DNA of 64,000 bases, from assembly GCF_013402815.2 (NCBI RefSeq), contig NZ_CP058601.1:1116001-1180000 (forward strand), in the 5' to 3' direction. Origin of the DNA: Natrinema halophilum. GTDB taxonomy: Archaea > Halobacteriota > Halobacteria > Halobacteriales > Natrialbaceae. Positions 1-64,000 of this stretch are shown here, piece after piece (the first letter of the stretch is position 1; every line of letters starts with the position of its first letter). The position numbers and the translations under genes were made by a program. The notes below the pieces were generated by a model. It saw only the letters and a list, made by a program, of their open reading frames with translations, had not been told where the DNA came from and made no database searches.

Positions 1-1355
1 ACGGACTGGTCACCATCGGCGGCTGTGACAAGAACATGCCCGGAATGATGATGGCGTCCATTCGGACCGACCTCCCGTCGGTCTTCCTCTACGGGGGTTC
101 CATCATGCCCGGCGAGCACGAGGGACGCGAGATCACCGTCCAGAACCTCTTCGAGGGCGTCGGTGCCGTCGCGGACGGAGAAATGTCGAGCGAGGAACTC
201 GACGAAATGGAACGGAATGCCTGTCCCGGCGCCGGCTCCTGCGGTGGCATGTTCACCGCGAACACGATGGCATCGATTTCGGAGGCGCTCGGGTTCGCCC
301 CACTCGGCAGCGCCAGTCCGCCCGCTGAGGGCAATTCGCGCTACGAGGTCGCCCGCGAGGCCGGCGAACTCGCCGTCGAAGCCGTCAAAGAGCAACGAAA
401 ACCATCCGACTTCCTCAGCAGGGAGTCGTTCGAGAACGCGATCGCCCTCCAGGTCGCCGTCGGCGGCTCGACTAACGCCGTCTTGCACCTGCTGGCGATG
501 GCCGCCGAAGCCGGGGTCGAACTCTCCATCGAGGAGTTCGACCAGATCAGCCAGCGCACCCCGAAGATAGCCGACCTCCAGCCCGGTGGCCAGCGGGTAA
601 TGCAGGACCTCCACGAAGTCGGCGGCGTCCCAGTCGTCTTGAACGCCCTCTACGAGGCGGATCTGCTCCACGGAGACGCGCTGACGGTTACGGGCAACTC
701 GATCGGCGAAGAACTCGAGCGACTCGATCCACCGACGATCGAAGATCTCGACGCAGACTTCCTCTACACCGTCGACGAGCCGAAAAACGAGCAGGGGGCG
801 ATTCGAATCCTGACCGGGAACCTCGCGCCCGGCGGTTCGGTCCTCAAGGTTACCGGCGACGACGATCTCCACCACGAAGGTCCCGTCCGCGTCTTCGAAG
901 ACGAGGAAAACGCCATGGCGTACGTCCAAGAGGGACACGTCGAGAGCGGCGACGTGATCGTCATCCGCAACGAGGGGCCTCAAGGCGGGCCCGGAATGCG
1001 GGAGATGCTGGGCGTCACGAGCGCGGTCGCGGGTCAGGGTCACGCTGAAGACGTCGCACTCATCACCGACGGCCGCTTTTCCGGTGCCACGCGCGGGTTC
1101 TCGATCGGCCACGTAGCTCCGGAGGCGTTCGCGGGCGGCCCCATCGGCCTCATCGAGGATGGCGACGTGGTCACCATCGACATCGCCGAGCGGACCCTCG
1201 AGGTGGACGTCGACGACGACGAACTCGAGGCCCGACGTGAGGAGTGGGAGCAACCCGAGCCGAACTACGAGACCGGCGTCCTGGCCAAATTTGGCCGCGA
1301 TTTCGGGTCGGCTGCGAACGGTGCGGTGACTAACCCTGGCGTCAAAGACGAGTAG
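1..1355 (+). CDS. ilvD: dihydroxy-acid dehydratase (5' end outside window)
   Basis: Catalyses dehydration of 2,3-dihydroxy-isovalerate or -methylvalerate to the 2-oxo acid in branched-chain amino acid synthesis; a cytosolic Fe-S enzyme. The open frame enters from the window edge (first full codon at base 3), so the N-terminus is missing. Visible family motifs are TIGGCDKNMPG at the very start (cluster Cys), CPGAGSCGGMFTANTM further on (second cluster Cys), and near the C-terminus DGRFSGATRGFSIGHVAPEA, the substrate and catalytic segment. The C-terminus is intact and ends in TAG. About 450 of the usual 550-580 residues are present. The identification is very secure. Confidence 0.97.
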   Translation, partial: GLVTIGGCDKNMPGMMMASIRTDLPSVFLYGGSIMPGEHEGREITVQNLFEGVGAVADGEMSSEELDEMERNACPGAGSCGGMFTANTMASISEALGFAPLGSASPPAEGNSRYEVAREAGELAVEAVKEQRKPSDFLSRESFENAIALQVAVGGSTNAVLHLLAMAAEAGVELSIEEFDQISQRTPKIADLQPGGQRVMQDLHEVGGVPVVLNALYEADLLHGDALTVTGNSIGEELERLDPPTIEDLDADFLYTVDEPKNEQGAIRILTGNLAPGGSVLKVTGDDDLHHEGPVRVFEDEENAMAYVQEGHVESGDVIVIRNEGPQGGPGMREMLGVTSAVAGQGHAEDVALITDGRFSGATRGFSIGHVAPEAFAGGPIGLIEDGDVVTIDIAERTLEVDVDDDELEARREEWEQPEPNYETGVLAKFGRDFGSAANGAVTNPGVKDE

Positions 1356-1474
1356 GCGAATCCGCCTTTCCGGACGTTCTGGCTCGGCGGTTACCCACCG
1401 CGTCGTAACGTTCCCTTCGATTTCCTGCACGAATCTTTCCCGCCCCTGTGACCGAATAGCAGATAGAACGATCC

Positions 1475-1630
1475 ATGTGTAAATATTGCCTCGAATGCGA
1501 CTGGCAGATTAGCATGGCCGGTGGCCATACTGAAAAAGAGGTTTCGAAAAAGGCCATCGAACACTTCGTCGAGACGGGACACACAGTCGATTCGATCCGG
1601 CTTCCACCGCCAGTGATACTCGAAAACTGA
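1475..1630 (+). CDS. small Cys-rich protein, 51 aa
   Basis: Not in any family I can name. The ATG at 1475 opens a 51-residue frame starting MCKYCLECDW, with a C-x2-C-x2-C cluster, then a soluble, mildly charged segment ending PPPVILEN. Haloarchaea encode many very short proteins with paired cysteines that probably bind zinc, and this resembles them. It stands alone between ilvD (same strand, 119 bp upstream) and ribL (opposite strand). The overlapping frames on the other strand have no family features. Function is unknown; a metal-binding role is inference. Confidence 0.6.
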   Translation: MCKYCLECDWQISMAGGHTEKEVSKKAIEHFVETGHTVDSIRLPPPVILEN

Positions 1631-1759
1631 CCCACCTCAATCGACGGGTTTCGTTCGTCCGTCGATGCCCGCCGTTTGACTCTGTGGGGGAAGCTGACGC
1701 ACCCGAGAGGTACGGTCGGTCCGTGAATGTACCAGGCGAAACGTACCGATCGATCCCGC

Positions 1760-2191
1760 TTACCCTCGTCGCTCGAGAATTCGATCGATGATCAGCCTTG
1801 TCGATAACAGTTCCTCCTCGTCGGTCGGTTCGCGGCCGCTTGCCCGACGAACCTCGCAGTCGATGCCGCGGCGCTCGAGTTCGGTTTCGATAGCCTCGTC
1901 GTCGAGGTGCTGGTCGTGGCCCAGGGCGATTACGTCGGGATCGATCGTTTCGATCGGGACGAAGATATCCTCCTCGTGACCCAGCATGGCCTCGTCGACG
2001 GCCTCGAGTGCGCCGACTACGTCTCGGCGCTGAGTGGCAGGACAGATCGGCGCTTCCTTGTGATCGACGTTCGCCTTTCGCGCGACGATCACGACGAGTT
2101 CATCACCCATCGTGGCAGCCTCCTCGAGGTAGTGAACGTGGCCCGGGTGGAGGATGTCGAACGTCCCCTGGGCGATTACCGTCCGTGTCAT
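1760..2191 (-). CDS. ribL: archaeal FAD synthase (RibL-type nucleotidyltransferase)
   Basis: Transfers AMP (or CMP in archaeal RibL) to FMN to make FAD. It belongs to the cytidylyltransferase superfamily. The 143-residue protein opens [20 protein letters not shown], containing the nucleotide-binding HxGH signature, and ends with the STRLIIDRI segment that matches the second conserved nucleotide-binding motif. I chose the internal ATG at 2191 because the alignable protein starts there; the longer open frame adds a non-conserved leader. Glycerol-3-phosphate cytidylyltransferase is the main alternative, but the short single-domain form beside a JAMM gene is the usual archaeal RibL setting. It is co-directional with the JAMM gene about 100 bp upstream. 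Confidence 0.85.
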
Positions 2192-2291
2192 GTATCCCTC
2201 GGTGACACTCTCGCGGCCAGAAGGCTGCACGTCGGTTCCGTCGCGATTCGTCCGGTAGTCGCTGAAAGGATCGTCCCGAGCATAGCAAGGT

Positions 2292-2789
2292 TCATCGCCG
2301 CAGTTCCTCGTCGATATCGGCCTGTGTGAAATCGAAGAAATCCTCCGTCTCAGGCAGTTCGACGTCGATCACGTTCAGATCCGTCGGCTTTCCCTGCGAA
2401 TCGAACGCGCGCCAGTCCGTCCGGCGGTAGGGTGCGCCGATGATGACGTGGACGCTGCCCCGGCCGAAGGTGTCCAGATCCGCATTGCTCGGACTGATTA
2501 CGCCGTTAGGATGGGAATGAATGCTGCCCAGCGCCTTCACGTCGTTCGGAATCTGATTCGTCTTGACGGTCGCGCTGACGCTATTTGACTCGGTTCCGGG
2601 TACCACGAGGATATCCGTAATGACCAGCCCGTCCGAATCCATTCCAAGTCGATCGGCCTCCGTTCCTCGGAGAAACCCCATGTACTCGCTTGGATGGGTC
2701 GCCTCCGAGGATTCTAGGGCGAACTCGAGGGTCTCCTCGGCGATTCCGAGGATTTCGCTCGAGCGAAACAGCGCGTCGAACAGCCCCAT
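2292..2789 (-). CDS. JAMM/MPN+ metalloprotease
   Basis: Predicted zinc isopeptidase of the JAB1/MPN/Mov34 superfamily. Family members cleave ubiquitin-like (SAMP) conjugates in haloarchaea. The full JAMM motif is visible in the 165-residue protein: Glu35 in HPSEYMGF, then H91-S-H93 followed by seven residues, Ser101, two residues and Asp104 ([16 protein letters not shown]). The N-terminus [13 protein letters not shown] is short with no signal, so the protein is cytosolic. It lies between ribL and the broken MaoC-like gene, all on the minus strand, and may be co-transcribed with ribL. Its relation to the two characterised Haloferax JAMM proteins cannot be settled without alignment. Confidence 0.9.
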
Positions 2790-2841
2790 ACCCCACCTCC
2801 GGCCTTGCGGTTGCTAAACGTTCCGATGCGCCCGTTATCAT

Positions 2842-3290
2842 TTATCGTCGAGCACGATCCGACGCCTCGTCGGTATGGGACGACTCGCTGTCCGGAACGG
2901 CGTCCGCCGGAACGATGCCGTCGATTTCGCCTCGTATCACGACCTCACCGACTCCGTTCCGACAGACCGCCGAACTCTCCTCGTCGTATCGATCTTCCCG
3001 TTCGGTTACAGACTCGAGTCGAAGGGGACAGGTACCCGCTCGCCGATATAGGCTGGCTCGGCGAACTCGAATTCCATATTGCGAGCGATATAGTTGAGTT
3101 CGCCGCCAATCTTCGTCGGCAGCGTTGCGGTGAGCAACCCCTGGGCGATCAATCGACCAGCGTCGTCCGGTTCGGTGTGTATCGGCTGCTGATCTCCCGA
3201 AATATCGTCGCATTCCCGGGCATCCTCGCGGCTGAAGGGCCGTACGAAGGTGTACTCGTCGCCTGTTGCAGGGGGAAGCGAGACGTCCAT
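2842..3290 (-). pseudogene. MaoC-like hot-dog hydratase, frameshifted
   Basis: The frame from ATG at 3290 encodes a MaoC/(R)-hydratase-like hot-dog domain: FSREDARECDDISGDQQPIH contains the D-x4-H type catalytic loop, followed by GLLTATLPTKIGGELNYIA. This frame stops at 3006. The rest of the domain (RLESVTEREDRYDEESS, then CRNGVGEVVIRGEIDGIV) continues in another frame to a stop at 2842. One missing base around 3023-3033, after codons for YIGER, explains both. Either the gene is recently inactivated or there is a base-calling error. The intact product would be about 149 residues, acting on enoyl-CoA or hydroxyacyl-CoA. It lies divergent from the DHH gene. Confidence 0.75.
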
Positions 3291-3597
3291 GCTGGACCGT
3301 CTGACGGTTTGCCTGTAGCTACTGATCGATATGCGACGTATCCGTCGGTTGCGAGGCGGTCGAAGGTTCGTCGTCGTGAATGCGGTCTGACGGGGCAGAC
3401 CGCCAGTCCAGTTCCGTCGCTCCGTCGACGTTCCGTCGGCGGGTTCGTACGCACCGCCTCGACACTTCACCCAGGCGAGAACCCTATCGACGGGGACGCG
3501 CGGTTCTCGAGTGGGATACCGGGTTTCGAAGGCGACCCGAATCGACATCGCATCTTGACAAGGGTTATACGCGACCACCCCCAAACGGCGAACCAAG

Positions 3598-5502
3598 ATG
3601 ACGCGTGACTCCGCCGGGGAACCCGGCGCAGACGACGGGGATTCCGTCGTCTACGATCTCGCTCCCGAATGTACCGCCGACGACATCGAACAGGGGCTTC
3701 CCTATCTCGCCGAAATCAACGGCATCGTCGACTATGGCGTCTTCGTAGATCTCTCCGATTCCGTTTCCGGTCTCGTTCACGAATCCGTCCTCGAGGGAAC
3801 GTACGCCGTCGGCGATGAACTCGTCGTCGAACTAGAGAGCATCCGCGAAAACGGCGACATGGCCTTTGAGCCCGTCGACATCGATGAATACGTGACCGAG
3901 GAAGTCAGCCACGATTACTCACTGACCGGCACTCACCGTCTCGAAAGCAATCTCGGTGAGCAGATTCACGTCGAGGGAGAAGTCACCCAGGTCAAACAGA
4001 CCGGTGGCCCGACGATTTTCCACGTCACCGACGAGAACGGCGTCGTACCCTGTGCCGCCTTCGAGGAGGCCGGGGTCCGTGCGTACCCGACGATCGAGGT
4101 CGGCGACATCGTCCGCGTGACGGGCATGCCGGAACACCGCGAAGGGTCGATACAGATCGAGGTCGACGGCCTCTCGAAACTCGATGGCGAAGACGCTGAC
4201 GAGGCTCGCGAGCGCCTCGATTCTGCACTCGAGGCTCGAGCCGAACCGCACGACGTTGCGCCGCTGATCGACTGGCCGGCGTTCGAAAAGCTCCGCCCGA
4301 ACCTCGAGGAAGTCGCGAAACTGCTTCGTCGAACGGTTCTCGACGGGCGCCCGATTCGCGTTCGCCACCACGCCGACGGCGACGGAATGTGTGCAGCCGT
4401 TCCCGTCCAGATCGCCCTGGAGCGGTTCATCGCCGACGTTCACGAAGACGAGAACGCACCCCGGCATCTGATCAAGCGACTTCCGGCGAAAGCTCCCTTC
4501 TACGAGATGGAAGATGCGACGCGAGACCTCAACTTCGCGCTCGAGGATCGCGAGAAACACGGCCAGCAACTTCCGCTCTTGCTCATGCTCGACAACGGCT
4601 CGACGGCCGAAGACGTCCCGGCGTACGAGACGTTGGCCCACTACGACATCCCGATCGTCGCGATCGACCACCACCACCCCGACCCCGAGGCAGTCGGTGA
4701 CCTCCTCGACGCCCACGTGAATCCGTATCTCCACGACGAGGATTACCGAATAACGACGGGAATGCTCTGTGTCGAGCTCGCACGAATGATCTACCCGGAT
4801 CTCACTGAGGAACTCCGTCACATTCCTGCCGTGGCCGGCCTTTCGGACCGATCGAAGGCCGACGCGATGGACGACTACGTGGAACTCGCCGCCGAGAAGG
4901 GCTACGACGAAAACCGCCTGCAGGACGTCAGCGAAGCGCTGGATTATGCCGCCTTCTGGCTGCGCTACAACTCCGGCGACCAGCTGATACAGGATCTACT
5001 CCACCTCGATGACGACGAGGAAGCGCGCCACCGAGATCTCGTCTCTTTCTTCGCCGACCGCGCACGCGAGGAAGTCGATGAACAACTCGATGCCGCGATG
5101 CCCCATCTCGAGCACGAAACGCTCGACAACGGCGCTCACCTCTACCGAATCGACGTGGAGAACTACGCCCACCGGTTTACCTACCCCGCACCGGGGAAGA
5201 CAACCGGCGAAATCCACGATCGCAAGATCGAAGAGACCGGCGACCCGGTAATCACGGTCGGTTATGGGCCTGATTTCGCCGTGTTGCGCAGCGACGGTGT
5301 CCGACTGGACATTCCGACCATGGTGTCGGAACTCGAAGCCGAGATAGCCGGCGGTGGCGTCTCCGGTGGCGGCCACCTCGTCGTCGGATCGATCAAGTTC
5401 GTCACCGGCAAGCGCGAGGAAGTGATCGATGCCCTGGTCGAAAAGATGGCCGAAGCCGACATCGACGAAGCGCTTTCGAGTGCAGCCCCGATCGACGACT
5501 GA
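3598..5502 (+). CDS. S1/OB-fold DHH-family phosphoesterase (RecJ-like)
   Basis: A 634-residue archaeal RecJ/GAN-like protein. Order: S1 RNA-binding domain (about 35-105, YLAEINGIVDYGVFVDL), OB-fold (about 125-195, VEGEVTQVKQTGGPTIFHVT), DHH phosphoesterase core (about 240-480) with RHHADGDGMCAA and VAIDHHHPDPEA, which hold the metal-binding Asp/His residues, and a C-terminal DHHA1-type domain with VSGGGHLVVG near residue 588. The metal ligands look intact, so it should be an active Mn-dependent single-strand exonuclease or phosphodiesterase in repair or RNA turnover. Start ATG is at 3598, with an A/T-rich stretch shortly upstream. It stands alone and is followed by the 21-bp repeat array. Confidence 0.9.
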   Translation: MTRDSAGEPGADDGDSVVYDLAPECTADDIEQGLPYLAEINGIVDYGVFVDLSDSVSGLVHESVLEGTYAVGDELVVELESIRENGDMAFEPVDIDEYVTEEVSHDYSLTGTHRLESNLGEQIHVEGEVTQVKQTGGPTIFHVTDENGVVPCAAFEEAGVRAYPTIEVGDIVRVTGMPEHREGSIQIEVDGLSKLDGEDADEARERLDSALEARAEPHDVAPLIDWPAFEKLRPNLEEVAKLLRRTVLDGRPIRVRHHADGDGMCAAVPVQIALERFIADVHEDENAPRHLIKRLPAKAPFYEMEDATRDLNFALEDREKHGQQLPLLLMLDNGSTAEDVPAYETLAHYDIPIVAIDHHHPDPEAVGDLLDAHVNPYLHDEDYRITTGMLCVELARMIYPDLTEELRHIPAVAGLSDRSKADAMDDYVELAAEKGYDENRLQDVSEALDYAAFWLRYNSGDQLIQDLLHLDDDEEARHRDLVSFFADRAREEVDEQLDAAMPHLEHETLDNGAHLYRIDVENYAHRFTYPAPGKTTGEIHDRKIEETGDPVITVGYGPDFAVLRSDGVRLDIPTMVSELEAEIAGGGVSGGGHLVVGSIKFVTGKREEVIDALVEKMAEADIDEALSSAAPIDD

Positions 5503-5566
5503 AAGCGACCCAACCCGTTGCTCGTAGGTTCTTCGCGCCGTTCGTCTCCAGGGGACATCCGCCAGA

Positions 5567-5776
5567 GTAGTTGGAATACCTGCCGATGTAGCTGGAATAC
5601 CTGCCGATGTAGCTGGAATACCTGCCGATGGAGCTGGAATACCTGCCGATGGAGCTGGAATACCTGCCGATGAAGTTGGAATACCTGCCGATGTAGCTGG
5701 AATACCTGCCGATGTAGCTGGAATACCTGCCGAAATAGTTTCGATCTCTGCCGGAGCAGTCGGGATGTCTCGTGTT
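5567..5776. repeat. 21-bp tandem repeat array, about 8 good units plus 2 decayed
   Basis: Consensus gtagctggaatacctgccga plus a final t. Units begin at 5567, 5588, 5609, 5630, 5651, 5672, 5693 and 5714 with 0-2 differences each; units at 5735 and 5756 are strongly diverged. The period is a multiple of three, so two minus-strand frames read through it as seven-residue repeats, but neither resembles a real protein. There are no unique spacers, so it is not CRISPR. It starts 64 bp after the DHH stop. The rest of 5503-6149 contains no gene I can support; the last 100 bases before the GH97 gene are A/T-rich and probably carry its promoter. Confidence 0.9.
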
Positions 5777-6149
5777 GGCGTTGTGTATTTCGATAGCGTT
5801 GCGTATTCCTCGTCACGGCGATGTGAGCCCGAATTGGGAACGGGCGATGCGAATGCGGTCCGAAAGTCGCTCCATCCGAGCGGTAACGGTCCGTTCACAA
5901 CTACCAAAGAGCGGCGACCGACCGTTTCCGATCGAATACCGGCGGATGCACCAGTAAAGTCGTCATCCGCGACGGATACCGATCTCCGGAGCCGACCCCG
6001 TCGCTACGAGTCGGTCGGGCTGAGCGTCCGATATTTCGGTTTCGGACCCCGTTCTGGCAACGGATCGCGTTTTCCACGCCAAACAGGAGGTGGAATAAAT
6101 TCGTCAGGTAGTAAATTTTTAGTGTCAGTGTCGAGATCGGTATCTTGAA

Positions 6150-9100
6150 ATGATTGATGATTGTTCTCACCAAACATTTCCCACGTATCGACGTCGAGGA
6201 GTTCTCGGCGGAATGGCATCGCTATTTGCAGCGACGACTTATTCGCTGAACATCTCGGCCGACGCCGCTTCGCCGGTTCGCGAGGGCAATGACTCGGCGG
6301 TGCAGACGGTGTCTTCGCCGGATGGGAGCGTCGCCGTGGCGGTCGACGTCACTGACGGAACGCCGACGTATAGCGTCACGTTCGAGGGGTCATCCGTCAT
6401 CGACACCTCGCGTCTCGGATTCGAGTTTCAGAACCAGCCGACCTTCGGCGTCGGGAGCGACGGGGACGATATCACCGTTACCGGAAGTGAACGGACGACG
6501 GTCGATACGACGTGGGAACCGATCTGGGATCAGTACGACGAAATCCCCGAACGCTACTGCGAACTCCGACTTGGACTCGTCGAAACCACGGGTTCTGGTC
6601 GGGGTGGAACGCTCGAGATCCGGGTGTTCGACGACGGACTCGGGTTTCGGTTCCTCTTTGGCGAGAGCTTCGGCGATCCGTTCGTCATCACGTCTGAGCG
6701 AACCGAATACGCCTTTGCAGGGGACTACGAATCGTGGTGGATTCCCAGCGATTACGATAACTTCGAACTCGAGTACGAGCGGACCCCGTTGAGCTCTATC
6801 GGATCGACGCTCGAGACTGATCTGGGAGGCACGTTCGACGGCGTTCACACACCGATGACGATGCGAACCGACGACGATCACTACGTCAGCGTCCACGAGG
6901 CGAACCTCGACGATTACGCGTCGCTTGCAATCGCGCCCCGAGGAGGCGGTGGAACCGACTTCGAATCGGAACTCGCCCCGCTTCCCGACGGCACGAAGGT
7001 GTCCGCGTCCGCGCCGCACGTAACGCCGTGGCGGACGATCCAACTCGGCGTGCGACCAGGCGATCTCGTCGAGTCGAACCTCATCGTCAATCTCAACGAT
7101 GACTACAGCGACGACGTGTTCGTCCAGGGAACGAACTGGATCGAACCGCAGAAGTTCATCGGCGTCTGGTGGCTAATGATCACCGGCCGCGCAGACTGGG
7201 AATATCAGGGCCCACAGTCCGGCAACCACGGGGCACAGACCGGTCGCGTAAAGCAGTACATGAACTTCGCGAGCGAGCACGATATCTCCGGCGTCCTCGT
7301 CGAGGGCTGGAACCGGGGCTGGTCGAGCTATCCGGGTGACGGAAACGGCTTCGACTTCACGGAGTCCTACCCCGACTTCGGTCTCGAAAGGGTGACCAGC
7401 TACGGTGCGCACCTCGACCCACCGACCCAGATGACGATGCACAACGAGACGGCGGGAGATTTCCGAAATTACGAATCACAGATCGACGAGGCGTTCGACC
7501 TGTACGACGACCTCGGTATCCGGACGATTAAAACCGGGTACGTCTCGGACGACGGAAATCTGGCCGGTGACGGTTTCAATCACCACAATCAGGTGCTCGT
7601 CAACCATCATACGCTGGTCGCGAAGACGGCAGCAGCCAACCGGCAGCTGCTCGACGTCCACGAGCCGATTCACCCGACCGGGCGCCGTCGAACCTATCCG
7701 AACATGATGACTCGCGAGGGTGTGAAAGGACAGGAGTACGACGCGTTCGGTGACGTTAGCCCCGCACACCACGTGACGTTTCCGTTTACGCGCATGCTCG
7801 GAGGTCCCGTCGAATACACCCCGGGTATCTTCGATATGGACTCCGGCTCCGGCGGCATCGAGACGACACGAGCGAAACAGCTCGCGATGTATCCGACGTA
7901 CTTCAGCGGTCTCCAGATGGTGGCGGATCTGCCCAGTTCGTACCTGGCCGACCAGCCAGCAACGCTTGGCGTCGGCGAGGTCGCTCAGGCACAACACGCC
8001 GAACTGTCTGGACTCGAGAGACGGTCGAAGTGGGCCAACTCGCAGGGCGAGGCGTACGTCCCGTTCGCCGGCGACAGCGACGAAAGCAGCCCGGCAGCCA
8101 CCTGGACTCTCGATACTGTCGATACAGGCGAGTACGACGTCCACATCCGGATCGCCAACTACGAGACCGACAATGGGTTGGACGACGGCGTGGATGCAAC
8201 CGCGACGCTCCAGATCGATGGCAACCCAGTCGAGCAGCTATCGATACCGGGAACCGAGTACTGGGACGTCTGGACCGAAACCTCCACGACCGTCTCGCTC
8301 GAGTGCGGCGATGCAGACCTCGGTCTGACGCTAACCGACGGGGACACCGGCGGGTTCAACCTCGACGCAATCGCCCTCACGGAGCCCGGACGGTCGATGC
8401 CAGAACCGGACGAGCCGCCGATCACCGGGCCGACGGTTCCCGAGTTCAAGTTCATCGAAGACGTTCCCGCCGCGGGCTGGGACGACACGCGCGTCGTAGA
8501 CTCGTCGATCGGCGAGTACATGATCACTGCTCGGAAGAAAGACGACGAGTGGTTCGTCGGCGCGATGACCGACGAGAACGGCCGCGCGCTCGAGATTCCT
8601 CTCGACTTCCTCGAGTCCCCGTCCGGTCGCAAGCGCAGTCACGAGAATGTCGACGAAAAACGGAGGGAGAACGGCGGGAACCGGAATAGCCCTGTAACGC
8701 GTGGCGAAAACTGCCACGAACGGGATCTGGACCACGGAAACGACCACGCGAAAGGCGCATACGTGGCCGAGATCTACTCGGACGGCACCGATGCGGACGA
8801 CGACGATCTCGAGGCCGTCCGCATCGACGCGGCGATCGTCGACCGATCGACGACGCTCCTGGCGTCGATGGTCGGTTCCGGCGGGACCGCCGTTCGGCTT
8901 TGTCCTGCAACGCGGGACGATCTCGAATCGATGCCGACGTACGATCGGCCCAGACAGGAGATCGACGTTTCGATCGACGATGAGACGTTCGTTCGGGAAC
9001 CGTTCATCTCCGCGACCGGTTCGAACGACGGGGACTACATCGGCGGAACGAACGTGGAACTCGTCGTGGACGGTGACGTCGCCGATAAGGGGAACGTTCG

Positions 9101-9932
9101 ATTCGCGCCTGATGGATCCGATCAGTCGTTCGCGTTCAGGTCGACGATAGACGCCCCCGGGACCTACGATGTGACCGTCCGGACCCTGGCGGAAGAGACG
9201 CTCGCCACCCGAACGGTTACGGTGAGACCGCCGAAAACCGTCGCCTCGTTCGATGATCCGAGCGACGACGATCACGGTCCGGGCGCGTACACGTATCCGA
9301 CCGCCGACGGGTTCGAAGACGGCATCTTCGACCTGCAGACGGTCGAGGTAACGCGGACCGACAGCAGCGTTCAGTTCTCCTTCTCGGTCGAAACTCTGAA
9401 CAACGCGTTCGGCAGCGACCGCGGATTCTCGCCGCACATGTTCGTGGTGTGGCTCCGCGACCCGACCGCCGACGGCGGCACCACAGCCGAAATCGGCGAC
9501 CTCGGCCTGGCCGCGAACTTCGAATCGGCGTGGCACTATCGTCTCGAGGTCAGCGGCTTCACGAAGAGCGCGGTCGACGCGAGTGGCAATCCGCTGACCG
9601 ATGCCGACGGCAACGAGAGAGTCGTGCGCGACGACGTCGACCTCGAGTCGAATACCGTGGCGCTCTCCGTCGACCGAACGGCGTTCGGCGCGACGGATAT
9701 TTCGGACCTGGAACTCGTCGCGATGGTCCAGTCAGAGGATCGGGGAGCGCTCCGACCCGTCGACGAAACGGCCGAGGAGTACGCCTTCGGCGGTGCTATT
9801 TCCGGTGCAGCCGAGAACGCACCTCGAGTTATGGACCTGGTGACGGGCGGGGACGTCACCCAGGCGGAGGCGCTCGCCTACTCGGCTGACGAGCGGGCGA
9901 CGTTGCCGTTCGTTCCGCTTTCCGACAGCTAG
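6150..9932 (+). CDS. exported multidomain glycoside hydrolase family 97 protein
   Basis: A 1260-residue secreted alpha-glucosidase or alpha-galactosidase-type enzyme. Approximate order: Tat signal 1-42 (YRRRGVLGG then hydrophobic), GH97 N-terminal beta domain 50-320, catalytic barrel 325-610 (IEPQKFIGVWW, GVLVEGWNRGW, QMTMHNE, MMTREGVKGQEYDAFG), a nested CBM6/35-like beta module 630-755, GH97 C-terminal domain 755-925 (FKFIEDVPAAGWDDTRVVD), an Ig/CARDB-like segment 930-1028, and a glucodextranase-C/DOMON-like module 1035-1260. About 45 polar, basic residues (about 821-868) interrupt the C-terminal GH97 domain. Substrate and retaining or inverting mechanism cannot be fixed by eye. It is monocistronic; its stop overlaps the stop of the convergent gene. 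Confidence 0.9.
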   Translation: MIDDCSHQTFPTYRRRGVLGGMASLFAATTYSLNISADAASPVREGNDSAVQTVSSPDGSVAVAVDVTDGTPTYSVTFEGSSVIDTSRLGFEFQNQPTFGVGSDGDDITVTGSERTTVDTTWEPIWDQYDEIPERYCELRLGLVETTGSGRGGTLEIRVFDDGLGFRFLFGESFGDPFVITSERTEYAFAGDYESWWIPSDYDNFELEYERTPLSSIGSTLETDLGGTFDGVHTPMTMRTDDDHYVSVHEANLDDYASLAIAPRGGGGTDFESELAPLPDGTKVSASAPHVTPWRTIQLGVRPGDLVESNLIVNLNDDYSDDVFVQGTNWIEPQKFIGVWWLMITGRADWEYQGPQSGNHGAQTGRVKQYMNFASEHDISGVLVEGWNRGWSSYPGDGNGFDFTESYPDFGLERVTSYGAHLDPPTQMTMHNETAGDFRNYESQIDEAFDLYDDLGIRTIKTGYVSDDGNLAGDGFNHHNQVLVNHHTLVAKTAAANRQLLDVHEPIHPTGRRRTYPNMMTREGVKGQEYDAFGDVSPAHHVTFPFTRMLGGPVEYTPGIFDMDSGSGGIETTRAKQLAMYPTYFSGLQMVADLPSSYLADQPATLGVGEVAQAQHAELSGLERRSKWANSQGEAYVPFAGDSDESSPAATWTLDTVDTGEYDVHIRIANYETDNGLDDGVDATATLQIDGNPVEQLSIPGTEYWDVWTETSTTVSLECGDADLGLTLTDGDTGGFNLDAIALTEPGRSMPEPDEPPITGPTVPEFKFIEDVPAAGWDDTRVVDSSIGEYMITARKKDDEWFVGAMTDENGRALEIPLDFLESPSGRKRSHENVDEKRRENGGNRNSPVTRGENCHERDLDHGNDHAKGAYVAEIYSDGTDADDDDLEAVRIDAAIVDRSTTLLASMVGSGGTAVRLCPATRDDLESMPTYDRPRQEIDVSIDDETFVREPFISATGSNDGDYIGGTNVELVVDGDVADKGNVRFAPDGSDQSFAFRSTIDAPGTYDVTVRTLAEETLATRTVTVRPPKTVASFDDPSDDDHGPGAYTYPTADGFEDGIFDLQTVEVTRTDSSVQFSFSVETLNNAFGSDRGFSPHMFVVWLRDPTADGGTTAEIGDLGLAANFESAWHYRLEVSGFTKSAVDASGNPLTDADGNERVVRDDVDLESNTVALSVDRTAFGATDISDLELVAMVQSEDRGALRPVDETAEEYAFGGAISGAAENAPRVMDLVTGGDVTQAEALAYSADERATLPFVPLSDS

Positions 9933-10252
9933 AACTGGTATCGTCGCTCGTCATCCATCGACGGATACTGGTTCGCACCGGTCATCTCCTCGAAGGTCAT
10001 ACCGGAGAGGTATTCGTCGTACGTCACGTCGTAGGCGGTCCGAAGCTGGAAGTCGAGCTTGCCGGTGTCGACGGTCGACTGGAAGAGCATGTGGATCGCC
10101 CGCCGGACGAGTTCGTCCGTCTCTTCAGGCTCGAGTGCCGTCTCGAGCAATGCGAGTTCGTTTCGCGTTTCTCGATCGAGAGAAACGGATAGTTCGTCGC
10201 CGATATCCGAATACGATGCCGTGACGTCGTCAGTGAGTCCGTCGAGGCTCAT
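9929..10252 (-). CDS. conserved haloarchaeal protein, 107 aa
   Basis: No family recognised with certainty. The protein starts MSLDGLTDDVTASYSDIGDE (ATG at 10252, chosen because the upstream extension is basic and shadow-like). It contains an acidic helical core (RETRNELALLETALEPEETD) and a second helical region with an aromatic tail. It has no signal peptide or membrane segment. It is divergent from mutY with a 187-bp shared promoter region, a position that suggests a conserved pairing. Composition and codon use match the chromosome. Its stop codon overlaps that of the GH97 gene. Confidence 0.7.
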   Translation of the reverse strand: MSLDGLTDDVTASYSDIGDELSVSLDRETRNELALLETALEPEETDELVRRAIHMLFQSTVDTGKLDFQLRTAYDVTYDEYLSGMTFEEMTGANQYPSMDDERRYQF

Positions 10253-10439
10253 ACGACGTGAGACTCGAGCATGCCGGATAGGCCTTTCTTGTCGCGTCGA
10301 CCGGCCGCCCGGTACTGCGCGGCCAATCCGTCCTGTGGCCGATCGAACACGACTGTTGCTTACGTCGGTGATCGTCCCCTCGGAGCCGTACGCGTCGTCG
10401 ATCATCATCCATAAGCCGCCGCTTCCCCAAGCGTCGTCG

Positions 10440-11369
10440 ATGACAGCAGAGGCCCAGGAGTGGGCGTTGCCCGACGACTGCGAGGCCGTTCGCGACGCGC
10501 TCATCGCATGGTACGAAGACGACCACCGCGAGTTTCCCTGGCGGCGAACGGACGATCCGTACGCGATCCTCGTCAGCGAGGTGATGAGCCAACAGACCCA
10601 GCTCGGTCGAGTCGTCGAAGCCTGGGAGGAATTCCTCGAACAGTGGCCGACGACAGCCGAGTTGGCCGCGGCCGACCGGGCTGCGGTCGTCGGGTTCTGG
10701 ACGGATCACAGTCTCGGATACAACAACCGAGCGAAGTACCTGCACGAGGCAGCTCAGCAGGTCGAAACGGAGTACGCTGGCGACTTTCCAGACACGCCCA
10801 CCGAACTCCAGGAACTCATGGGCGTCGGCCCGTATACGGCCAACGCGGTGGCGAGTTTCGCCTTCAACGACGGCGACGCGGTCGTCGATACGAACGTCAA
10901 GCGGGTTCTCTATCGTTTTGCGGAAATCCATAATGCGGACAACCCGCCGTATGAGGAAGTAGCGAATGCACTCATGCCAGACGGCCAATCACGGGTGTGG
11001 AACAACGCCATCATGGAATTAGGAGGCGTCGCCTGTCAGAAGACGCCCCGATGCGACGAAGAAGAGTGTCCCTGGCGGAAATGGTGTCACGCCTATCAGA
11101 CCGGCGACTTCACAGCGCCGGACGTTCCGACCCAACCGTCCTTCGAAGGTAGCCGGCGACAGTTCCGCGGACGGATCGTCCGCGTTCTGGGGGAACACGA
11201 TGAACTGGCGCTTGATGACCTTGGGCCACGGGTCCGCGTCGACTACGCACCCGACGGCAAGCATGGTCAGGAGTGGCTCCGTGACCTGGTATTAGACTTA
11301 GCCGATGACGGGCTAGTAGATGTCGTGGATCAAAACGACGGGAAGACTGTTGTTCGGCTTCAGCGATAA
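10440..11369 (+). CDS. mutY: A/G-specific adenine glycosylase, chimeric: 3' half supplied by an integrated element
   Basis: Base-excision enzyme that removes adenine mispaired with 8-oxoguanine. The 309 residues include the adenine-pocket motif (SEVMSQQTQ with Glu47), helix-hairpin-helix LMGVGPYTANAVAS, catalytic Asp150 in VVDTNVKRVLYR, and an iron-sulfur loop with Cys199, 205, 210 and 216. Start ATG is at 10440; the longer open frame upstream is not conserved. A second C-terminal half lies at 16062-16490 and is similar but not identical. The junction falls at codons for VLYR (10905-10916). I infer that residues 1-159 are host-encoded and 160-309 were brought by the element, keeping MutY intact. 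Confidence 0.93.
   Translation: MTAEAQEWALPDDCEAVRDALIAWYEDDHREFPWRRTDDPYAILVSEVMSQQTQLGRVVEAWEEFLEQWPTTAELAAADRAAVVGFWTDHSLGYNNRAKYLHEAAQQVETEYAGDFPDTPTELQELMGVGPYTANAVASFAFNDGDAVVDTNVKRVLYRFAEIHNADNPPYEEVANALMPDGQSRVWNNAIMELGGVACQKTPRCDEEECPWRKWCHAYQTGDFTAPDVPTQPSFEGSRRQFRGRIVRVLGEHDELALDDLGPRVRVDYAPDGKHGQEWLRDLVLDLADDGLVDVVDQNDGKTVVRLQR
10911..10934. other. attL: left junction with integrase-arm sequence
   Basis: The shared core TATCGT (10911-10916) lies in the mutY codons for Tyr-Arg. It is followed by arm ttgcggaaatccataat (10918-10934). The reverse complement of this arm matches 15 of 17 bases of the arm at the right end (16040-16056). Joining the two element ends would give arm, 8-nt spacer (TTAYCGTT), arm: the layout of a tyrosine-recombinase core site. 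The exact crossover point is inferred. Confidence 0.7.
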
Positions 11370-11436
11370 GCCACTCAGACGTTGTCGAACGAACAGGGGT
11401 CGGCTTTGACAGCGGGGTTGAGGGAGGGATCGACAC

Positions 11437-11661
11437 ATGACCCGGGCCGCCCCCAGCCTGGGGACGTCGGTCGTCCATCGGTGCGAACTGTTGCACCCGA
11501 TGTTCGACGTGCCCGTGACCCACGTCGTCCTACCGCCCCGCCGGCCCTGTTCGACGCCGCTTTCCGATATTCGGGATGCCCGCTTCGACGTCGTGGCGAC
11601 AGGCCTGTTCCCGGGGGAAATCAACGGGTGCGACCACGCCGACGACTACGGGAACTGCTAG
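11437..11661 (+). CDS. possible small protein, 74 aa
   Basis: An open frame from ATG at 11437, preceded by a purine-rich stretch (gagggaggg, about 7 bases upstream) that could be a ribosome-binding site. The product has four cysteines and ends CDHADDYGNC. No family was recognised. It follows the element-borne mutY end and precedes another small frame with its own Shine-Dalgarno-like sequence. High GC makes chance frames of this length common, so the call rests mainly on the start context and position. Confidence 0.3.
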   Translation: MTRAAPSLGTSVVHRCELLHPMFDVPVTHVVLPPRRPCSTPLSDIRDARFDVVATGLFPGEINGCDHADDYGNC

Positions 11662-11721
11662 CACCTGCTGGTACGCCGGTCGTGGCCGCGACACCGGGCG
11701 TCGACCGGGGAGGGGGCGTTT

Positions 11722-11895
11722 ATGTTATTCTACTGTGAACACCGGCGCGTGCCGAGCGGACACGACCCACGCGCGGAGGACATGGAAACGCAGATCCCGC
11801 TTCCTGACATGCATCGGTGCGGCTGGACCGTCGGCTATCCGCTTCTCCGATGGGTCCGTTTCCCATCATGGATCGACTACCACTTCCGTGACTGA
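11722..11895 (+). CDS. small element-encoded protein, 57 aa
   Basis: ATG at 11722 follows the strong Shine-Dalgarno-like run ggggaggggg with 5-8 bases spacing. The product begins MLFYCEHRRVPSGHDPRAED and ends in a Trp/Tyr-rich segment (CGWTVGYPLLRWVRFPSW). It is too aromatic and too well composed to look like a random high-GC frame. It has two cysteines and no clear membrane helix. It lies 60 bp after the previous small frame and about 110 bp before the wHTH gene. No homologue is known to me; small proteins of this kind are frequent in haloarchaeal viruses and plasmids. Confidence 0.45.
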   Translation: MLFYCEHRRVPSGHDPRAEDMETQIPLPDMHRCGWTVGYPLLRWVRFPSWIDYHFRD

Positions 11896-11944
11896 CGGCC
11901 CGTTTAAGCCTCCTACTGCATGGTCTGACTGTCACGGGGACGGT

Positions 11945-12012
11945 AGGCCACACCGTTACCTCCGTGGGCAACGGTTAAGTGAAGGCCACACCATTGCTTC
12001 ATCAGGCAATGG
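11945..12012 (+). promoter_or_regulatory. two tandem hairpins covering the start of the wHTH gene
   Basis: A 38-bp unit beginning aggccacacc occurs twice (11945 and 11983). Each copy carries an inverted repeat: ccgttacc/ggcaacgg (11953-11960 with 11967-11974, one mismatch) and ccattgc/gcaatgg (11991-11997 with 12006-12012, perfect). The arms differ but pairing is kept, which suggests selection on structure or on a dyad protein-binding site. The second right arm contains the wHTH start codon at 12009, so autoregulation by the wHTH protein or RNA-level control is plausible. A terminator role is less likely because no T-run follows. Confidence 0.55.
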
Positions 12013-12260
12013 GTGATTCAGAAGATTCAGACGACGAACGGGACGACACGGGGAAGTTCACCGAAAAATACCCCGCGTCGGCGTTTCTGGACGCGCTCCG
12101 TAACCTGGGGGGCGCAGCGGGAACCGCCGACGTCGCGGACGAAATTGGCTGTCCCCAGCGGACGGCGTATCACCGATTATCGAACCTCCGAGACGACGGC
12201 CAGATCGACAGCCGTCAGGTCGGGGGCGCAATGCTGTGGGTGGTCGAAAATGGCGGATAG
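12009..12260 (+). CDS. small winged-helix DNA-binding protein
   Basis: An 83-residue protein. After an acidic N-terminus, residues 20-80 form a MarR/ArsR-like winged helix: FLDALRNLGGAAGTADVADE, then GCPQRTAYHRLSNLRDDGQI as the recognition helix, and a short wing (RQVGGAMLWVV). The likely role is control of the integrase operon or a recombination directionality factor. ATG 12009 is preferred; an in-frame GTG at 11979 would add ten residues across the hairpins. It overlaps the next gene by 11 bases, so the two are translationally coupled. It is the first gene of the four-gene integration operon. Confidence 0.8.
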   Translation: MGDSEDSDDERDDTGKFTEKYPASAFLDALRNLGGAAGTADVADEIGCPQRTAYHRLSNLRDDGQIDSRQVGGAMLWVVENGG

Positions 12261-12690
12261 CCTTCACGCGGCCACCTACTCGTCTGAAGATCAGTATCAG
12301 CGGTGGCAGGACCGGGCCGACGACCTAGGGATGTCCATGTCGGAATTCATGGAAGCGATGGTTGAAGCCGGGATGAAGAAGTTCGACGCGACGGTGGAAC
12401 CCGACGAAACAAACCAGGAACTCCGCCAGCAGCGGAACGAACTGAAGACGGAACTGGACCGCGCCCGCGATCGGATTCAGGAACTGGAAGACGCCGTCTA
12501 CCACGGGGAACGCCGGACAATCAAGCGGTACGTCGAAGACAACCCTGGGGCGACCTACGATGAAGTCATCCAACACGTCATCGACACCGTCCCCCAGCGG
12601 GTCACGACGCACCTGGACGACCTGGAAGGCGACGAACTCCGGTACGTGGACGGCGGCTACTACCCGGCTGAAACCGGGGGCGGTGCGTGA
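12250..12690 (+). CDS. coiled-coil DNA-binding-like accessory protein of the integration operon
   Basis: A 146-residue product. The N-terminal 45 residues resemble a ribbon-helix-helix type segment (SSEDQYQRWQDRADDLGMS, then MSEFMEAMVEAG). Residues 55-85 form a coiled coil (ELRQQRNELKTELDRARDR). The C-terminal 60 residues look like a winged-helix fold (GATYDEVIQHVIDTVPQRVT). The start ATG 12250 lies inside the end of the wHTH gene; the stop TGA overlaps the next start. The location suggests a partner of the integrase. Small proteins encoded with the SNJ2 haloarchaeal pleolipovirus integrase are reported to help integration; equivalence here is inference. Confidence 0.7.
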   Translation: MADSLHAATYSSEDQYQRWQDRADDLGMSMSEFMEAMVEAGMKKFDATVEPDETNQELRQQRNELKTELDRARDRIQELEDAVYHGERRTIKRYVEDNPGATYDEVIQHVIDTVPQRVTTHLDDLEGDELRYVDGGYYPAETGGGA

Positions 12691-13235
12691 TGACCCGGAA
12701 AGACAGTTACCCGGACCGGCCAGATCGACCCGACGATGCGCCCGGGGAGCGGGACGTCGAATACTGGCTGGGTGTCTACAAGTCGATAGAAGAAGTCCCC
12801 GACCGCTACCGGCTACGGAACTACGAAAGCGAATTCGCGGGGGAAGACACCTGGGGCGACTACCTGGCGACCCGCGACGACTTGGCCGAATCGACAAAGA
12901 AAAATTCCTGGTATCCGTGTGGCGACCGCTTCAAGAAGTTCATGCAGGAGGAAGTCGGGCGACACCACGCCCTCCCGCTCCCGGACGACGTCGAAGCGTA
13001 CCTGGCCCACATCAAGGACGGCGGGTATTCGACCAAGGTTACGGAGCGGTCGATTAACACCGTCTACTACCAGCACCTGTCCCCGCTGAAGACTTTCTTC
13101 CGGTGGCTGGTCCACCACGTCGACTACCCGCACGTCTACAACCCGGTCCTGATGGGCGCCCACGCCAGCGGTATCACCCGTGAAGTGTGGTACTGGCAGA
13201 CTGACTACAAACCCGACTATGGAGATAGAAAATGA
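12690..13235 (+). CDS. SAM-like core-binding-domain protein preceding the integrase
   Basis: A 181-residue protein without catalytic recombinase residues. The helical middle section (DDLAESTKKNSWYPCGDRFK, FMQEEVGRHHALPLPDDVEAYL, NTVYYQHLSPLKTFFRWL) resembles the SAM-like N-terminal core-binding domain of phage integrases. The next gene is a complete integrase with its own N-terminal domain, so this is probably a separate arm- or core-binding partner and not a split integrase. ATG 12690 overlaps the upstream stop (TGATG); a GTG at 12687 is an alternative. It overlaps the integrase start by four bases. Function is inferred from fold resemblance and position. Confidence 0.7.
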   Translation: MTRKDSYPDRPDRPDDAPGERDVEYWLGVYKSIEEVPDRYRLRNYESEFAGEDTWGDYLATRDDLAESTKKNSWYPCGDRFKKFMQEEVGRHHALPLPDDVEAYLAHIKDGGYSTKVTERSINTVYYQHLSPLKTFFRWLVHHVDYPHVYNPVLMGAHASGITREVWYWQTDYKPDYGDRK

Positions 13236-14338
13236 GCGACAATCAGACGACGCACGAAACGATAGCCGAAGCGTTCGGGCGGACGACGGACCCGCTGGCG
13301 GAGTACGACGCCCGCTTCAAAGACCTGGACGTCGATCCGTTCGACCTCTGGCTGGAAGAGCAAGTCTATAGTCAGGACTACTCCGACGGAACGGTGAACA
13401 CCATGAAACGCCGGGTCAACCAGTGGCGCGACTACATGGCCGACCAGCACGACCGACACGCTGCAGTCCCGACGACGCGCCACGTCATGGACTTCGCCCG
13501 GTACTACCTAGACGAACGGGACAACGCGAAGAACACCGTCGCGGCGAAACTGGGTACTCTCAGCCGGATGTTTCGGTACTTCCAGAGTGAACCCGCGTTC
13601 CCGCACCCGACCGACTTCAACCCATTCGACGCCGCGAAGGGGAAGATCGATCTTAACGGCGACGACCCGAAGGAGCCGCGCCCGATCCCGTTGGACGAAC
13701 TCCGCGACGTCGTCCGCGACGACATCAAGCACATCCGCGACCGGGCGCTGATAGTCACCCAGTTCAAGTTGGGGCTACGGGCGTCGGAAGCGTCGAACAT
13801 TAAACTCAGTGAAGTCCACATCGCCAACTCCGAACTTCAGGATCACTACGATGACTTGGGGGCGCACCCTGCCCTAGAAGCCCGACCGAACGCAGTCTAC
13901 ATCCCTCACGACCGAAAGCGAAACAAGTCGGAGCGCCCCCGGGTCCTACCCCTGGACGACGAACTACGCCGAGTCCTGCTTCAGTACCTGCTCTGTCGCC
14001 CGGACAACGGGCGTCCGTGGCTGTTTCTGTCGAAGTCAGGTGGAAAGAAGCTTGATCAAGACAACATCAACGACATATGGAAGAAGCATTTTAGGCCGGA
14101 GTATGGCCCAAACGAACGCCACCGGGGCGTATCATCCCACTACGGGCGACACTACTTCACGACGTGGTTCAGGATTGAACAAGAGTGGTCTCGAGACCTC
14201 ATAAAGTATATGCGGGGGGATCGACAAGGAGGCGGAAAAATACAGTCGACCCGAAATGCAATTGATTCCTATATTCATACTTGGTTTGAAGATATAGAGA
14301 AATCATATAGAGAAGAAATATTTAAGCTCGGAATTTAA
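13232..14338 (+). CDS. tyrosine recombinase (integrase) of the mutY element
   Basis: A 368-residue site-specific recombinase that should integrate and excise the element. The N-terminal SAM-like core-binding domain spans about 35-130 (YSDGTVNTMKRRVNQWRDYM). The catalytic domain spans about 150-360: Arg183 in LGLRASEASNI, a basic beta-hairpin around 228-238 with a candidate Lys, H303-x-x-R306 in SSHYGRHYFTTW, and nucleophile Tyr347 in AIDSYIHTW. All core residues are present, so it is probably active. It is translationally coupled to the upstream gene by ATGA overlap. Its stop overlaps the stop of the convergent cargo gene. Base composition falls towards its 3' end, into the AT-rich cargo. Confidence 0.93.
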   Translation: MSDNQTTHETIAEAFGRTTDPLAEYDARFKDLDVDPFDLWLEEQVYSQDYSDGTVNTMKRRVNQWRDYMADQHDRHAAVPTTRHVMDFARYYLDERDNAKNTVAAKLGTLSRMFRYFQSEPAFPHPTDFNPFDAAKGKIDLNGDDPKEPRPIPLDELRDVVRDDIKHIRDRALIVTQFKLGLRASEASNIKLSEVHIANSELQDHYDDLGAHPALEARPNAVYIPHDRKRNKSERPRVLPLDDELRRVLLQYLLCRPDNGRPWLFLSKSGGKKLDQDNINDIWKKHFRPEYGPNERHRGVSSHYGRHYFTTWFRIEQEWSRDLIKYMRGDRQGGGKIQSTRNAIDSYIHTWFEDIEKSYREEIFKLGI

Positions 14339-15975
14339 CGGGTTACCTGTTTTCCGAGAGTAAATACAAAAAGAGCTACTAGAAAAGGTCCGCTAAGTGA
14401 TTCAACTGCCATCAGAATATGAGACCAAAGAGTTGCTGGAACATAGTAATTCGATCCAATTGTCGAGAAAGACAATATACTAAAGTAAATGTTCTTTAGC
14501 AGAATCTCGGTTCCTAAAAGAAGATCAAATTTACCATCTAATGAAAAGGCGAATTTTTGGCCTGTGTCTGGATTTTCCACACCACCAATAGAGGGGAATA
14601 GAAATGCTCCTAGAAAAGTTGGAAAACCTATTGCCCAAGCGGCTGCTTTCCAAGGCTTTTCTCCGAACCCACAAGAATAGTCAAGGAAAATATTCTTTGC
14701 TTGAGCTGTGCTGTGATTTAATTGTTCTCTCCATCCAAAATCAGATGTTAGAGAATTGTGAGACCTTTTCTTTCTTTTGGCCCTCATCTCATTTATCAGG
14801 AACTCCGAAGCAGATCGACTGTCCCCTTGTCTTGATGCCCGTTCTTTCGACTTGATATATGTTTCAACATAGTTTCTCATATGAAATTGATCTATATATG
14901 TTCGGTATGGGACTTTTGATATCTCATTTGAGAGTGCCTTTCGTATTTTTATGTTTGCTAATCCCCAATCTATGCCAAAATCATGGAGATACCAATTTGA
15001 CTCCTTTAACTGATTCCGTATCTGAGTAAAATCAAATTCAGTATAGTCACAGTCGCTAATATGTAGTGTCTCAAGGCCCTCATCTTTCATAAGAACATCA
15101 ACATTCCCCAATGTTGAGTAGGATAGATCAAAATAGGTCGTACCTCGATCTTGCTGCCTTAATGTCCCCTCTTCTATTTCAGAATAATAGATACGAATCA
15201 GATTCTCGAAGCAGCTCTTGATGTCAAGATCAATGCTTTCGAAATTGCATTCAGATATGTACAAAAGAAAATCAGTAGCTATGGAGTGGAATCTTGCTTC
15301 ATTATATATATCTGACTTATTAATTACTATTGAATCCCAGAATTCACTTCCTGATAAATCCAGTCCACCTTTGAAGGTACAATCTTCTATATACACTAAT
15401 TCTTTAAACCTTGAATCGTCAATGATGAATTTATTGTCAAATGTCGAATTTATTTCCGTATGACCATATATGTCTGTCTGGTTTAATAGAAACTTCGCCC
15501 TTGTATCATCAGCGAAAATGCTAAGATTGCCGGTTACAACACTCCGGCGGAATTCAATATCACACACAGATTCCGGATGCCGTATCTCAATATCACCTAA
15601 AAGCCCATTTATTATTCTAAAGTCGTCCCCGAATTCGCATCCCTTTATCTCGAGTTTGTCTTGTACTATTGGATGAACGATCTGTAATTTAGGGCTTTCT
15701 CCCGCGTCATCGTCGATGTCAATTGCGGTATCCTCAATTGTCACGCTCTGAAACTTTGGCTCAAAGACGGCATCATCTTCATGTAATAGATTAATTATTA
15801 CATCTGAGTCGCTAATTCCTGCCTTCTTTCTGGTTTTGGAACTAGAATGGTATTTGCAGTAGTTGCTCTCGGAGATTTGTTCTCTGGTGCAATCTACATG
15901 ATCTTCTGTCACTGGATCGATACCGAACTCATGTTTCCATTTTCCAGGATCAAACTTCGCTTCGCACTCAGCCAT
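14335..15975 (-). CDS. beta-helix (pentapeptide-like) protein with C-terminal ion-channel domain
   Basis: A 546-residue cargo protein of the element. The N-terminus has a Cys/His cluster (C4, C29, C40, H43) like those heading haloarchaeal pentapeptide-repeat proteins. Residues about 90-360 are a right-handed beta-helix-like repeat region (CTFKGGLDLSGSEFWDSIV, then CNFESIDLDI). The last 120 residues hold two membrane helices flanking a pore-loop-like FSTIGSNYYVP, resembling two-TM potassium channels. ATG 15975 is chosen because the domain starts MAECEAKF; an upstream TTG frame runs into attR. It is strikingly AT-rich compared with its neighbours, showing foreign origin. It may be a membrane-acting defence effector or a transport protein; neither is proven. 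Confidence 0.8.
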   Translation of the reverse strand: MAECEAKFDPGKWKHEFGIDPVTEDHVDCTREQISESNYCKYHSSSKTRKKAGISDSDVIINLLHEDDAVFEPKFQSVTIEDTAIDIDDDAGESPKLQIVHPIVQDKLEIKGCEFGDDFRIINGLLGDIEIRHPESVCDIEFRRSVVTGNLSIFADDTRAKFLLNQTDIYGHTEINSTFDNKFIIDDSRFKELVYIEDCTFKGGLDLSGSEFWDSIVINKSDIYNEARFHSIATDFLLYISECNFESIDLDIKSCFENLIRIYYSEIEEGTLRQQDRGTTYFDLSYSTLGNVDVLMKDEGLETLHISDCDYTEFDFTQIRNQLKESNWYLHDFGIDWGLANIKIRKALSNEISKVPYRTYIDQFHMRNYVETYIKSKERASRQGDSRSASEFLINEMRAKRKKRSHNSLTSDFGWREQLNHSTAQAKNIFLDYSCGFGEKPWKAAAWAIGFPTFLGAFLFPSIGGVENPDTGQKFAFSLDGKFDLLLGTEILLKNIYFSILSFSTIGSNYYVPATLWSHILMAVESLSGPFLVALFVFTLGKQVTR

Positions 15976-16039
15976 CACGTCCAAACTTGCGCGATGAAAG
16001 ATGATCATTACGATGACGATAAGCGGAATAGGTCTTGGT

Positions 16040-16063
16040 ATAATGTATTTCCGCAATTACCGT
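16040..16063. other. attR: right junction with integrase-arm sequence
   Basis: Arm ataatgtatttccgcaa (16040-16056) pairs with the left-end arm at 15 of 17 positions in inverted orientation. It is followed by tt and core TACCGT (partly overlapping, 16058-16063), which continues into native mutY sequence: taccgtgcattcggcgtt encodes Y-R-A-F-G-V, the expected MutY sequence after Val-Leu. Confidence 0.7.
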
Positions 16064-16490
16064 GCATTCGGCGTTCGAGACCGCCGCACGCGAACTCATG
16101 CCCGATGGTCGGTCTCGAGTCTGGAATAACGCGATCATGGAACTGGGCGGTGTCGCCTGCGAGCAGACCCCTCGCTGCGACGAATCCGGCTGTCCGTGGC
16201 GGGAGTGGTGTAGTGCCTACGCCACGGGTGACTTCACCGCACCCGACGTGCCGACACAGCCGAGCTTCGAGGGGAGCCGTCGGCAGTTCCGCGGCCGCGT
16301 GATCTCCACACTGCGTGAGTACGACGAACTCGAACTCGATACGCTGGGCCACCGCATTCGAGTCGACTACACCCCTGACGGCGAGTACGGCCGGGAGTGG
16401 ATCAAGGGGTTGCTGGACGACCTTCAGTCGGACGGGCTGGTCGAACTCGAGCGAAACGGCGACGACCACGTCGTGCGACTCCAGCGCTGA
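16062..16490 (+). pseudogene. mutY: displaced native 3' half of mutY
   Basis: Encodes the C-terminal part of MutY: SRVWNNAIMELGGVAC, the iron-sulfur cysteines, DFTAPDVPTQPSFEGSRRQF, and the same VVRLQR ending as the intact chimeric gene. It has no helix-hairpin-helix or catalytic Asp, so it cannot be a glycosylase. At its 5' edge the MutY reading (YRAFGV) is followed by a frame change into AFETAARELMPDG, suggesting a short deletion between gcgttc repeats after displacement. A GTG at 16062 gives an open frame but no clear ribosome-binding site. It is the relic left downstream when the element integrated. Confidence 0.9.
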
Positions 16491-16515
16491 ACGGATTTGC
16501 GGCTTTCGGCCGAAC

Positions 16516-16627
16516 TATAGTAGTCGTTGAAACGATATACCCACCGCTCGCACTGCTGCGGCCAGCGAGTGCTCGCTGGCCGCGAATTCGCGAGCGGGGT
16601 ATGCAATGACTTTCAACGACTACTATA
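16516..16627. mobile_element. 112-bp MITE-like repeat, copy A
   Basis: Terminal inverted repeats tatagtagtcgttgaaa at both ends. Inside is a near-perfect palindrome (gcggccagcgagtgctcgct, continuing ggccgc) and ctcgcgaattcgcgag-like symmetry. It lies 25 bp after the stop of the displaced mutY end. Same length and layout as copies C, D and E. Confidence 0.88.
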
Positions 16628-17038
16628 ACCGGGTCGCTCGAGAGGCTCGTAACTGCAAAACCGGTGGTGAAAACGACGGCCATCGGCGGACGCCGTGCAT
16701 TCCCTGGTGCTCAAGTACCTGCCGTTGGCCACCAGAAACAATGGCGGCAGTACTATTTGTAACTGATCAGGAATTGCACGGTCTGAGAACGCCCATGTTT
16801 ATTGGTAATACCTTATCGAGGTCGTCATTTTCTCCAGAAACCAACGTGTGAGTAGCCCGCGTTTCAAATTGACAGTAGTCGGTCACGAAGAACACGATCG
16901 AAGCTAACTTTGAAAGCTCGACCCAGACAGGTTATCGAAAGTGACCCTTTCGTCAAACTGACAGTCATCGGAACTGGGTGGCGGGAAAGGCTACCGGAAA
17001 CCAAATCCGTCTATATGTCTTTGTGGTGGACTTCGATG
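16628..17038. other. no gene seen
   Basis: Contains only short frames with shadow-like composition. A moderately A/T-rich stretch near 16790-16830 may hold promoter elements for the HTH_10 regulator downstream. Confidence 0.5.
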
Positions 17039-17737
17039 ATGACCACAGTCGTCGAACTCGAGATTCCGGCTGATCGACTCGGACTCGCCCGGACGTTCGA
17101 TCGAGTATCGACGTTCGAGTTTCAGGTCGGTGGAATGATCGGTGGCTCCCCGCCGCTCGTCTGGGCCGGCGGCCAGGACCGGGCAACCGTCCAGACAGCT
17201 CTCGAGTCAGATCCGTCGGTCGAGCTGATCGCGAGCGTGGCCAACGACGATGCGGGGACTACGACGGACGACGGAGTCGGTGCCATCCCGAGCGACCGCT
17301 GGCTGTATCGACTCGAGTTCGGGGACGGCGTAAAACTATTCGAGGAAATCGTCACGGAAAACGACGGTGCTATCCTGACGGCACAGGGGCGCGAAAACCG
17401 GTGGATGCTAAAGTTACTATTTCACGACCGGGAGTCGGTTTCTGCGTGTCACGAGCTCCTTGAGCAGTACGAGTTCACAGTGAACGTCACCAGAATCAGC
17501 GGCGTCGACGACCTGGCGACTGCACGGACGCCCCTGACCGAAACGCAGTACAAAACGATCTGTAAGGCCCACGAACTTGGGTATTTCGACGTCCCTCGAG
17601 GGGTGACGCTAAAAGAGCTAGCTGCGGAACTGGACATCTCCCACCAGGCGCTCTCCGAACGGCTTCGCCGAAGCCACGCAGCTCTCGTGAGCGCGGAGCT
17701 ATCCGATCGAACCGCTCCGATGGAGATCGATCCCTGA
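17039..17737 (+). CDS. HTH_10 (bacterio-opsin-activator-like) transcriptional regulator
   Basis: A 232-residue haloarchaeal regulator. The N-terminal sensing domain runs from MTTVVELEIPADRLGLARTF through VGGMIGGSPPLVWAGG and RWLYRLEFGDGVKLFEEI. The C-terminal HTH_10 domain covers about 165-225: LTETQYKTICKAHELGYFDV, PRGVTLKELAAELDISHQAL, SERLRRSHA. This matches the Bat/HTH_10 family common only in haloarchaea. ATG 17039 (or the adjacent 17036) starts the conserved part; the longer frame upstream is not conserved. No adjacent target gene is obvious, so its regulon is unknown. Confidence 0.88.
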   Translation: MTTVVELEIPADRLGLARTFDRVSTFEFQVGGMIGGSPPLVWAGGQDRATVQTALESDPSVELIASVANDDAGTTTDDGVGAIPSDRWLYRLEFGDGVKLFEEIVTENDGAILTAQGRENRWMLKLLFHDRESVSACHELLEQYEFTVNVTRISGVDDLATARTPLTETQYKTICKAHELGYFDVPRGVTLKELAAELDISHQALSERLRRSHAALVSAELSDRTAPMEIDP

Positions 17738-17988
17738 CCGAACGAAACGTCTCGATCCGGCGCGACGAAGCCGTCCTGAGTAATTGTTTCAGTCGGACGG
17801 TCGCTTTGATCGGTCGTAAACGCGTGGTCGATTGGGGGAGCGAAACCAGCATCATTCCCTGCCTACGAGGGGGGATTCGACAGATCACGACAGAACTGTC
17901 GACCGCTGTTCCCGGCTACCACCGGTCGAACAGTCATCGGTGCGTAGTTTTATCTGTTAGACGAGGGTACTGTCTGGAAGGAACGAAC

Positions 17989-18588
17989 GTGCTCGGACGT
18001 AGCCAGACGGACGGCGTCGATGCATCGTCTCGAGCGCCTACTGGAATCGAGACGCCGCCGAACCTGGAGCTCGATGATATCTACCACATTCTACAGACGA
18101 AACGCCGGCGAGACGTGCTTCGATACCTCCGCCAGTCGGACGGTCGAGTTCCCCTCCGCGACCTCGCCGAACAGGTCGCAGCCTGGGAACAAGAAACGAC
18201 CGTCGAAAATCTCAACTCGAGCGAACGGCAGCGCGTCTATATCTCGCTGTATCAATCGCATCTTCCGAAACTCGACAATCACGGCATCGTCAACTACGAC
18301 AAGGATCGCGGGTGGGTCGAACCGACGCCACGGATGGCACACCTCGATCAGTATCTCGACTCTCCGTACCCGGCCACGTCTGCCGATCGATGGCCGCTTC
18401 GGTACGCAGGGACGGTCGTCCTGTGTAGCGCATTTTTCGCAGCGGTCGCGACGGAAATCGTGCCAATCAGTGAACGACTCGGGACCGTAATCGTTCTCGT
18501 TACGTTCGCGACCGTGACCGTCGTCCACGCGTTGTCGACCGACCAGTTACGAGACAGTTCGACCGGAGACGAGGAACCGAACGCGTAA
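17989..18588 (+). CDS. DUF7344-like HTH protein with C-terminal membrane helices
   Basis: A 199-residue protein. The conserved soluble domain (about 25-115) has the haloarchaeal DUF7344 pattern: LDDIYHILQTKRRRDVLRYL, PLRDLAEQVAAWEQ, and RVYISLYQSHLPKLDNHGIV, a winged-helix-like fold. Two hydrophobic helices follow (about 140-190). The GTG at 17989 is chosen because a ggaagga-type site lies 6-10 bases upstream and the longer frame is not conserved. The likely role is membrane-tethered regulation, which is inferred. Related shorter proteins occur at 31816 and 33513. Confidence 0.75.
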   Translation: MLGRSQTDGVDASSRAPTGIETPPNLELDDIYHILQTKRRRDVLRYLRQSDGRVPLRDLAEQVAAWEQETTVENLNSSERQRVYISLYQSHLPKLDNHGIVNYDKDRGWVEPTPRMAHLDQYLDSPYPATSADRWPLRYAGTVVLCSAFFAAVATEIVPISERLGTVIVLVTFATVTVVHALSTDQLRDSSTGDEEPNA

Positions 18589-18601
18589 CCAGTGACAACC
18601 G

Positions 18602-19051
18602 TCAGTCGGCGCGGGAGAGGGCGTGAGCGTCCGGTTCGCCGGTACGGTCGAGTAGTCGATGGGCGTGAAATGCAACCGAGAAGTCCTGTGGGCTAGGAAT
18701 CGAACACGCGAGCCAGCCGATTGCCGCTGCAGCGATAATCGGCGCATCGGCTGTAACGTGGCCAGCAAGTCCGAGCCCGAAGACTGGAATTGCGAGGAGG
18801 GCGGGCGCGAGCGCGGCAAAGCGAAGGACCCAGGCCGGTTCTCGTCCGGTCGGACGAGGGGTGACGGCGGCCCAGGGACGGGTCGTCAGGAGGGCGCAGA
18901 ATCCGTCGGATTTGCCGGGGAGGTAGGTGACGGAGTGTTCGACTCGTGCGAGTCGAAGGACGACCGCGTGCGCCCACTCGTGAGCCACCAGCCCGACCGC
19001 TACGGAGAGGGCGAGCACACAGCCAGCAACCACAACGTTCGATCCGATCAT
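18602..19051 (-). CDS. small membrane zincin-like protein with HEWAH motif
   Basis: 149 residues with four or more hydrophobic helices. The first helix ends in VGLVAHEWAHAVVLRLA, an HExxH zinc-protease signature in a membrane helix as in M50 site-2 proteases or DUF3267-like proteins. A later SIPSPQDFSVAFHA segment could supply a third ligand (Asp or His). It may be an intramembrane protease, but the short length and lack of the classical NPDG motif leave this open. It is convergent with the DUF7344-like gene, 13 bp apart. Confidence 0.75.
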   Translation of the reverse strand: MIGSNVVVAGCVLALSVAVGLVAHEWAHAVVLRLARVEHSVTYLPGKSDGFCALLTTRPWAAVTPRPTGREPAWVLRFAALAPALLAIPVFGLGLAGHVTADAPIIAAAAIGWLACSIPSPQDFSVAFHAHRLLDRTGEPDAHALSRAD

Positions 19052-20440
19052 GGGGCACGCGAGAGAGACACCCGTCGATCAGCTCGTCTACTCGATCCGG
19101 GAGCCCATCTCGCGCAATCGGGACGATGAACTGGCGATGGAAGGATAGCAGGGTGTACAGGTTGTCGCCTTAAGGTGCCAGACGAGGACGCCACCAGTGG
19201 AACTTCGAGCAGTGATTCGCGGCGCCACTGTCTGCCTACTGGATGTCGTTTGTCCCGACCCCAGATGGCCATTCTATGGCGTCGACGACCGTTCGATATA
19301 GTAGTCGTTGAAACGATTACGCACCGCTTGCACCGCTGGGCCAGCGAACCCTCGCTGGCAGCGAATTCAGAGGCGGGGCGCTCATTGACGACCAATGAAT
19401 ACTACCGGAATGGCCTCGAGGAGGAACTCACCGCCAGCGATGCCGGAGATGCACCGGTGCTGAAAGGCGAAGCCAGCCGTGGAGTAGAGTAGACGAGAGC
19501 ACCGACGCTCCTGTCGTCGAAAGCTACGTCGAGAGAATTGGCGCTATTCTCGGTCGTGAAACAGTACTCGCCGTCGCGCAGTTCGCGACGAGCCACTCTA
19601 TTGAGGCCCCTTCGATGGCAACTAATGGCCATTCCGCGGTATTCGTTTCGGGCCGGCCACCTCGAGCAGTTGGCCGCTGTGGGCGTTCGCTATCTCGTAC
19701 CTCACCGACGAAATCCGATCGCTGTCGGTTCTGCTCTCGTCGTCGGTATCGCTACTGCTGTTGGGGCTGTCGCCTGGCCCTGAAAACGAACCCCGACTTC
19801 GACGGCTCGCGTCCACTCCGCGAGCCACTTCTACCGCTCCCTGTCGGGACTGACGAGAAGTGAACGGTCACCGACAACCCCGGATAACCGCCTCTAACGT
19901 CGCGATGGCCAACAATCGAAGCGGCAGTCGGGTCGTTCACTACCCACGCAGTCGGTGATGATCCGGACCATACGCCGGTCCGTACTCGTTCGATCGGCAG
20001 GTCGGTCACCGACAATTGCAGGGTGTGACCCCCGGCTTCGTCCGGCGTCAGCTCCAGGAGGCAGCACTGTGATTCGCCATCGAATCGTGTCAGCGCTGAA
20101 TCGACGACCCCGCACACCGATCACCAGCGATCAGCTCTGATATCTCTCTACGTTTCAATGAGAGATAGAGAAACTACTTTATATTACAACAGTTTATACG
20201 AATGTAGCTTTCGGAAATTGCCATGCGATTTGGCGCTTGATTAGAAACGCGTAGTCGCTTGACGTTGGCCTCGACTGGAGACGAAACGGCGAAACGATCT
20301 CAGACGATGAATCGGTGTTCGAGTCAAATTCGACAGTTCGTGACGGGACGAACACCATCCTCGGGTTTGCATCACGCCCGATGGTTCCGAGTTGGCTTCA
20401 CCCGGCAAGGATTAAGTAATGGTAGGTGGTACCGAATGTC
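19052..20440. other. long region without a supported gene
   Basis: Apart from the MITE-like copy B, the region holds only overlapping short frames of shadow type. One stretch (about 19670-19790) reads as a hydrophobic helix pair but has no start and an early stop upstream, so it may be a gene relic. A hairpin tatctctc/gagagata sits at 20141-20167, followed by an A/T-rich tract (20169-20215) of promoter-like composition. Confidence 0.5.
19297..19405. mobile_element. MITE-like repeat, decayed copy B
   Basis: The left end tatagtagtcgttgaaacga is perfect. The interior keeps the gccagcga...tcgctgg palindrome with several substitutions. The right end (gacgaccaatgaatactacc) is diverged and a few bases shorter than in the other copies. 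This is the oldest-looking member of the family. Confidence 0.75.
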
Positions 20441-21172
20441 ATGGTAGTGACTGATACGCTCGAATTCGGACACGAAGATCGTAAACAGATTTACGAGTAC
20501 GTCGAACGTCACGGGACGGTCGACGCCGAGGAAACCCAGGAGCGACTCGGGCTCGATCCCGGCGGGTTTCGCCACCACGTCGCAATTCTCAAGCGCGACG
20601 GACGACTCGAGCAGAAAGACAGGACTCTCAGAGTGACGATCGATGGAGGTGCCGAAGAAGAGTACGTTTCCGAGGACCTCGAGTTTCACATCCGACCGGC
20701 CCGCCAGGAGGACCTCACGGGGATCGTCGGTGCGATCCGGCAGGTGGCCGAAGAAAAGACCTACATCGAAGCCGAGAGCGTCGCCGACGAAATCGATCAC
20801 GAGAACGCCCTGCTACGACACAATGAACTCGAGTCGCGAATGTTCTTCGTCGCGACGGTCGAAGACGAAGTAATCGGCTGGGTTCATCTCTACGCGCCGG
20901 AACTGGAGAAACTGAGCCACACCGCCGAACTCACGGTCGGCGTCCTGGAAGAGTACCGGGGTCATGGCGTCGGGTCACATCTCCTTTCACGAGGACTCGA
21001 GTGGGCTGGATCGAACGGCTACGAGAAGGTCTATCAGAGCGTGCCCTCGACCAACGAGGAGGCGATCGCCTTCCTCGAGGCGCACGACTGGGATACCGAA
21101 GCGATTCGGCGTGACCACTACAAGCTCGAAGGCCACTACGTCGACGAAGTGATGATGGCAGTCGAACTGTGA
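20441..21172 (+). CDS. GNAT acetyltransferase with N-terminal HTH
   Basis: 243 residues. The N-terminal 65 residues look like a winged helix (GHEDRKQIYEYVERHGTVDA, then ETQERLGLDPGGFRHHVAIL). Residues about 80-240 are a GNAT domain: FHIRPARQEDLTGIVGAIRQ, acetyl-CoA loop EYRGHGVGSHLLSRGL, and the SVPSTNEEAIAFLEAHDW segment. A DNA-binding or regulatory head fused to an N-acetyltransferase is known in haloarchaea, but the substrate is not known. ATG 20441 begins the conserved region; a GTG five codons earlier is possible. Confidence 0.87.
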   Translation: MVVTDTLEFGHEDRKQIYEYVERHGTVDAEETQERLGLDPGGFRHHVAILKRDGRLEQKDRTLRVTIDGGAEEEYVSEDLEFHIRPARQEDLTGIVGAIRQVAEEKTYIEAESVADEIDHENALLRHNELESRMFFVATVEDEVIGWVHLYAPELEKLSHTAELTVGVLEEYRGHGVGSHLLSRGLEWAGSNGYEKVYQSVPSTNEEAIAFLEAHDWDTEAIRRDHYKLEGHYVDEVMMAVEL

Positions 21173-21363
21173 TCTGGCGCGGTGACCGTAGTCGGAAACA
21201 TCGCCGTCTCGGACGCGGCGACTCGCCTCGACAAACGAGGCGGCGAGTTTCCCCGTCCACCTTTCGTACCTGATTTCATAGCGTCAGCGACGAAACGCTC
21301 ATCTGTTCAGCACCTTCCGCCGCGGTCGATTCGCGAGGCCGATCGACGCACCCGCACGATGAA

Positions 21364-21432
21364 CCCTCTCGAGCGTCGCGAACGGTCCCTCTCGGGCGTC
21401 GCGAACTGTCCCTCTCGAGCGTCGCGAACGGT
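21364..21432. repeat. 23-bp direct repeat, 3 units
   Basis: Units ccctctcgagcgtcgcgaac plus ggt occur at 21364, 21387 and 21410; the outer two are identical and the middle differs at two positions. They lie in the 458-bp gap upstream of ychF, where no gene is supported. They could be a regulatory array or simple slippage product. Confidence 0.85.
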
Positions 21433-21630
21433 CGATCGGTCAGATCGTACTCGAGTTCGAGTACCGCATTTCGGTTACTGGATGCGTCGATCGAAGACCG
21501 CCAATTCGGCGACGGGTTCGCGGTTGCGAGCAGCGAGAGTGCACTCATCGACGTACCCCACGTCCCGCATGAGACGACCGTGGTCAGTCGAATCGAAAGA
21601 CAATTCCTGCGGACGGGGCTACGGACGCGT

Positions 21631-22809
21631 ATGCTTTCCATTGCACTTGCCGGGAAGCCAAACGCCGGCAAGTCCACGTTTTACACGGCGGCGACGATGG
21701 CAGAGGTGGACGTCGCCAACTATCCGTTTACCACGATCGACGCTAACAGGGGGGTGAGTTACGTCCGGACAGAGTGTCCGTGCCTCGAGCGAGACGAACG
21801 GTGCAACGCCGACAACTGCGAAGACGGCAAGCGCTACGTTCCGATCGAACTCCTCGACGTCGCGGGGCTGGTCCCGGGTGCCCACGAGGGGAAGGGGCTC
21901 GGCAACCAGTTTCTGGACGAGCTGACGAACGCGGACGTGATCGTCAACGTGGTCGACGCCTCGGGCGGGACCAACGAAAAGGGCGAACCCGTCGATGTCG
22001 GCGACCACGACCCGCTTGCCGACATCGACTTCATCGAAGAAGAAATGGACCTCTGGCTTGCGGGTATCGTCGAGCGCAATTGGGAATCCGTCGAGCGCAA
22101 GTCCCGCTCTCCCGATTTCGACATCGACGACGTGCTTGCGGACATGCTCTCGGGCTTCGGTGCCTCCCCGAAACAGATCGCGACCGTTCTCCGCGATCTG
22201 GACTACCCCGACGATCCGATCCAGTGGGAGGACGAACACCGCGAGGCGCTCGCTCGAGACGTTCGCCAGCGAACCAAGCCGATCGTCGTTGCGGCGAACA
22301 AGATCGACGTAGCGCCCGAGGAAAACGTCGACCGCCTGCTTGAACTGGACAAACCCGTCATCCCGACCACGGCCGAGGGCGAACTCGCACTCCGCCGGGC
22401 CGCCGACAATGGGCTCGTCGAGTACGACCCCGGTGACGAAACGATCGACATCGGCGAGGGCGTCTCCGACGCACAGCGCGAAGCCCTCGAGGGGCTCGCG
22501 GAGACGATGGCCGAGTGGGGCGGAACCGGCGTCCAAGCGGCGTTCGATTACGCCGTCTACGACCTGCTCGACCACCTCACCGCCTATCCGGTCGAAGACG
22601 CCTCGAAGTGGTCCGACGGCAGCGGGAACGTCCTGCCGGACGCCTTCTTGCTGCCGCGCGGATCGACCCCGGTCGACCTCGCGTACACCGTCCACTCCGA
22701 CATCGGGGACGGCTACCTCCACGCAGTAAACGCGAAGACGAATCGAGAGATCAGCGAGGAATACGAACTCGAGGAAGGTGACGTAATAAAGATCGTGAGC
22801 ACTGCTTGA
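21631..22809 (+). CDS. ychF: YchF/OLA1-type translation-associated GTPase/ATPase
   Basis: 392-residue Obg-family P-loop protein. G1 loop ALAGKPNAGKSTFY, G3 ELLDVAGLVPGAHEGKGL, a nucleotide motif AANKID at about residues 225-230, and a C-terminal TGS domain (LPRGSTPVDLAYTVHSDIGD) that ends GDVIKIVSTA. The lineage has an archaeal insertion with Cys-rich ECPCLERDERCNADNCEDG (about 48-67), a possible metal knuckle. It probably works at the ribosome. ATG 21631 sits exactly at the start of the P-loop domain. Monocistronic. Confidence 0.95.
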   Translation: MLSIALAGKPNAGKSTFYTAATMAEVDVANYPFTTIDANRGVSYVRTECPCLERDERCNADNCEDGKRYVPIELLDVAGLVPGAHEGKGLGNQFLDELTNADVIVNVVDASGGTNEKGEPVDVGDHDPLADIDFIEEEMDLWLAGIVERNWESVERKSRSPDFDIDDVLADMLSGFGASPKQIATVLRDLDYPDDPIQWEDEHREALARDVRQRTKPIVVAANKIDVAPEENVDRLLELDKPVIPTTAEGELALRRAADNGLVEYDPGDETIDIGEGVSDAQREALEGLAETMAEWGGTGVQAAFDYAVYDLLDHLTAYPVEDASKWSDGSGNVLPDAFLLPRGSTPVDLAYTVHSDIGDGYLHAVNAKTNREISEEYELEEGDVIKIVSTA

Positions 22810-23119
22810 GTTCCGATCTGGGGGAAAACCCTCTCTCCGGTTCGGAAAACAGGGAACACTCCCGGACCCGTTTCCGGGCGACGATGTTTTGCGCTCGTGG
22901 CACTGTCCACTCCATGCAACGCCACGGCAGTTCGGCGTAGCCCTCCGCAACGGAGACCGTACCGACCGCCGTTGGCGGCGATAGCGTAGAACGATGTTTC
23001 CCGACGCGTTCAGTTGGCTCGTGGCCCGCGAACGGCTAATCGGTTCTCTGTCGCAGAGTATCAAAAAGATGGGAGGGTAGAGATGCGCTTTTCGCTGGTG
23101 GCGATGTATACTCCATACG
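22810..23119. other. no gene seen
   Basis: Only short shadow frames. The final 40 bases before the zinc-ribbon gene include gatgtatactcc, a TATA-like stretch about 15-25 bases upstream of its ATG. Confidence 0.45.
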
Positions 23120-23368
23120 ATGCCACGCCACATTCGATTCCCACAGACCAAACGCGATCGAACGGTGAAGGCACAACTGGTTGCGCTCAACGAACGCCTC
23201 GAGGCGATGGAGCAGCGCCACTGCCTGTTACGACGGACGGTCGAAGCGCTCGGGCGGGAAAACGGAGTCTCGGTAGGATCGCCGTGCAGCCACTGTGAGA
23301 AGAGCTACATGTTAATCAAAAACGGGCATATGTACTGCCCTCACTGCGGACACAGACGCACGATGTAG
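23120..23368 (+). CDS. small zinc-ribbon protein, 82 aa
   Basis: The N-terminal half is a basic coiled segment (TVKAQLVALNERLEAMEQRH). The C-terminal half has two CxxC knuckles, CSHCEKSYMLIKNGHMYCPHC, a classic zinc ribbon. ATG 23120 has a TATA-like element close upstream, suggesting a leaderless transcript. Such proteins are frequent in haloarchaea and may bind nucleic acid or partner proteins; function unknown. Confidence 0.8.
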   Translation: MPRHIRFPQTKRDRTVKAQLVALNERLEAMEQRHCLLRRTVEALGRENGVSVGSPCSHCEKSYMLIKNGHMYCPHCGHRRTM

Positions 23369-23540
23369 CGCCGAATTACCGGCACGGGCGAAGTCGGGGT
23401 CCGCGTACACAGTAATATATTGGGAGTCACTCGACCCAGTGTCCGGGAGCGCGCGGGTCGAATGCGGCGGTCGTAGAGAAACGTATTCGACTTCCGTGGG
23501 GTGTTGCTACGTTGGTACCTGTCGGCCATCGCCGGTCGAC

Positions 23541-24401
23541 TCAGACCAACCCACCAATCGGATCGAAGCGGACCGCGGCAACGAGGACGGCGAGAAAGAC
23601 GTACGAGCCGCGGATGAGCAACATGGTCGCGAGTTCGGGATCGGCACGCCGCGCGACGAGAGCCACGGCAGCGAATGCGAACGCCGCGAGGATGGCCGTC
23701 AGAGGGAACACCCGAGCGAGGGCGAACCCGACGACGGCGACTAACGCCACGATCATCAGGCCGTAGGCGACTCCGATCGCCCGGTCGGGTCCGACCGCCA
23801 CCGCAACGGTCCGCTTCTCGATGGACCGGTCGTACGCGTAGTCCTGGGCGTCGTCGATCACCTTGACCCCAGAGAGAAGCGTAAGGAAGACCACGGCGAA
23901 CGCGATCGAAACGGGAGTGAGCGTTTTCGCTTGCACGTAGAAGCCACCGAGAATAGCGAGCGCGATCCCGAGGGGATAGCCGGTCGTAGCTGTCACAGGG
24001 TTCGTGTCGAGCTGTGGCGCGTGATGGTACGCGATCAGCCACGTCGGGATGACCAGCGCGACCGCGATTCCATTGACGAGTACACCGAGGACGACACAGC
24101 ACAGGGCGAACGCCGTCGTCGAGACGACGAGTGCAACCCGACATCCGGTCGCAGTCAGCGGGTGATCGTCGTCCTCGCCGCGGACGTGAAAATCAACGTA
24201 GCCGTCTTTGACGTGGGCCGTGTAGACCGCCGCGAACATCGCGACGAGGTGGACCGCCGCGAGTAGCGGGTCGACGTTCGCAGCGAGGATCGCACCGAAC
24301 AGCGATGCGGCCAACGGTGGCGTCATGAAGACGGGATGAACCTGCGACCAGAACGCTATAGCCGTCCCGCGAAATCCGGTCCCATTCCTCACGAGGGCCA
24401 T
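23541..24401 (-). CDS. UbiA-family prenyltransferase
   Basis: 286 residues with about eight membrane helices. The second prenyl-diphosphate motif is clear: VKVIDDAQDYAYDRSIEKRT (D-D-x-x-D-x-x-x-D). The first is a variant, HVKDGYVDFHVRGEDDDHPL. UbiA enzymes attach prenyl chains to aromatic acceptors or polar lipid precursors, in menaquinone, haem O or archaeal lipid pathways; the variant first motif prevents assignment. ATG 24401 is chosen as the start of the hydrophobic protein; the longer frame adds a basic leader. Divergent from the ThDP enzyme, 109 bp apart. Confidence 0.85.
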   Translation of the reverse strand: MALVRNGTGFRGTAIAFWSQVHPVFMTPPLAASLFGAILAANVDPLLAAVHLVAMFAAVYTAHVKDGYVDFHVRGEDDDHPLTATGCRVALVVSTTAFALCCVVLGVLVNGIAVALVIPTWLIAYHHAPQLDTNPVTATTGYPLGIALAILGGFYVQAKTLTPVSIAFAVVFLTLLSGVKVIDDAQDYAYDRSIEKRTVAVAVGPDRAIGVAYGLMIVALVAVVGFALARVFPLTAILAAFAFAAVALVARRADPELATMLLIRGSYVFLAVLVAAVRFDPIGGLV

Positions 24402-24510
24402 ACCGGCCCGACAACGAACTGATGTATAATACCCAACCCGGATTCGTAACCTGTCGAATCGAGTAACCGAAATACACAGTTTGATGTGAAATGCCGTGCG
24501 ACGAGGCTGC

Positions 24511-26199
24511 ATGACGGATAGCCACACGGGTGCAGATCTCTTCACTGACGCTCTCGAGTCCTACGGCGTCGACTACGTCTTCGGAAACCCGGGGACGACC
24601 GAACTGCCGATCATGGACGCGATCAGTCGAAGTGATCTCGAGTACAGGCTCGCACTCCACGAGGACATCGCGGTCGGGATGGCCTCGGGCTACGCCCAGC
24701 GGCGACGGTACCACGCCCACCACGACGACTCGATTATGCCGGTAGGAGTGGCGAACCTGCACATCGCTCCCGGGCTGGCTCACGGCCTCGGAAACCTTTA
24801 CGCGGCCAAGATCGCGGGTGCGCCGCTGGTCGTGACCGCGGGAAATCATAGCACGGACTTTCGCCACGAAGAGCCGATCCTGTCGGGACGGCTCGCCGAC
24901 ATGGCACGGGAGTTCTGCAAGTGGTCCGACGAAGTGCTGGACGTGTCGGCGCTACCGACGATGCTCCGGCGGGCGTTCCGCGTCGCGATAACGCCACCAA
25001 CCGGACCCGTCTTCCTCGGCCTTCCGCTCGATGTGACGATGGCGGAAACCGACGCCGAACCGGAACGTCTCGGGGCGATTCCAAACGCCGGCGGCGGCGA
25101 CCCCACACAACTCGACCGCGCCGCCGATCTGCTGGCCGACGCCGAACGTCCGGTGATGGTCGTCGGCGATCACATCGCCCGATCCGGTGCCGACGCCGTC
25201 GCCGCGGCCGTCGATCTGGCGGAGGCGACGGGCGCTCGCGTCCACGGCGAGATCCTTTCCAGCGAGGTGGACTTTCCCCCGGACCACGACCAGTGGGTCT
25301 CCTACTTGCCGGTGAGCGAAACACTCGCCTCGATGCTGATGGACACGGATACGCTCCTCTTCGCCGGGTGTTCGACGAATACGACGCTGACGCGCCACGA
25401 GGAGCCGCTGGTAGATTCGGACGCGACCTGCATCCACGTCAGCGACGACGCCTGGCAGGTCGGCAAGAACCAACCGGCCGACGCGGCCGTGATCGGCGAT
25501 CCTGGACTCGTCCTTCAGGGACTTACCGAACGCGTCCGAAAGCGCCTCTCGGAAGACGTCGTCGCGGATCGGCTCGAAGACGTTGCCGCGACCAAGGAGA
25601 TGGTCGAGTCGGAGATGGCCGGCTACGGCGAAGGCGACGGGGACGATCCGCGGGCCTCGAAGGCGCAGTTGGTCGATACGATGGAACGAGTCGCGGGAGA
25701 CGCGGCGATCGTCGACGAGGGCGTCACCTCGAAGTTCGCCATGCTGATCCGTTGGGATCTCGCACCGGAACAGTACACGTCGAACAAAGGCGGCGGCCTC
25801 GGCTACGGGCTCCCGGCATCGGTCGGCGCTGCCGTCGCTGAAAACCAGCGAGACGATCCACGGAACGTGGTCGGCTTTATCGGCGACGGATCCTACCAGT
25901 ACTACCCGCACTCTATCTACAGCGCCGCCCGTTACGATCTCGATCTGACGGTCGTCATCTCGGACAACCGTAACTACCGTATTCTAAAGAACAACACGCT
26001 CCACCTCATGGGCGGCGAGGAAGACGATTACGACTTCGTCGGCATGGACTTCGAGCCGTCGGTCGACCTCGTGAAAAACGCCGAAAGCCACGGCTCGCGC
26101 GCCCAGCTCGTCGAAACGCCGGACGAAATCGAATCCGCGCTTTCGGCCGCACTCGCTCGCGACGGTCCCGACGTCCTCGACGTGCTGGTCCACGACTGA
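24511..26199 (+). CDS. thiamine-diphosphate enzyme (benzoylformate decarboxylase/acetolactate-synthase superfamily)
   Basis: 562 residues with three domains. The N-terminal PYR domain has VFGNPGTTELPIMDAISRS and the catalytic Glu in LALHEDIAVGMASGYAQR. The middle Rossmann-like domain spans about 190-325. The C-terminal PP domain has GGGLGYGLPASVGAAV and the ThDP motif GDGSYQYYPHSIYSA, then ISDNRNYRILKN. The pattern is nearest benzoylformate decarboxylase-like proteins rather than biosynthetic acetolactate synthase; the true 2-oxo acid is not predictable. An A/T-rich tract lies just upstream of ATG 24511. Confidence 0.88.
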   Translation: MTDSHTGADLFTDALESYGVDYVFGNPGTTELPIMDAISRSDLEYRLALHEDIAVGMASGYAQRRRYHAHHDDSIMPVGVANLHIAPGLAHGLGNLYAAKIAGAPLVVTAGNHSTDFRHEEPILSGRLADMAREFCKWSDEVLDVSALPTMLRRAFRVAITPPTGPVFLGLPLDVTMAETDAEPERLGAIPNAGGGDPTQLDRAADLLADAERPVMVVGDHIARSGADAVAAAVDLAEATGARVHGEILSSEVDFPPDHDQWVSYLPVSETLASMLMDTDTLLFAGCSTNTTLTRHEEPLVDSDATCIHVSDDAWQVGKNQPADAAVIGDPGLVLQGLTERVRKRLSEDVVADRLEDVAATKEMVESEMAGYGEGDGDDPRASKAQLVDTMERVAGDAAIVDEGVTSKFAMLIRWDLAPEQYTSNKGGGLGYGLPASVGAAVAENQRDDPRNVVGFIGDGSYQYYPHSIYSAARYDLDLTVVISDNRNYRILKNNTLHLMGGEEDDYDFVGMDFEPSVDLVKNAESHGSRAQLVETPDEIESALSAALARDGPDVLDVLVHD

Positions 26200-26305
26200 G
26201 TACACGATCATCGTTTCGAACGGGTGATGTATTGGTCGTCAGGTATTGTCACGGGAACGATCGTCCGGGACCGTCGCGTAACACGACTGCGAGTTGCCCG
26301 TGTCG

Positions 26306-27853
26306 CTACGATCGCCAGTATGTAGGCGTCAGGATAACCAGTACGGAGAGGATTTCGAGCCGCCCGATCCACATGAGGAAGATCATGTACAGCTTCGCGG
26401 CGTCGGAGAACGGTTCGTAGCTGTTCATCGGTCCGACAACGCCGACGCCCGGGCCGACGTTGCCGAGCGTGGCGATGACGGCGCTTGCCGCCTCGAGCGC
26501 CGATAACGAGAGGCCGGGCGTTCGATGGGCGTCGACGAGGAGCACGACGGTCGAAATCACGAATAGCGTCAGAAATACCGCCACGAAGACGAAGATACCG
26601 AGAATTGTCTCCTCGTCTATGACATCGCCGGTGGTTCCCATTCGGACCGGGCGGACTGCTTCTGGGTGAACGAGCCTGAAGAGTTCGCGCCGCATCGACT
26701 TCTGGATCACGTACCAGCGGATGATTTTGATCGAACCGGCCGCAGACCCCGCTGACCCGCCGAGAAACATCGTAAACAGGAGAATTACCTGCGTCGTGTC
26801 GCTCCACGCGTTGAAGTCCATACTGGCGTACCCGGTCGTCGTGACGATGGCGATGATCTGGAAGAACCCGTGTCGCAGCGATCGTTCTACGCTGCCCGGA
26901 ATCGTCGAGACGCTCTCCGGAACCGTCGCGAGCCCGACGCCGAGAAACAACAGCGTGGAAATGAGTCCACCGATGACACCCATCACCAGGATGTACGAGC
27001 GGAATTCGGCGTTTTCCGTCAACCGCTCGGGACGGCCGCGCCAGGCGTACCAGTAGAGCGCGAAGTTCGTCCCAGCCACGATCATAAAGAGCATGACCGC
27101 CCACTGGACGATCGGTTCGAAGGCTTCGACGCTGCGCCCCTCCGGCGAGAACCCGCCGGTCGGCAGCGACGTAAGCCCGTGGGCGACGGCGTTGTACGCA
27201 GTCATGTTCGGAGCCAACCCGGCGAGATGGAGGCCGTAGTAGACGACCACGGCGGCGAGAGTGAACCAGGCGTAAATCAGCCACAGCGCCCGCGCAGTCT
27301 CCCTGATCCGCGGGGTCAGTTTCTCGACTTTGATCCCCGGTGCTTCCTGTCGGATGATCTGTGTCCCGCCGACTGAGAGCTCCGAGAGAATCGCAACCAT
27401 GAGAACGAGAATCCCCATCCCGCCGAGCCACTGGGTCAGCTGACGCCACATCATGATCGACCGCGAGTGAGTCTCGACGGAGATACTGCCCATGACCGTC
27501 GCTCCGGTCGTCGTGAATCCGCTCATACTCTCGAAAAACGCATTGACGGGATCCGCGACCGTCCCCGTTCCTGCGACGAGATACGGAACGGTTCCGACGA
27601 AGGGGACGACGAACCACGTCAGCGCGACGAGCAGAAACGCCTCGCGATGATCGAGTCGCGGCTCCGCCTCGAGGCGCTCGAGGCCGACCCCCACCACGAC
27701 AGTGACGACCAACGTGACTAGAAACGGGACCGGACTCTCTCGGTAGTAGAGCGCGATTCCGGTTGGAAAGAAGAGCGTGAGCGAGAGATATTTCAGCACC
27801 GTGCCGAGAAAGCTGCAACTGGACCGGACATCAACGTGAAGCCTGCGTATCAT
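26306..27853 (-). CDS. trkH: TrkH-type potassium uptake membrane subunit
   Basis: 515 residues with four MPM (membrane-pore-membrane) repeats. Pore loops are visible as SMSGFTTTGATV, HGLTSLPTGGFSP, IVTTTGYASMDF and VIATLGNVGPGVG. It imports K+ with a cytoplasmic TrkA/RCK regulator not present in this window, supporting the high-potassium cytoplasm typical of haloarchaea. Full length. The intergenic space to the upstream secreted zincin is about 125 bp. Confidence 0.95.
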   Translation of the reverse strand: MIRRLHVDVRSSCSFLGTVLKYLSLTLFFPTGIALYYRESPVPFLVTLVVTVVVGVGLERLEAEPRLDHREAFLLVALTWFVVPFVGTVPYLVAGTGTVADPVNAFFESMSGFTTTGATVMGSISVETHSRSIMMWRQLTQWLGGMGILVLMVAILSELSVGGTQIIRQEAPGIKVEKLTPRIRETARALWLIYAWFTLAAVVVYYGLHLAGLAPNMTAYNAVAHGLTSLPTGGFSPEGRSVEAFEPIVQWAVMLFMIVAGTNFALYWYAWRGRPERLTENAEFRSYILVMGVIGGLISTLLFLGVGLATVPESVSTIPGSVERSLRHGFFQIIAIVTTTGYASMDFNAWSDTTQVILLFTMFLGGSAGSAAGSIKIIRWYVIQKSMRRELFRLVHPEAVRPVRMGTTGDVIDEETILGIFVFVAVFLTLFVISTVVLLVDAHRTPGLSLSALEAASAVIATLGNVGPGVGVVGPMNSYEPFSDAAKLYMIFLMWIGRLEILSVLVILTPTYWRS

Positions 27854-27979
27854 TGTGGAATCGTCGTCGAACCGCCCTCGCTCGACCGCTGCCGAACGGT
27901 ATCTACTTCCGACAGAGTTGGAGTGTCGTAATAAAAACTGTGACCAAATCGATCCACCAGGTCACGCCTCCTGATCGTG

Positions 27980-28846
27980 CTATGACAGGAACTGTCGGTG
28001 ATGTTCGCCCATCGCAGCTCGCGCGGTCCGCGAGAACGCGGGGACGTAATCCATAGCGAAGTAAGACCACGATTCGTCGACGGGATCGGCATAGGTGTCC
28101 AGGCCGTCCGTTTCGGTCGCGAACTTGTGATCTCGGGGAGTGTTCCGACTTTCCCGGGCCGAATAGCCCGTTGCCATCGGCGTGATCCCGTGGCGTGCGA
28201 ACCAGCCGCCTGGAACTGGGTGATCCTGTGCGCCGCAGCTGTGTGCGCGCAGGCCCGGGGAAGGATCTCCTTCGGTCGCGTCGGCCGGGTAGTACGGGAT
28301 GTCAGCCCAGCCCAGTACCGCGTGTCCACACTCGTGGGCCGCAAAGTTGCGCACTAGCCCGTGGGGCATCCCCACGGGCAACCCGAACAGTCCGACGAGT
28401 TCGGTGTTGACGTAGCCATATGCACCCGGTTCGGCGTACGTACGACCATCATTGCCGGCGTACGCGCGCATCGCACCCGCGGTCGCTGCTCCGTCTTCGA
28501 GGACGAACAGCGACACCGTTTCGGGCCTTCGATCGGATCGGAGGGCGTCGTCGTCTTCGATCGCGTCGAGTGTTTCAGCGTACGACGCGGAAATATCGAA
28601 GTCGGCGACAGTCTCGGTCTCCGTTCGGACGGTAACCGTCCCCGGTGTCGAATCCGTCCACGTCTCGGCGAAGAGTTCCACGCCGTCGATGACGTAGCGA
28701 AGCGCGTCGTCAGTCGGCCGGACCGAGCCGTGACGGATCACCTCGACCGTGAGGTCACCGGAACCGCCGCCGGCCGAGCCAACGGTGGAACCGGCAACGG
28801 TGCCGGCGGCGGCACACGAACACACGAGAAACTTCCGCCGTTGCAT
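27980..28846 (-). CDS. Tat-exported zincin-like protein (HECGH motif)
   Basis: 288 residues. N-terminus MQRRKFLVCSCAAAGTVAG is a Tat signal, with a possible lipobox-like SCAA. A central region carries VRNFAAHECGHAVLGWADI, an HExxH-type zinc site, followed by a Cys/His-rich GLRAHSCGAQDH that may supply a third ligand. Probably a cell-surface metallopeptidase, or an inactive relative. The C-terminus is acidic and ends in a helical segment. No peptidase family can be assigned with certainty. Confidence 0.75.
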   Translation of the reverse strand: MQRRKFLVCSCAAAGTVAGSTVGSAGGGSGDLTVEVIRHGSVRPTDDALRYVIDGVELFAETWTDSTPGTVTVRTETETVADFDISASYAETLDAIEDDDALRSDRRPETVSLFVLEDGAATAGAMRAYAGNDGRTYAEPGAYGYVNTELVGLFGLPVGMPHGLVRNFAAHECGHAVLGWADIPYYPADATEGDPSPGLRAHSCGAQDHPVPGGWFARHGITPMATGYSARESRNTPRDHKFATETDGLDTYADPVDESWSYFAMDYVPAFSRTARAAMGEHHRQFLS

Positions 28847-28995
28847 TAGGACCGCTCATTCGTCGAAATTGGCATAAACGTTGTTGCCGATCCGGACCCG
28901 GTAGTCCCGAGTACCCGCAGGGACGAGCACAACGGCCGATACGGTCTCGAACGCACGGATGACGCGATACGGCGAATCGGGACCGTCGATCGGAA

Positions 28996-30423
28996 TCAGC
29001 ACTCTGGGCCCCGAATACGCCCGCCCTCAGACGTTTCGGGGAAAATCTTCCCGGGGTTGAGCGTATCGGTCGGGTCGAGCGCTCGCTTGATGACCCGCAT
29101 TGTTTCGACCGCGGCGGCTCCGTGTTCCGGCTCGAGATATTTCTGTTTTCCGTCCCCGATACCGTGTTCGCCAGTTGCGGTCCCGCCGAACTCCATCGCC
29201 AGTTCGACGACCGAGCGGTAGAGGTGCTCGCCGCGCTCGAGTTCGTCGGCGTCGTCGGGATCGACGAGAACGCTGTAGTGTAAATTCCCGTCGCCGGCGT
29301 GACCGAAACAGGGAACGAGCAGGTCGGCCTCGTCGGCCAGCCGTTTCACCTCCCGGACGACGTCGGGGTAGGCACTGATCGGAACCGTCACGTCGCCCGG
29401 GCGAAGCGATTCGAGGTCGGGGTCGTAGTTCGAGACGGCGTACGCAAGTTCCCGACGGGCCTGCCAGAGCGCTTCCATCTCAGCGTCGTCGTCGCTCATC
29501 TCGAACCGGTCGACGGCGTGATCTGCGAAGATCGTCCGGCAGAGATCGATTTCCGTCTCGATGCCGTGATTGGCGTGGAATTCGAGAAAGACCATCGGCG
29601 CATCGGGCAGGTCACTGCCCAGGTAGTCGTTGGCCATCGTCGCGCTCAGACCGTCGACGAGTTCGATGCGGGCGACGTCCACATCGGTCCGGACCGCGTC
29701 GAAGACGGCTTCGGCGGCCTCATCGAGCGTCTCGAAGATTGCCCGCCCGCCGCGGATCTGCTGGGGTCGGCCCGCAAGCGCTAGCGTCGCCTCGGTGACG
29801 ACGGCGAGGGTCCCCTCGCTACCGACGATGAGATCGGTCAGGTTGTACCCGCTCGACGTCTTTATCGCCCGCGAGCCCGTCTCGATGATGGTACCATCGG
29901 CGAGAACTGCCTCGAGTCCGAGGACCCAGTCGGCGATCTCGCCGTAGCGAACGGTTTTCATACCGCTTGCATCCGTCGCGATCATACCGCCGACCGTCGA
30001 GATGTTACCCGACGATGGAAGCGGCGGAAAGAACAGGCCATCGTTTGCGACGTATTCGTCGACTGTGGAGCCGATGATCCCCGGCCCGACGTCGATCTGG
30101 AAGTCGTCGGGACGATAGTCGACGACGTCGTCCATTCGCGTCAGATCGAGGCTGATCCCTCCGTAGGCCGGAACGGCGTTTCCCTCGAGTCCCGTCCCGG
30201 CGGCGTACGGCGTTACGGGGACGCCGGCATCGGTCGCGGCGGCGAGTACGTTCGAAACGTCTTCGGTGCACTCGGGCCAGACCACGGCATCCGGAAGGAC
30301 CCCACTGCCGCCGTTGCGTTCGGTCCCGTAGTCGGTCGCATGCGATTCTCTCGGCTCGGGTGAAAACGAGAGCTGATCGTCCGCGAGAGGGCAGTCCTCG
30401 AGAAACGAACAGTCATGTGTCAT
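28996..30423 (-). CDS. FAD-linked oxidase, GlcD/D-lactate dehydrogenase family
   Basis: 475 residues. The PCMH-type FAD domain (about 40-220) contains VPVTPYAAGTGLEGNAVPAY and PPLPSSGNISTVGGMIATDA. The C-terminal FAD-oxidase domain has CFGHAGDGNLHYSVLV, GGTATGEHGIGDGKQKYL and DPTDTLNPGKIFP. It oxidises a 2-hydroxy acid (D-lactate or glycolate), passing electrons to quinone or another acceptor. ATG 30423 is preferred over an upstream, non-conserved leader. Divergent from the LLM-family gene across about 237 bp. Confidence 0.92.
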   Translation of the reverse strand: MTHDCSFLEDCPLADDQLSFSPEPRESHATDYGTERNGGSGVLPDAVVWPECTEDVSNVLAAATDAGVPVTPYAAGTGLEGNAVPAYGGISLDLTRMDDVVDYRPDDFQIDVGPGIIGSTVDEYVANDGLFFPPLPSSGNISTVGGMIATDASGMKTVRYGEIADWVLGLEAVLADGTIIETGSRAIKTSSGYNLTDLIVGSEGTLAVVTEATLALAGRPQQIRGGRAIFETLDEAAEAVFDAVRTDVDVARIELVDGLSATMANDYLGSDLPDAPMVFLEFHANHGIETEIDLCRTIFADHAVDRFEMSDDDAEMEALWQARRELAYAVSNYDPDLESLRPGDVTVPISAYPDVVREVKRLADEADLLVPCFGHAGDGNLHYSVLVDPDDADELERGEHLYRSVVELAMEFGGTATGEHGIGDGKQKYLEPEHGAAAVETMRVIKRALDPTDTLNPGKIFPETSEGGRIRGPEC

Positions 30424-30660
30424 ACGGCCACGTTGGCCACGGGAACTATCAACGTTTTCCACTGACTCGGCTCGTGCTGACGCCCGAATATCCCGACGAG
30501 CTTGGATCGTCCACGGCGCGATTCCCGGATCGAGTGAGCAATCGCACTTCTGCGTGCAATCAGTGAGCGGAAACGTTACAGATTTATGTGATTGCGTACC
30601 GCGTTGCATGGTGATGAGGCTTCGACACGCATCTCGAACGCCGGCGCGGAGGGACGAACT

Positions 30661-31668
30661 GTGAACGCCGAACTTGACCTGCTGGTGAGTCTCGGCGACT
30701 ACGACCGGCCCCAGGAGGTCGCCGACCGTGCCGTTCAGGCTGAGGAACTCGGTTTCGATCGAATCACGGTCGGCGAGACGACCGGATGGGATATCGTTCC
30801 GCCGCTGACGTTAGCTGCCGACCGAACCGACGAACTCGGAATCTCGACCAACGTCATCTCACCGTATAGTCGAACGCCCGCGATGCTCGCCCAGACCGCG
30901 CTCACGCTTCAGGCCGCCGCCGACGGCCGCTACCGGTTCGGAATCGGACCGAGTTCGCCGGCGATCACGGAGCGGTGGCACGGGATGGAATTCGACCGGC
31001 CCCTGCGCCGAACCCGAGAAACGATCGAAATAATGCGGAGAGTCTACGACGAGGGCAATCCAGCGTACGAGGGCGACGTCTTCGATGTTCCGGGGCTCGG
31101 GTACGAACGTGGACCAACCGAAAATCCCCCACCGATCGACCTCGGCACCCTTGGACCCAAAGCCACCGAGATGGCCGGCCGCTTCGGCGACGGGTGGGCC
31201 CCACAGATGTTCACCGCCGACGGCCTGCGGGATCGACTCGAGGATTTAGAACGCGGTGTCGAACTCGCGGACAAGGACCGTTCGGACCTGCGAGTGGCAC
31301 CGATCGTCCGCGTAATTGCGGGAGAAGACCGCCAAGAAGTGCGCCAAAAGGCCCGAGGAGCGATCGCGTTCATGCTCGGAGCCTACGGTCCTTACTACGG
31401 CAACTCGGTCGCCGAACAGGGATATCCGGACGTCGTCTCGGAAATCCGTGCGGCCTGGCAAGATCGGAATACTGACGCGATGGCGGCGGCATTACCCGAC
31501 GAGGTTCTCGACGAGTTGGCGGCTGCAGGTACGCCCGACGAGGTCCGCGAGTGGATCGAAGCATACGGCGAAATCGACGGCGTCGATGCCGTACAGATCG
31601 GTTTCATCAATGGAATATCCGAAGACGAAAAACACACGACGATGGAAACGGTCGCTGACCTCGGCTGA
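30661..31668 (+). CDS. LLM-family (probable F420-dependent) oxidoreductase
   Basis: 335-residue luciferase-like TIM barrel. Seen: AELDLLVSLGDYDRPQEVAD, FDRITVGETTGWDIVPPLTL, GISTNVISPYSRTPAMLAQT, YRFGIGPSSPAITERWHGM. These resemble archaeal methylene-tetrahydromethanopterin reductase-like (Mer) proteins, which use F420. Haloarchaea lack methanogenesis, so the true role (folate metabolism or another F420 reaction) is open. The GTG at 30661 is chosen because the barrel starts there; the frame extends further upstream without conservation. Confidence 0.87.
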   Translation: MNAELDLLVSLGDYDRPQEVADRAVQAEELGFDRITVGETTGWDIVPPLTLAADRTDELGISTNVISPYSRTPAMLAQTALTLQAAADGRYRFGIGPSSPAITERWHGMEFDRPLRRTRETIEIMRRVYDEGNPAYEGDVFDVPGLGYERGPTENPPPIDLGTLGPKATEMAGRFGDGWAPQMFTADGLRDRLEDLERGVELADKDRSDLRVAPIVRVIAGEDRQEVRQKARGAIAFMLGAYGPYYGNSVAEQGYPDVVSEIRAAWQDRNTDAMAAALPDEVLDELAAAGTPDEVREWIEAYGEIDGVDAVQIGFINGISEDEKHTTMETVADLG

Positions 31669-31815
31669 GGGTCGACGCGACGTCCCGCAATGGGTAGACC
31701 GGGAATGAGTAAACCGGGATGACCACCGAGAATCCGAACGAAATCCGACACCGAGGGATAGTGTTTCGATCGGACTCACAGTCCGTTTATGTACTATTCG
31801 GGACCTACCGATGGT

Positions 31816-32217
31816 ATGATTCCACTTCTCGGTTCGCCCGAAACCCTCACGTCGGTCGGTGACACGTACGCGGACGCTGTGGATACGGGGATGAAATTGC
31901 TGTCGAATCGACGGCGGCGCGCGGTTCTAACGATCCTCGCTTCGATGGATGGCTTTGCAACCCTTCCGGAGCTGGCGATTGAAATCGCGACGCAGGAAAA
32001 CTCATCCGAACCGAGTGCGATTTCGGACCACGAGACGGTCTCTCCGCGGAACCGCCGCGCCGTTCAGATATCGTTACACCACACTCACGTCCCGCAGTTA
32101 GCCAGTGCAAATGCGGTCGATTACGACGCTGCGGCGAAGACGGTTACGCTGACCGACCACGGCCGAACGCTACTTTCTCGGCGAGACGCCGTCTCCGGAT
32201 CACCTCAGCACGAGTGA
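31816..32217 (+). CDS. DUF7344-like winged-helix protein
   Basis: 133 residues: an N-terminal linker, then the same domain as at 17989: GMKLLSNRRRRAVLTILASM, LPELAIEIATQEN, and RRAVQISLHHTHVPQLASAN, ending VTLTDHGRTLLSRRD. A TATA-like tttatgta about 30 bases upstream supports ATG 31816 as a leaderless start; the ATG at 31789 is inside that element. A regulator with unknown targets, no membrane segment. Confidence 0.75.
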   Translation: MIPLLGSPETLTSVGDTYADAVDTGMKLLSNRRRRAVLTILASMDGFATLPELAIEIATQENSSEPSAISDHETVSPRNRRAVQISLHHTHVPQLASANAVDYDAAAKTVTLTDHGRTLLSRRDAVSGSPQHE

Positions 32218-32365
32218 TAGCCTGAACGTTCCGGCTTCTCCCACGACTTCAGTCCAGACGTTCGTGCTGTTTTCGCTGTATACGACTGGGTTCTTTCGTC
32301 GAGGAACGGGGTGACACTCTCGTATCGATACCGTTTCGCCCCTGTCGGATTCGTCGCACGAAACG

Positions 32366-33331
32366 TTACGGCTCGAGAACCAATTTGCCGAGGAAACTAT
32401 CCGCCATGACAGCGCGGTGTGCGTCGGCTACTTCTTCCAGGTCGTACGTCCGTCCGACGTTGACCGAGAGAGCCCCGGTCCTCATAAGGTGGGCGACTCC
32501 CCGTAGCGGGACGCGCAGATCCGGCGTGTTAAACATACTCATAAATTGATAGGAAACGTCTTTCGACCGAGCCGGTCCATCGTTCGTAAAGCCAGGGTCC
32601 GGGCTATTCTCGCCGATGCCGACCACACGAGCCCCAGTCGCAGCGACCTCCGCATCGAACTGCAGGTAATCGTCGAGTCGGTGATCTAACACGGCGTCGA
32701 CGCCACCACTAGAGGCATCGATAACGGCATCGGCAAGATCCTCACGGCCGTAATCCAGTACCGTTTCGGCCCCATAATCGTACAGGGTGTCGTGATACTC
32801 CTCGGCTGCGGTGGCAATCACTCGTGCACTGACAGCGGCGGCGATCTGGACGGCTGCATGACCAACACCGCCAGAACCGCCGTGGATCAAACAATACTCG
32901 GCCGGTTCGAGGCCTGCGTGGTCGATCAGCGCGCGCCAGGCGGTGGCCGTGGCGACGCCTGCTGCACTCGCTTCGGTCACGTCGGCACCGTCCGGTAGGT
33001 GGACGACACGATCGGTGGGGACCGTCGCGTACTCGGCGTACGAACCCTGGAAATCACCGTTACCGATCCCCGTGCCGTAAACGCGATCGCCCTCGTCGAA
33101 CGACTCGACTGCCGATCCCGTTTTGGCGACGACCCCTCCGAAGTCGACGCCGGGCGAAAACGGCACGTCCACCGGCGTGTACGAGCCGTCCCGGAAGTAT
33201 GTATCGACGGGATTGACACCCGCAGCGGCGATTTCGACCAGAAGCTCGGCCTCGCCGGGCTCCGGCCGATCGATCTCGTCTACCTGCAGTACGTCTGGGT
33301 CGCCGTGTTCGTGGAGGCGTACAGCTCGCAT
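32366..33331 (-). CDS. quinone oxidoreductase-like MDR protein
   Basis: 321 residues of the medium-chain reductase superfamily. GroES-like half: GEAELLVEIAAAGVNPVDTY, SPGVDFGGVVAKTGSAVESF. Rossmann half: CLIHGGSGGVGHAAVQIAAA, the NADPH-binding loop. It lacks the catalytic-zinc Cys/His pattern of alcohol dehydrogenases, as in zeta-crystallin-type NADPH:quinone reductases. ATG 33331 starts the conserved MRAVRLHEHGDPDVLQV; the upstream extension is not conserved. Confidence 0.9.
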   Translation of the reverse strand: MRAVRLHEHGDPDVLQVDEIDRPEPGEAELLVEIAAAGVNPVDTYFRDGSYTPVDVPFSPGVDFGGVVAKTGSAVESFDEGDRVYGTGIGNGDFQGSYAEYATVPTDRVVHLPDGADVTEASAAGVATATAWRALIDHAGLEPAEYCLIHGGSGGVGHAAVQIAAAVSARVIATAAEEYHDTLYDYGAETVLDYGREDLADAVIDASSGGVDAVLDHRLDDYLQFDAEVAATGARVVGIGENSPDPGFTNDGPARSKDVSYQFMSMFNTPDLRVPLRGVAHLMRTGALSVNVGRTYDLEEVADAHRAVMADSFLGKLVLEP

Positions 33332-33512
33332 GGCTGAGCGCACGCGTCGGGGAGTCAAAAAAATGTCCCGACGATGGTCGGAAATTGTCTCGGCGAGTCG
33401 CCATCGGCTGCTGGGTATCCCCCTGTTACACGAGCAAGTGGAATCTTTGTACGCGTGCCGCCCTTGACCCGCCCTGTGTGCAAATCGATCAGCCAACCGC
33501 TTGCACTAACCA

Positions 33513-33842
33513 TCACTTCTCTGGTTGTTCGATCAATCTCGCGATAGTTATGATCGCATCGAACTCCGTTGGTGTTCCAGAGACCTGAACGATTCCCTGG
33601 TTTTGATCGTACTGCAGGAATTCGACTTCGGCGGACTTCGGGAGATGAGTGTGGCGCAAATCGACGGCGATTTTGTCAAATCGTTCATGCTGGTCGTTCC
33701 GCGTTTGATCGGTTTCCCAGTCATCTACCGTTTTGACCAGTTCGGTCACAGCGACCGGGCCGTCCTGTTCGTACAGATAATATAACGCGTATCGCCGGCG
33801 TTCATCCTGGAGTAGGTCAAATATTGTACCCAGGGTTACCAT
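33513..33842 (-). CDS. DUF7344-like winged-helix protein
   Basis: 109 residues, essentially only the domain: LGTIFDLLQDERRRYALYYL, VAVTELVKTVDDWETDQTRN, FDKIAVDLRHTHLPKSAEVE. This is the third member of the family in this window. A/T-rich sequence lies upstream. It is probably a small transcriptional regulator; targets unknown. Confidence 0.8.
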   Translation of the reverse strand: MVTLGTIFDLLQDERRRYALYYLYEQDGPVAVTELVKTVDDWETDQTRNDQHERFDKIAVDLRHTHLPKSAEVEFLQYDQNQGIVQVSGTPTEFDAIITIARLIEQPEK

Positions 33843-33946
33843 ATACTGAATTAGTCGAGGGAGAACTTAGCGATTGTGACCGCTCCGTCAGGGTGACAGT
33901 CACTTTTACCGTCACATACCTGTTCGTACTGATTCTTCAGACAACT

Positions 33947-33991
33947 CGACCGTCGGCCGTGTCATCGCACCGACCGTAGGCCGTGTCATCG
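33947..33991. repeat. 21-bp direct repeat, 2 units at 24-bp spacing
   Basis: cgaccgtcggccgtgtcatc plus g (33947-33967) and the same with one change (33971-33991) in the short gap between the DUF7344-like gene and the aminotransferase 3' end. No gene is seen in this gap. Confidence 0.8.
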
Positions 33992-34061
33992 GCCGGAATC
34001 GAACGGACCGCAGCCATCCTCGTCGTACTCTGTCCGTTCTACCGGCGGTGGCACCCAGATG

Positions 34062-35183
34062 CTAGCGAATTGCTCGAGTCGCGTCGTCGATGATCTCGAG
34101 CGCCTCCTTCAATTCCTCCGTCCCGGTCGCATACGAGAGTCGTGCGTAGCCGTCGCCATTTGCGCCGAAGGCGTCGCCAGGGACCACGATCACGCCGCTG
34201 TCGATTACCTCCTGACACCAGCCCTCTGGGACATTTGGCATCGCATAAAAGGCTCCCTTCGGGGTTGGAACCTCGAGACCGGCATCCGTGAGGCCGTCGA
34301 GAACGAGGTCGCGACGGCGCTCGAAGGTGTCGACCATCTCCTGAACCGGCTCCTGGGAACCCGTCAGCGCCGCCTCTGCGGCGAATTGAGCGGGTGCAGA
34401 CGCGCAGGCCTGACCGTACTGGTGGACGCGGAGCATGCGTTTGATTCGGCGATTCGAAGCGATGACCCAGCCGAGTCGCCAGCCGGTCATCGAGTAGGTC
34501 TTCGAACAGGCGCTCACCACGACCACGTTATCCGTCTCGGCGAAATCGAACGGAGAGTGGTGTTCGCCCTCGAACAGGATGTGTTCGTAGACCTCGTCGG
34601 AGAGACAGAGTACGTCGTGCTCGTCAGCTATGCGGGCGAACTCGCGCATGTCGGATTCGCTCTGGACGGCCCCCGTTGGGTTCGCCGGACTGTTGACGAC
34701 GAACACTGCCGTCTCGTCGGTGATTGCCTCTTCGACCGTCGCGGGATCGAGCGTCAGATCCTCGCGCAGGGGGACTGGCTTCGGCGTGCCGTCTGCAATA
34801 CGAGTCAGTGCGTCGTAGGAGACGAACCCCGGATCCGGAAAGATCACTTCGTCCCCTGGATTGACGTGTGCCTCGAGCGCGAGATGCAGAGCCTCGCTGC
34901 CACCCGACGTGGCGATCACGTCCGCCGGGTCGATTTCGATGCCGTAGTCACGGTCGTATTTCGCGGAAATTGCCTCTCGGAGCTGGGGAGTGCCCTTGTT
35001 CGAGGTGTAGGCGTCGACCTGTCCGGATTCGATTGCCTCGATGGCACCGCGGCGAGCGTGAGCCGGTGTCGGGAAATCCGGCTGTCCGAGTCCGAGGTTG
35101 ATCGCGTCTTCGTCCGCAGCCTCGAAGACCTTGCGAATGCCACTGATCGACACGTCTTCGACTCGATCTGCAAACCCAGTCAT
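34062..35183 (-). CDS. class I/II pyridoxal-phosphate aminotransferase
   Basis: 373 residues, fold type I. Seen: INLGLGQPDFPTPAHARRG, the PLP-phosphate region ATSGGSEALHLALEA, VNSPANPTGAVQS, the DEVYEHI Asp/Tyr pair, and the Schiff-base Lys in SACSKTYSMTGWRLGW. It resembles archaeal aspartate/aromatic aminotransferases; the exact amino donor is not predictable. Divergent from the Tat lipoprotein gene. Confidence 0.93.
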   Translation of the reverse strand: MTGFADRVEDVSISGIRKVFEAADEDAINLGLGQPDFPTPAHARRGAIEAIESGQVDAYTSNKGTPQLREAISAKYDRDYGIEIDPADVIATSGGSEALHLALEAHVNPGDEVIFPDPGFVSYDALTRIADGTPKPVPLREDLTLDPATVEEAITDETAVFVVNSPANPTGAVQSESDMREFARIADEHDVLCLSDEVYEHILFEGEHHSPFDFAETDNVVVVSACSKTYSMTGWRLGWVIASNRRIKRMLRVHQYGQACASAPAQFAAEAALTGSQEPVQEMVDTFERRRDLVLDGLTDAGLEVPTPKGAFYAMPNVPEGWCQEVIDSGVIVVPGDAFGANGDGYARLSYATGTEELKEALEIIDDATRAIR

Positions 35184-35328
35184 GGCTTAACCGGTGACGT
35201 CAATCCCGATAACTCTTCATGTACGTCGCCGCAATCGTTCGACCGACTATCATGAACGTCAGACTGTCTTGTCTTCGGGATCGTACTGGCCACAAGGAAT
35301 ATATGGGTCGTACAGAACCTCTCCAGTA

Positions 35329-35988
35329 ATGACTCTCTCTCGTCGATCGTTGCTCGCTGCGGGAGCGACTGGAACGATCGCATTGACGGCTGGTTGTCTC
35401 GGTTTCGTCCTCGGCAACGAACCGCTCACGTTCGATTCAGACCGCGTCGCACCGACCGACGAGGCCCTCGGAGACGCCGGATACGAGGAACAGTCCGTCA
35501 AAGAGGACTCGATCGAGCGCTCCGAGGAAGTCGCCGGCATCGAACGAGATTTCAAAGCATCGTTCTGGCGCTCTGTCTATACGAAAAAGGTCGAATACAT
35601 GGGCCAAAAACGCGAGGGTGCGGCCTTCGCTGCCGTCTCGATCCCGGGGATGGAAGTCGCGGGCCGATCGCTCAATCCGCTCGACGACATGTCGAACGAA
35701 CGCTTACTGGAACGGTTCCTGAATCAGATCGAGACCGATCAGGGCGCGATCAAAAACATTACTCACCAGGACTCGTTCGATCTCGAGATCCTCGGCGGCG
35801 GTCGTACTGTCGATACCTTCCTCGGCGAATCCGAACTCGAGGGTGAAACGATCGACATCGAAATCAAGGTCACGTCGTTCAGTCACGAGGGAGATATGCT
35901 GGTGTTACTCGGACTCCTCCCGAAGATGCTCACCGAAGAGTCCGCGAACGTCGAGGTGCTGATGGAGTCCGCCGAACATCCCGTCTGA
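35329..35988 (+). CDS. Tat-exported haloarchaeal lipoprotein (DUF6517-like)
   Basis: 219 residues. MTLSRRSLLAAGATGTIALT is a Tat signal with twin Arg, followed by lipobox AGC, so the mature N-terminal Cys is probably lipidated on the outer membrane face. The mature part is acidic and contains GAAFAAVSIPGMEVAGRSLN and FDLEILGGGRTVDTF. It looks like the haloarchaeal DUF6517 group; no enzymatic motif was seen. ATG 35329 is chosen because the signal starts there, with TATA-like aatatatg about 28 bases upstream. Confidence 0.82.
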   Translation: MTLSRRSLLAAGATGTIALTAGCLGFVLGNEPLTFDSDRVAPTDEALGDAGYEEQSVKEDSIERSEEVAGIERDFKASFWRSVYTKKVEYMGQKREGAAFAAVSIPGMEVAGRSLNPLDDMSNERLLERFLNQIETDQGAIKNITHQDSFDLEILGGGRTVDTFLGESELEGETIDIEIKVTSFSHEGDMLVLLGLLPKMLTEESANVEVLMESAEHPV

Positions 35989-36735
35989 GCGGAGATTCCG
36001 TTCCCTACATCGCGCGGCGATTTGATTCCGTCCCCGGTAAAACCGTCCTGAAGAGGACTGTATTGCCACGAAGCGGCCGACGGAGACTCAGCCGGCCGTG
36101 CCGACGAGACGCGTCTTCGCAGTCAACGGATCGATGTCGACGCGCCACGTACTATCGTTGCTCGTGCCCGGGACGATCCACGTCGACCGTGTTCTGTAGG
36201 GCATCGGCGCGACGACTGACTTGCAGTCGGCGTTCGTCGGCGCCTCGGACGCGTGTGCAGGCGCTTCTTCTTTCGTGCCGATCGTGGTCGCGTCATCGCG
36301 GACGGCCAGTCGATTGGATACGGTTCTGCTACGAACCAGTTCGACGGTTGGGATCGAGAAACGGTCGTTTGATCACCAACTGTTGGGACCGATAGAGACC
36401 CACACCCGCACGCGAGTGCGATCCGCCTCGAGGAACCCCGTTCGGTCAGCACCGTCTCGCTATCTTGTTCGATCATCGAAGGGGCTTAGCAGCCGCCGAC
36501 GTCGGCACGCTCTCGAGAAATCCAGGTGGATACCATCGCGATGGCGTGGTTCCGCTGGCCGTCGTGGTCGACAAACTGACGCAGGCGCCGTCTGGTCGGG
36601 TCTCCGGTGCCCAGGGGTCCCTGGCGGCCCACTGCGGCCGAATTACCAGTCGGTTTCGATCGCAAGAATCTGCCGTCGAACGGTTCCACAACAGGGTGGC
36701 CGCCATCGAAAGATCAGCGGCGGAGCAGTCACCCG
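35989..36735. other. no supported gene in about 750 bp
   Basis: Several overlapping frames of 70-170 codons occur on both strands, but they are Arg/Ser/Pro-rich shadow types without family features or start signals. It may hold a decayed gene; nothing recognisable remains. Confidence 0.5.
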
Positions 36736-37599
36736 TCAGTAGAACTCGCGGACGAGGTCCATCGCATCGTCGGGAGCACTGTCCGGAATGTCGGACATGT
36801 CTTCGGTAACGCCGTGTTGTTCGTGATACGGCACTGAGTTTTCGTCCTGGTACATGATGCCCTGATACTCCTTCTCGCTGTCGAGGACGACCTTCTTGGC
36901 GGCTTCGTAGTCGTTCGGATCGTGGTCTTCTTCCTGCAGGTCGACTAAGTTGTCGCGGAAGTAGTCGTAGGTGTCGACATCGTTGAACGTGACGCAGGGA
37001 CTGAAGACGTTGACGAACCCGAAGCCGTCGTGTTCGATGGCTTTCTGGACGATCTCCTGGTGGCGCAACGCGTCTGACGCGAACGACTGGGCGATAAACG
37101 AGGCGCCGGAGGCCAGCGCCAGGGCAAGCGGATTGACCGGCGGCTGCTTCGGGCCTTCGGGAGTCGTCGAGGTCTCGAAGTCCGATCGCGAGGTCGGCGA
37201 AGCCTGCCCCTTCGTCAGGCCGTAGATACGGTTGTCCATGACCACGTAGGACATGTCGACGTTTCGGCGGACGGCATGAACGAAGTGACCGGCACCGATC
37301 GAGTAGCCGTCGCCGTCACCGCCAGCCACCATGACCTCGAGGTCGGGACGGGCCATTTTGACACCGGTACCGACCGGGAGCGCACGGCCGTGAACCCCGT
37401 GGAGGGCGTAGCTGTGCATGTAGGTCCCGATCTTTCCGGAACAGCCGATTCCGGCCACGATGAACGTGTTGTCGGGATCGTTACCGGTTTCGGCGAGGGC
37501 TTTCATCATGCCGTTCATCGTCCCGAAGTCGCCGCATCCGGGACACCACGTCGGTTGTTTGTCGGATTTGAAGTCGGTAAATCGTACGTCGGAGCTCAT
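36736..37599 (-). CDS. korB: 2-oxoacid:ferredoxin oxidoreductase beta subunit
   Basis: 287 residues. A cysteine pair for the Fe-S cluster is in QPTWCPGCGDFGTMNG, then GIGCSGKIG, and the ThDP motif AGGDGDGYSIGAGHF ending in MDNRIYGLTKGQASPTSR. With the alpha subunit it oxidatively decarboxylates a 2-oxo acid with ferredoxin as acceptor. The short beta chain fits the 2-oxoglutarate enzyme of halobacteria (the pyruvate enzyme has a larger beta subunit), so kor is preferred over por. Start overlaps the korA stop (ATGA), so the pair is translationally coupled. Confidence 0.88.
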   Translation of the reverse strand: MSSDVRFTDFKSDKQPTWCPGCGDFGTMNGMMKALAETGNDPDNTFIVAGIGCSGKIGTYMHSYALHGVHGRALPVGTGVKMARPDLEVMVAGGDGDGYSIGAGHFVHAVRRNVDMSYVVMDNRIYGLTKGQASPTSRSDFETSTTPEGPKQPPVNPLALALASGASFIAQSFASDALRHQEIVQKAIEHDGFGFVNVFSPCVTFNDVDTYDYFRDNLVDLQEEDHDPNDYEAAKKVVLDSEKEYQGIMYQDENSVPYHEQHGVTEDMSDIPDSAPDDAMDLVREFY

Positions 37600-39353
37600 T
37601 GTGCTGGCACCTCTTCGGAGAGTTTTTCGGTGATCGATTCCGCGAGTTCGTCCGCCTTGAAGCGAACGCCCGTGTACTTGTTGATGCGTTTCAAACGGGT
37701 AAGCGCGTCGTGTTCGAGCACGTCCGCAAACTGCCCGTTCGCATTACACTCCACGACGACCGTCTGGTCGGCTGCATCGATCTCATCGCTAAGGTCCGGT
37801 CGCGGGAAGAGGTACGGAACCGAGATAACGCGAACGTCGATATCGTCGTCTTCGAGATACTCGAGCGCTTCGACGAGCGCGCCCTCGTTCGACCCCCACG
37901 AGATGACGAGGTTACCGGCGTCCGAATCTCCGAACTCGCGATAGTCCCAGTCCTCTTCGGTCCGTGCAGTCTCGACTTTTCGGTTTCGCTTGTCGACCTG
38001 CTGGACGCGTTCGTCTTCTTCTTCGGTTCGCCGGCCGAGTTCGTCGTGTTCGAGACCAGTGGACATGTGTGCACCGTCGGTCGTCCCGGGAATTGCCCGC
38101 GGGCTGACGCCGTCTTCGGTGACGGCGTGTGCACGGAACCGGCCCTGCGCGTCGAGCCACTCGTCGACTTCGTCCTCGTCGACGAGCTTGCCGCGGTCGA
38201 TTTCGACCTCGTCCATGTCGAACGCCTCCGGCGGGAACGTCTGTTCGGTAACCGACATCGCCAGGTCAGATACGAGGAAGACCGGCGTCTGGTACTTCTC
38301 GGCGAGATTGAACGCTTCGATGGTCTTCCAGAAACACTCGGTGATCGACGTCGGAGCGACGACGAACCGCGGAACTTCGCCGTGGCCGCCGTACAGCACC
38401 ATGTTGAGGTCACCCTGTTCCTGTTTCGTCGGCATCCCCGTCGAAGGACCTGAACGCTGGACGTCGGTAATGACGAGCGGTGTCTCGCTGGTTGCGACCA
38501 GACCGAAGGTTTCGGTCATGAGGTCGATCCCGGCTCCCGACGTCGCGGTCATCGATCGAGCACCGGAGCGTGCGGCACCGAGTGCCATGTTGATCGCAGA
38601 CAACTCGTCTTCGGCCTGAACGACGTGACCGCCGTAGTCTTCGATACGTCCCGTCAGGTACTCCATGATGGACGTTGCGGGCGTAATAGGATATCCAGCA
38701 TAAAATCGACAACCGGCGGCGATCGCACCCATGCCGATCGCTTCGTTGCCGTTGAGGAGGACGTAATCGTTGTCGGTTGTCCCGACGTTGTAGCCGAGGT
38801 GATCCAAATCGTAGTTCTCCTGGACGTACTCCTGGCCCAGTCGTGCGGCTTCTTTGTTGTTTTCGACGATCTTCGAGCCCTTGCCGCCGAATCGTTTCTC
38901 GAGCGCTTCATCGAGGTACTCGACGTCGAAGCCAGTGATTTCACACGCGGCACCGAGTGCGACGATGTTGCGCATGATCGCGCCACCTGCGTCTTCGGCC
39001 AGTGACTTCAGCGGAACGTCGACAGCAGTCATCTCGTCAGGAATTTCGGCTTCCCAAGAGCGTTCGCCGTCGTAGATGATTGCACTACCGCCGTGAAGCT
39101 CATCTAGGTTTTCGTCTATCGTCCGCTGTGTGAGTGCGACCAAAATGTCCAGTCGATCGACCACGCTCTGGACGCGGTCGACCGACGTTCGAATTTTGTA
39201 GGCAGTATAGCCCCCACGGATTCGTGATGCGAAGTCTTTCGACGTGAATACGTGCCGTCCGGCTCGGGAAAGTGCCTGAGCGAATATTTTTCCGGTAGAG
39301 TCGATACCGTCGCCGGCCTCGCCTCCAATCGCCCAGTTGAGATCCTCAGCCAT
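37596..39353 (-). CDS. korA: 2-oxoacid:ferredoxin oxidoreductase, fused gamma-alpha subunit
   Basis: 585 residues. The N-terminal gamma domain (about 1-190) runs from WAIGGEAGDGIDSTGKIFAQ to FGGKGSKIVENNKEAARLGQ. The alpha domain (about 200-585) has GNEAIGMGAIAAGCRFYAGY, PITPATSIMEYL, and SGAGIDLMTETFGLVATSET. ATG 39353 opens the conserved MAEDLNW; nine further codons upstream are possible. Works with KorB in 2-oxo acid oxidation (2-oxoglutarate most likely), producing acyl-CoA and reduced ferredoxin. An upstream AT-rich box near 39450 may be its promoter. Confidence 0.9.
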   Translation of the reverse strand: MAEDLNWAIGGEAGDGIDSTGKIFAQALSRAGRHVFTSKDFASRIRGGYTAYKIRTSVDRVQSVVDRLDILVALTQRTIDENLDELHGGSAIIYDGERSWEAEIPDEMTAVDVPLKSLAEDAGGAIMRNIVALGAACEITGFDVEYLDEALEKRFGGKGSKIVENNKEAARLGQEYVQENYDLDHLGYNVGTTDNDYVLLNGNEAIGMGAIAAGCRFYAGYPITPATSIMEYLTGRIEDYGGHVVQAEDELSAINMALGAARSGARSMTATSGAGIDLMTETFGLVATSETPLVITDVQRSGPSTGMPTKQEQGDLNMVLYGGHGEVPRFVVAPTSITECFWKTIEAFNLAEKYQTPVFLVSDLAMSVTEQTFPPEAFDMDEVEIDRGKLVDEDEVDEWLDAQGRFRAHAVTEDGVSPRAIPGTTDGAHMSTGLEHDELGRRTEEEDERVQQVDKRNRKVETARTEEDWDYREFGDSDAGNLVISWGSNEGALVEALEYLEDDDIDVRVISVPYLFPRPDLSDEIDAADQTVVVECNANGQFADVLEHDALTRLKRINKYTGVRFKADELAESITEKLSEEVPAQ

Positions 39354-39446
39354 GTTATCCTGAGACTTGCCCCCCACAAATGAAAAGGCTTCTGAAACCC
39401 CAACCGAGCAACCGCAACGATAGGTGATATGTTTGACGAGACGTAG

Positions 39447-39462
39447 TAATTATAATTAATCG
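39447..39462 (-). promoter_or_regulatory. possible TATA region for korAB
   Basis: A pure A/T tract, aattataattaat, in otherwise GC-rich sequence, about 95 bases upstream of the korA ATG on the minus strand. It fits an archaeal TATA box with a 5' leader of about 65-70 nt. No transcript data are available, so this is positional inference. Confidence 0.35.
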
Positions 39463-39628
39463 TTATGGACCGGGGAAAGGGAGACGGACACGGAGGTATG
39501 GAACCCGGGGCCGCCGCCTAACTAACTCGGGTATTAGAATCCATACATATCAAAAGAATGTAGTGATAACTTCGGATATCATCGACGGAACGGGACCCCT
39601 TTTCAATGAGCCGCCGAACAGATCCGAC

Positions 39629-40266
39629 ATGAAGGGGACGCCAGTCACGGTCGCATCGGTCGACGAAGTCGGGGCCGATACTATCGCACTCGACTCGAAT
39701 CCCCCGAGGGATTTGACGCGCTTCCGGGACAATTCGTCTTACTGCGCGCGTAACCTGCGGAAGAAGAGATAGCCCGCCACTACACGCTTTCGTCACCCGA
39801 CGGAAATGAAACGTTCGAACTAACGGTCGGAATCGACCCAGATGCCGACCTTTCTCCGTGGCTCGAAGAACTCGACGCCAGCGAAACCGTCAACGTCGAG
39901 GGACCGTTCGGCCGGATCACCTACGACGACGACGGTGACGTCGTCGCAGTCGCGGGTGGTCCGGGCATCGGTGCAGCAGTCGCCATCGCCGAGGCAGCCC
40001 TCGAGACGGACCACGACGCAGCCGTCATCTATCAGGCCGACGAACCGGCTCACGTCGATCGGCTCGAGGCGCTCGAAGCAGCGGGGACGACGGTCGTCTT
40101 CGTGGACGCGAATCAAGAGGACGAACTCGCAGATGCGGACCCAACCCACCGATCAGGAGGTCAGTTGTACGCTTTCGGCTTCGAGGACTTCGTCACGACC
40201 GTCGCCGAGGCGATCGAAGACGCCGGGGGCGATTCGGATGACGCCCACATCGAGAACTTCGGATAG
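39629..40266 (+). pseudogene. FAD/NAD-binding electron-transfer oxidoreductase, broken
   Basis: Reads as a ferredoxin-NADP reductase/dihydroorotate-dehydrogenase-electron-transfer-type flavoprotein: TPVTVASVDEVGADTIALDS, then after a frame change EGFDALPGQFVLLRA, HYTLSSPDGNETFELTV, VEGPFGRITYDDDGDVVAVA, GGPGIGAAVAIAEA, and a VENFG-like end (IENFG). Two lesions: an extra C in the ccccc run near 39703 and an in-frame TAA at about 39750, before the AEEEIARHYT segment. The intact protein would have about 210 residues. Two independent defects argue for a real pseudogene rather than a read error. Confidence 0.78.
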
Positions 40267-40382
40267 CGGTCGCGGGCATGGCCCACTCAAGGAACGCATT
40301 TGCCGCCCGCAGCAGTGCACTCTTCCTGGGGAACTGGATAAACTCCCGATGGCGCTGGTCCGAATTCTCCAGCGGCAAGAAA

Positions 40383-40494
40383 TATAGTAGTCGTTAAACG
40401 TCATTGCACACCCCGCTCGCGAATTCGCGGCCAGCGAGCGCTCGCTGGCCGCAGTAGTGCGAGCGGTAGGTGAATCGTTTCAACGACTACTATA
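40383..40494. mobile_element. 112-bp MITE-like repeat, copy C
   Basis: Inverted orientation relative to copies A, D and E. Both ends carry tatagtagtcgtt followed by (g)aaac; the interior has the palindrome gcggccagcgagcgctcgct continuing ggccgc, here in its most perfect form. Length 112 bp. It lies between the broken flavoprotein gene and mce. The remainder of 40267-40733 holds no supported gene. Confidence 0.88.
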
Positions 40495-40733
40495 GTGTGT
40501 TACCGGCGGTGCGCCGATGGCGAATCCCACGATATCGGTGACAGACGCGGCGGGTGCCTGCCACAGCGCAAGGCCGACGCCTTCGAACGGAAGTTCGCCG
40601 CTCGTCGCCGAGACCGAAAATGAGAGACAGGTGCGTGATCGGACTCAGCGGACCCGGTTTGCCCCCGAGGGGATGGAAAGTGACGGGCGACCACCCGACC
40701 GGGCCATCCGAGGGCCAGCGATAGGACGACGCT

Positions 40734-41120
40734 TCAGTGTTCGACGAGTTCCACCAGAATTCCGCCGGTGTCCTTCGGGTGCAGGAATGCGACCGAGTGA
40801 CCCCATGCGCCCGGTCGCGGTTCTTCGTCGACCAGCGCCACGTTCCGGTCGCGTACCGTCTCGAGCGCGCCCTGGATGTCGTCGGTCGCGAGCGCGAGAT
40901 GGTGGATACCCGCACCGTTCGTCTCGAGGTAACGGGCAATCGTCCCGTCGTCCGACAGCGGTTCGAGCAGTTCGAAGTATCCGTCGCCACAGTCGAGGAA
41001 GACGACTCGCAGACCGTCGAACTCCTCTTCGTGAGCGACCTCGAGGCCGAAAAGCTCGCCGTACAGTTCCGCCAGATTCTGTGCGTCGTCGACCGCGATC
41101 CCGGCGTGATCGAAATGCAT
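40734..41120 (-). CDS. mce: methylmalonyl-CoA epimerase
   Basis: 128-residue vicinal-oxygen-chelate fold enzyme that interconverts the (R)- and (S)-methylmalonyl-CoA epimers. Metal ligands are visible: His in HFDHAGIAVDD, His in GIHHLALATDD, and Glu in ILVELVEH; the GWGHS-like loop is WGHSVAFLHPKD. It feeds the mutase encoded at 44858. A short gap separates it from the aldo/keto reductase; co-directional, possibly one transcript. Confidence 0.93.
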   Translation of the reverse strand: MHFDHAGIAVDDAQNLAELYGELFGLEVAHEEEFDGLRVVFLDCGDGYFELLEPLSDDGTIARYLETNGAGIHHLALATDDIQGALETVRDRNVALVDEEPRPGAWGHSVAFLHPKDTGGILVELVEH

Positions 41121-41235
41121 CGGTCTCTCCTCCTCACGGGGACCGTGTTACTGTTGTGATTTTTCGTTGAACCCCATCCGTGCCCGACCGTCGTTCCGTT
41201 CCCATCCGAGGTCAAAACGATGGCCAGAACGGCAA

Positions 41236-42069
41236 TCAATTCACCCCCAACTGGACGGCCAGCTGATCCGAGAGGCCGCCGTCGAGTTCGGACACGGTGC
41301 GCATCTCCTCTGGCGAGAGTTCGAAATCGAAGATATCCGCGTTCGCCTCGATGTGGGTCCGACGCGCAGCCTTCGGGATCGCCGCGACGTAGGGGTGCTG
41401 AATGAGCCATCGTAGCGTCACCTGTGCGGCCGATTTGCCGTACACGTCGCCGATCGCAGTCAGACGATCGTCGCCGACGACGCTCCCCTCTGCGAGGGGA
41501 CTGTATGCGGTCACGAGGATCTCGTTTTCGATACAGTAAGCGACGAGGTCGTCCGGTTGGTGATAGGGGTGATATTTCACCTGATTCGTGACGATCGGCG
41601 TCTCCGAGTACTGGATCGCATGTTTGAGTCCGTCGACGCCGAAGTTGCTGATGCCGACGTGATCGACCAGTCCGTCGTGCTGGAGGTCGTTCATCGCGCC
41701 GATAGTTTCCTCGAGCGGAGCCGCATCGCTCGGGCCGTGCAACAATAGAAGATCAACGGTCTGGAGTTCGAGTCGCTCGAGGCTTTCCCGCGTCGATTCG
41801 CGGACGGCCGCCGGAGCCGCGTTGCTGGGATGTACTTTCGTGACGATGAACACGGCTTCTCGGTCGACGTCGCTCTCGGCGATCGCGCGGCCAACTGCCG
41901 CCTCGTTGTCGTACATCTGAGCGGTGTCGACGTGGCGATAGCCGATCGCCAGTGCAGTTTCGACGGCACGCTGACAGTCCTCGCCGGTCATACGCGCCGT
42001 TCCGAGTCCGAGCGCAGGCACGTCCGCTCCCTGTGCGAGTACGGTGCCAGTCGTGGAATCAGTGCTCAT
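41236..42069 (-). CDS. aldo/keto reductase
   Basis: 277 residues. The catalytic tetrad is visible: Asp in HVDTAQMYDNE, Tyr in the same motif, Lys in VFIVTKVHPS, and His in LLLLHGPSD. NADPH-site segments include VTAYSPLAEGSVVGDD and IPKAARRTHIEANADIFDF. It reduces aldehydes or ketones, as 2,5-diketo-gluconate reductase-like proteins do; the substrate is unknown. ATG 42069 begins MSTDSTTGTVLAQ; an upstream ATG adds ten codons. Confidence 0.92.
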   Translation of the reverse strand: MSTDSTTGTVLAQGADVPALGLGTARMTGEDCQRAVETALAIGYRHVDTAQMYDNEAAVGRAIAESDVDREAVFIVTKVHPSNAAPAAVRESTRESLERLELQTVDLLLLHGPSDAAPLEETIGAMNDLQHDGLVDHVGISNFGVDGLKHAIQYSETPIVTNQVKYHPYHQPDDLVAYCIENEILVTAYSPLAEGSVVGDDRLTAIGDVYGKSAAQVTLRWLIQHPYVAAIPKAARRTHIEANADIFDFELSPEEMRTVSELDGGLSDQLAVQLGVN

Positions 42070-42207
42070 AACGGCCCGTTCGATACCGGCCGTAATCAAG
42101 ACCGCCCCGGCGAACGATACTCGGTCGCTCGTACGTCAGAACCGGTCGGGGTTCGACTCGAGAGGGAGGCCACCGGGTATCCGACGCGCGTCGACCTCGG
42201 CTGGAAC

Positions 42208-44505
42208 TCAGGCGTCGTCCGTCGCGTTTCCGGTGGATTCGTTGTCGGCTGTTTCGTTCCCGTCGGCTGTTTCGTTCATATCTGCCGTCTGATTTCCATC
42301 GGCTGTTTCGTTCATATCTGCCGTCTGATTACCCCCAGCCGTTTCATTTCCGCCAGCCGCGGCTCCGTCGCCGTCGGCGGGCATCGAAAGGGAATCACCC
42401 TCTCCTGGCGGGACGATCTGCATGACGACGCCCGTGTCACCTTCCGGAACGCCTCGCCTGTTCGCGAGGACGTAGACGTTGCCGTCGGCGTCCTGACCGA
42501 ACATCCGAACGAAGTAGGGGAAGGAACCGTCTTCGCTCCCCGCGATCTGAAGTTCCTCCATATTCCATAGTTCGTCACGCGGGACCGTCTGCCCCGGACC
42601 GCCTCCACCGGCCGCACCGTCCGTCTCCGTTTCGTTTCCGCCGGCAGTCTCGTTCATGTCGGCGGACTCGTTCATGCCGCCAGTTTCGTTCATGCCGCCG
42701 GTTTCGTTCATCCCGCCGGTTTCGTTCATGTCAGCGGACTCGTTCATCCCGCCGGTTTCGTTCATGTCGGCGGACTCGTTCATCCCGCCGGTTTCGTTCA
42801 TGTCGGCGGACTCGTTCATCCCGGCAGTCTCGTTCCCACCGGCGTCGGTCGTCTGGCCCATTCCACCGTCGGGCTCGGATGCCGCGAAGATCCGCCCCTG
42901 TGGCGATTCCCGCGCCGGATCGGCCGTCCAGTCACCGAAGATGTACTTGCCCTCTAGCCCCTCGACCTGCCCGGCCTCGTAGACGTGGCCGCCGACGATC
43001 ACGATACCGACGACCTCCCCCTGGTAGATATGGGGGTACTCGACGATCGGATCCTGTAGCTCCTGACCGTTGTACGGCGGCTCGTCGGGCGCCGTGTCCG
43101 GACAGTCTTCGGGCGGCTGGCCCGGGTTTTCCGTGCTGAAGCAGTGGGTCCCTTCCTTGACGTTCCAGCCGTAATTGCCGCCCTTTTCGACGATGTCCGC
43201 TTCCTCGAAGAGGTTCTGTCCGGCGTCGCCGACGAACAACCGGTCGTTGCTGTCGAACGAGATTCCGAACGGGTTCCGGAAGCCCCAGGCGTAGTGCTCG
43301 TCGAGTCCCTGCTCAGAATCGACCAGCGGATTGTCGTCGGGGATGGAGTACGGTTTGTCCTCGCCCTCCTGGTCGACGTCGATCCGGAGAATACTCCCGA
43401 GCAAGTTCTCGCTAACGTCCTGCCCGTTCCCGCCCTCGTTGCCGTCGTACCAGTCGTCGACGTGGCCGTACATGTTGTCGTTCGCGCCGCCGCCGTCGCC
43501 CATCGGAACGTACAGATACCCGTCCGGACCGAACGCCATCGGCCCGGAATCGTGGTTGTACTGGGGCTTCTGGAACTCCATCAGGAGCTGCTCGGACTCG
43601 GGGTCGGCCTGACTGAGATCGTCGTTCGCCTGGAACTCGGAGACGACCTCGACGTGGCTCCAGCCGTCGGGCGTTTGCTCGTTCGGCGGCGCGCTGTAGT
43701 GGATGAACACGCGGCCGTTCTCGGAGAAGTTCGGGTGAGGTTCGATCCCGAGCAACCCGCGCTCGTCGTACGCTTGCCCTTGACTTGCGTAGCTTCCCTC
43801 GAACGTTCCGAGTTCGACCATCCGATCGCTGACGTCGAGAAACGGCTCGTCTTGCAGTCCCTCGTCGGTGACGACCCGGACCTCGCCAGTCTGGTCGGTG
43901 ACGAAGTACCGCGTTTGCTCTTCGTCCGCGACGGCGAAATCAGTCGGCGCGGTCATCCCTTCCGCGATGGTCTGTACGCCGATTTCAGTCCCCGGCTGGA
44001 AGAACCGCTGGTCGGCCCCACCGGTCTGTCCATCGGTCGCGCCGCCTCCGCCGCTGATCTCGAGAGAACCGCGCATGGAAGCGGGATGGACCGCACAGTA
44101 GTATTCGGCCATCTCGCTCGTCGCCTCGAACTCAAGTGTCTGGGTCGCACCCTGTTCGCTAATGATCTCGGTGCTTTCGAGTTCGTTGCCGTCTGCGTCG
44201 AGGATCGCGATGTTGTGGGGGGCGCCGTCGACGTTCTCCCAGGTGAACTCGTAGGTCGTCCCCTCCTGTAACTGAAGCGTTGGGTTCGTTTGCCCCTCGA
44301 TTTCCGATGGCGACCGGCCCTGCCAGCCGCTTACCTCGCCGCCGAATTCGAACGATTGCGATTCCTGGGCAGCGGCGAGACCACCGAAACTCGCGACGCC
44401 ACCAGCGGCCACAGCCGCCTGCAGGAGCCGACGACGCGAAGTCGCGGAGTAATCAGTTACCGATTTCGATCCAGTAGTTGGGTTTTCATCCGAGTGATCG
44501 CTCAT
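42208..44505 (-). CDS. exported cupredoxin-PQQ-type sugar dehydrogenase with glycosylation-sequon repeats
   Basis: 765 residues. Tat signal (TSRRRLLQAAVAAGG) and cleavage near AAQ48. A halocyanin-like blue-copper domain (about 50-150) has ligands His97, Cys137, His140 and Met144. The main domain (about 165-560) is a glucose/sorbosone dehydrogenase-like six-bladed propeller (ERGLLGIEPHPNFSENGRVF, YAWGFRNPFGISFDSNDRLF). Between propeller segments, and again at the C-terminus, lie runs of NET, NES, NQT and NAT. It probably oxidises a sugar and passes electrons to its own copper domain on the cell surface. The PQQ requirement is family inference. Confidence 0.9.
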   Translation of the reverse strand: MSDHSDENPTTGSKSVTDYSATSRRRLLQAAVAAGGVASFGGLAAAQESQSFEFGGEVSGWQGRSPSEIEGQTNPTLQLQEGTTYEFTWENVDGAPHNIAILDADGNELESTEIISEQGATQTLEFEATSEMAEYYCAVHPASMRGSLEISGGGGATDGQTGGADQRFFQPGTEIGVQTIAEGMTAPTDFAVADEEQTRYFVTDQTGEVRVVTDEGLQDEPFLDVSDRMVELGTFEGSYASQGQAYDERGLLGIEPHPNFSENGRVFIHYSAPPNEQTPDGWSHVEVVSEFQANDDLSQADPESEQLLMEFQKPQYNHDSGPMAFGPDGYLYVPMGDGGGANDNMYGHVDDWYDGNEGGNGQDVSENLLGSILRIDVDQEGEDKPYSIPDDNPLVDSEQGLDEHYAWGFRNPFGISFDSNDRLFVGDAGQNLFEEADIVEKGGNYGWNVKEGTHCFSTENPGQPPEDCPDTAPDEPPYNGQELQDPIVEYPHIYQGEVVGIVIVGGHVYEAGQVEGLEGKYIFGDWTADPARESPQGRIFAASEPDGGMGQTTDAGGNETAGMNESADMNETGGMNESADMNETGGMNESADMNETGGMNETGGMNETGGMNESADMNETAGGNETETDGAAGGGGPGQTVPRDELWNMEELQIAGSEDGSFPYFVRMFGQDADGNVYVLANRRGVPEGDTGVVMQIVPPGEGDSLSMPADGDGAAAGGNETAGGNQTADMNETADGNQTADMNETADGNETADNESTGNATDDA
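42228..42352. repeat. sequon-coding minisatellite, C-terminal block
   Basis: Part of the sugar-dehydrogenase gene. A 36-bp unit (ggctgtttcgttcatatctg, then ccgtctgatt and six more bases) is repeated; shorter 18-bp relatives flank it. On the coding strand it gives N-x-T/S every 6-7 residues (NET, NQT, NET, NQT, NET, NET, NES, NAT). Confidence 0.85.
42629..42838. repeat. sequon-coding minisatellite, internal block
   Basis: 18-bp units alternating gtcggcggactcgttcat and cccgccggtttcgttcat, about 11 in tandem, inside the sugar-dehydrogenase gene. Coding strand: MNESAD and MNETGG alternating, so each unit holds one N-x-S/T sequon. The period is a multiple of three and copy-number changes keep the frame. 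Confidence 0.9.
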
Positions 44506-44857
44506 GGAAGACTCACAGCAACGCCGTCGCCTGATATTCGAATAAATTGACCCGACTGTTCCTCCGAATTCCTCGCTCAACGAAGTGTTAGCTTCGAACT
44601 GACCGAAGGGAATGCGCGTAACACTGAGTTACGAAGGTAAAAGACCCAGTTGGGTGGAGCGACGCAACGAAAGCCTTACCAGTCGTGGAATATCGGAGAC
44701 TGATGGCTATCGTCGTCGACAGAGGGCACGCCTTCCGTGACGACGAAATGGCGGATCGATCTCGAGACGGAACCGAAAACGTCGATTTCGATGATGGTCG
44801 CAATGAGACCGTCGACGATATTCGCCACTACCATCACCGACACGATCCGGTGGCCGA
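44506..44857. other. no gene seen
   Basis: Spacer between the sugar-dehydrogenase start and the end of the mutase. A short + frame (44685-44933) is acidic but overlaps the mutase and has no start signals; not supported. Confidence 0.45.
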
Positions 44858-46540
44858 TCAGACGGCGCCGCCGGGTTGGTACTCGCCGAATTCGTCGCGC
44901 ATGACGTTGCAGATTTCGCCGACCGTCGCGTAGGCTTTGACCGCGTCGATAATGAACGGCATCAGGTTCTGGTCGCTCCTGGTCGCGTCGCGAAGCGCTT
45001 CGAGGGCTGCATCGACTGCCTCATCGTCGCGCTCGTCGCGGACGGTTTCGAGGTGATCGATCTGGCGCTGCTGATCCTCCTCGGTAATCTCCTGGACGTC
45101 CATCTCCGGCTCTTCGTCGACCTCGAACTCATTGACGCCGACGATGATACGATCTTTCTCTTCGATCTCCTTCTGACGATCAAACGCCGTGTCCTGAATC
45201 TGGCGCTGAACCCACTGTTGATCGACGGCCTCGAGCATGCCGCCACGTTCTTCGACCTCGTCGAGAATGTCGTACGCCTCGTCCTCGACTTCGTCTGTCA
45301 GCGATTCGACGTAGTAGCTGCCCGCCAACGGGTCAATAGTGTCCGCCGCGCCAGACTCGTGGGCGAGGATCTGTTGCGTACGAAGTGCGGTTCGGACAGA
45401 TTCCTCTGTCGGCAGGGCCAGCGCTTCGTCCTTGCCGTTGGTGTGGAGGCTCTGTGTACCGCCGAGAACGGCCGCGAGCGCCTGGTAGGCGACGCGGACG
45501 ACGTTGTTCTCGATCTGCTGGGCGGTTAGCATGGAGCCGGCGGTTTGTGTGTGGAATTTGAGCTGTTTCGATGCGGGATCGTCGGGGTCGAAACGCGCCT
45601 CGATAATGTCGTGCCACATCCGGCGAGCCGCGCGGAACTTCGCAACCTCCTCGAAGATGTTGTTGTGCCCGTTGAAGAAAAACGAAAGCTGGGGCGCGAA
45701 CTCGTCGACGTCGAGTCCGGCCTCGATCGCCGTCTCGACGTATTCGATTCCGTTCCCGAGCGTGAAGGCGAGTTCTTGAGCGGCCGTAGAACCGGCTTCG
45801 CGGATGTGATACCCCGAAATCGAGATGGTGTTGAACTTCGGCGTTTCGGCCGCACAGAACTCGAAAATGTCCGTGATGATCCGCATCGACGGCTCCGGCG
45901 GATAGATGTACGTGTTTCGCGCGATGTATTCCTTGAGGAGATCGTTCTGAATCGTCCCTCGCAGTTCCTTGCGGTCGACACCCTGCTGGTCGCCGACCGC
46001 GATATACATCGCCAGCAGTACCGACGCCGGCGCGTTGATCGTCATCGACGTCGAGACTTCGTCGAGTGGAATGCCCTCGAAGACTGTCTCCATGTCCGCG
46101 AGGGAGTCGATTGCGACCCCGGCCTTGCCGATTTCGCCGGCAGCCATGTCCGCATCGGAGTCGTATCCCATCTGCGTCGGGAGGTCGAACGCCATCGAAA
46201 GACCAGTTTGGCCCTGATCGAGCAAGTAGTGGTAGCGCTCGTTGGTATCTTCCGGCGTCGAAAACCCGGCGTATTGACGCATCGTCCACAGCCGACCGCG
46301 ATAGCCGGTGGAGTACACCCCGCGCGTGTACGGCGGCTCGCCTGGATTACCCAGATCCGCTTCGTAGTCGATGTCGTCGACGTCCGCGGGTGTATAGAGG
46401 CGATCGACCTCCTGGCCGCCCGTATCGGTGGTAAACGTTTCCTTCCGCTCGCCGAACCGCTCGAGGACGGGTTCGACTTCCGCCTCGTGCCATTCCGCTT
46501 TACTGGCACGGATCTCCTCGAGTTCGTCGGGATCGAACAT
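44858..46540 (-). CDS. mcmA1: methylmalonyl-CoA mutase, large (catalytic) subunit
   Basis: 560 residues, the TIM-barrel half of the archaeal split enzyme; the B12-binding domain is encoded elsewhere. Seen: [80 protein letters not shown], and [20 protein letters not shown]. Converts (R)-methylmalonyl-CoA to succinyl-CoA. ATG 46540 opens [17 protein letters not shown]; the few upstream codons are not conserved. With mce at 40734 this supports a propionate/methylmalonyl or methylaspartate-type pathway. Confidence 0.95.
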
Positions 46541-46626
46541 TATCGATAGCGTGGACGGCACAGGGCTTGAACTTTGATATACATGGTGAGGTCACTACAC
46601 ACCGCTGACGCGAACGACAAGTCGGT

Positions 46627-46968
46627 CTAAACGCTATCGTTTGGATCGTGTCGCTCGGCCATTCGGGACGCTTCTTCGGCGTACCGCTCTCGAGTGTCGG
46701 GATCATCGACGGTCCCAACGTCGGCAGGCGAGACGACCAGCCCCGCGCTGGTTTCTCGAGCGGGTCCTGAGAAACTCGTCAACGCGCGCTCGCGTCGGTG
46801 GTACCGTCGGCCGTCCTCGGTGGCGTATACGAGGATGATGAGGTTGAGTTCGTCGTCCGAGTACGTTCGTTCGACGAGCCAGACTGGAATCTCATCGTCG
46901 TCATCTGACCCGTTTTCGTCGTTGTCGATACCGCTTTCCGTCGTCGAATCGGATGCGTTTGCAGTCAT
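46627..46968 (-). CDS. conserved haloarchaeal protein, 113 aa
   Basis: Very acidic N-terminus (SDSTTESGIDNDENGSDDDD), then a compact domain: IPVWLVERTYSDDELNLIIL, VYATEDGRRYHRRERALTSF. It resembles uncharacterised short haloarchaeal proteins; no motif of known function. ATG 46968 begins MTANASD; an upstream start adds seven codons. It is divergent from the small membrane protein with a short shared promoter of about 56 bp. Confidence 0.7.
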   Translation of the reverse strand: MTANASDSTTESGIDNDENGSDDDDEIPVWLVERTYSDDELNLIILVYATEDGRRYHRRERALTSFSGPARETSAGLVVSPADVGTVDDPDTRERYAEEASRMAERHDPNDSV

Positions 46969-47024
46969 GAATGTCCTGTTTCTCGCCACAACATCTTATT
47001 TCTCGAGCCGTCGATACCCATACC

Positions 47025-47264
47025 ATGGTAACGGAGCCGACGGTCCGGACCGAGGACGGGAATAGCCGCCGCCGTGCCGCCCGCTACGTCGCGCCGTTTC
47101 TCATCATCGGGCTGGTGAATCTTGGGTTCTTGCTCCGATGGGGACTGGATCCGCTCTGGGGATTTGCCATCCTTCCGCCAGTGTTGTTTCTCTCCGGGAT
47201 CGGCTGGATTGCCTTCCGTCACGGATTTCACGAGCGACCGGTCGAAACCGACTCGAGCCGATGA
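47025..47264 (+). CDS. small two-helix membrane protein, 79 aa
   Basis: MVTEPTVRTEDGNSRRRAAR, then two membrane helices (VAPFLIIGLVNLGFLL and LWGFAILPPVLFLSGIGWIA) and a short tail. ATG 47025 starts shortly after TATA-like tctcgagccgtcg... of weak quality; the longer frame upstream lacks support. Unknown function. Divergent from the neighbouring acidic protein. Confidence 0.7.
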   Translation: MVTEPTVRTEDGNSRRRAARYVAPFLIIGLVNLGFLLRWGLDPLWGFAILPPVLFLSGIGWIAFRHGFHERPVETDSSR

Positions 47265-47333
47265 CTGGTGACGACGATTCGGAAAGCCGGACTGCGTCTG
47301 TCGTTCGGACCACCCAATCGTCACGTATCGTCC

Positions 47334-47924
47334 TCACCGTCCTGTATCGTACTTGTACGTGGCGGAGTCGGGATCGATTCCGAAATCTTCCGGCGACTCC
47401 TCGTCGCCAGTTTCCCCGCGCCCTTCGGGGGCTCGCTTGAACGCGTCCCGGAGTTGCTGGGGCATACGAAACTCGGCGACGTCGATCGACAGCGGTACCG
47501 CGTCCGGGTCGGAGCTGCCTCGCTTCGCTGCGAGGCGGTCCTGTAATACGGCCGGCAGATCGGACTCCTCGATCCGCTGGAAGCCGAACTGTGCGAGGTA
47601 CGCGCCCTCGCCGGTCAGGGCATAGACTGTGTCGAACCCTTGGTCACCGGCGTACTCTACGAGCCGCTCGACGACGTGGGCTCCAACGCCTCGTTCGCGC
47701 CAGCCTTCGAGGACGCCGATACTGGTCAGTTCGCAGACGTCAGCCGCCGACTCTTCGTCGGGTTTGTGGACGCGGATACGGCCGAATCCGGCCTTTTCGC
47801 CGGTTTCCTCGTCGACCGCGACGACGTAGTCGCGCGAGCGGAACGCCGTCTCGTCGAGTCCCATCGACTCGATGTGGTCCAGCAACCAGACTTCCTCTCT
47901 GTTTTTCGCGTCCCGCACGTACAT
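47334..47924 (-). CDS. GNAT-family N-acetyltransferase
   Basis: 196 residues. Seen: VWLLDHIESMGLDETAFRSR, DYVVAVDEETGEKAGFGRIR, and the acetyl-CoA loop GVLEGWRERGVGAHVVERLV, followed by TVYALTGEGAYLAQFGFQRI. ATG 47924 opens MYVRDAKNREE; the much longer frame upstream is shadow sequence that overlaps the M48 gene. Substrate unknown. The C-terminus is an acidic tail. Confidence 0.9.
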   Translation of the reverse strand: MYVRDAKNREEVWLLDHIESMGLDETAFRSRDYVVAVDEETGEKAGFGRIRVHKPDEESAADVCELTSIGVLEGWRERGVGAHVVERLVEYAGDQGFDTVYALTGEGAYLAQFGFQRIEESDLPAVLQDRLAAKRGSSDPDAVPLSIDVAEFRMPQQLRDAFKRAPEGRGETGDEESPEDFGIDPDSATYKYDTGR

Positions 47925-48049
47925 AACTGGAGATAGGAGGTGTGCGGCCAAAAGCGTTTGTGGATTGGCAGTAACCACACGACGGGGATGGCACCGATTC
48001 GTTTGGTTCACCCTCGCCGACGACGAGTTCGCTCTGGTGATCGGACCGT

Positions 48050-49003
48050 TTACTCGATCGGTCGCATCGGCTCGTTGTGATCGGTTTGCTCTCGGTCGAT
48101 GAGACGGTCGATTCGCTCGTCCGTCGAGGGGTGCGTAGCCAAGAGTCGGCTCAGAGTATCCGCCTCGGTGTGGACGTACAATGTCGCGAGCAAGCCCTGA
48201 TACGGCACCGAAGCACGCTCGATCGTCCTGAGCGCCCGGGCGAGCGCGAGCGGGTTTCCGGTGACTTCGGTAGCGCGCTCGTCGGCAGCGTACTCCCTGC
48301 GACGGGAGTGGGCACGGGCGACGAGTGTCAGGACAACCAGGGCGACCAGTATCCCACCTTCGAATACACGCAGCAATCGTCCAAAGACCGTTTCCGACCA
48401 CGACTGCGGGTTTCCGCGCATCCACGCGACCGATCGAGCGATCCCCGCTATCGGCAACAGTAGCGGGGCGAAGAGAAAAAATACGAGTCCAGCTGCCGTC
48501 CGAAAAATGCTGTATGCGAGCGTCTGAACGAGCGCATCGTGACTCTCGAGGTGGGCAAGTTCGTGTGCGACCAGCGCCTCGAGTTCGTCGAGCGATAATA
48601 GCCGAAGGAGCGAGCGGTCGAGAACGATCACGCCGTTTCGCCCAGTCCCCAAAGCGAAGGCGTTTGGCATCGGCAGTCGCGCGATCAGGACCGACGGGGA
48701 ATCGACATCCATTCGGGACTCCAGTCGATCGAGGTGGCGGTAAAACGCTGGCGCGTGCGACCGCGGGAGCTCGACCGCCTCGAGGCGCGAGAGCAACTGT
48801 CTCGTTCCAAGTCGGTAGCTCAAAACGCCCCCGACGACGGCGGTACCGAGGAGCAACAGCAGGGTAACCCCTGGATCGGGTGCGGAAACGCGGAGGACCG
48901 ATAGGACCCAGTAACTGGCGACCGCCAGCCCAAAATACCACAGTAACAGGAGCAGGCCCACCAGCGCCATCACGAGCCGGGTTCCGGTTCCACGAACGGA
49001 CAT
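48050..49003 (-). CDS. M48-family membrane metalloprotease (HtpX-like)
   Basis: 317 residues. Two N-terminal membrane helices (about 10-65), then MPNAFALGTGRNGVIVLDRS and the zinc site ALVAHELAHLESHDALVQTL (HExxH). Two more helices follow, with the third ligand Glu in SRRREYAADERATEVTGNP. HtpX-type proteases degrade damaged membrane proteins in stress. Full length, start ATG 49003. Same direction as the upstream-lying GNAT. Confidence 0.93.
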   Translation of the reverse strand: MSVRGTGTRLVMALVGLLLLLWYFGLAVASYWVLSVLRVSAPDPGVTLLLLLGTAVVGGVLSYRLGTRQLLSRLEAVELPRSHAPAFYRHLDRLESRMDVDSPSVLIARLPMPNAFALGTGRNGVIVLDRSLLRLLSLDELEALVAHELAHLESHDALVQTLAYSIFRTAAGLVFFLFAPLLLPIAGIARSVAWMRGNPQSWSETVFGRLLRVFEGGILVALVVLTLVARAHSRRREYAADERATEVTGNPLALARALRTIERASVPYQGLLATLYVHTEADTLSRLLATHPSTDERIDRLIDREQTDHNEPMRPIE

Positions 49004-49379
49004 CAGCTTCGAACTACGGACGGCCGACTGAAACGAGTGTCGAACGAGTCCCTCAGCGGATTTGGGGCGGATATCCTCGTCTGCAACACGGAGGCATCCG
49101 AGTTCGCGACACGGTATCGATCGACGTCGCTCGTATCACGCATCACAAATCCGTTCATTGGTGGAGAAAAGCGCATCCTGCACGTACGATCGGGCTGAGG
49201 CCGTTTCCAGCAGGTATCGATGGCGTCGAAGTCCAAGACCACCGCCGTCGACACGACCGACACGATTCGTTCGGACGGTCCAATCCTCCCTTAGTATTTC
49301 CAAGATGGTGTTTCCACGGGCTCGAGACGCGTGTCAGCCGTTCCGGCCCGCGGGTTCGTAAGCCCCGAAGGCGAAGAGA

Positions 49380-49614
49380 GCGCGACCTCCCAGAGTTGCT
49401 CGCGGATGCGTTCGAGCAGGTCAGCGAGCGGATGGCCAGCAATCAGTACGGAAACGCTGCTACTGCGATGAACGAGGTCGTTCGCTCGCTGGTCGCGGAG
49501 TCCGTCCGCGAGGAGTACGATCCGTTCGCGAACCAGCCGACGCGGTCCGACGTACTCGCCCTCGTCGATCTGCTGTCAGGTCGACTCGAAACGGTCGCGG
49601 CGCGGTTCGGCTGA
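49380..49614 (+). pseudogene. possible gene fragment, about 75 residues
   Basis: Within the 750-bp gap 49004-49755. This stretch reads RDLPELLADAFEQVSERMAS, then NAATAMNEVVRSLVAESVRE, and ends SDVLALVDLLSGRLETVAAR. It is acidic and helical, unlike shadow frames, but has no conserved N-terminus; an ATG at 49432 would give 60 residues. Either a small gene or the 3' end of a decayed regulator. Nothing else is seen in the gap. Confidence 0.3.
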
Positions 49615-49755
49615 TGCGGGCCCGGTGACACCCGTTTCCGTGACATCGCTTACTACGGTGGCAAATGCAACATCGAGTGAGTCACCAGTTCGGACGGGGC
49701 TCGAGCAGTGTGTGGATCACCGAAGACGGCCGAGCCTCTCGGGAGCCGAGATCCC

Positions 49756-50085
49756 TCAGAACGATTCCTCCGGTTCGTCGCTTTGCTCACCGAGTGCGGG
49801 TGGCGTGCGGTCGCTGTAGCCTTTCCGCCCGATGGCACCTTCGGCGACGTTGTTGAAGATCGCTGTACGTGCCTCCGTTACCGACGCGAACCGTTCTTCG
49901 GGAACCTGGTTTAGTACCTCCTCGAGTGGCTGTTCGCCGTTCTGGAACAGGAGGACTTCGGCACCGTAGGCGTCGACAAGTTCTTCACACGTTGTCGGAT
50001 ACTCGTGTTGCTCGAGTTGGGCAGCGAGTGATCCGAACTCGATCCCGAGCTCTCTCGTTCGGTGATTGCCGGTTGGATCGGGCAT
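49756..50085 (-). CDS. DUF5789-like haloarchaeal protein
   Basis: 109 residues: RELGIEFGSLAAQLEQHEYP, TTCEELVDAYGAEVLLFQNG, and SVTEARTAIFNNVAEGAIGR. This pattern is that of short haloarchaeal DUF5789 proteins of unknown function, often near stress genes. ATG 50085 opens MPDPTGN (one Met further upstream is possible). Acidic and soluble; no metal motif. Confidence 0.75.
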   Translation of the reverse strand: MPDPTGNHRTRELGIEFGSLAAQLEQHEYPTTCEELVDAYGAEVLLFQNGEQPLEEVLNQVPEERFASVTEARTAIFNNVAEGAIGRKGYSDRTPPALGEQSDEPEESF

Positions 50086-50207
50086 CACGAAATATCTTCA
50101 TCATCGACCATTATAAATACTGTTCTCGATTTCTCGACGTGTTCGGTTCGACAGCACGAAACGGGATCGGGGCGACTCGGATTCGATCCGAGATGGGCGC
50201 TGGTCGC

Positions 50208-50319
50208 TATCCTAATCGTTGAAACGATGTACCCACCGCTCGAACTACTGCGGCCAGCGAGCGCTCGCTGGCCGCGAATTCGCGAGCGGGGTGTGCAATG
50301 ACGTTTAACGACTACTATA
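50208..50319. mobile_element. 112-bp MITE-like repeat, copy D
   Basis: Left end slightly diverged (tatcctaatcgttgaaacga); right end gtttaacgactactata intact. Palindrome gcggccagcgagcgctcgct plus ggccgc as in copy C. Exactly 112 bp. Lies in the gap between the DUF5789-like gene and the small membrane protein; the rest of 50086-50585 has no supported gene. Confidence 0.86.
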
Positions 50320-50585
50320 GTATACTGCTACTCGACTATCCGCCGAACCGATAGGATCGGGCCAACTTGCCTCTGTCCGATGATCACCGAGATCCGTTCG
50401 GCCATCTCGAGGCCCCGATTCGATCCCTCGATGCACAGAATTACGGTCGAGTACGAGCGCAGACAACCGGCTATCGACAATCGACGAGCGAAGAACACTG
50501 TCCCGATAGCAGCCACCGTCACACTCGCGCGCTTCTCGGAAAGATGGCCAGCCATACCGGCACAGTAGTGATATGCATTCGGATA

Positions 50586-50768
50586 CTACACCCGAATTCG
50601 GGGATCTGACTGGAGCAAAACCCACGTAATCGCCGGTACAGCGAGTATAAAGAAAATACCAGTGAGGCCGAGAAAGAGGGGGAGAACGGACAAGAGCAGC
50701 ACTGAAAGAATTATCAGTAATAGAGCAATGATCGCGTCGAGACGAAGTCGTACCCCGTCGAGAGCCAT
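50586..50768 (-). CDS. small two-helix membrane protein, 60 aa
   Basis: MALDGVRLRLDAIIALLLII, then LSVLLLSVLPLFLGLTGIFF and ILAVPAITWVLLQSD: two closely spaced membrane helices. ATG 50768 chosen over an upstream GTG. Similar tiny membrane proteins are common and conserved in haloarchaea; function unknown. Confidence 0.65.
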   Translation of the reverse strand: MALDGVRLRLDAIIALLLIILSVLLLSVLPLFLGLTGIFFILAVPAITWVLLQSDPRIRV

Positions 50769-51108
50769 TATCACTGATTGGGTGACGATAGACCATAGGC
50801 GATTCGATGTGGAATTATCCGTCTCGCGCCAGTCAGGTAGACGGTGGCACCTCCGAGTTCCGCTACGAAAACGTCACACACGAACGTATAGTCGGCCGAT
50901 TCGGTCAACTTCGGAGCCCGGTTCGCCTTCCGGGTCGGACTCGGAAACGGCTTCGAACCCGAGATAGCACGCGATTGACCGAGGTGGCGGGGAATCGTAC
51001 CCGATGCGCATCTATACGATGCCGTTGTGATACTCGCATTACCGGGCCGTAACCGGATGGGGCCGGCCGGATGCGGTATCGAGTGAACCGAACAGTCCCC
51101 TCGAGCAC
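50769..51108. other. no gene seen
   Basis: Short frames only. Around 50985-51040 the minus strand has gggtacgattccccgcc, which recalls a tRNA T-arm, but no anticodon or acceptor stem can be paired. Confidence 0.45.
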
Positions 51109-52038
51109 TCACCCGGCCGACAGTGCGTCCTCGAGTCGATCCTCGAAGTCGTCCAGTTCGGCGCGAAACTCCTCGCTCGCGTCGCCCTCGAGGTCGTCGA
51201 TCCGGTCGGCGATCCCCTGAAGTCGCGAATACTTTTCGTCCTCGTCGACGCCCGTTTTCTGAACGTAGACGTCCTCTTCGACGTCGTACACTTCGTCCTC
51301 CTCGAGATCAGTCACGGCGAGAACGACGTCTAATTTATCCCGATCAACGCCGGTGACCCATTCTCGGGGAATGCCACGCTCGTCGAGTGACGAAAAAATC
51401 GTTTCTTCGTCTTTCGGCTGGCGGCGTTTCCGCATCGTCCGCCTGACGGTGCCGTACCGGCCGTGGAGCCGTTGGCCCTGCCCGAGCCGCTCGAGTAGCG
51501 CGTCGCGAATCGAACGCCGTACCCGGTCTGCCCCGCGTTGGACGTCCGACGCGAGGACGTAGAGGTCGGTCGCCGTGTCGGTGTCGAGCGTCGAGGGTGC
51601 ATCGGCGTCGTGGGTCTCGAGTTGGCGGGCGAGTAACAACGCGTCGTCGTGAACTCGCTCGGGCGTCGATCGAGCGGCAACCGCCGGGACGAGAAACGGA
51701 CTTTCTCCGGCGGTCGCTTGCGCGGGTTCGTAACGTATCGCGTCGTCGTCGGCGGTGTACGATCCCGTGAGCGTGACGATGCTCGCGTAGGGCTCGACAC
51801 CCGGTGGTAACTCCGCAAGGGGAACTGATCCGTCGTCGAGTTGCTCGAAGAAAACGACGAATTGCTCCCGCCAGAGCGGCCGCCGCTCGCCGCTGTCACC
51901 AAAGCGGACGACGATTCGGTCGTCCTCGATACGTTCGATACCGAACGGACGGTCAGAGACTGGCGTAATCAGCTCCGAACCCGGCTCGAGAGACTCACAC
52001 TGCGTCCGGAGCATAGACCAAGTGTCGTCGGATTCCAT
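51109..52038 (-). CDS. conserved haloarchaeal protein, 309 aa
   Basis: No family recognised. Seen: an N-terminal beta-rich part (SELITPVSDRPFGIERIEDD, WREQFVVFFEQLDDG), a middle helical part with RRSIRDALLERLGQGQRLHG and a basic RYGTVRRTMRKRRQPKDEE, and a C-terminal acidic coiled coil (LQGIADRIDDLEGDASEEFR). No signal or membrane segment. Intact, chromosomal composition. Monocistronic between short gaps. Confidence 0.7.
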   Translation of the reverse strand: MESDDTWSMLRTQCESLEPGSELITPVSDRPFGIERIEDDRIVVRFGDSGERRPLWREQFVVFFEQLDDGSVPLAELPPGVEPYASIVTLTGSYTADDDAIRYEPAQATAGESPFLVPAVAARSTPERVHDDALLLARQLETHDADAPSTLDTDTATDLYVLASDVQRGADRVRRSIRDALLERLGQGQRLHGRYGTVRRTMRKRRQPKDEETIFSSLDERGIPREWVTGVDRDKLDVVLAVTDLEEDEVYDVEEDVYVQKTGVDEDEKYSRLQGIADRIDDLEGDASEEFRAELDDFEDRLEDALSAG

Positions 52039-52209
52039 ACACTGATTACCGTGAGCAGCTCAAAAAAGCGCCGCCACGAATCTGCCACCGATAGACCGAT
52101 TCACGACGCTGTCGCCGGAAATCGTTCGCTGCCGGTTACAAAGACTCTTCGAACGACCTCGCACCCGGATCGGCTCGTGCCCGTCCCAGACGACTGGGAT
52201 GTCTCGATA

Positions 52210-52863
52210 TCACTCGAGGATCGACGGGAGGGCCGAGAGTGACGAGAAACGATAGGTCGGTTCCACGTCCGTCTCCGGTTGATCGTCCTCGTCGCGAGCG
52301 ATCAGCGCCGAGTCGATGCCCGCATTATCTGCCGCTCGGACGTCGACGGCTCGGTCGCCGACGTAAAGAGCGTCGTCAGCCTCGAGTGCGTCCATCGCCG
52401 ATTCAAGATTCGTCGGATCGGGCTTGCGTCGGGCCAGACCGTCCGACGTTAGCGGACAGCCGTAAACGGTCTCGAACAGCGATCGAAGGCCGAATCGGTC
52501 GAGCAGCGTGGAGACAGCCGTCGGATGGTTGTCGCTTACGATCCCCAGCGGTGGCTCGAGCGATCGTACCGCAGTGACGTCGTCGTAAGCCGATCGCAGT
52601 CCGCGTTCGACCTCTTCGCGTTGCGCGCGGACCATCTCCCTGGCTGCTTGAGCACAGAACACGTCGGTATCGATACCGAGATTCCGGCACCGTTGCGCGA
52701 TCGATTCGAAATCACCGGCCAAGAACGCCTGGAACGTCCCAGGCGTCGGCCCGGAGCGCTCGAGTTTCTCGTACGTTCGACCGAGGGCATCGGAAAGGTG
52801 CCGGGACGAAGGGGTCTCGACCACGACTCCGTCGAAGTCGAATAGGACCGCGTCGTAGTGCAT
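52210..52863 (-). CDS. HAD-superfamily hydrolase
   Basis: 217 residues. Motif I DAVLFDFDGVVVE with nucleophile Asp, motif II GIVSDNHPTA, motif III Lys in GLARRKPDPTNLE, motif IV LYVGDRAVDVRAADNAG. This is the phosphoglycolate phosphatase-like class with a helical cap. Substrate unknown. Divergent from the aldehyde oxidoreductase across about 230 bp. Confidence 0.9.
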   Translation of the reverse strand: MHYDAVLFDFDGVVVETPSSRHLSDALGRTYEKLERSGPTPGTFQAFLAGDFESIAQRCRNLGIDTDVFCAQAAREMVRAQREEVERGLRSAYDDVTAVRSLEPPLGIVSDNHPTAVSTLLDRFGLRSLFETVYGCPLTSDGLARRKPDPTNLESAMDALEADDALYVGDRAVDVRAADNAGIDSALIARDEDDQPETDVEPTYRFSSLSALPSILE

Positions 52864-53095
52864 CGATGTGACGATCCATAGCGAAGACTAATAATTCTAA
52901 CTGGATGTCTCTGGGGAATGAATCGACCTCACGCCGGTGTCGAGGTCGTGTAACACACCACAGCACAACGGAGTGACACGGATGGTCGCCAGAATCCGTC
53001 CGGGTTTTCGGCTCGTACCGACGACGCGCGGGGAGGCCGCGTATTTCCCGGGACGGCTATCAAAGCTAAGTTCGTTCGGGCGGAACTGTATGCTA

Positions 53096-54763
53096 ATGCT
53101 TCACTCGGAAGGCCCCCTACTCACTATCGACGTCGGGGAGCGAACCGCAACGGAAACGAACATCGACGATGTCCTCGAGACGCTGGTCGGCGGACGGGCC
53201 GTCGCAACGGCGCTCGCACACGACCGGATCCCGTTCGACGCGGACCCGTTCGGTCCGGAAAACAGGGCGTATCTCTCGACGGGGCCGCTACAACAGTCTC
53301 GGATGTCATTTACCGGCCGGATGAACATGACTGGGCTGTCGCCGCTAACCGACGGACTCGTCTCGACGAACGCCGGCGGCTATCTCTCGCGAAATTTCGT
53401 CGGAACGGGAATCAGCGTCCTCGAACTCGTCGGCGAGAGCAACGAATTAATTGCTATCCACGTGACTGACGAGGGTGTAGAGTTCGAGGCGGTACCGGAA
53501 CTCGAGGGTGCGACGGTTCCGGAGACGTCGGACTACATGACCGACACTCACGACCTCGGCCCCGACAACTGCATCGCCATCGGTCCGGCGGGCGAAAACC
53601 GGGTTCGGTTTGCCTCGGTGATGACGTTCGACTCGCGAGCGTTCGGCCGCGGTGGTCTCGGTGCTGTCCTCGGGTCGAAAAACGTCAAGTGCGTCACCTT
53701 TGAGGGGGATTCGGAACCGTCCGTCGACATTCCGAATCCGCCAGAAATGGACGTTCACAGGGAGGCGGCGCAGTCCGACGACCTGATGCGACGACAGGGA
53801 ACGACCGGCACGACCGAGTTCATCAACGACAACTTCTCGCTGCCGACACGGTACTTCCAGGAGCACGGATTCGAACATGTGGCCGACATCGGCGGCAGCG
53901 CAGTCGAGGAGAAAAAATACAAGAAAGGCGCGTGCTCGGCCTGTGCGTACGCCTGCAAACTGCCGACGCGGGACGAAGAGACCGGCGTCGAGACCGAAGG
54001 GCCGGAATTCGAGACCGTCTACGCCTTCGGCTCGAGTCAGGGGGTCGGTGATATCGTCGACGTAATGAGGGCGAACGAGCTCTGTGATTCGCTCGGGATG
54101 GATACGATCTCCGCGGGCGTCACCGTCGCAGCCTACCTGGCCAGCGAAGACGAGTTCGGCAACGCGGAACTCGCACAGGAGGTGACCGAGAAGATCGCCC
54201 ACCGCGATGGGATCGGCGACACGCTCGCCGAAGGCGTCGACCGCGTCCACGGCGAACTCGGCGTCGACAATTACACCGTCAAAGGGATGGAGTTCGCCGC
54301 TCACGATGGCCGCGTCCTCCACGGCCAGGGGCTCTCCTATGCCGTCGCAAACCGAGGTGCAGACCACATGTACGCCGGAATGCTGTCCCTCGAGTACAGT
54401 GGCGAACTCGATCCGGAGGGCACGCTCGGAAAGGCCGAAACGCTCGTGAAAGAAGAGAACGCGTCGGCGTTTCGCGATACCGGGATCGTTTGTGCGTTCG
54501 GCAGCGACTACCTGACCGACGAGCGCCTCGAAACGCTGTTCGACGCCGATTACGACGACCTCCTCGAGGTCGGCGCACGAACGGTCCGCCTCGAGCGCCA
54601 CTTCAACAATCGGCGCGGCTTCGATCGGAATGACGACGAGTTACCATACGAGATTCCCGACCTCGAGGATGCTGTCACGGAGTACTATGCAGCCCGGGGC
54701 TGGAACGACGATGGAACCGTCCCTCAAACGGCAATCGATCCCGTCATGCCTTCCGCGGACTGA
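53096..54763 (+). CDS. aldehyde:ferredoxin oxidoreductase (tungsten/molybdopterin)
   Basis: 555 residues, AOR family. N-terminal pterin-binding domain (LHSEGPLLTIDVGERTATET; YLSTGPLQQSRMSFTGRMNM; FGRGGLGAVLGSKNVKCVTF). Iron-sulfur cysteines occur in GACSACAYACKLP and later in ANELCDSLGMDTISAG. Oxidises aldehydes or related carbonyls to acids, reducing ferredoxin, using a bis-pterin tungsten centre. Start: MLHSEG at 53096 aligns with the family; an ATG at 53090 and a longer frame exist. A MoaD/SAMP-like gene lies convergently downstream, consistent with cofactor supply. Confidence 0.92.
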   Translation: MLHSEGPLLTIDVGERTATETNIDDVLETLVGGRAVATALAHDRIPFDADPFGPENRAYLSTGPLQQSRMSFTGRMNMTGLSPLTDGLVSTNAGGYLSRNFVGTGISVLELVGESNELIAIHVTDEGVEFEAVPELEGATVPETSDYMTDTHDLGPDNCIAIGPAGENRVRFASVMTFDSRAFGRGGLGAVLGSKNVKCVTFEGDSEPSVDIPNPPEMDVHREAAQSDDLMRRQGTTGTTEFINDNFSLPTRYFQEHGFEHVADIGGSAVEEKKYKKGACSACAYACKLPTRDEETGVETEGPEFETVYAFGSSQGVGDIVDVMRANELCDSLGMDTISAGVTVAAYLASEDEFGNAELAQEVTEKIAHRDGIGDTLAEGVDRVHGELGVDNYTVKGMEFAAHDGRVLHGQGLSYAVANRGADHMYAGMLSLEYSGELDPEGTLGKAETLVKEENASAFRDTGIVCAFGSDYLTDERLETLFDADYDDLLEVGARTVRLERHFNNRRGFDRNDDELPYEIPDLEDAVTEYYAARGWNDDGTVPQTAIDPVMPSAD

Positions 54764-54781
54764 CGACCGTTGTTTGGCAGC

Positions 54782-54998
54782 TGCCGGTTCGCTGTTTGGC
54801 TGCCGTCGGCTCGCTACTTAGCTGCCGTCGGTTCGCTGCGTAGTTGCCGTCGGCTCGCTACTTAGCTGCCGTCGGTTCGCTGCGTAGTTGCCGTCGGCTC
54901 GCTACTTAGCTGCCGTCGGTTCGCTGCGTAGTTGCCGTCGGCTCGCTACTTAGCTGCCGTCGGTTCGCTGCGTAGTTGCCGTCGGCTCGGTGTTTCGT
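54782..54998. repeat. 22-bp tandem repeats arranged as 44-bp units
   Basis: Two related 22-mers alternate: tgccgtcggctcgctactta plus gc, and tgccgtcggttcgctgcgta plus gt. Starts at 54801, 54823, 54845, 54867, 54889, 54911, 54933, 54955 and 54977, with a 3-bp-shortened copy at 54782 and a decayed end. No spacers. It starts 19 bp after the oxidoreductase stop and runs into the C-terminus of the convergent MoaD-like frame. Confidence 0.92.
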
Positions 54999-55286
54999 TC
55001 GCGTCGAACCGCCGTACACCGACGGAACGAGTCGAATTACGTTTCCCTCCGCGAGGGGCGTCTCGAGACCGTCGAGCTGGGTAACGTGTTTCGTATCCTT
55101 CGTGACGACCGTCTCACCAGCCAGTCCGGACCCGTCGTCGGCGAGGAGTCGTCCCTCGAGTGTCGGGTACGTCATCTCGAGTTCGACCAGCAAATCGCCG
55201 ACCGTTTCCGCATCAGTCTCGTAACGAACGGTCTTCCGGCCCACGTCGTCGCGAAACGGTCCGAAAAAGACACACTCGAGTTGCAC
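54906..55286 (-). CDS. MoaD/SAMP-like ubiquitin-fold protein with read-through tail
   Basis: The ubiquitin-like domain (residues 1-93) runs MQLECVFFGPFRDDVGRKTV ... NVIRLVPSVYGG with terminal Gly92-Gly93, the site for adenylation, sulfur transfer or conjugation. The frame does not stop there: 33 more residues (STRTKHRADG then Arg/Thr-rich repeat-coded sequence) follow to a TAA at 54906-54908, inside the 22-bp array. MoaD and SAMP need a free Gly-Gly end, so the tail must be removed or the protein is inactive. It sits convergent to the tungsten oxidoreductase, fitting a cofactor role. Start ATG 55286 fits the family N-terminus. Confidence 0.85.
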   Translation of the reverse strand: MQLECVFFGPFRDDVGRKTVRYETDAETVGDLLVELEMTYPTLEGRLLADDGSGLAGETVVTKDTKHVTQLDGLETPLAEGNVIRLVPSVYGGSTRTKHRADGNYAANRRQLSSEPTATTQRTDGS

Positions 55287-55426
55287 GTCGCGATATTCGA
55301 TCCGTCGTCCCTTGTAGTCGACGGTTTCGCGAGTCTCGACCGATGAACGTGGCTATCGACCTCGATAGTCCGATTCTCATACCCGTGTAGCCGGTGGCGG
55401 AATATCCCGATCACCGGCACGAACGC

Positions 55427-55930
55427 TTACGATGGCGTCAGTCGATCCCACAGGGACTTCATGTCCTTGGCGGTCGCCATCGTCTCGAGTTCGCGGAGGG
55501 TGGACTTCTCTTCGTCGTAGTTCGACTCGAGGGGCTTTTGGACGTCGTTACCGAGTTCGAGTTGCTCCGCCAGCGTCGTCAGCCCCTCGTAGGCGGTCAT
55601 CTCGACGCGCTCGGTCATCATGCCTGCGTTCAGGTAGACCATGTTGAGCAGTTCGTCGTCTTCGATCTCGGACTCGAGTTCGCGCCGATCCTCTTCCAAC
55701 CCGTCGAGAATAGCCGAATCCCGCGTTTCAGCGGGCTGGTCGAGCGTCGCGAAAACGTCCTCGATGCGCTGAACCTGCGTCCGAGTTTCGTCGCGATGGT
55801 CGGCAAAGCCCTGGCTCATCCGGTCGTTAGTCGTGTTACGGGCCATTTCGTCGAGCGTCTCGACGAGTTCCTGTTCGACGTAGTACTGCTGGGCGAGTTT
55901 GTGGACGAACAGCTGGTGGAGGTCGTTCAT
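55427..55930 (-). CDS. DUF892 (YciE-like) ferritin-fold protein
   Basis: 167 residues forming a four-helix bundle: LHQLFVHKLAQQYYVEQELV, FADHRDETRTQVQRIEDVFA, MVYLNAGMMTERVEMTAYEG, and LESNYDEEKSTLRELETMAT. Glu and His positions match ferritin-like DUF892 proteins, which bind a metal pair and are linked to stress. ATG 55930 opens MNDLHQLF; the longer frame upstream is shadow. Catalytic role unproven. Confidence 0.85.
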   Translation of the reverse strand: MNDLHQLFVHKLAQQYYVEQELVETLDEMARNTTNDRMSQGFADHRDETRTQVQRIEDVFATLDQPAETRDSAILDGLEEDRRELESEIEDDELLNMVYLNAGMMTERVEMTAYEGLTTLAEQLELGNDVQKPLESNYDEEKSTLRELETMATAKDMKSLWDRLTPS

Positions 55931-56063
55931 CAGCGTACGAAGACAGACACCGACCAGTCGCTTAGTCGGAGTCCACGAACACGCAGGCTCGCCGCTGTCG
56001 CCGACGACCGTCGATCGACCATCGGCGGACGACGAACGACAAATTGCCGGTTCGACGCGGCTC

Positions 56064-56636
56064 TCACTCCGACTCGAGCCCCGGTACGTCATCGGGCACG
56101 TCGAAGTCGTGGAAGTGTTCGCCCTTCTCTTTGCTGAGGATGTTTAGCGCTGCTGATGCGCCGTCGCCCGCGGCGATGACGGCCTGCCACTCCTCAGCAC
56201 GGACCATCGCGCCCGTCGCGTACAGATTGTCGACGCTCGTCTCCATCTGCAAATCGACGTCGACGGTGTCCTCGTCGTCGAACTCGACGGCGATATCTTC
56301 GGCGATCGACCGATCGGCGCCGGTGGCGAGCACGACGTAGTTCGGATCGTACTCGTCGTCCTCGGTCTCGATTCGAAATCCGCCTTCTCTCGGTTCGACG
56401 TCGGTGACTTCTTCGCCGACGCGGACGTCCGCACCGCGGTCGCGAACCTGCCCACGCGTGAGTTCCATAAATTCGTCGCCACTGATACTCCGAATCCCGG
56501 GATAGTTGAACAGGTGAGCCTTGTGCATCCACGTCTCGTCCGTGTCGAAGACGACGGTTTCGAGGCCGTTCTTTCCGGTGAACAATGCTGCGCTCAGTCC
56601 GGCGGGGCCACCGCCGATGATAGCGACATCTGGCAT
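56064..56636 (-). CDS. thioredoxin-reductase-like FAD protein, short form
   Basis: 190 residues. FAD loop DVAIIGGGPAGLSAALFTGK, then GLETVVFDTDETWMHKAHLF and LATGADRS, and C-terminal YATGAMVRAEEWQAVIAAGD. Only the FAD-binding fold is present; there is no CxxC and no full NADPH domain, so it cannot be a classical thioredoxin reductase. Such short forms are widespread in haloarchaea and their partner is unknown. ATG 56636 starts MPDVAIIGG. Confidence 0.85.
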   Translation of the reverse strand: MPDVAIIGGGPAGLSAALFTGKNGLETVVFDTDETWMHKAHLFNYPGIRSISGDEFMELTRGQVRDRGADVRVGEEVTDVEPREGGFRIETEDDEYDPNYVVLATGADRSIAEDIAVEFDDEDTVDVDLQMETSVDNLYATGAMVRAEEWQAVIAAGDGASAALNILSKEKGEHFHDFDVPDDVPGLESE

Positions 56637-56800
56637 GGGCGAAGCGACCACGACCGTCGAGATAAACGATTTTATCAGAAATAATAACTATTCGGTCAGC
56701 GATGATGGTCGCTTGCGCAGGTACGCAAGCGGCAGCATCCAGGCAATGTCACCCCCTGTCCCTTTTGTCACGAGTGTGGATAGCCAGACCACTGATCTGT

Positions 56801-58367
56801 ATGTCGGACCAGACTTCACCGAAGTCCCTGCGCGAAGAGTCACTGTGGATGGCCACGACGCCGTCGACCGAATACGCTCCCCTCGAGGATGGGCTGGACG
56901 TAGACGTGGCGGTTATCGGCGGGGGTATCACCGGTCTGACGACAGCGATCAATCTGACGGAAGCCGGTCGCACCGTCGCGGTCGTCGAGGCCGATCGAAT
57001 CGTAGAAAGCACGACCGGACACACGACGGCGAAGCTCACATCCCAGCACGGGCTGATTTACGACGAACTCGTCTCGCAATTCGGAGAGGAGAAGGCGCGA
57101 CAGTACGCCCGTGCCAACGAAGCAGCGATCGACGAAGTCAGTAGACGCGTCGAGGCCGGCGCCATCAATTGCGACTTTCATCGCACGAACGCGTACACCT
57201 ACGCCGCCTCGCCGAACGATCGACAGAAGATCCGTGACGAAGTGGCGGCTGCCCAACGAGTCGGCCTCCCCGCCTCGTACGTCGAGGACACGCCGCTGCC
57301 GTTCGAGGTCGACGGAGCGGTCCGTTTCGACGACCAGGCGGAGTTTCACCCGCGGAAGTACCTGCTCACGATCGCCGAAGAGATACAGGGGGAGGACAAC
57401 CACGTCTTCGAGGAAACGCGGGCCCTCGACATCGATCCCGGTTCGCCGTGTCGCGTCCAGACCGAACACGGGGAAATCATCTCCGACGACGTCGTCGTTG
57501 CGACGCACTTCCCGCTTTTCGATCGCGCCGGCTACTTCGCGCGGATGCATCCACATCGAGCGTATCTGCTCGCCGTTCGGGTCGCAGAGACGCCGTTCGA
57601 AGGGATGTACTACAGCACGGACTCGCCGGCCGCGACGATGCGAACCTACGCTTCGAGTGCACCAGACGGCGTCGATTCCGGGGACGGCGATCTCCTTCTC
57701 GTCGGCGGACAGGGCCACAAGCCGAGCGTCGACGGGGTCCCAACCTCCGAGCGATACCGACGCTGCGAGACGTTTGCCCGCGATCACTTCACCGTCGAAT
57801 CGATCGAGTACCGCTGGTCGACGATGGACTACTCGCCGGTCGATCGGGTCCCGTTCATCGGACAGATCGATCCGCTCGCCCGACACGTCTACGTCGGCAC
57901 CGGGTTCGGTGGATGGGGGATGACGGGCGGCACCCGCCGCAGGGATGATACTTGCCGATCTGGTAACGGACGGCTCGAGCCCCTGGGCCGACGTATTCGA
58001 TCCGCAGCGACTCACACCCGGTGCCTCGGCGAAGAAATTCCTCGAGGAGAACGCCAAAGTCGGCGGGAGCTTCGTCGGCGATCGGATCAAATCGCTGCTC
58101 GCCACGCTCCAGTCGGACGGCAAGGACGCTCTCTCGCCCGGTGACGGGCGCGTCGTCCGCCGGGCGAGCCAACCAGTGGGTCTCTACCGCGCCGAAGACG
58201 GAACGACCCACGCGGTGTCGGCGACCTGCCCGCACATGGGCTGTCTCGTCCGGTGGAACGACGCCGAACGGACCTGGGACTGCCCCTGTCACGGTTCACG
58301 GTTTACCTACGACGGAGACGTGCTCTCGGGGCCCGCTCTCGAGGGACTGCTGTATCGGGAACTGTGA
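56801..58367 (+). pseudogene. FAD-dependent oxidoreductase-Rieske fusion, frameshifted
   Basis: First part (56801 to about 57933): DAO-family domain with DVAVIGGGITGLTTAINLTE, GHTTAKLTSQHGLIYDELVS, and YVGTGFGGWGMTGGT. The frame then breaks: an extra C in the ccc at 57933-57935 pushes the rest into frame +1, where AAGMILADLVTDGSS continues to a Rieske domain with CPHMGCLVRW and CPCHGSRFTYDGD (C-x-H, C-x-x-H cluster ligands) ending at 58367. One read error would restore a full 520-residue protein, so the gene may be intact. Role: oxidation of a small amine or acid with electron transfer through the Rieske cluster. Confidence 0.85.
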
Positions 58368-58427
58368 CGGATAGACGACGTCGAACCCGCTCGGCGGGCG
58401 GAACGTGCCCGGAGAAAGCGCTGGCGC

Positions 58428-59174
58428 TTACGGGAGTGATACCGAGTCGGGATCGATTCGATTCGGCTCGGGGACGGACTCGCTCGAGACCGCGTACGCA
58501 CCGCGTTTGGCCTCCGGGTCGGTCTCACTGTCGTTGCCCGAAAGCACGATCCCGCCCCCGGCCAGCAACGGGGCGATAACACCCGCAACGACGGTTCGGA
58601 GATCCGATAACGGCGCTCTGACGACGACGCGATCGTTCGCCTCGAGTCCGGCCTCCTCGATGATCCGACGCGTCTCGTCTAGGACCTCACGATGGGTCAC
58701 CGTCCGATCGCCGTCGGTCAGGAGGACGGTTTCGGGATCGGTCGAAAGCGGCGGAAACGACGGATTCTCGCTCCAGAGTCCGGCATCGAAGTGATGGACG
58801 TCCGGCGCATCGGGTCTGGTGCCGTAGCCGATTCGCTGAGCGCCACGCGGTAGCTCGAAGTTCTCGAGGGACTCAACGGGTGCGACGAGGGCCCGGAAGT
58901 CGTCCACTTCGGCGAGGTTCATCGGCGGGTCGAAGCGGGTCGTCCCCTCGAGCAGCGTCGTGCCGAAGAATGCGAGCAAAGCGAACGGGCCGTCACCGAC
59001 AACGCCGACGGTGACGCCTTCGCGGACGCCCGAATGGCGCAGAAAGTTGCCGGCCTTCCAGGACGACGTACACAGCCAATGGTAGTCGTATTCCCGACCC
59101 GTCGCGTCGACGAGTCCGGTCCGATCGTCACGGAGTTCCCGCGTGAACAGGTCGTCGACCGTCCCAACGTTCAT
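58428..59174 (-). CDS. short acyl-CoA-synthetase-like protein
   Basis: 248 residues resembling the N-terminal domain of AMP-forming synthetases: MNVGTVDDLFTRELRDDRTG, GVREGVTVGVVGDGPFALLA, VLLTDGDRTVTHREVLDETR, and LAGGGIVLSGNDSE. It is half the normal family length and lacks the full adenylate-forming motifs, so catalysis is doubtful. I believe such truncated forms recur in haloarchaea, but cannot confirm. ATG 59174 opens MNVGTVDD; an upstream frame adds 23 non-conserved residues. Confidence 0.75.
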   Translation of the reverse strand: MNVGTVDDLFTRELRDDRTGLVDATGREYDYHWLCTSSWKAGNFLRHSGVREGVTVGVVGDGPFALLAFFGTTLLEGTTRFDPPMNLAEVDDFRALVAPVESLENFELPRGAQRIGYGTRPDAPDVHHFDAGLWSENPSFPPLSTDPETVLLTDGDRTVTHREVLDETRRIIEEAGLEANDRVVVRAPLSDLRTVVAGVIAPLLAGGGIVLSGNDSETDPEAKRGAYAVSSESVPEPNRIDPDSVSLP

Positions 59175-59425
59175 ACCAGATCTTCGGGGCCGAATCGGAA
59201 AAAGCGCGCCGACTCGCGTCGACGACGCGACCGTCGTTTCCACTCAACGCGACTCGCGATCGGGATTCCCAGATCGTTACCGGCGATTTTGCTGAGGCGG
59301 AACACGTCAAGAACTCGAAACCGTGCCTCACACGGCGGAGCTACGTTTACACTCGAGTCACGATGGCTAGACCCGCAAGCAGTCCTTGATCGGATACGCG
59401 ATCTCTTCGATTGGACACGTATAAT

Positions 59426-60559
59426 TCAGATGACGTCGTGGTCGCGGTAGAACCGACGCGTCCGATCGTCGGCCAGTAACGGTTCGTGAACCTGCAACGG
59501 GGCGACGTTCGGGTGGCTGTGTGCCCCGATAATCTCGAACCCGCCCTCGTCGGTGACGACGAGATCCCATCCGACGTAGGGGATGTGAGAGTACATTTCT
59601 GCGATCTCGAGCAGTTGGTCCCGGACCCGACTCCAGCCCGGCACGTCCGTCCCCCGGATTCGAGCGCCGGAATCGGGATGCGTTCGATGCCAGTCGACCG
59701 TCCCGTCGGTCGGATACTTGACGGCTTCGCCGAGTTCACCCGTTTCTCGGTCGATGCGGGCGCTCATCCCACCGTCCGAAAACGTATCGACGGGAGCGGA
59801 GTCGGTCGTTCCGATCCGATGAATCGCCATCGGGATGAACGCTTCTCGTTCTCGATCGTCGTACATCGTCAGCACCCGGATCGTATTCGTCGTATGGGGG
59901 AACAGTTCGGCCGCGTAGTCGGCCTGTTCGACGTGCTCGCAGAGCAGGTACCCGTCGAAGGTCGTGAGCGTCTTGGCGAGAGCGGCCTCGCTCATCCGCG
60001 TGCCATCGAAGACGTACTCCTCGCCCACTCGCTCGAGGAAGTGAACGTCGGTTCTATCACTGCCACGAAACCGCTTCAATACGAGTCGATCCCCGTCAGA
60101 AAGGGCGTCGGCGATCCAGGTAACTGGTTCCGTGGTCGGTTGTTCGCTCGCCGGTTCGGATGGATGCTCGAGTTTGAGCCCGCCGTCGGTCATCACTGAT
60201 CGGCCGTCAGTCCGGTCGTATACGTGAAGTTCCCCATCAGTGAGCAATCCGTACACGGCTGGGCGATGCGTCGGAAACTCGCCGAGCAACCGATGAAAGG
60301 CGAGTTTGTTGTCGATCAACGTGTTCCACTGTGACCCGTTGATTCGCGTCGTTCTGACGAACCGCTGATAATCTGTCAGATACTCCTCCGGACCGTTCAA
60401 ATCCAGCGAGTATATCTCGCCAGACTTGCTCAGAAACCCGTGTCTGTAGAGCCACGGTCGGTCCCCCAATGCAACCTCGAACGACGACCTAGTCCGTCGT
60501 TCCGCCTGTATCAGGTTGTATACTTGTCCGATAGTGCGATAGGCACGAACGAGGTCCAT
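59426..60559 (-). CDS. ATP-grasp protein of the sugar-transfer-associated type
   Basis: 377 residues. Seen: YRHGFLSKSGEIYSLDLNGP, NGSQWNTLIDNKLAFHRLLG, GDRLVLKRFRGSDRTDVHFL, FDGYLLCEHVEQADYAAELF, TIRVLTMYDDREREAFIPMA, and DLVVTDEGGFEIIGAHSHPN. This ordering of a lysine-bearing nucleotide site and acidic metal-binding C-terminus is typical of sugar-transfer-associated ATP-grasp proteins. It probably ligates an acid to a sugar or cell-surface precursor. ATG 60559 starts MDLVRAYRTIGQV; the longer frame is not conserved. Confidence 0.85.
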   Translation of the reverse strand: MDLVRAYRTIGQVYNLIQAERRTRSSFEVALGDRPWLYRHGFLSKSGEIYSLDLNGPEEYLTDYQRFVRTTRINGSQWNTLIDNKLAFHRLLGEFPTHRPAVYGLLTDGELHVYDRTDGRSVMTDGGLKLEHPSEPASEQPTTEPVTWIADALSDGDRLVLKRFRGSDRTDVHFLERVGEEYVFDGTRMSEAALAKTLTTFDGYLLCEHVEQADYAAELFPHTTNTIRVLTMYDDREREAFIPMAIHRIGTTDSAPVDTFSDGGMSARIDRETGELGEAVKYPTDGTVDWHRTHPDSGARIRGTDVPGWSRVRDQLLEIAEMYSHIPYVGWDLVVTDEGGFEIIGAHSHPNVAPLQVHEPLLADDRTRRFYRDHDVI

Positions 60560-60855
60560 GTGAATTGATGACAGGGAGCGGCGTATAATTATCGACGATA
60601 TAACATCATTTTGCGTCTTGAACGCTCCCCTGCATCGCCACCTTCCCCGAAACCCCTCCACTCATTTTACCAGCCCAGGACGCCTTCTGCCCTTATCATT
60701 TTCATAATTACCGCATTAGCGTTTCATTACATACGGTGTAATAATCCGGGTCCTGTCCCGGTGGGATTCATCACGAATGCGCTCCGAGAGGAGGCGAATT
60801 TGTTTCTCGGCCGTATCGAACATCGGCGCCCGATTCCGACTCCATCCGCGGCAGC

Positions 60856-60967
60856 TTTAGTAGTCGTTGAAACGATTCACCCACCGCTCGTACTGCTGCG
60901 GCCAGCGAGCACTCGCTGGCCGCGAATTCGCGAGCGGGGTGTACAATGACGTTCAACGACTACTATA
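60856..60967. mobile_element. 112-bp MITE-like repeat, copy E
   Basis: Left end tttagtagtcgttgaaacga (two changes), right end gttcaacgactactata intact; palindrome gcggccagcgagcactcgct plus ggccgc. Exactly 112 bp, ending one base before the dnaJ stop codon. The rest of the gap 60560-60855 is A/T-rich (near 60660-60760) and has no supported gene. Confidence 0.87.
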
Positions 60968-60968
60968 G

Positions 60969-62147
60969 TTAGAACGCTCGTTTGATTTTCTCGAAGAAGC
61001 CGTCCTTGATGTCGATTTCGTCGCCGCCGGCCTCTGCAAAGGCTTCGAGTGCTTCGCGTTGCTCGTCGTTCAAGCGGTCTGGAGTGACCACCTGGACTTG
61101 CACGTATAGGTCCCCGGTTCCACGGCCACGGAGTCGCGGCATTCCCTTCCCCTCGAGGCGGAACGTTTCGCCGCTTTGTGTCCCATCCGGAATTTCGAAT
61201 TCGGCAGCCCCCTCGAGTGTTGGAACTTCTACGGTATCTCCGAAGGTAGCCTGCGGGAACGAAACGGGGAGCCGATAGTACAGGTCATCGCCTTCGCGTT
61301 TAAATTCGTCGTGATCTCTAACGGTTACGTCGATTAGCATGTCGCCTTTGGGCCCGCCCTCGGGGCTAGGTGCGCCCTCGCTTTCCATCCGGAGGGTCTG
61401 GCCACCCTGAATTCCGGCTGGAATTTCGACGGTCAACGTCGCTTCGTTACGGACGTACCCCTCGCCGCGACATTCGTCGCAGGTCTCCGAATAAAGCGTT
61501 CCCTCGCCTTCACACCGTGGACAGGTCGTCGTTTGTTGGACTCGACCGAGCGGCGTTTGCTGGACCTGGGTTACCTGGCCGCGACCTTGACATTGCGGAC
61601 AGGTTTCGGCGTCCGCTTCCGGGGGATGGCCCTCACCCTCACAGACCTCGCACGCTTCGGGTCGTTCGACGGAGAATTGCTTCTCTGCACCGTTGTACGC
61701 CTCTTCGAGGTCAATTTCGAGTTCGGTTCGCAGATCTCTCCCCTTTCGGGGCTGACGGCGACCACCGCGACCACTGCCCCCACCGAAGACCTGCTCGAAA
61801 AGGTCGCCGAGGCCGCCGCCGCCCATGCCACCACCGCCCATGTTGCCACCCATACCGCCGAACGGGCCGCCGCCCATGCCGCCGGCACCGCCTGCCTCGC
61901 CGGCGTCGAAGCCGTGTTTTTCGGCCTGCTCGTAGCGGTCGTGACCCATCTGGTCGTAGGCTTCGCGTTTTTCCTCGTCAGTTAGCACCTGCTTTGCTTT
62001 CTGGATCTTCTTGAATTTCTCTTCGGCATCGGGGTCGTCGCTGACGTCCGGATGATACTCGGTGGCCTTCTTCCGATACGCCTGTTTAATCTCCTCGGTA
62101 GACGCGTCGGGACTCACGCCGAGAACGTCATAGAAGTCCTCGCTCAT
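60969..62147 (-). CDS. dnaJ: DnaJ (Hsp40) co-chaperone
   Basis: 392 residues. J domain with the HPD motif (KKATEYHPDVSDDPDAEEKF), Gly-rich linker (FGGMGGNMGGGGMGG), four zinc repeats CEVCEGEG, CPQCQGRG, CPRCEGEG and CDECRGEG, then the C-terminal substrate domain (VPTLEGAAEFEIPDGTQSGE). It stimulates DnaK ATPase in protein folding. ATG 62147 opens MSEDFYDVLGVSPDAS. dnaK and grpE are not in this window; the gene directly upstream is a kinase on the opposite strand. Full length. Confidence 0.97.
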   Translation of the reverse strand: MSEDFYDVLGVSPDASTEEIKQAYRKKATEYHPDVSDDPDAEEKFKKIQKAKQVLTDEEKREAYDQMGHDRYEQAEKHGFDAGEAGGAGGMGGGPFGGMGGNMGGGGMGGGGLGDLFEQVFGGGSGRGGRRQPRKGRDLRTELEIDLEEAYNGAEKQFSVERPEACEVCEGEGHPPEADAETCPQCQGRGQVTQVQQTPLGRVQQTTTCPRCEGEGTLYSETCDECRGEGYVRNEATLTVEIPAGIQGGQTLRMESEGAPSPEGGPKGDMLIDVTVRDHDEFKREGDDLYYRLPVSFPQATFGDTVEVPTLEGAAEFEIPDGTQSGETFRLEGKGMPRLRGRGTGDLYVQVQVVTPDRLNDEQREALEAFAEAGGDEIDIKDGFFEKIKRAF

Positions 62148-62376
62148 TCGTTGTCTTACCGATACTCGGTTGAGACACTTGAAACGAACGTTCGACGGTC
62201 GATTCCTCGAGTGCTGAGACGAGAGTACACAGGGCCAGCAGACAGGGACCACTATCCCGGGAAAGTGTGGCCAAAACCGACTGCGTCTCTCGATAGCACT
62301 GGCCGCAATAATAATGAAAGTGTATTGTGATTATGGGTACAGCGAACTTTCACGTCACTCCCGCCAATCCGTACCT

Positions 62377-64000
62377 ATGTTCCAATTCTCTCCGTTCGTC
62401 GTTCCGTATTTCGGGTCGGGGATCGTCACGGCCGGCGTAGCGGCATATACGTATCGATACCATCGGAAATATGGGAGCGACGAGACGGTCCTGTCACTTG
62501 CCGTCATGATGCTATCGGCGACGATCTGGATTCTATCGCGGTCGTTCCAATACGTCGTCACCGACGAGACGTTGAAGGTGCTCCTGGCATCGATCGTCTG
62601 GATCGGCTGGGGCGGAGGGGTGATGGGGCTCCTGTTCTTCACGCTGGCCTACACCGGACGAACCGACGTTTTTGCGCGTCGTACCGTTGGAATCCTGCTA
62701 GTCCCGGTCGTGATTGGAATCCTGTTGGCCCTCACCAACGAACTTCATACCCTGTTGTGGACCGGCGAGTTCGTCAGTCGAAACGGATTATACGTCTACG
62801 TTACCGAACCCGAGCCGGCGCATCTACTATCGCTGTTGTACTTGGACGCCGTCGTCGTCTACAGCGTGGTTTTGCTCGTAAAGCACTCGTTCGACTCGGC
62901 CAAACTCTACCGACGACAGACGATTGCTATCGTTCTGGGTGCGATAACGCCGATGACGCTTGGCGCGTTGTTTCTTTTCAATCTGATCCCGTTCGTTCCG
63001 GATTTCCTCGACCTCACTCCAATCGGCATTGGCGTAACCGGCCTGTGTTTTAGCTACGCTATCTTTCGCTACCGAATGCTCGATCTGGTGCCCATCGCTC
63101 GACGAACCGCGTGGGACGAGGTGGATGATGCCATCGTCACGCTGGACGGCGATAACCGCGTACTCGACGCGAACGTCGCCGCCCGGAACCTGTTCATCGA
63201 TGATGGCGACGACTACGTCGGCATGCAAGGATCCGCCTTTTTCGATTCAGTGCCCGACGAGGTGCTAGAACGCTACGAAGACACTGCAGAGGTCGAAACC
63301 CAGATCGCCGTGCAACTCGACGGCGAGGAACGATACTTTTCACTGTCTCTGTCCCCGATCGACCGAGGGTCCAATACCCGGGGTGGACGAGTGGTCGTCC
63401 TCAGGGATATCACCGGAATCAAACGCCGTGAGGAGGAACTCGACCTGCTCCGACAGGTGCAGTCCAGAGTACTTCGACACAACATCCGCAACGAACTGAC
63501 CTCTATCCGGGGCCACACAAATCACGTCGCCGAAGCCGTCGAAGACGGTCACGCCGAACGGCTTCAGACTGTCCTCGAGGCCAGCGACGACTTGCTATCG
63601 ATCAGTCGAAAAGCGCGACTGGTCGAAGACGTCGTCGACGGGGACGGAAAACCTGCCGAATACGATCTTCGAGACGTCGTCGACGAAACGATCGAGAGCA
63701 TGGAAAACCGATATCCGAACGTCTCGTTCGACGTGAACGGACCCAATTCTCGTCCCGTCGAGGCTGACACCAGACTCGAGGTGGTCATCGAGAACCTTCT
63801 GGAGAACGCTGCAGAACACAACGATGCCACCAGTCCGTGCGTCTCGGTTCGTCTCACGAACGACGAGACGCCGACGCTTACCATCACGGACAACGGGTCG
63901 GGTATTCCAGAGTACGAGCTTACTGTCCTCGAAGACGAACGCGAAACGTCACTGGAACACGGCAGCGGCATCGGCCTGTGGCTGGTCAAGTGGATCGTCG
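62377..64000 (+). CDS. multi-TM sensor histidine kinase (3' end outside window)
   Basis: 541 codons to the window edge. About seven membrane helices (about 1-235, starting MFQFSPFVVPYFGSGIVTAG), a PAS-like domain (about 245-350: DDAIVTLDGDNRVLDANVAA, VVVLRDITGIKRREEELDLL), an H-box VLRHNIRNELTSIRGH, and HATPase with N-box IENLLENAAEHND, G1 ITDNGSGIPEYE and G2 GSGIGLWLVKWIV. This is the haloarchaeal 7TM-PAS-kinase layout; it senses an unknown signal, with the response regulator not seen. ATG 62377 lies 10-40 bases after TATA-like stretches (aataataatgaaag at about 62308). Confidence 0.92.
   Translation, partial: MFQFSPFVVPYFGSGIVTAGVAAYTYRYHRKYGSDETVLSLAVMMLSATIWILSRSFQYVVTDETLKVLLASIVWIGWGGGVMGLLFFTLAYTGRTDVFARRTVGILLVPVVIGILLALTNELHTLLWTGEFVSRNGLYVYVTEPEPAHLLSLLYLDAVVVYSVVLLVKHSFDSAKLYRRQTIAIVLGAITPMTLGALFLFNLIPFVPDFLDLTPIGIGVTGLCFSYAIFRYRMLDLVPIARRTAWDEVDDAIVTLDGDNRVLDANVAARNLFIDDGDDYVGMQGSAFFDSVPDEVLERYEDTAEVETQIAVQLDGEERYFSLSLSPIDRGSNTRGGRVVVLRDITGIKRREEELDLLRQVQSRVLRHNIRNELTSIRGHTNHVAEAVEDGHAERLQTVLEASDDLLSISRKARLVEDVVDGDGKPAEYDLRDVVDETIESMENRYPNVSFDVNGPNSRPVEADTRLEVVIENLLENAAEHNDATSPCVSVRLTNDETPTLTITDNGSGIPEYELTVLEDERETSLEHGSGIGLWLVKWIV

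What the first reader, a model, noticed from the sequence alone, without database searches (positions are those of the whole stretch)
54782..55286. SAMP/MoaD-like protein running past its Gly-Gly end into a tandem array
Residues 92-93 are Gly-Gly after a typical VIRLVPSVYGG, where the chain should end. The frame continues 33 residues through 22-bp repeats. The 44-bp period is not a multiple of three, so each gain or loss of units changes tail length and stop position. A protease must expose Gly-Gly, or the protein is dead. This could be a copy-number-controlled switch on a pterin-sulfur carrier.
Basis: partly seen in the sequence, partly recalled or inferred. Interest (0 to 1): 0.65.

Follow-up and report, generated by a model that had tools for sequence, protein, structure and literature searches.

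The report
Sulfur-carrier gene that lost its stop
A small sulfur-carrier protein gene in a salt-loving archaeon has lost the stop codon that nearly all its relatives keep right after Gly-Gly, so it reads a short way into neighbouring repeat DNA; this looks like an accidental tail that a known protease could trim, not a repeat-controlled switch.

Summary
In detail: a ThiS/MoaD/SAMP-type ORF (55286-54906, minus) has Gly92-Gly93 and then 33 more codons running into a 22/44-bp tandem array. The gene is the haloarchaeal aldehyde:ferredoxin-oxidoreductase (AOR)-linked MoaD paralogue, convergent with AOR. Of 46 orthologues, 40 stop directly after Gly-Gly; six have unrelated tails (2-33 aa). In same-genus relatives the two genes are 8-42 bp apart, here 244 bp, so array and tail are lineage-specific. 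Codon 94 (TCG in TCGACG) looks like TGAC with one extra C, or TAG>TCG; a sequencing error cannot be excluded. The copy-number switch fails: adding or removing 44-bp units leaves the tail at 33 aa while at least two units remain, and no state tested exposes Gly-Gly. Core dN/dS on this branch (about 0.16) equals that of the nearest normal relative. The genome has two JAMM proteases with the full catalytic motif, an E1, a MoaE, and normal SAMP1 and SAMP3-like paralogues. HvJAMM1 is published to cut a linear SAMP1 fusion exactly after Gly-Gly. Most likely: a neutral stop-loss tail, removable by JAMM. Low interest.

The parts
55008..55286 (-). AOR-linked MoaD/SAMP-like carrier, residues 1-93, ThiS family, ending RLVPSVYGG
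   Evidence: Pfam ThiS 34.6 bits over cut-off; NCBIfam SAMP1 56.8 bits, just under its cut-off of 60; orthologues in many haloarchaeal genomes searched
54906..55007 (-). C-terminal tail, 33 codons plus TAA, after the lost stop; codons 94-99 are unique DNA, the rest reads array units
   Evidence: absent from 40 of 46 orthologues
54771..54995 (.). 22/44-bp tandem array between the convergent genes: four 44-bp units plus degenerate units at the AOR side
   Evidence: only copy in the genome; only short or weak matches in relatives; intergenic gap 244 bp against 8-42 bp in same-genus relatives
52937..54763 (+). aldehyde ferredoxin oxidoreductase (AOR), convergent with the carrier
   Evidence: Pfam AFOR_N and AFOR_C; convergent and mostly 80-91% identical in relatives
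56064..56651 (-). thioredoxin-reductase-like FAD oxidoreductase, neighbour in many relatives
   Evidence: Pfam Pyr_redox_2
55427..56092 (-). DUF892 protein, upstream neighbour in many relatives

Best explanation
An ordinary AOR-linked MoaD/SAMP-type sulfur carrier lost, on this lineage, the stop codon that directly follows Gly-Gly, by one small mutation at codon 94. Translation then runs into an unrelated, recently expanded minisatellite that fills the gap to the convergent AOR gene, and stops at the first in-frame TAA. The tail has no function of its own. The carrier most likely still works because one of the cell's JAMM metalloproteases cuts after Gly-Gly, as Haloferax JAMM1 does with a linear SAMP1 fusion. 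Shown: the tail, its absence in most relatives, the lineage-specific array, purifying selection on the core, presence of JAMM, E1 and MoaE genes. Inferred: expression, cleavage, and continued function.
For: 40 of 46 orthologues stop right after YGG (29 TGA, 6 TAG, 5 TAA); the five other tails are 2-10 aa and unrelated in sequence. Gap to AOR 8-42 bp in same-genus relatives, 244 bp here. Tail length is what chance gives. Branch dN/dS of the core about 0.16, the same as in the nearest relative with a normal stop. Two JAMM genes with the catalytic motif, related to PfJAMM1 and AfJAMM; one MoaE, one E1. HvJAMM1 cleaves SAMP1-MoaE exactly after the C-terminal Gly and restores MPT synthase in vivo (PMC4443979); C. 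subterraneum SAMP precursors are processed by CsJAMM (PMC6043591).
Against: No second strain of the species is held, so the base at codon 94 is not confirmed. JAMM cleavage of this particular junction is untested. Purifying selection over a long branch (dS about 0.37) would not reveal a recent loss of function.
Confidence: 0.52

Rival explanations
1. Sequencing or assembly error: a spurious extra C turned a stop TGA into TCGA, and the protein really ends at Gly-Gly.
For: TCGACGCG minus one C is TGACGCG, matching the TGAC that follows GG in several relatives. A second one-base insertion relative to relatives lies 2.9 kb away, at about 57935 in an FAD/Rieske oxidoreductase gene.
Against: Frame breaks are not clearly commoner here (2 in 41 conserved ORFs) than in a relative (3 in 89). 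The position is not in a homopolymer. Codon 94 can equally come from TAG>TCG, and the nearest relative G005 has TAG.
Confidence: 0.27
2. Loss of function: the tail blocks adenylation of Gly93 and the gene is on its way to becoming a pseudogene, with SAMP1 and the SAMP3-like paralogue standing in.
For: Two other carriers with free Gly-Gly are encoded. T. kodakarensis Ubls are partly redundant in tungsten cofactor synthesis (PMC11323500). Uncut SAMP1-MoaE fusion is inactive (PMC4443979).
Against: Core sequence and Gly-Gly are intact, branch dN/dS about 0.16; JAMM proteases are present.
Confidence: 0.18
3. Copy-number-controlled switch: gain or loss of array units sets tail length and so carrier activity.
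For: The array is tandem and may be unstable; odd 22-bp steps would give tails of 11, 27 or 55 residues in a simulation.
Against: Steps of 44 bp, the near-exact unit, give 33 aa every time while two units remain; no state ends at Gly-Gly; array absent at this place in all relatives compared.
Confidence: 0.02

Closest known systems
AOR-linked MoaD genes (Iyer et al. 2006, PMC1779556)
   Same: MoaD-type gene adjacent to an AOR gene, with a pyridine-disulfide-type oxidoreductase near by; proposed to serve tungsten-pterin synthesis
   Different: here convergent with AOR, and with a read-through tail
Haloferax volcanii SAMP3 (HVO_2177) and SAMP1
   Same: same family, C-terminal Gly-Gly; best solved-structure match 2m19, E 1.3e-12
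   Different: this genome has closer counterparts of both (L039, 2m19 E 3e-36; L040, SAMP1 E 3e-22), so this is a third paralogue
Ubl/SAMP precursors with C-terminal tails, e.g. C. subterraneum CsUb-pre and SAMP precursors (PMC6043591)
   Same: residues after Gly-Gly that a JAMM protease can remove
   Different: there cleavage was shown; here the tail is lineage-specific and cleavage is untested
MoaD-related protein 1v8c (Thermus, organism from memory)
   Same: MoaD domain followed by further chain (168 aa; match ends at residue 89)
   Different: about 80 further residues there, a 33-aa repeat-derived tail here

Membership tests
ThiS/MoaD sulfur carriers (PF02597) | profile match over the curated cut-off | tested here: met
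   34.6 bits, cut-off 22.5
ThiS/MoaD sulfur carriers (PF02597) | Gly-Gly at the very end of the encoded chain | tested here: not met
   Gly92-Gly93 present but followed by 33 residues; the mature protein could still end there
SAMP1 (NF041918) | equivalog score of at least 60 bits | tested here: not met
   56.8 bits; an orthologue scores 64
AOR-linked MoaD | gene directly adjacent to AOR, conserved across species | tested here: met
JAMM-processed Ubl precursors | cleavage exactly after Gly-Gly by a JAMM protease | not testable with these tools
   JAMM genes present with catalytic motif; cleavage not tested
JAMM/MPN+ proteases (for L037 and L038) | E...HxHx7SxxD motif | tested here: met
   HSHPRGPARPSETD and [14 protein letters not shown] read

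The most novel reading that the evidence does not exclude
The carrier is made as an inactive precursor whose tail must be cut by JAMM, giving a protease-gated step in tungsten-pterin supply for AOR, fixed in this species after a stop-loss mutation.
Probability: 0.12. Interest if true: 0.4.

Novelty: new member of a known kind. Interest (0 to 1): 0.17.

Why it matters
If the base is right, it is a natural example of a ubiquitin-like carrier that has recently gained a tail, and a test of the idea that a JAMM protease makes such stop losses harmless. Six of 46 orthologues carry unrelated short tails, which fits that idea. It changes nothing in the known mechanism.

Tried and rejected
Copy-number switch: simulated and rejected. 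Array as a known RNA: no Rfam match. Array as a dispersed repeat: only this copy in the genome, short or weak matches elsewhere. Structured 3' end: both strands fold better than shuffles (z -7.6 plus, -4.4 minus), but each unit holds an imperfect palindrome (GCCGTCGGC), so tandem copies pair with each other by construction; not pursued. AlphaFold model from three sequences had mean pLDDT 38 and was not used. Naming the strain through its plasmid gave no near-identical record. Search for excess indel errors in the assembly was inconclusive.

Full report
What is in the sequence. The minus-strand ORF 55286-54906 encodes 126 residues. Residues 1-93 match the ThiS family and score just under the NCBIfam SAMP1 cut-off. 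Gly92-Gly93 lie at 55013-55008. Codon 94 is TCG, and 33 residues follow before TAA at 54908-54906. Six codons after Gly-Gly (STRTKH) are unique DNA; the rest reads the end of one array unit and then whole units of a 22-bp repeat that alternates between two types, giving a 44-bp higher-order unit.

Which gene it is. It is convergent with an aldehyde ferredoxin oxidoreductase gene, and this arrangement is kept across the genus and beyond. Iyer et al. [quoted passage not shown] The genome has two further carriers: L040, which matches SAMP1 structures best, and L039, which matches 2m19 best (that 2m19 is Haloferax HVO_2177/SAMP3 is from memory). Both end at Gly-Gly. So the gene is a third, AOR-linked paralogue.

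Relatives end at Gly-Gly. Among 46 orthologues, 40 have a stop immediately after YGG (29 TGA, 6 TAG, 5 TAA). Six have tails: 33 aa here and 10, 9, 6, 4 and 2 aa elsewhere, with no shared sequence. The tail is therefore derived in this lineage, and stop loss in this family has happened more than once.

The array is also derived. In same-genus relatives with the pair adjacent, 8-42 bp separate Gly93 from the AOR stop; here 244 bp do. The repeat occurs once in this genome, and searches of 119 genomes gave only short or weak matches elsewhere.

How the stop was lost. Removing one C from TCGACGCG gives TGACGCG, which resembles the TGAC after GG in several relatives; the nearest relative, G005 (82% identical), has TAG, from which TCG is one substitution away. 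These cannot be told apart. A sequencing error is possible: another one-base insertion lies at about 57935. But conserved ORFs are broken about as often in a relative (3 of 89) as here (2 of 41).

The switch idea fails. The reading frame enters the array at the gene-proximal end and stops within about 80 bp. Removing one or two, or adding one to four, 44-bp units gives the same 33-aa tail; removal of three or four gives 43 or 35 aa. Odd 22-bp steps give 11, 27 or 55 aa in the simulation. No state ends at Gly-Gly. A period that is not a multiple of three therefore does not by itself make tail length depend on copy number.

Is the protein dead? Core dN/dS on this branch is 0.12-0.20 depending on outgroup, the same range as the G005 branch (0.12-0.21), although G005 has a normal stop. 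That speaks against an old loss of function but not against a recent one. The genome encodes two JAMM proteins with the catalytic motif, an E1 and a MoaE. HvJAMM1 cuts a SAMP1-MoaE linear fusion precisely after the Gly of SAMP1 and, in vivo, restores MPT synthase activity; without jamm1 the fusion is inactive (PMC4443979). CsJAMM processes C. subterraneum SAMP precursors (PMC6043591).

Verdict. The regulatory reading is not supported. Which of neutral tail, sequencing error or recent loss of function holds needs a second strain or a look at the protein.

Noticed in passing
window 56702-58367 (+): FAD-dependent oxidoreductase with a C-terminal Rieske-like part is broken by one extra base near 57935 (GGCACCCGCC against GGCACTGCC in relatives).
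   Followed up: partly
window 39578-40263 (+): Conserved gene broken by a one-base deletion near 39700 and an in-frame stop further on, compared with G017 and G005; looks like a pseudogene.
   Followed up: partly
window 54764-55010: The array folds into a long stem on either strand, strongest as the AOR 3' side transcript (z -7.6), because each unit is an imperfect palindrome; might act as a bidirectional terminator between the convergent genes.
   Followed up: partly
window about 2250-2800 (-); L038 1384-1881: AfJAMM-like JAMM protease gene in the same window, about 52 kb from the carrier.
   Followed up: partly
L056 (G014): Carrier orthologue with an in-frame 10-residue tandem duplication (ELEAAYPGLEGELEAAYPGLEGEL).
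   Followed up: no
window 5567-5733; 42238-42835: Other tandem arrays in the window (21 bp x 8; 18/36 bp units).
   Followed up: no
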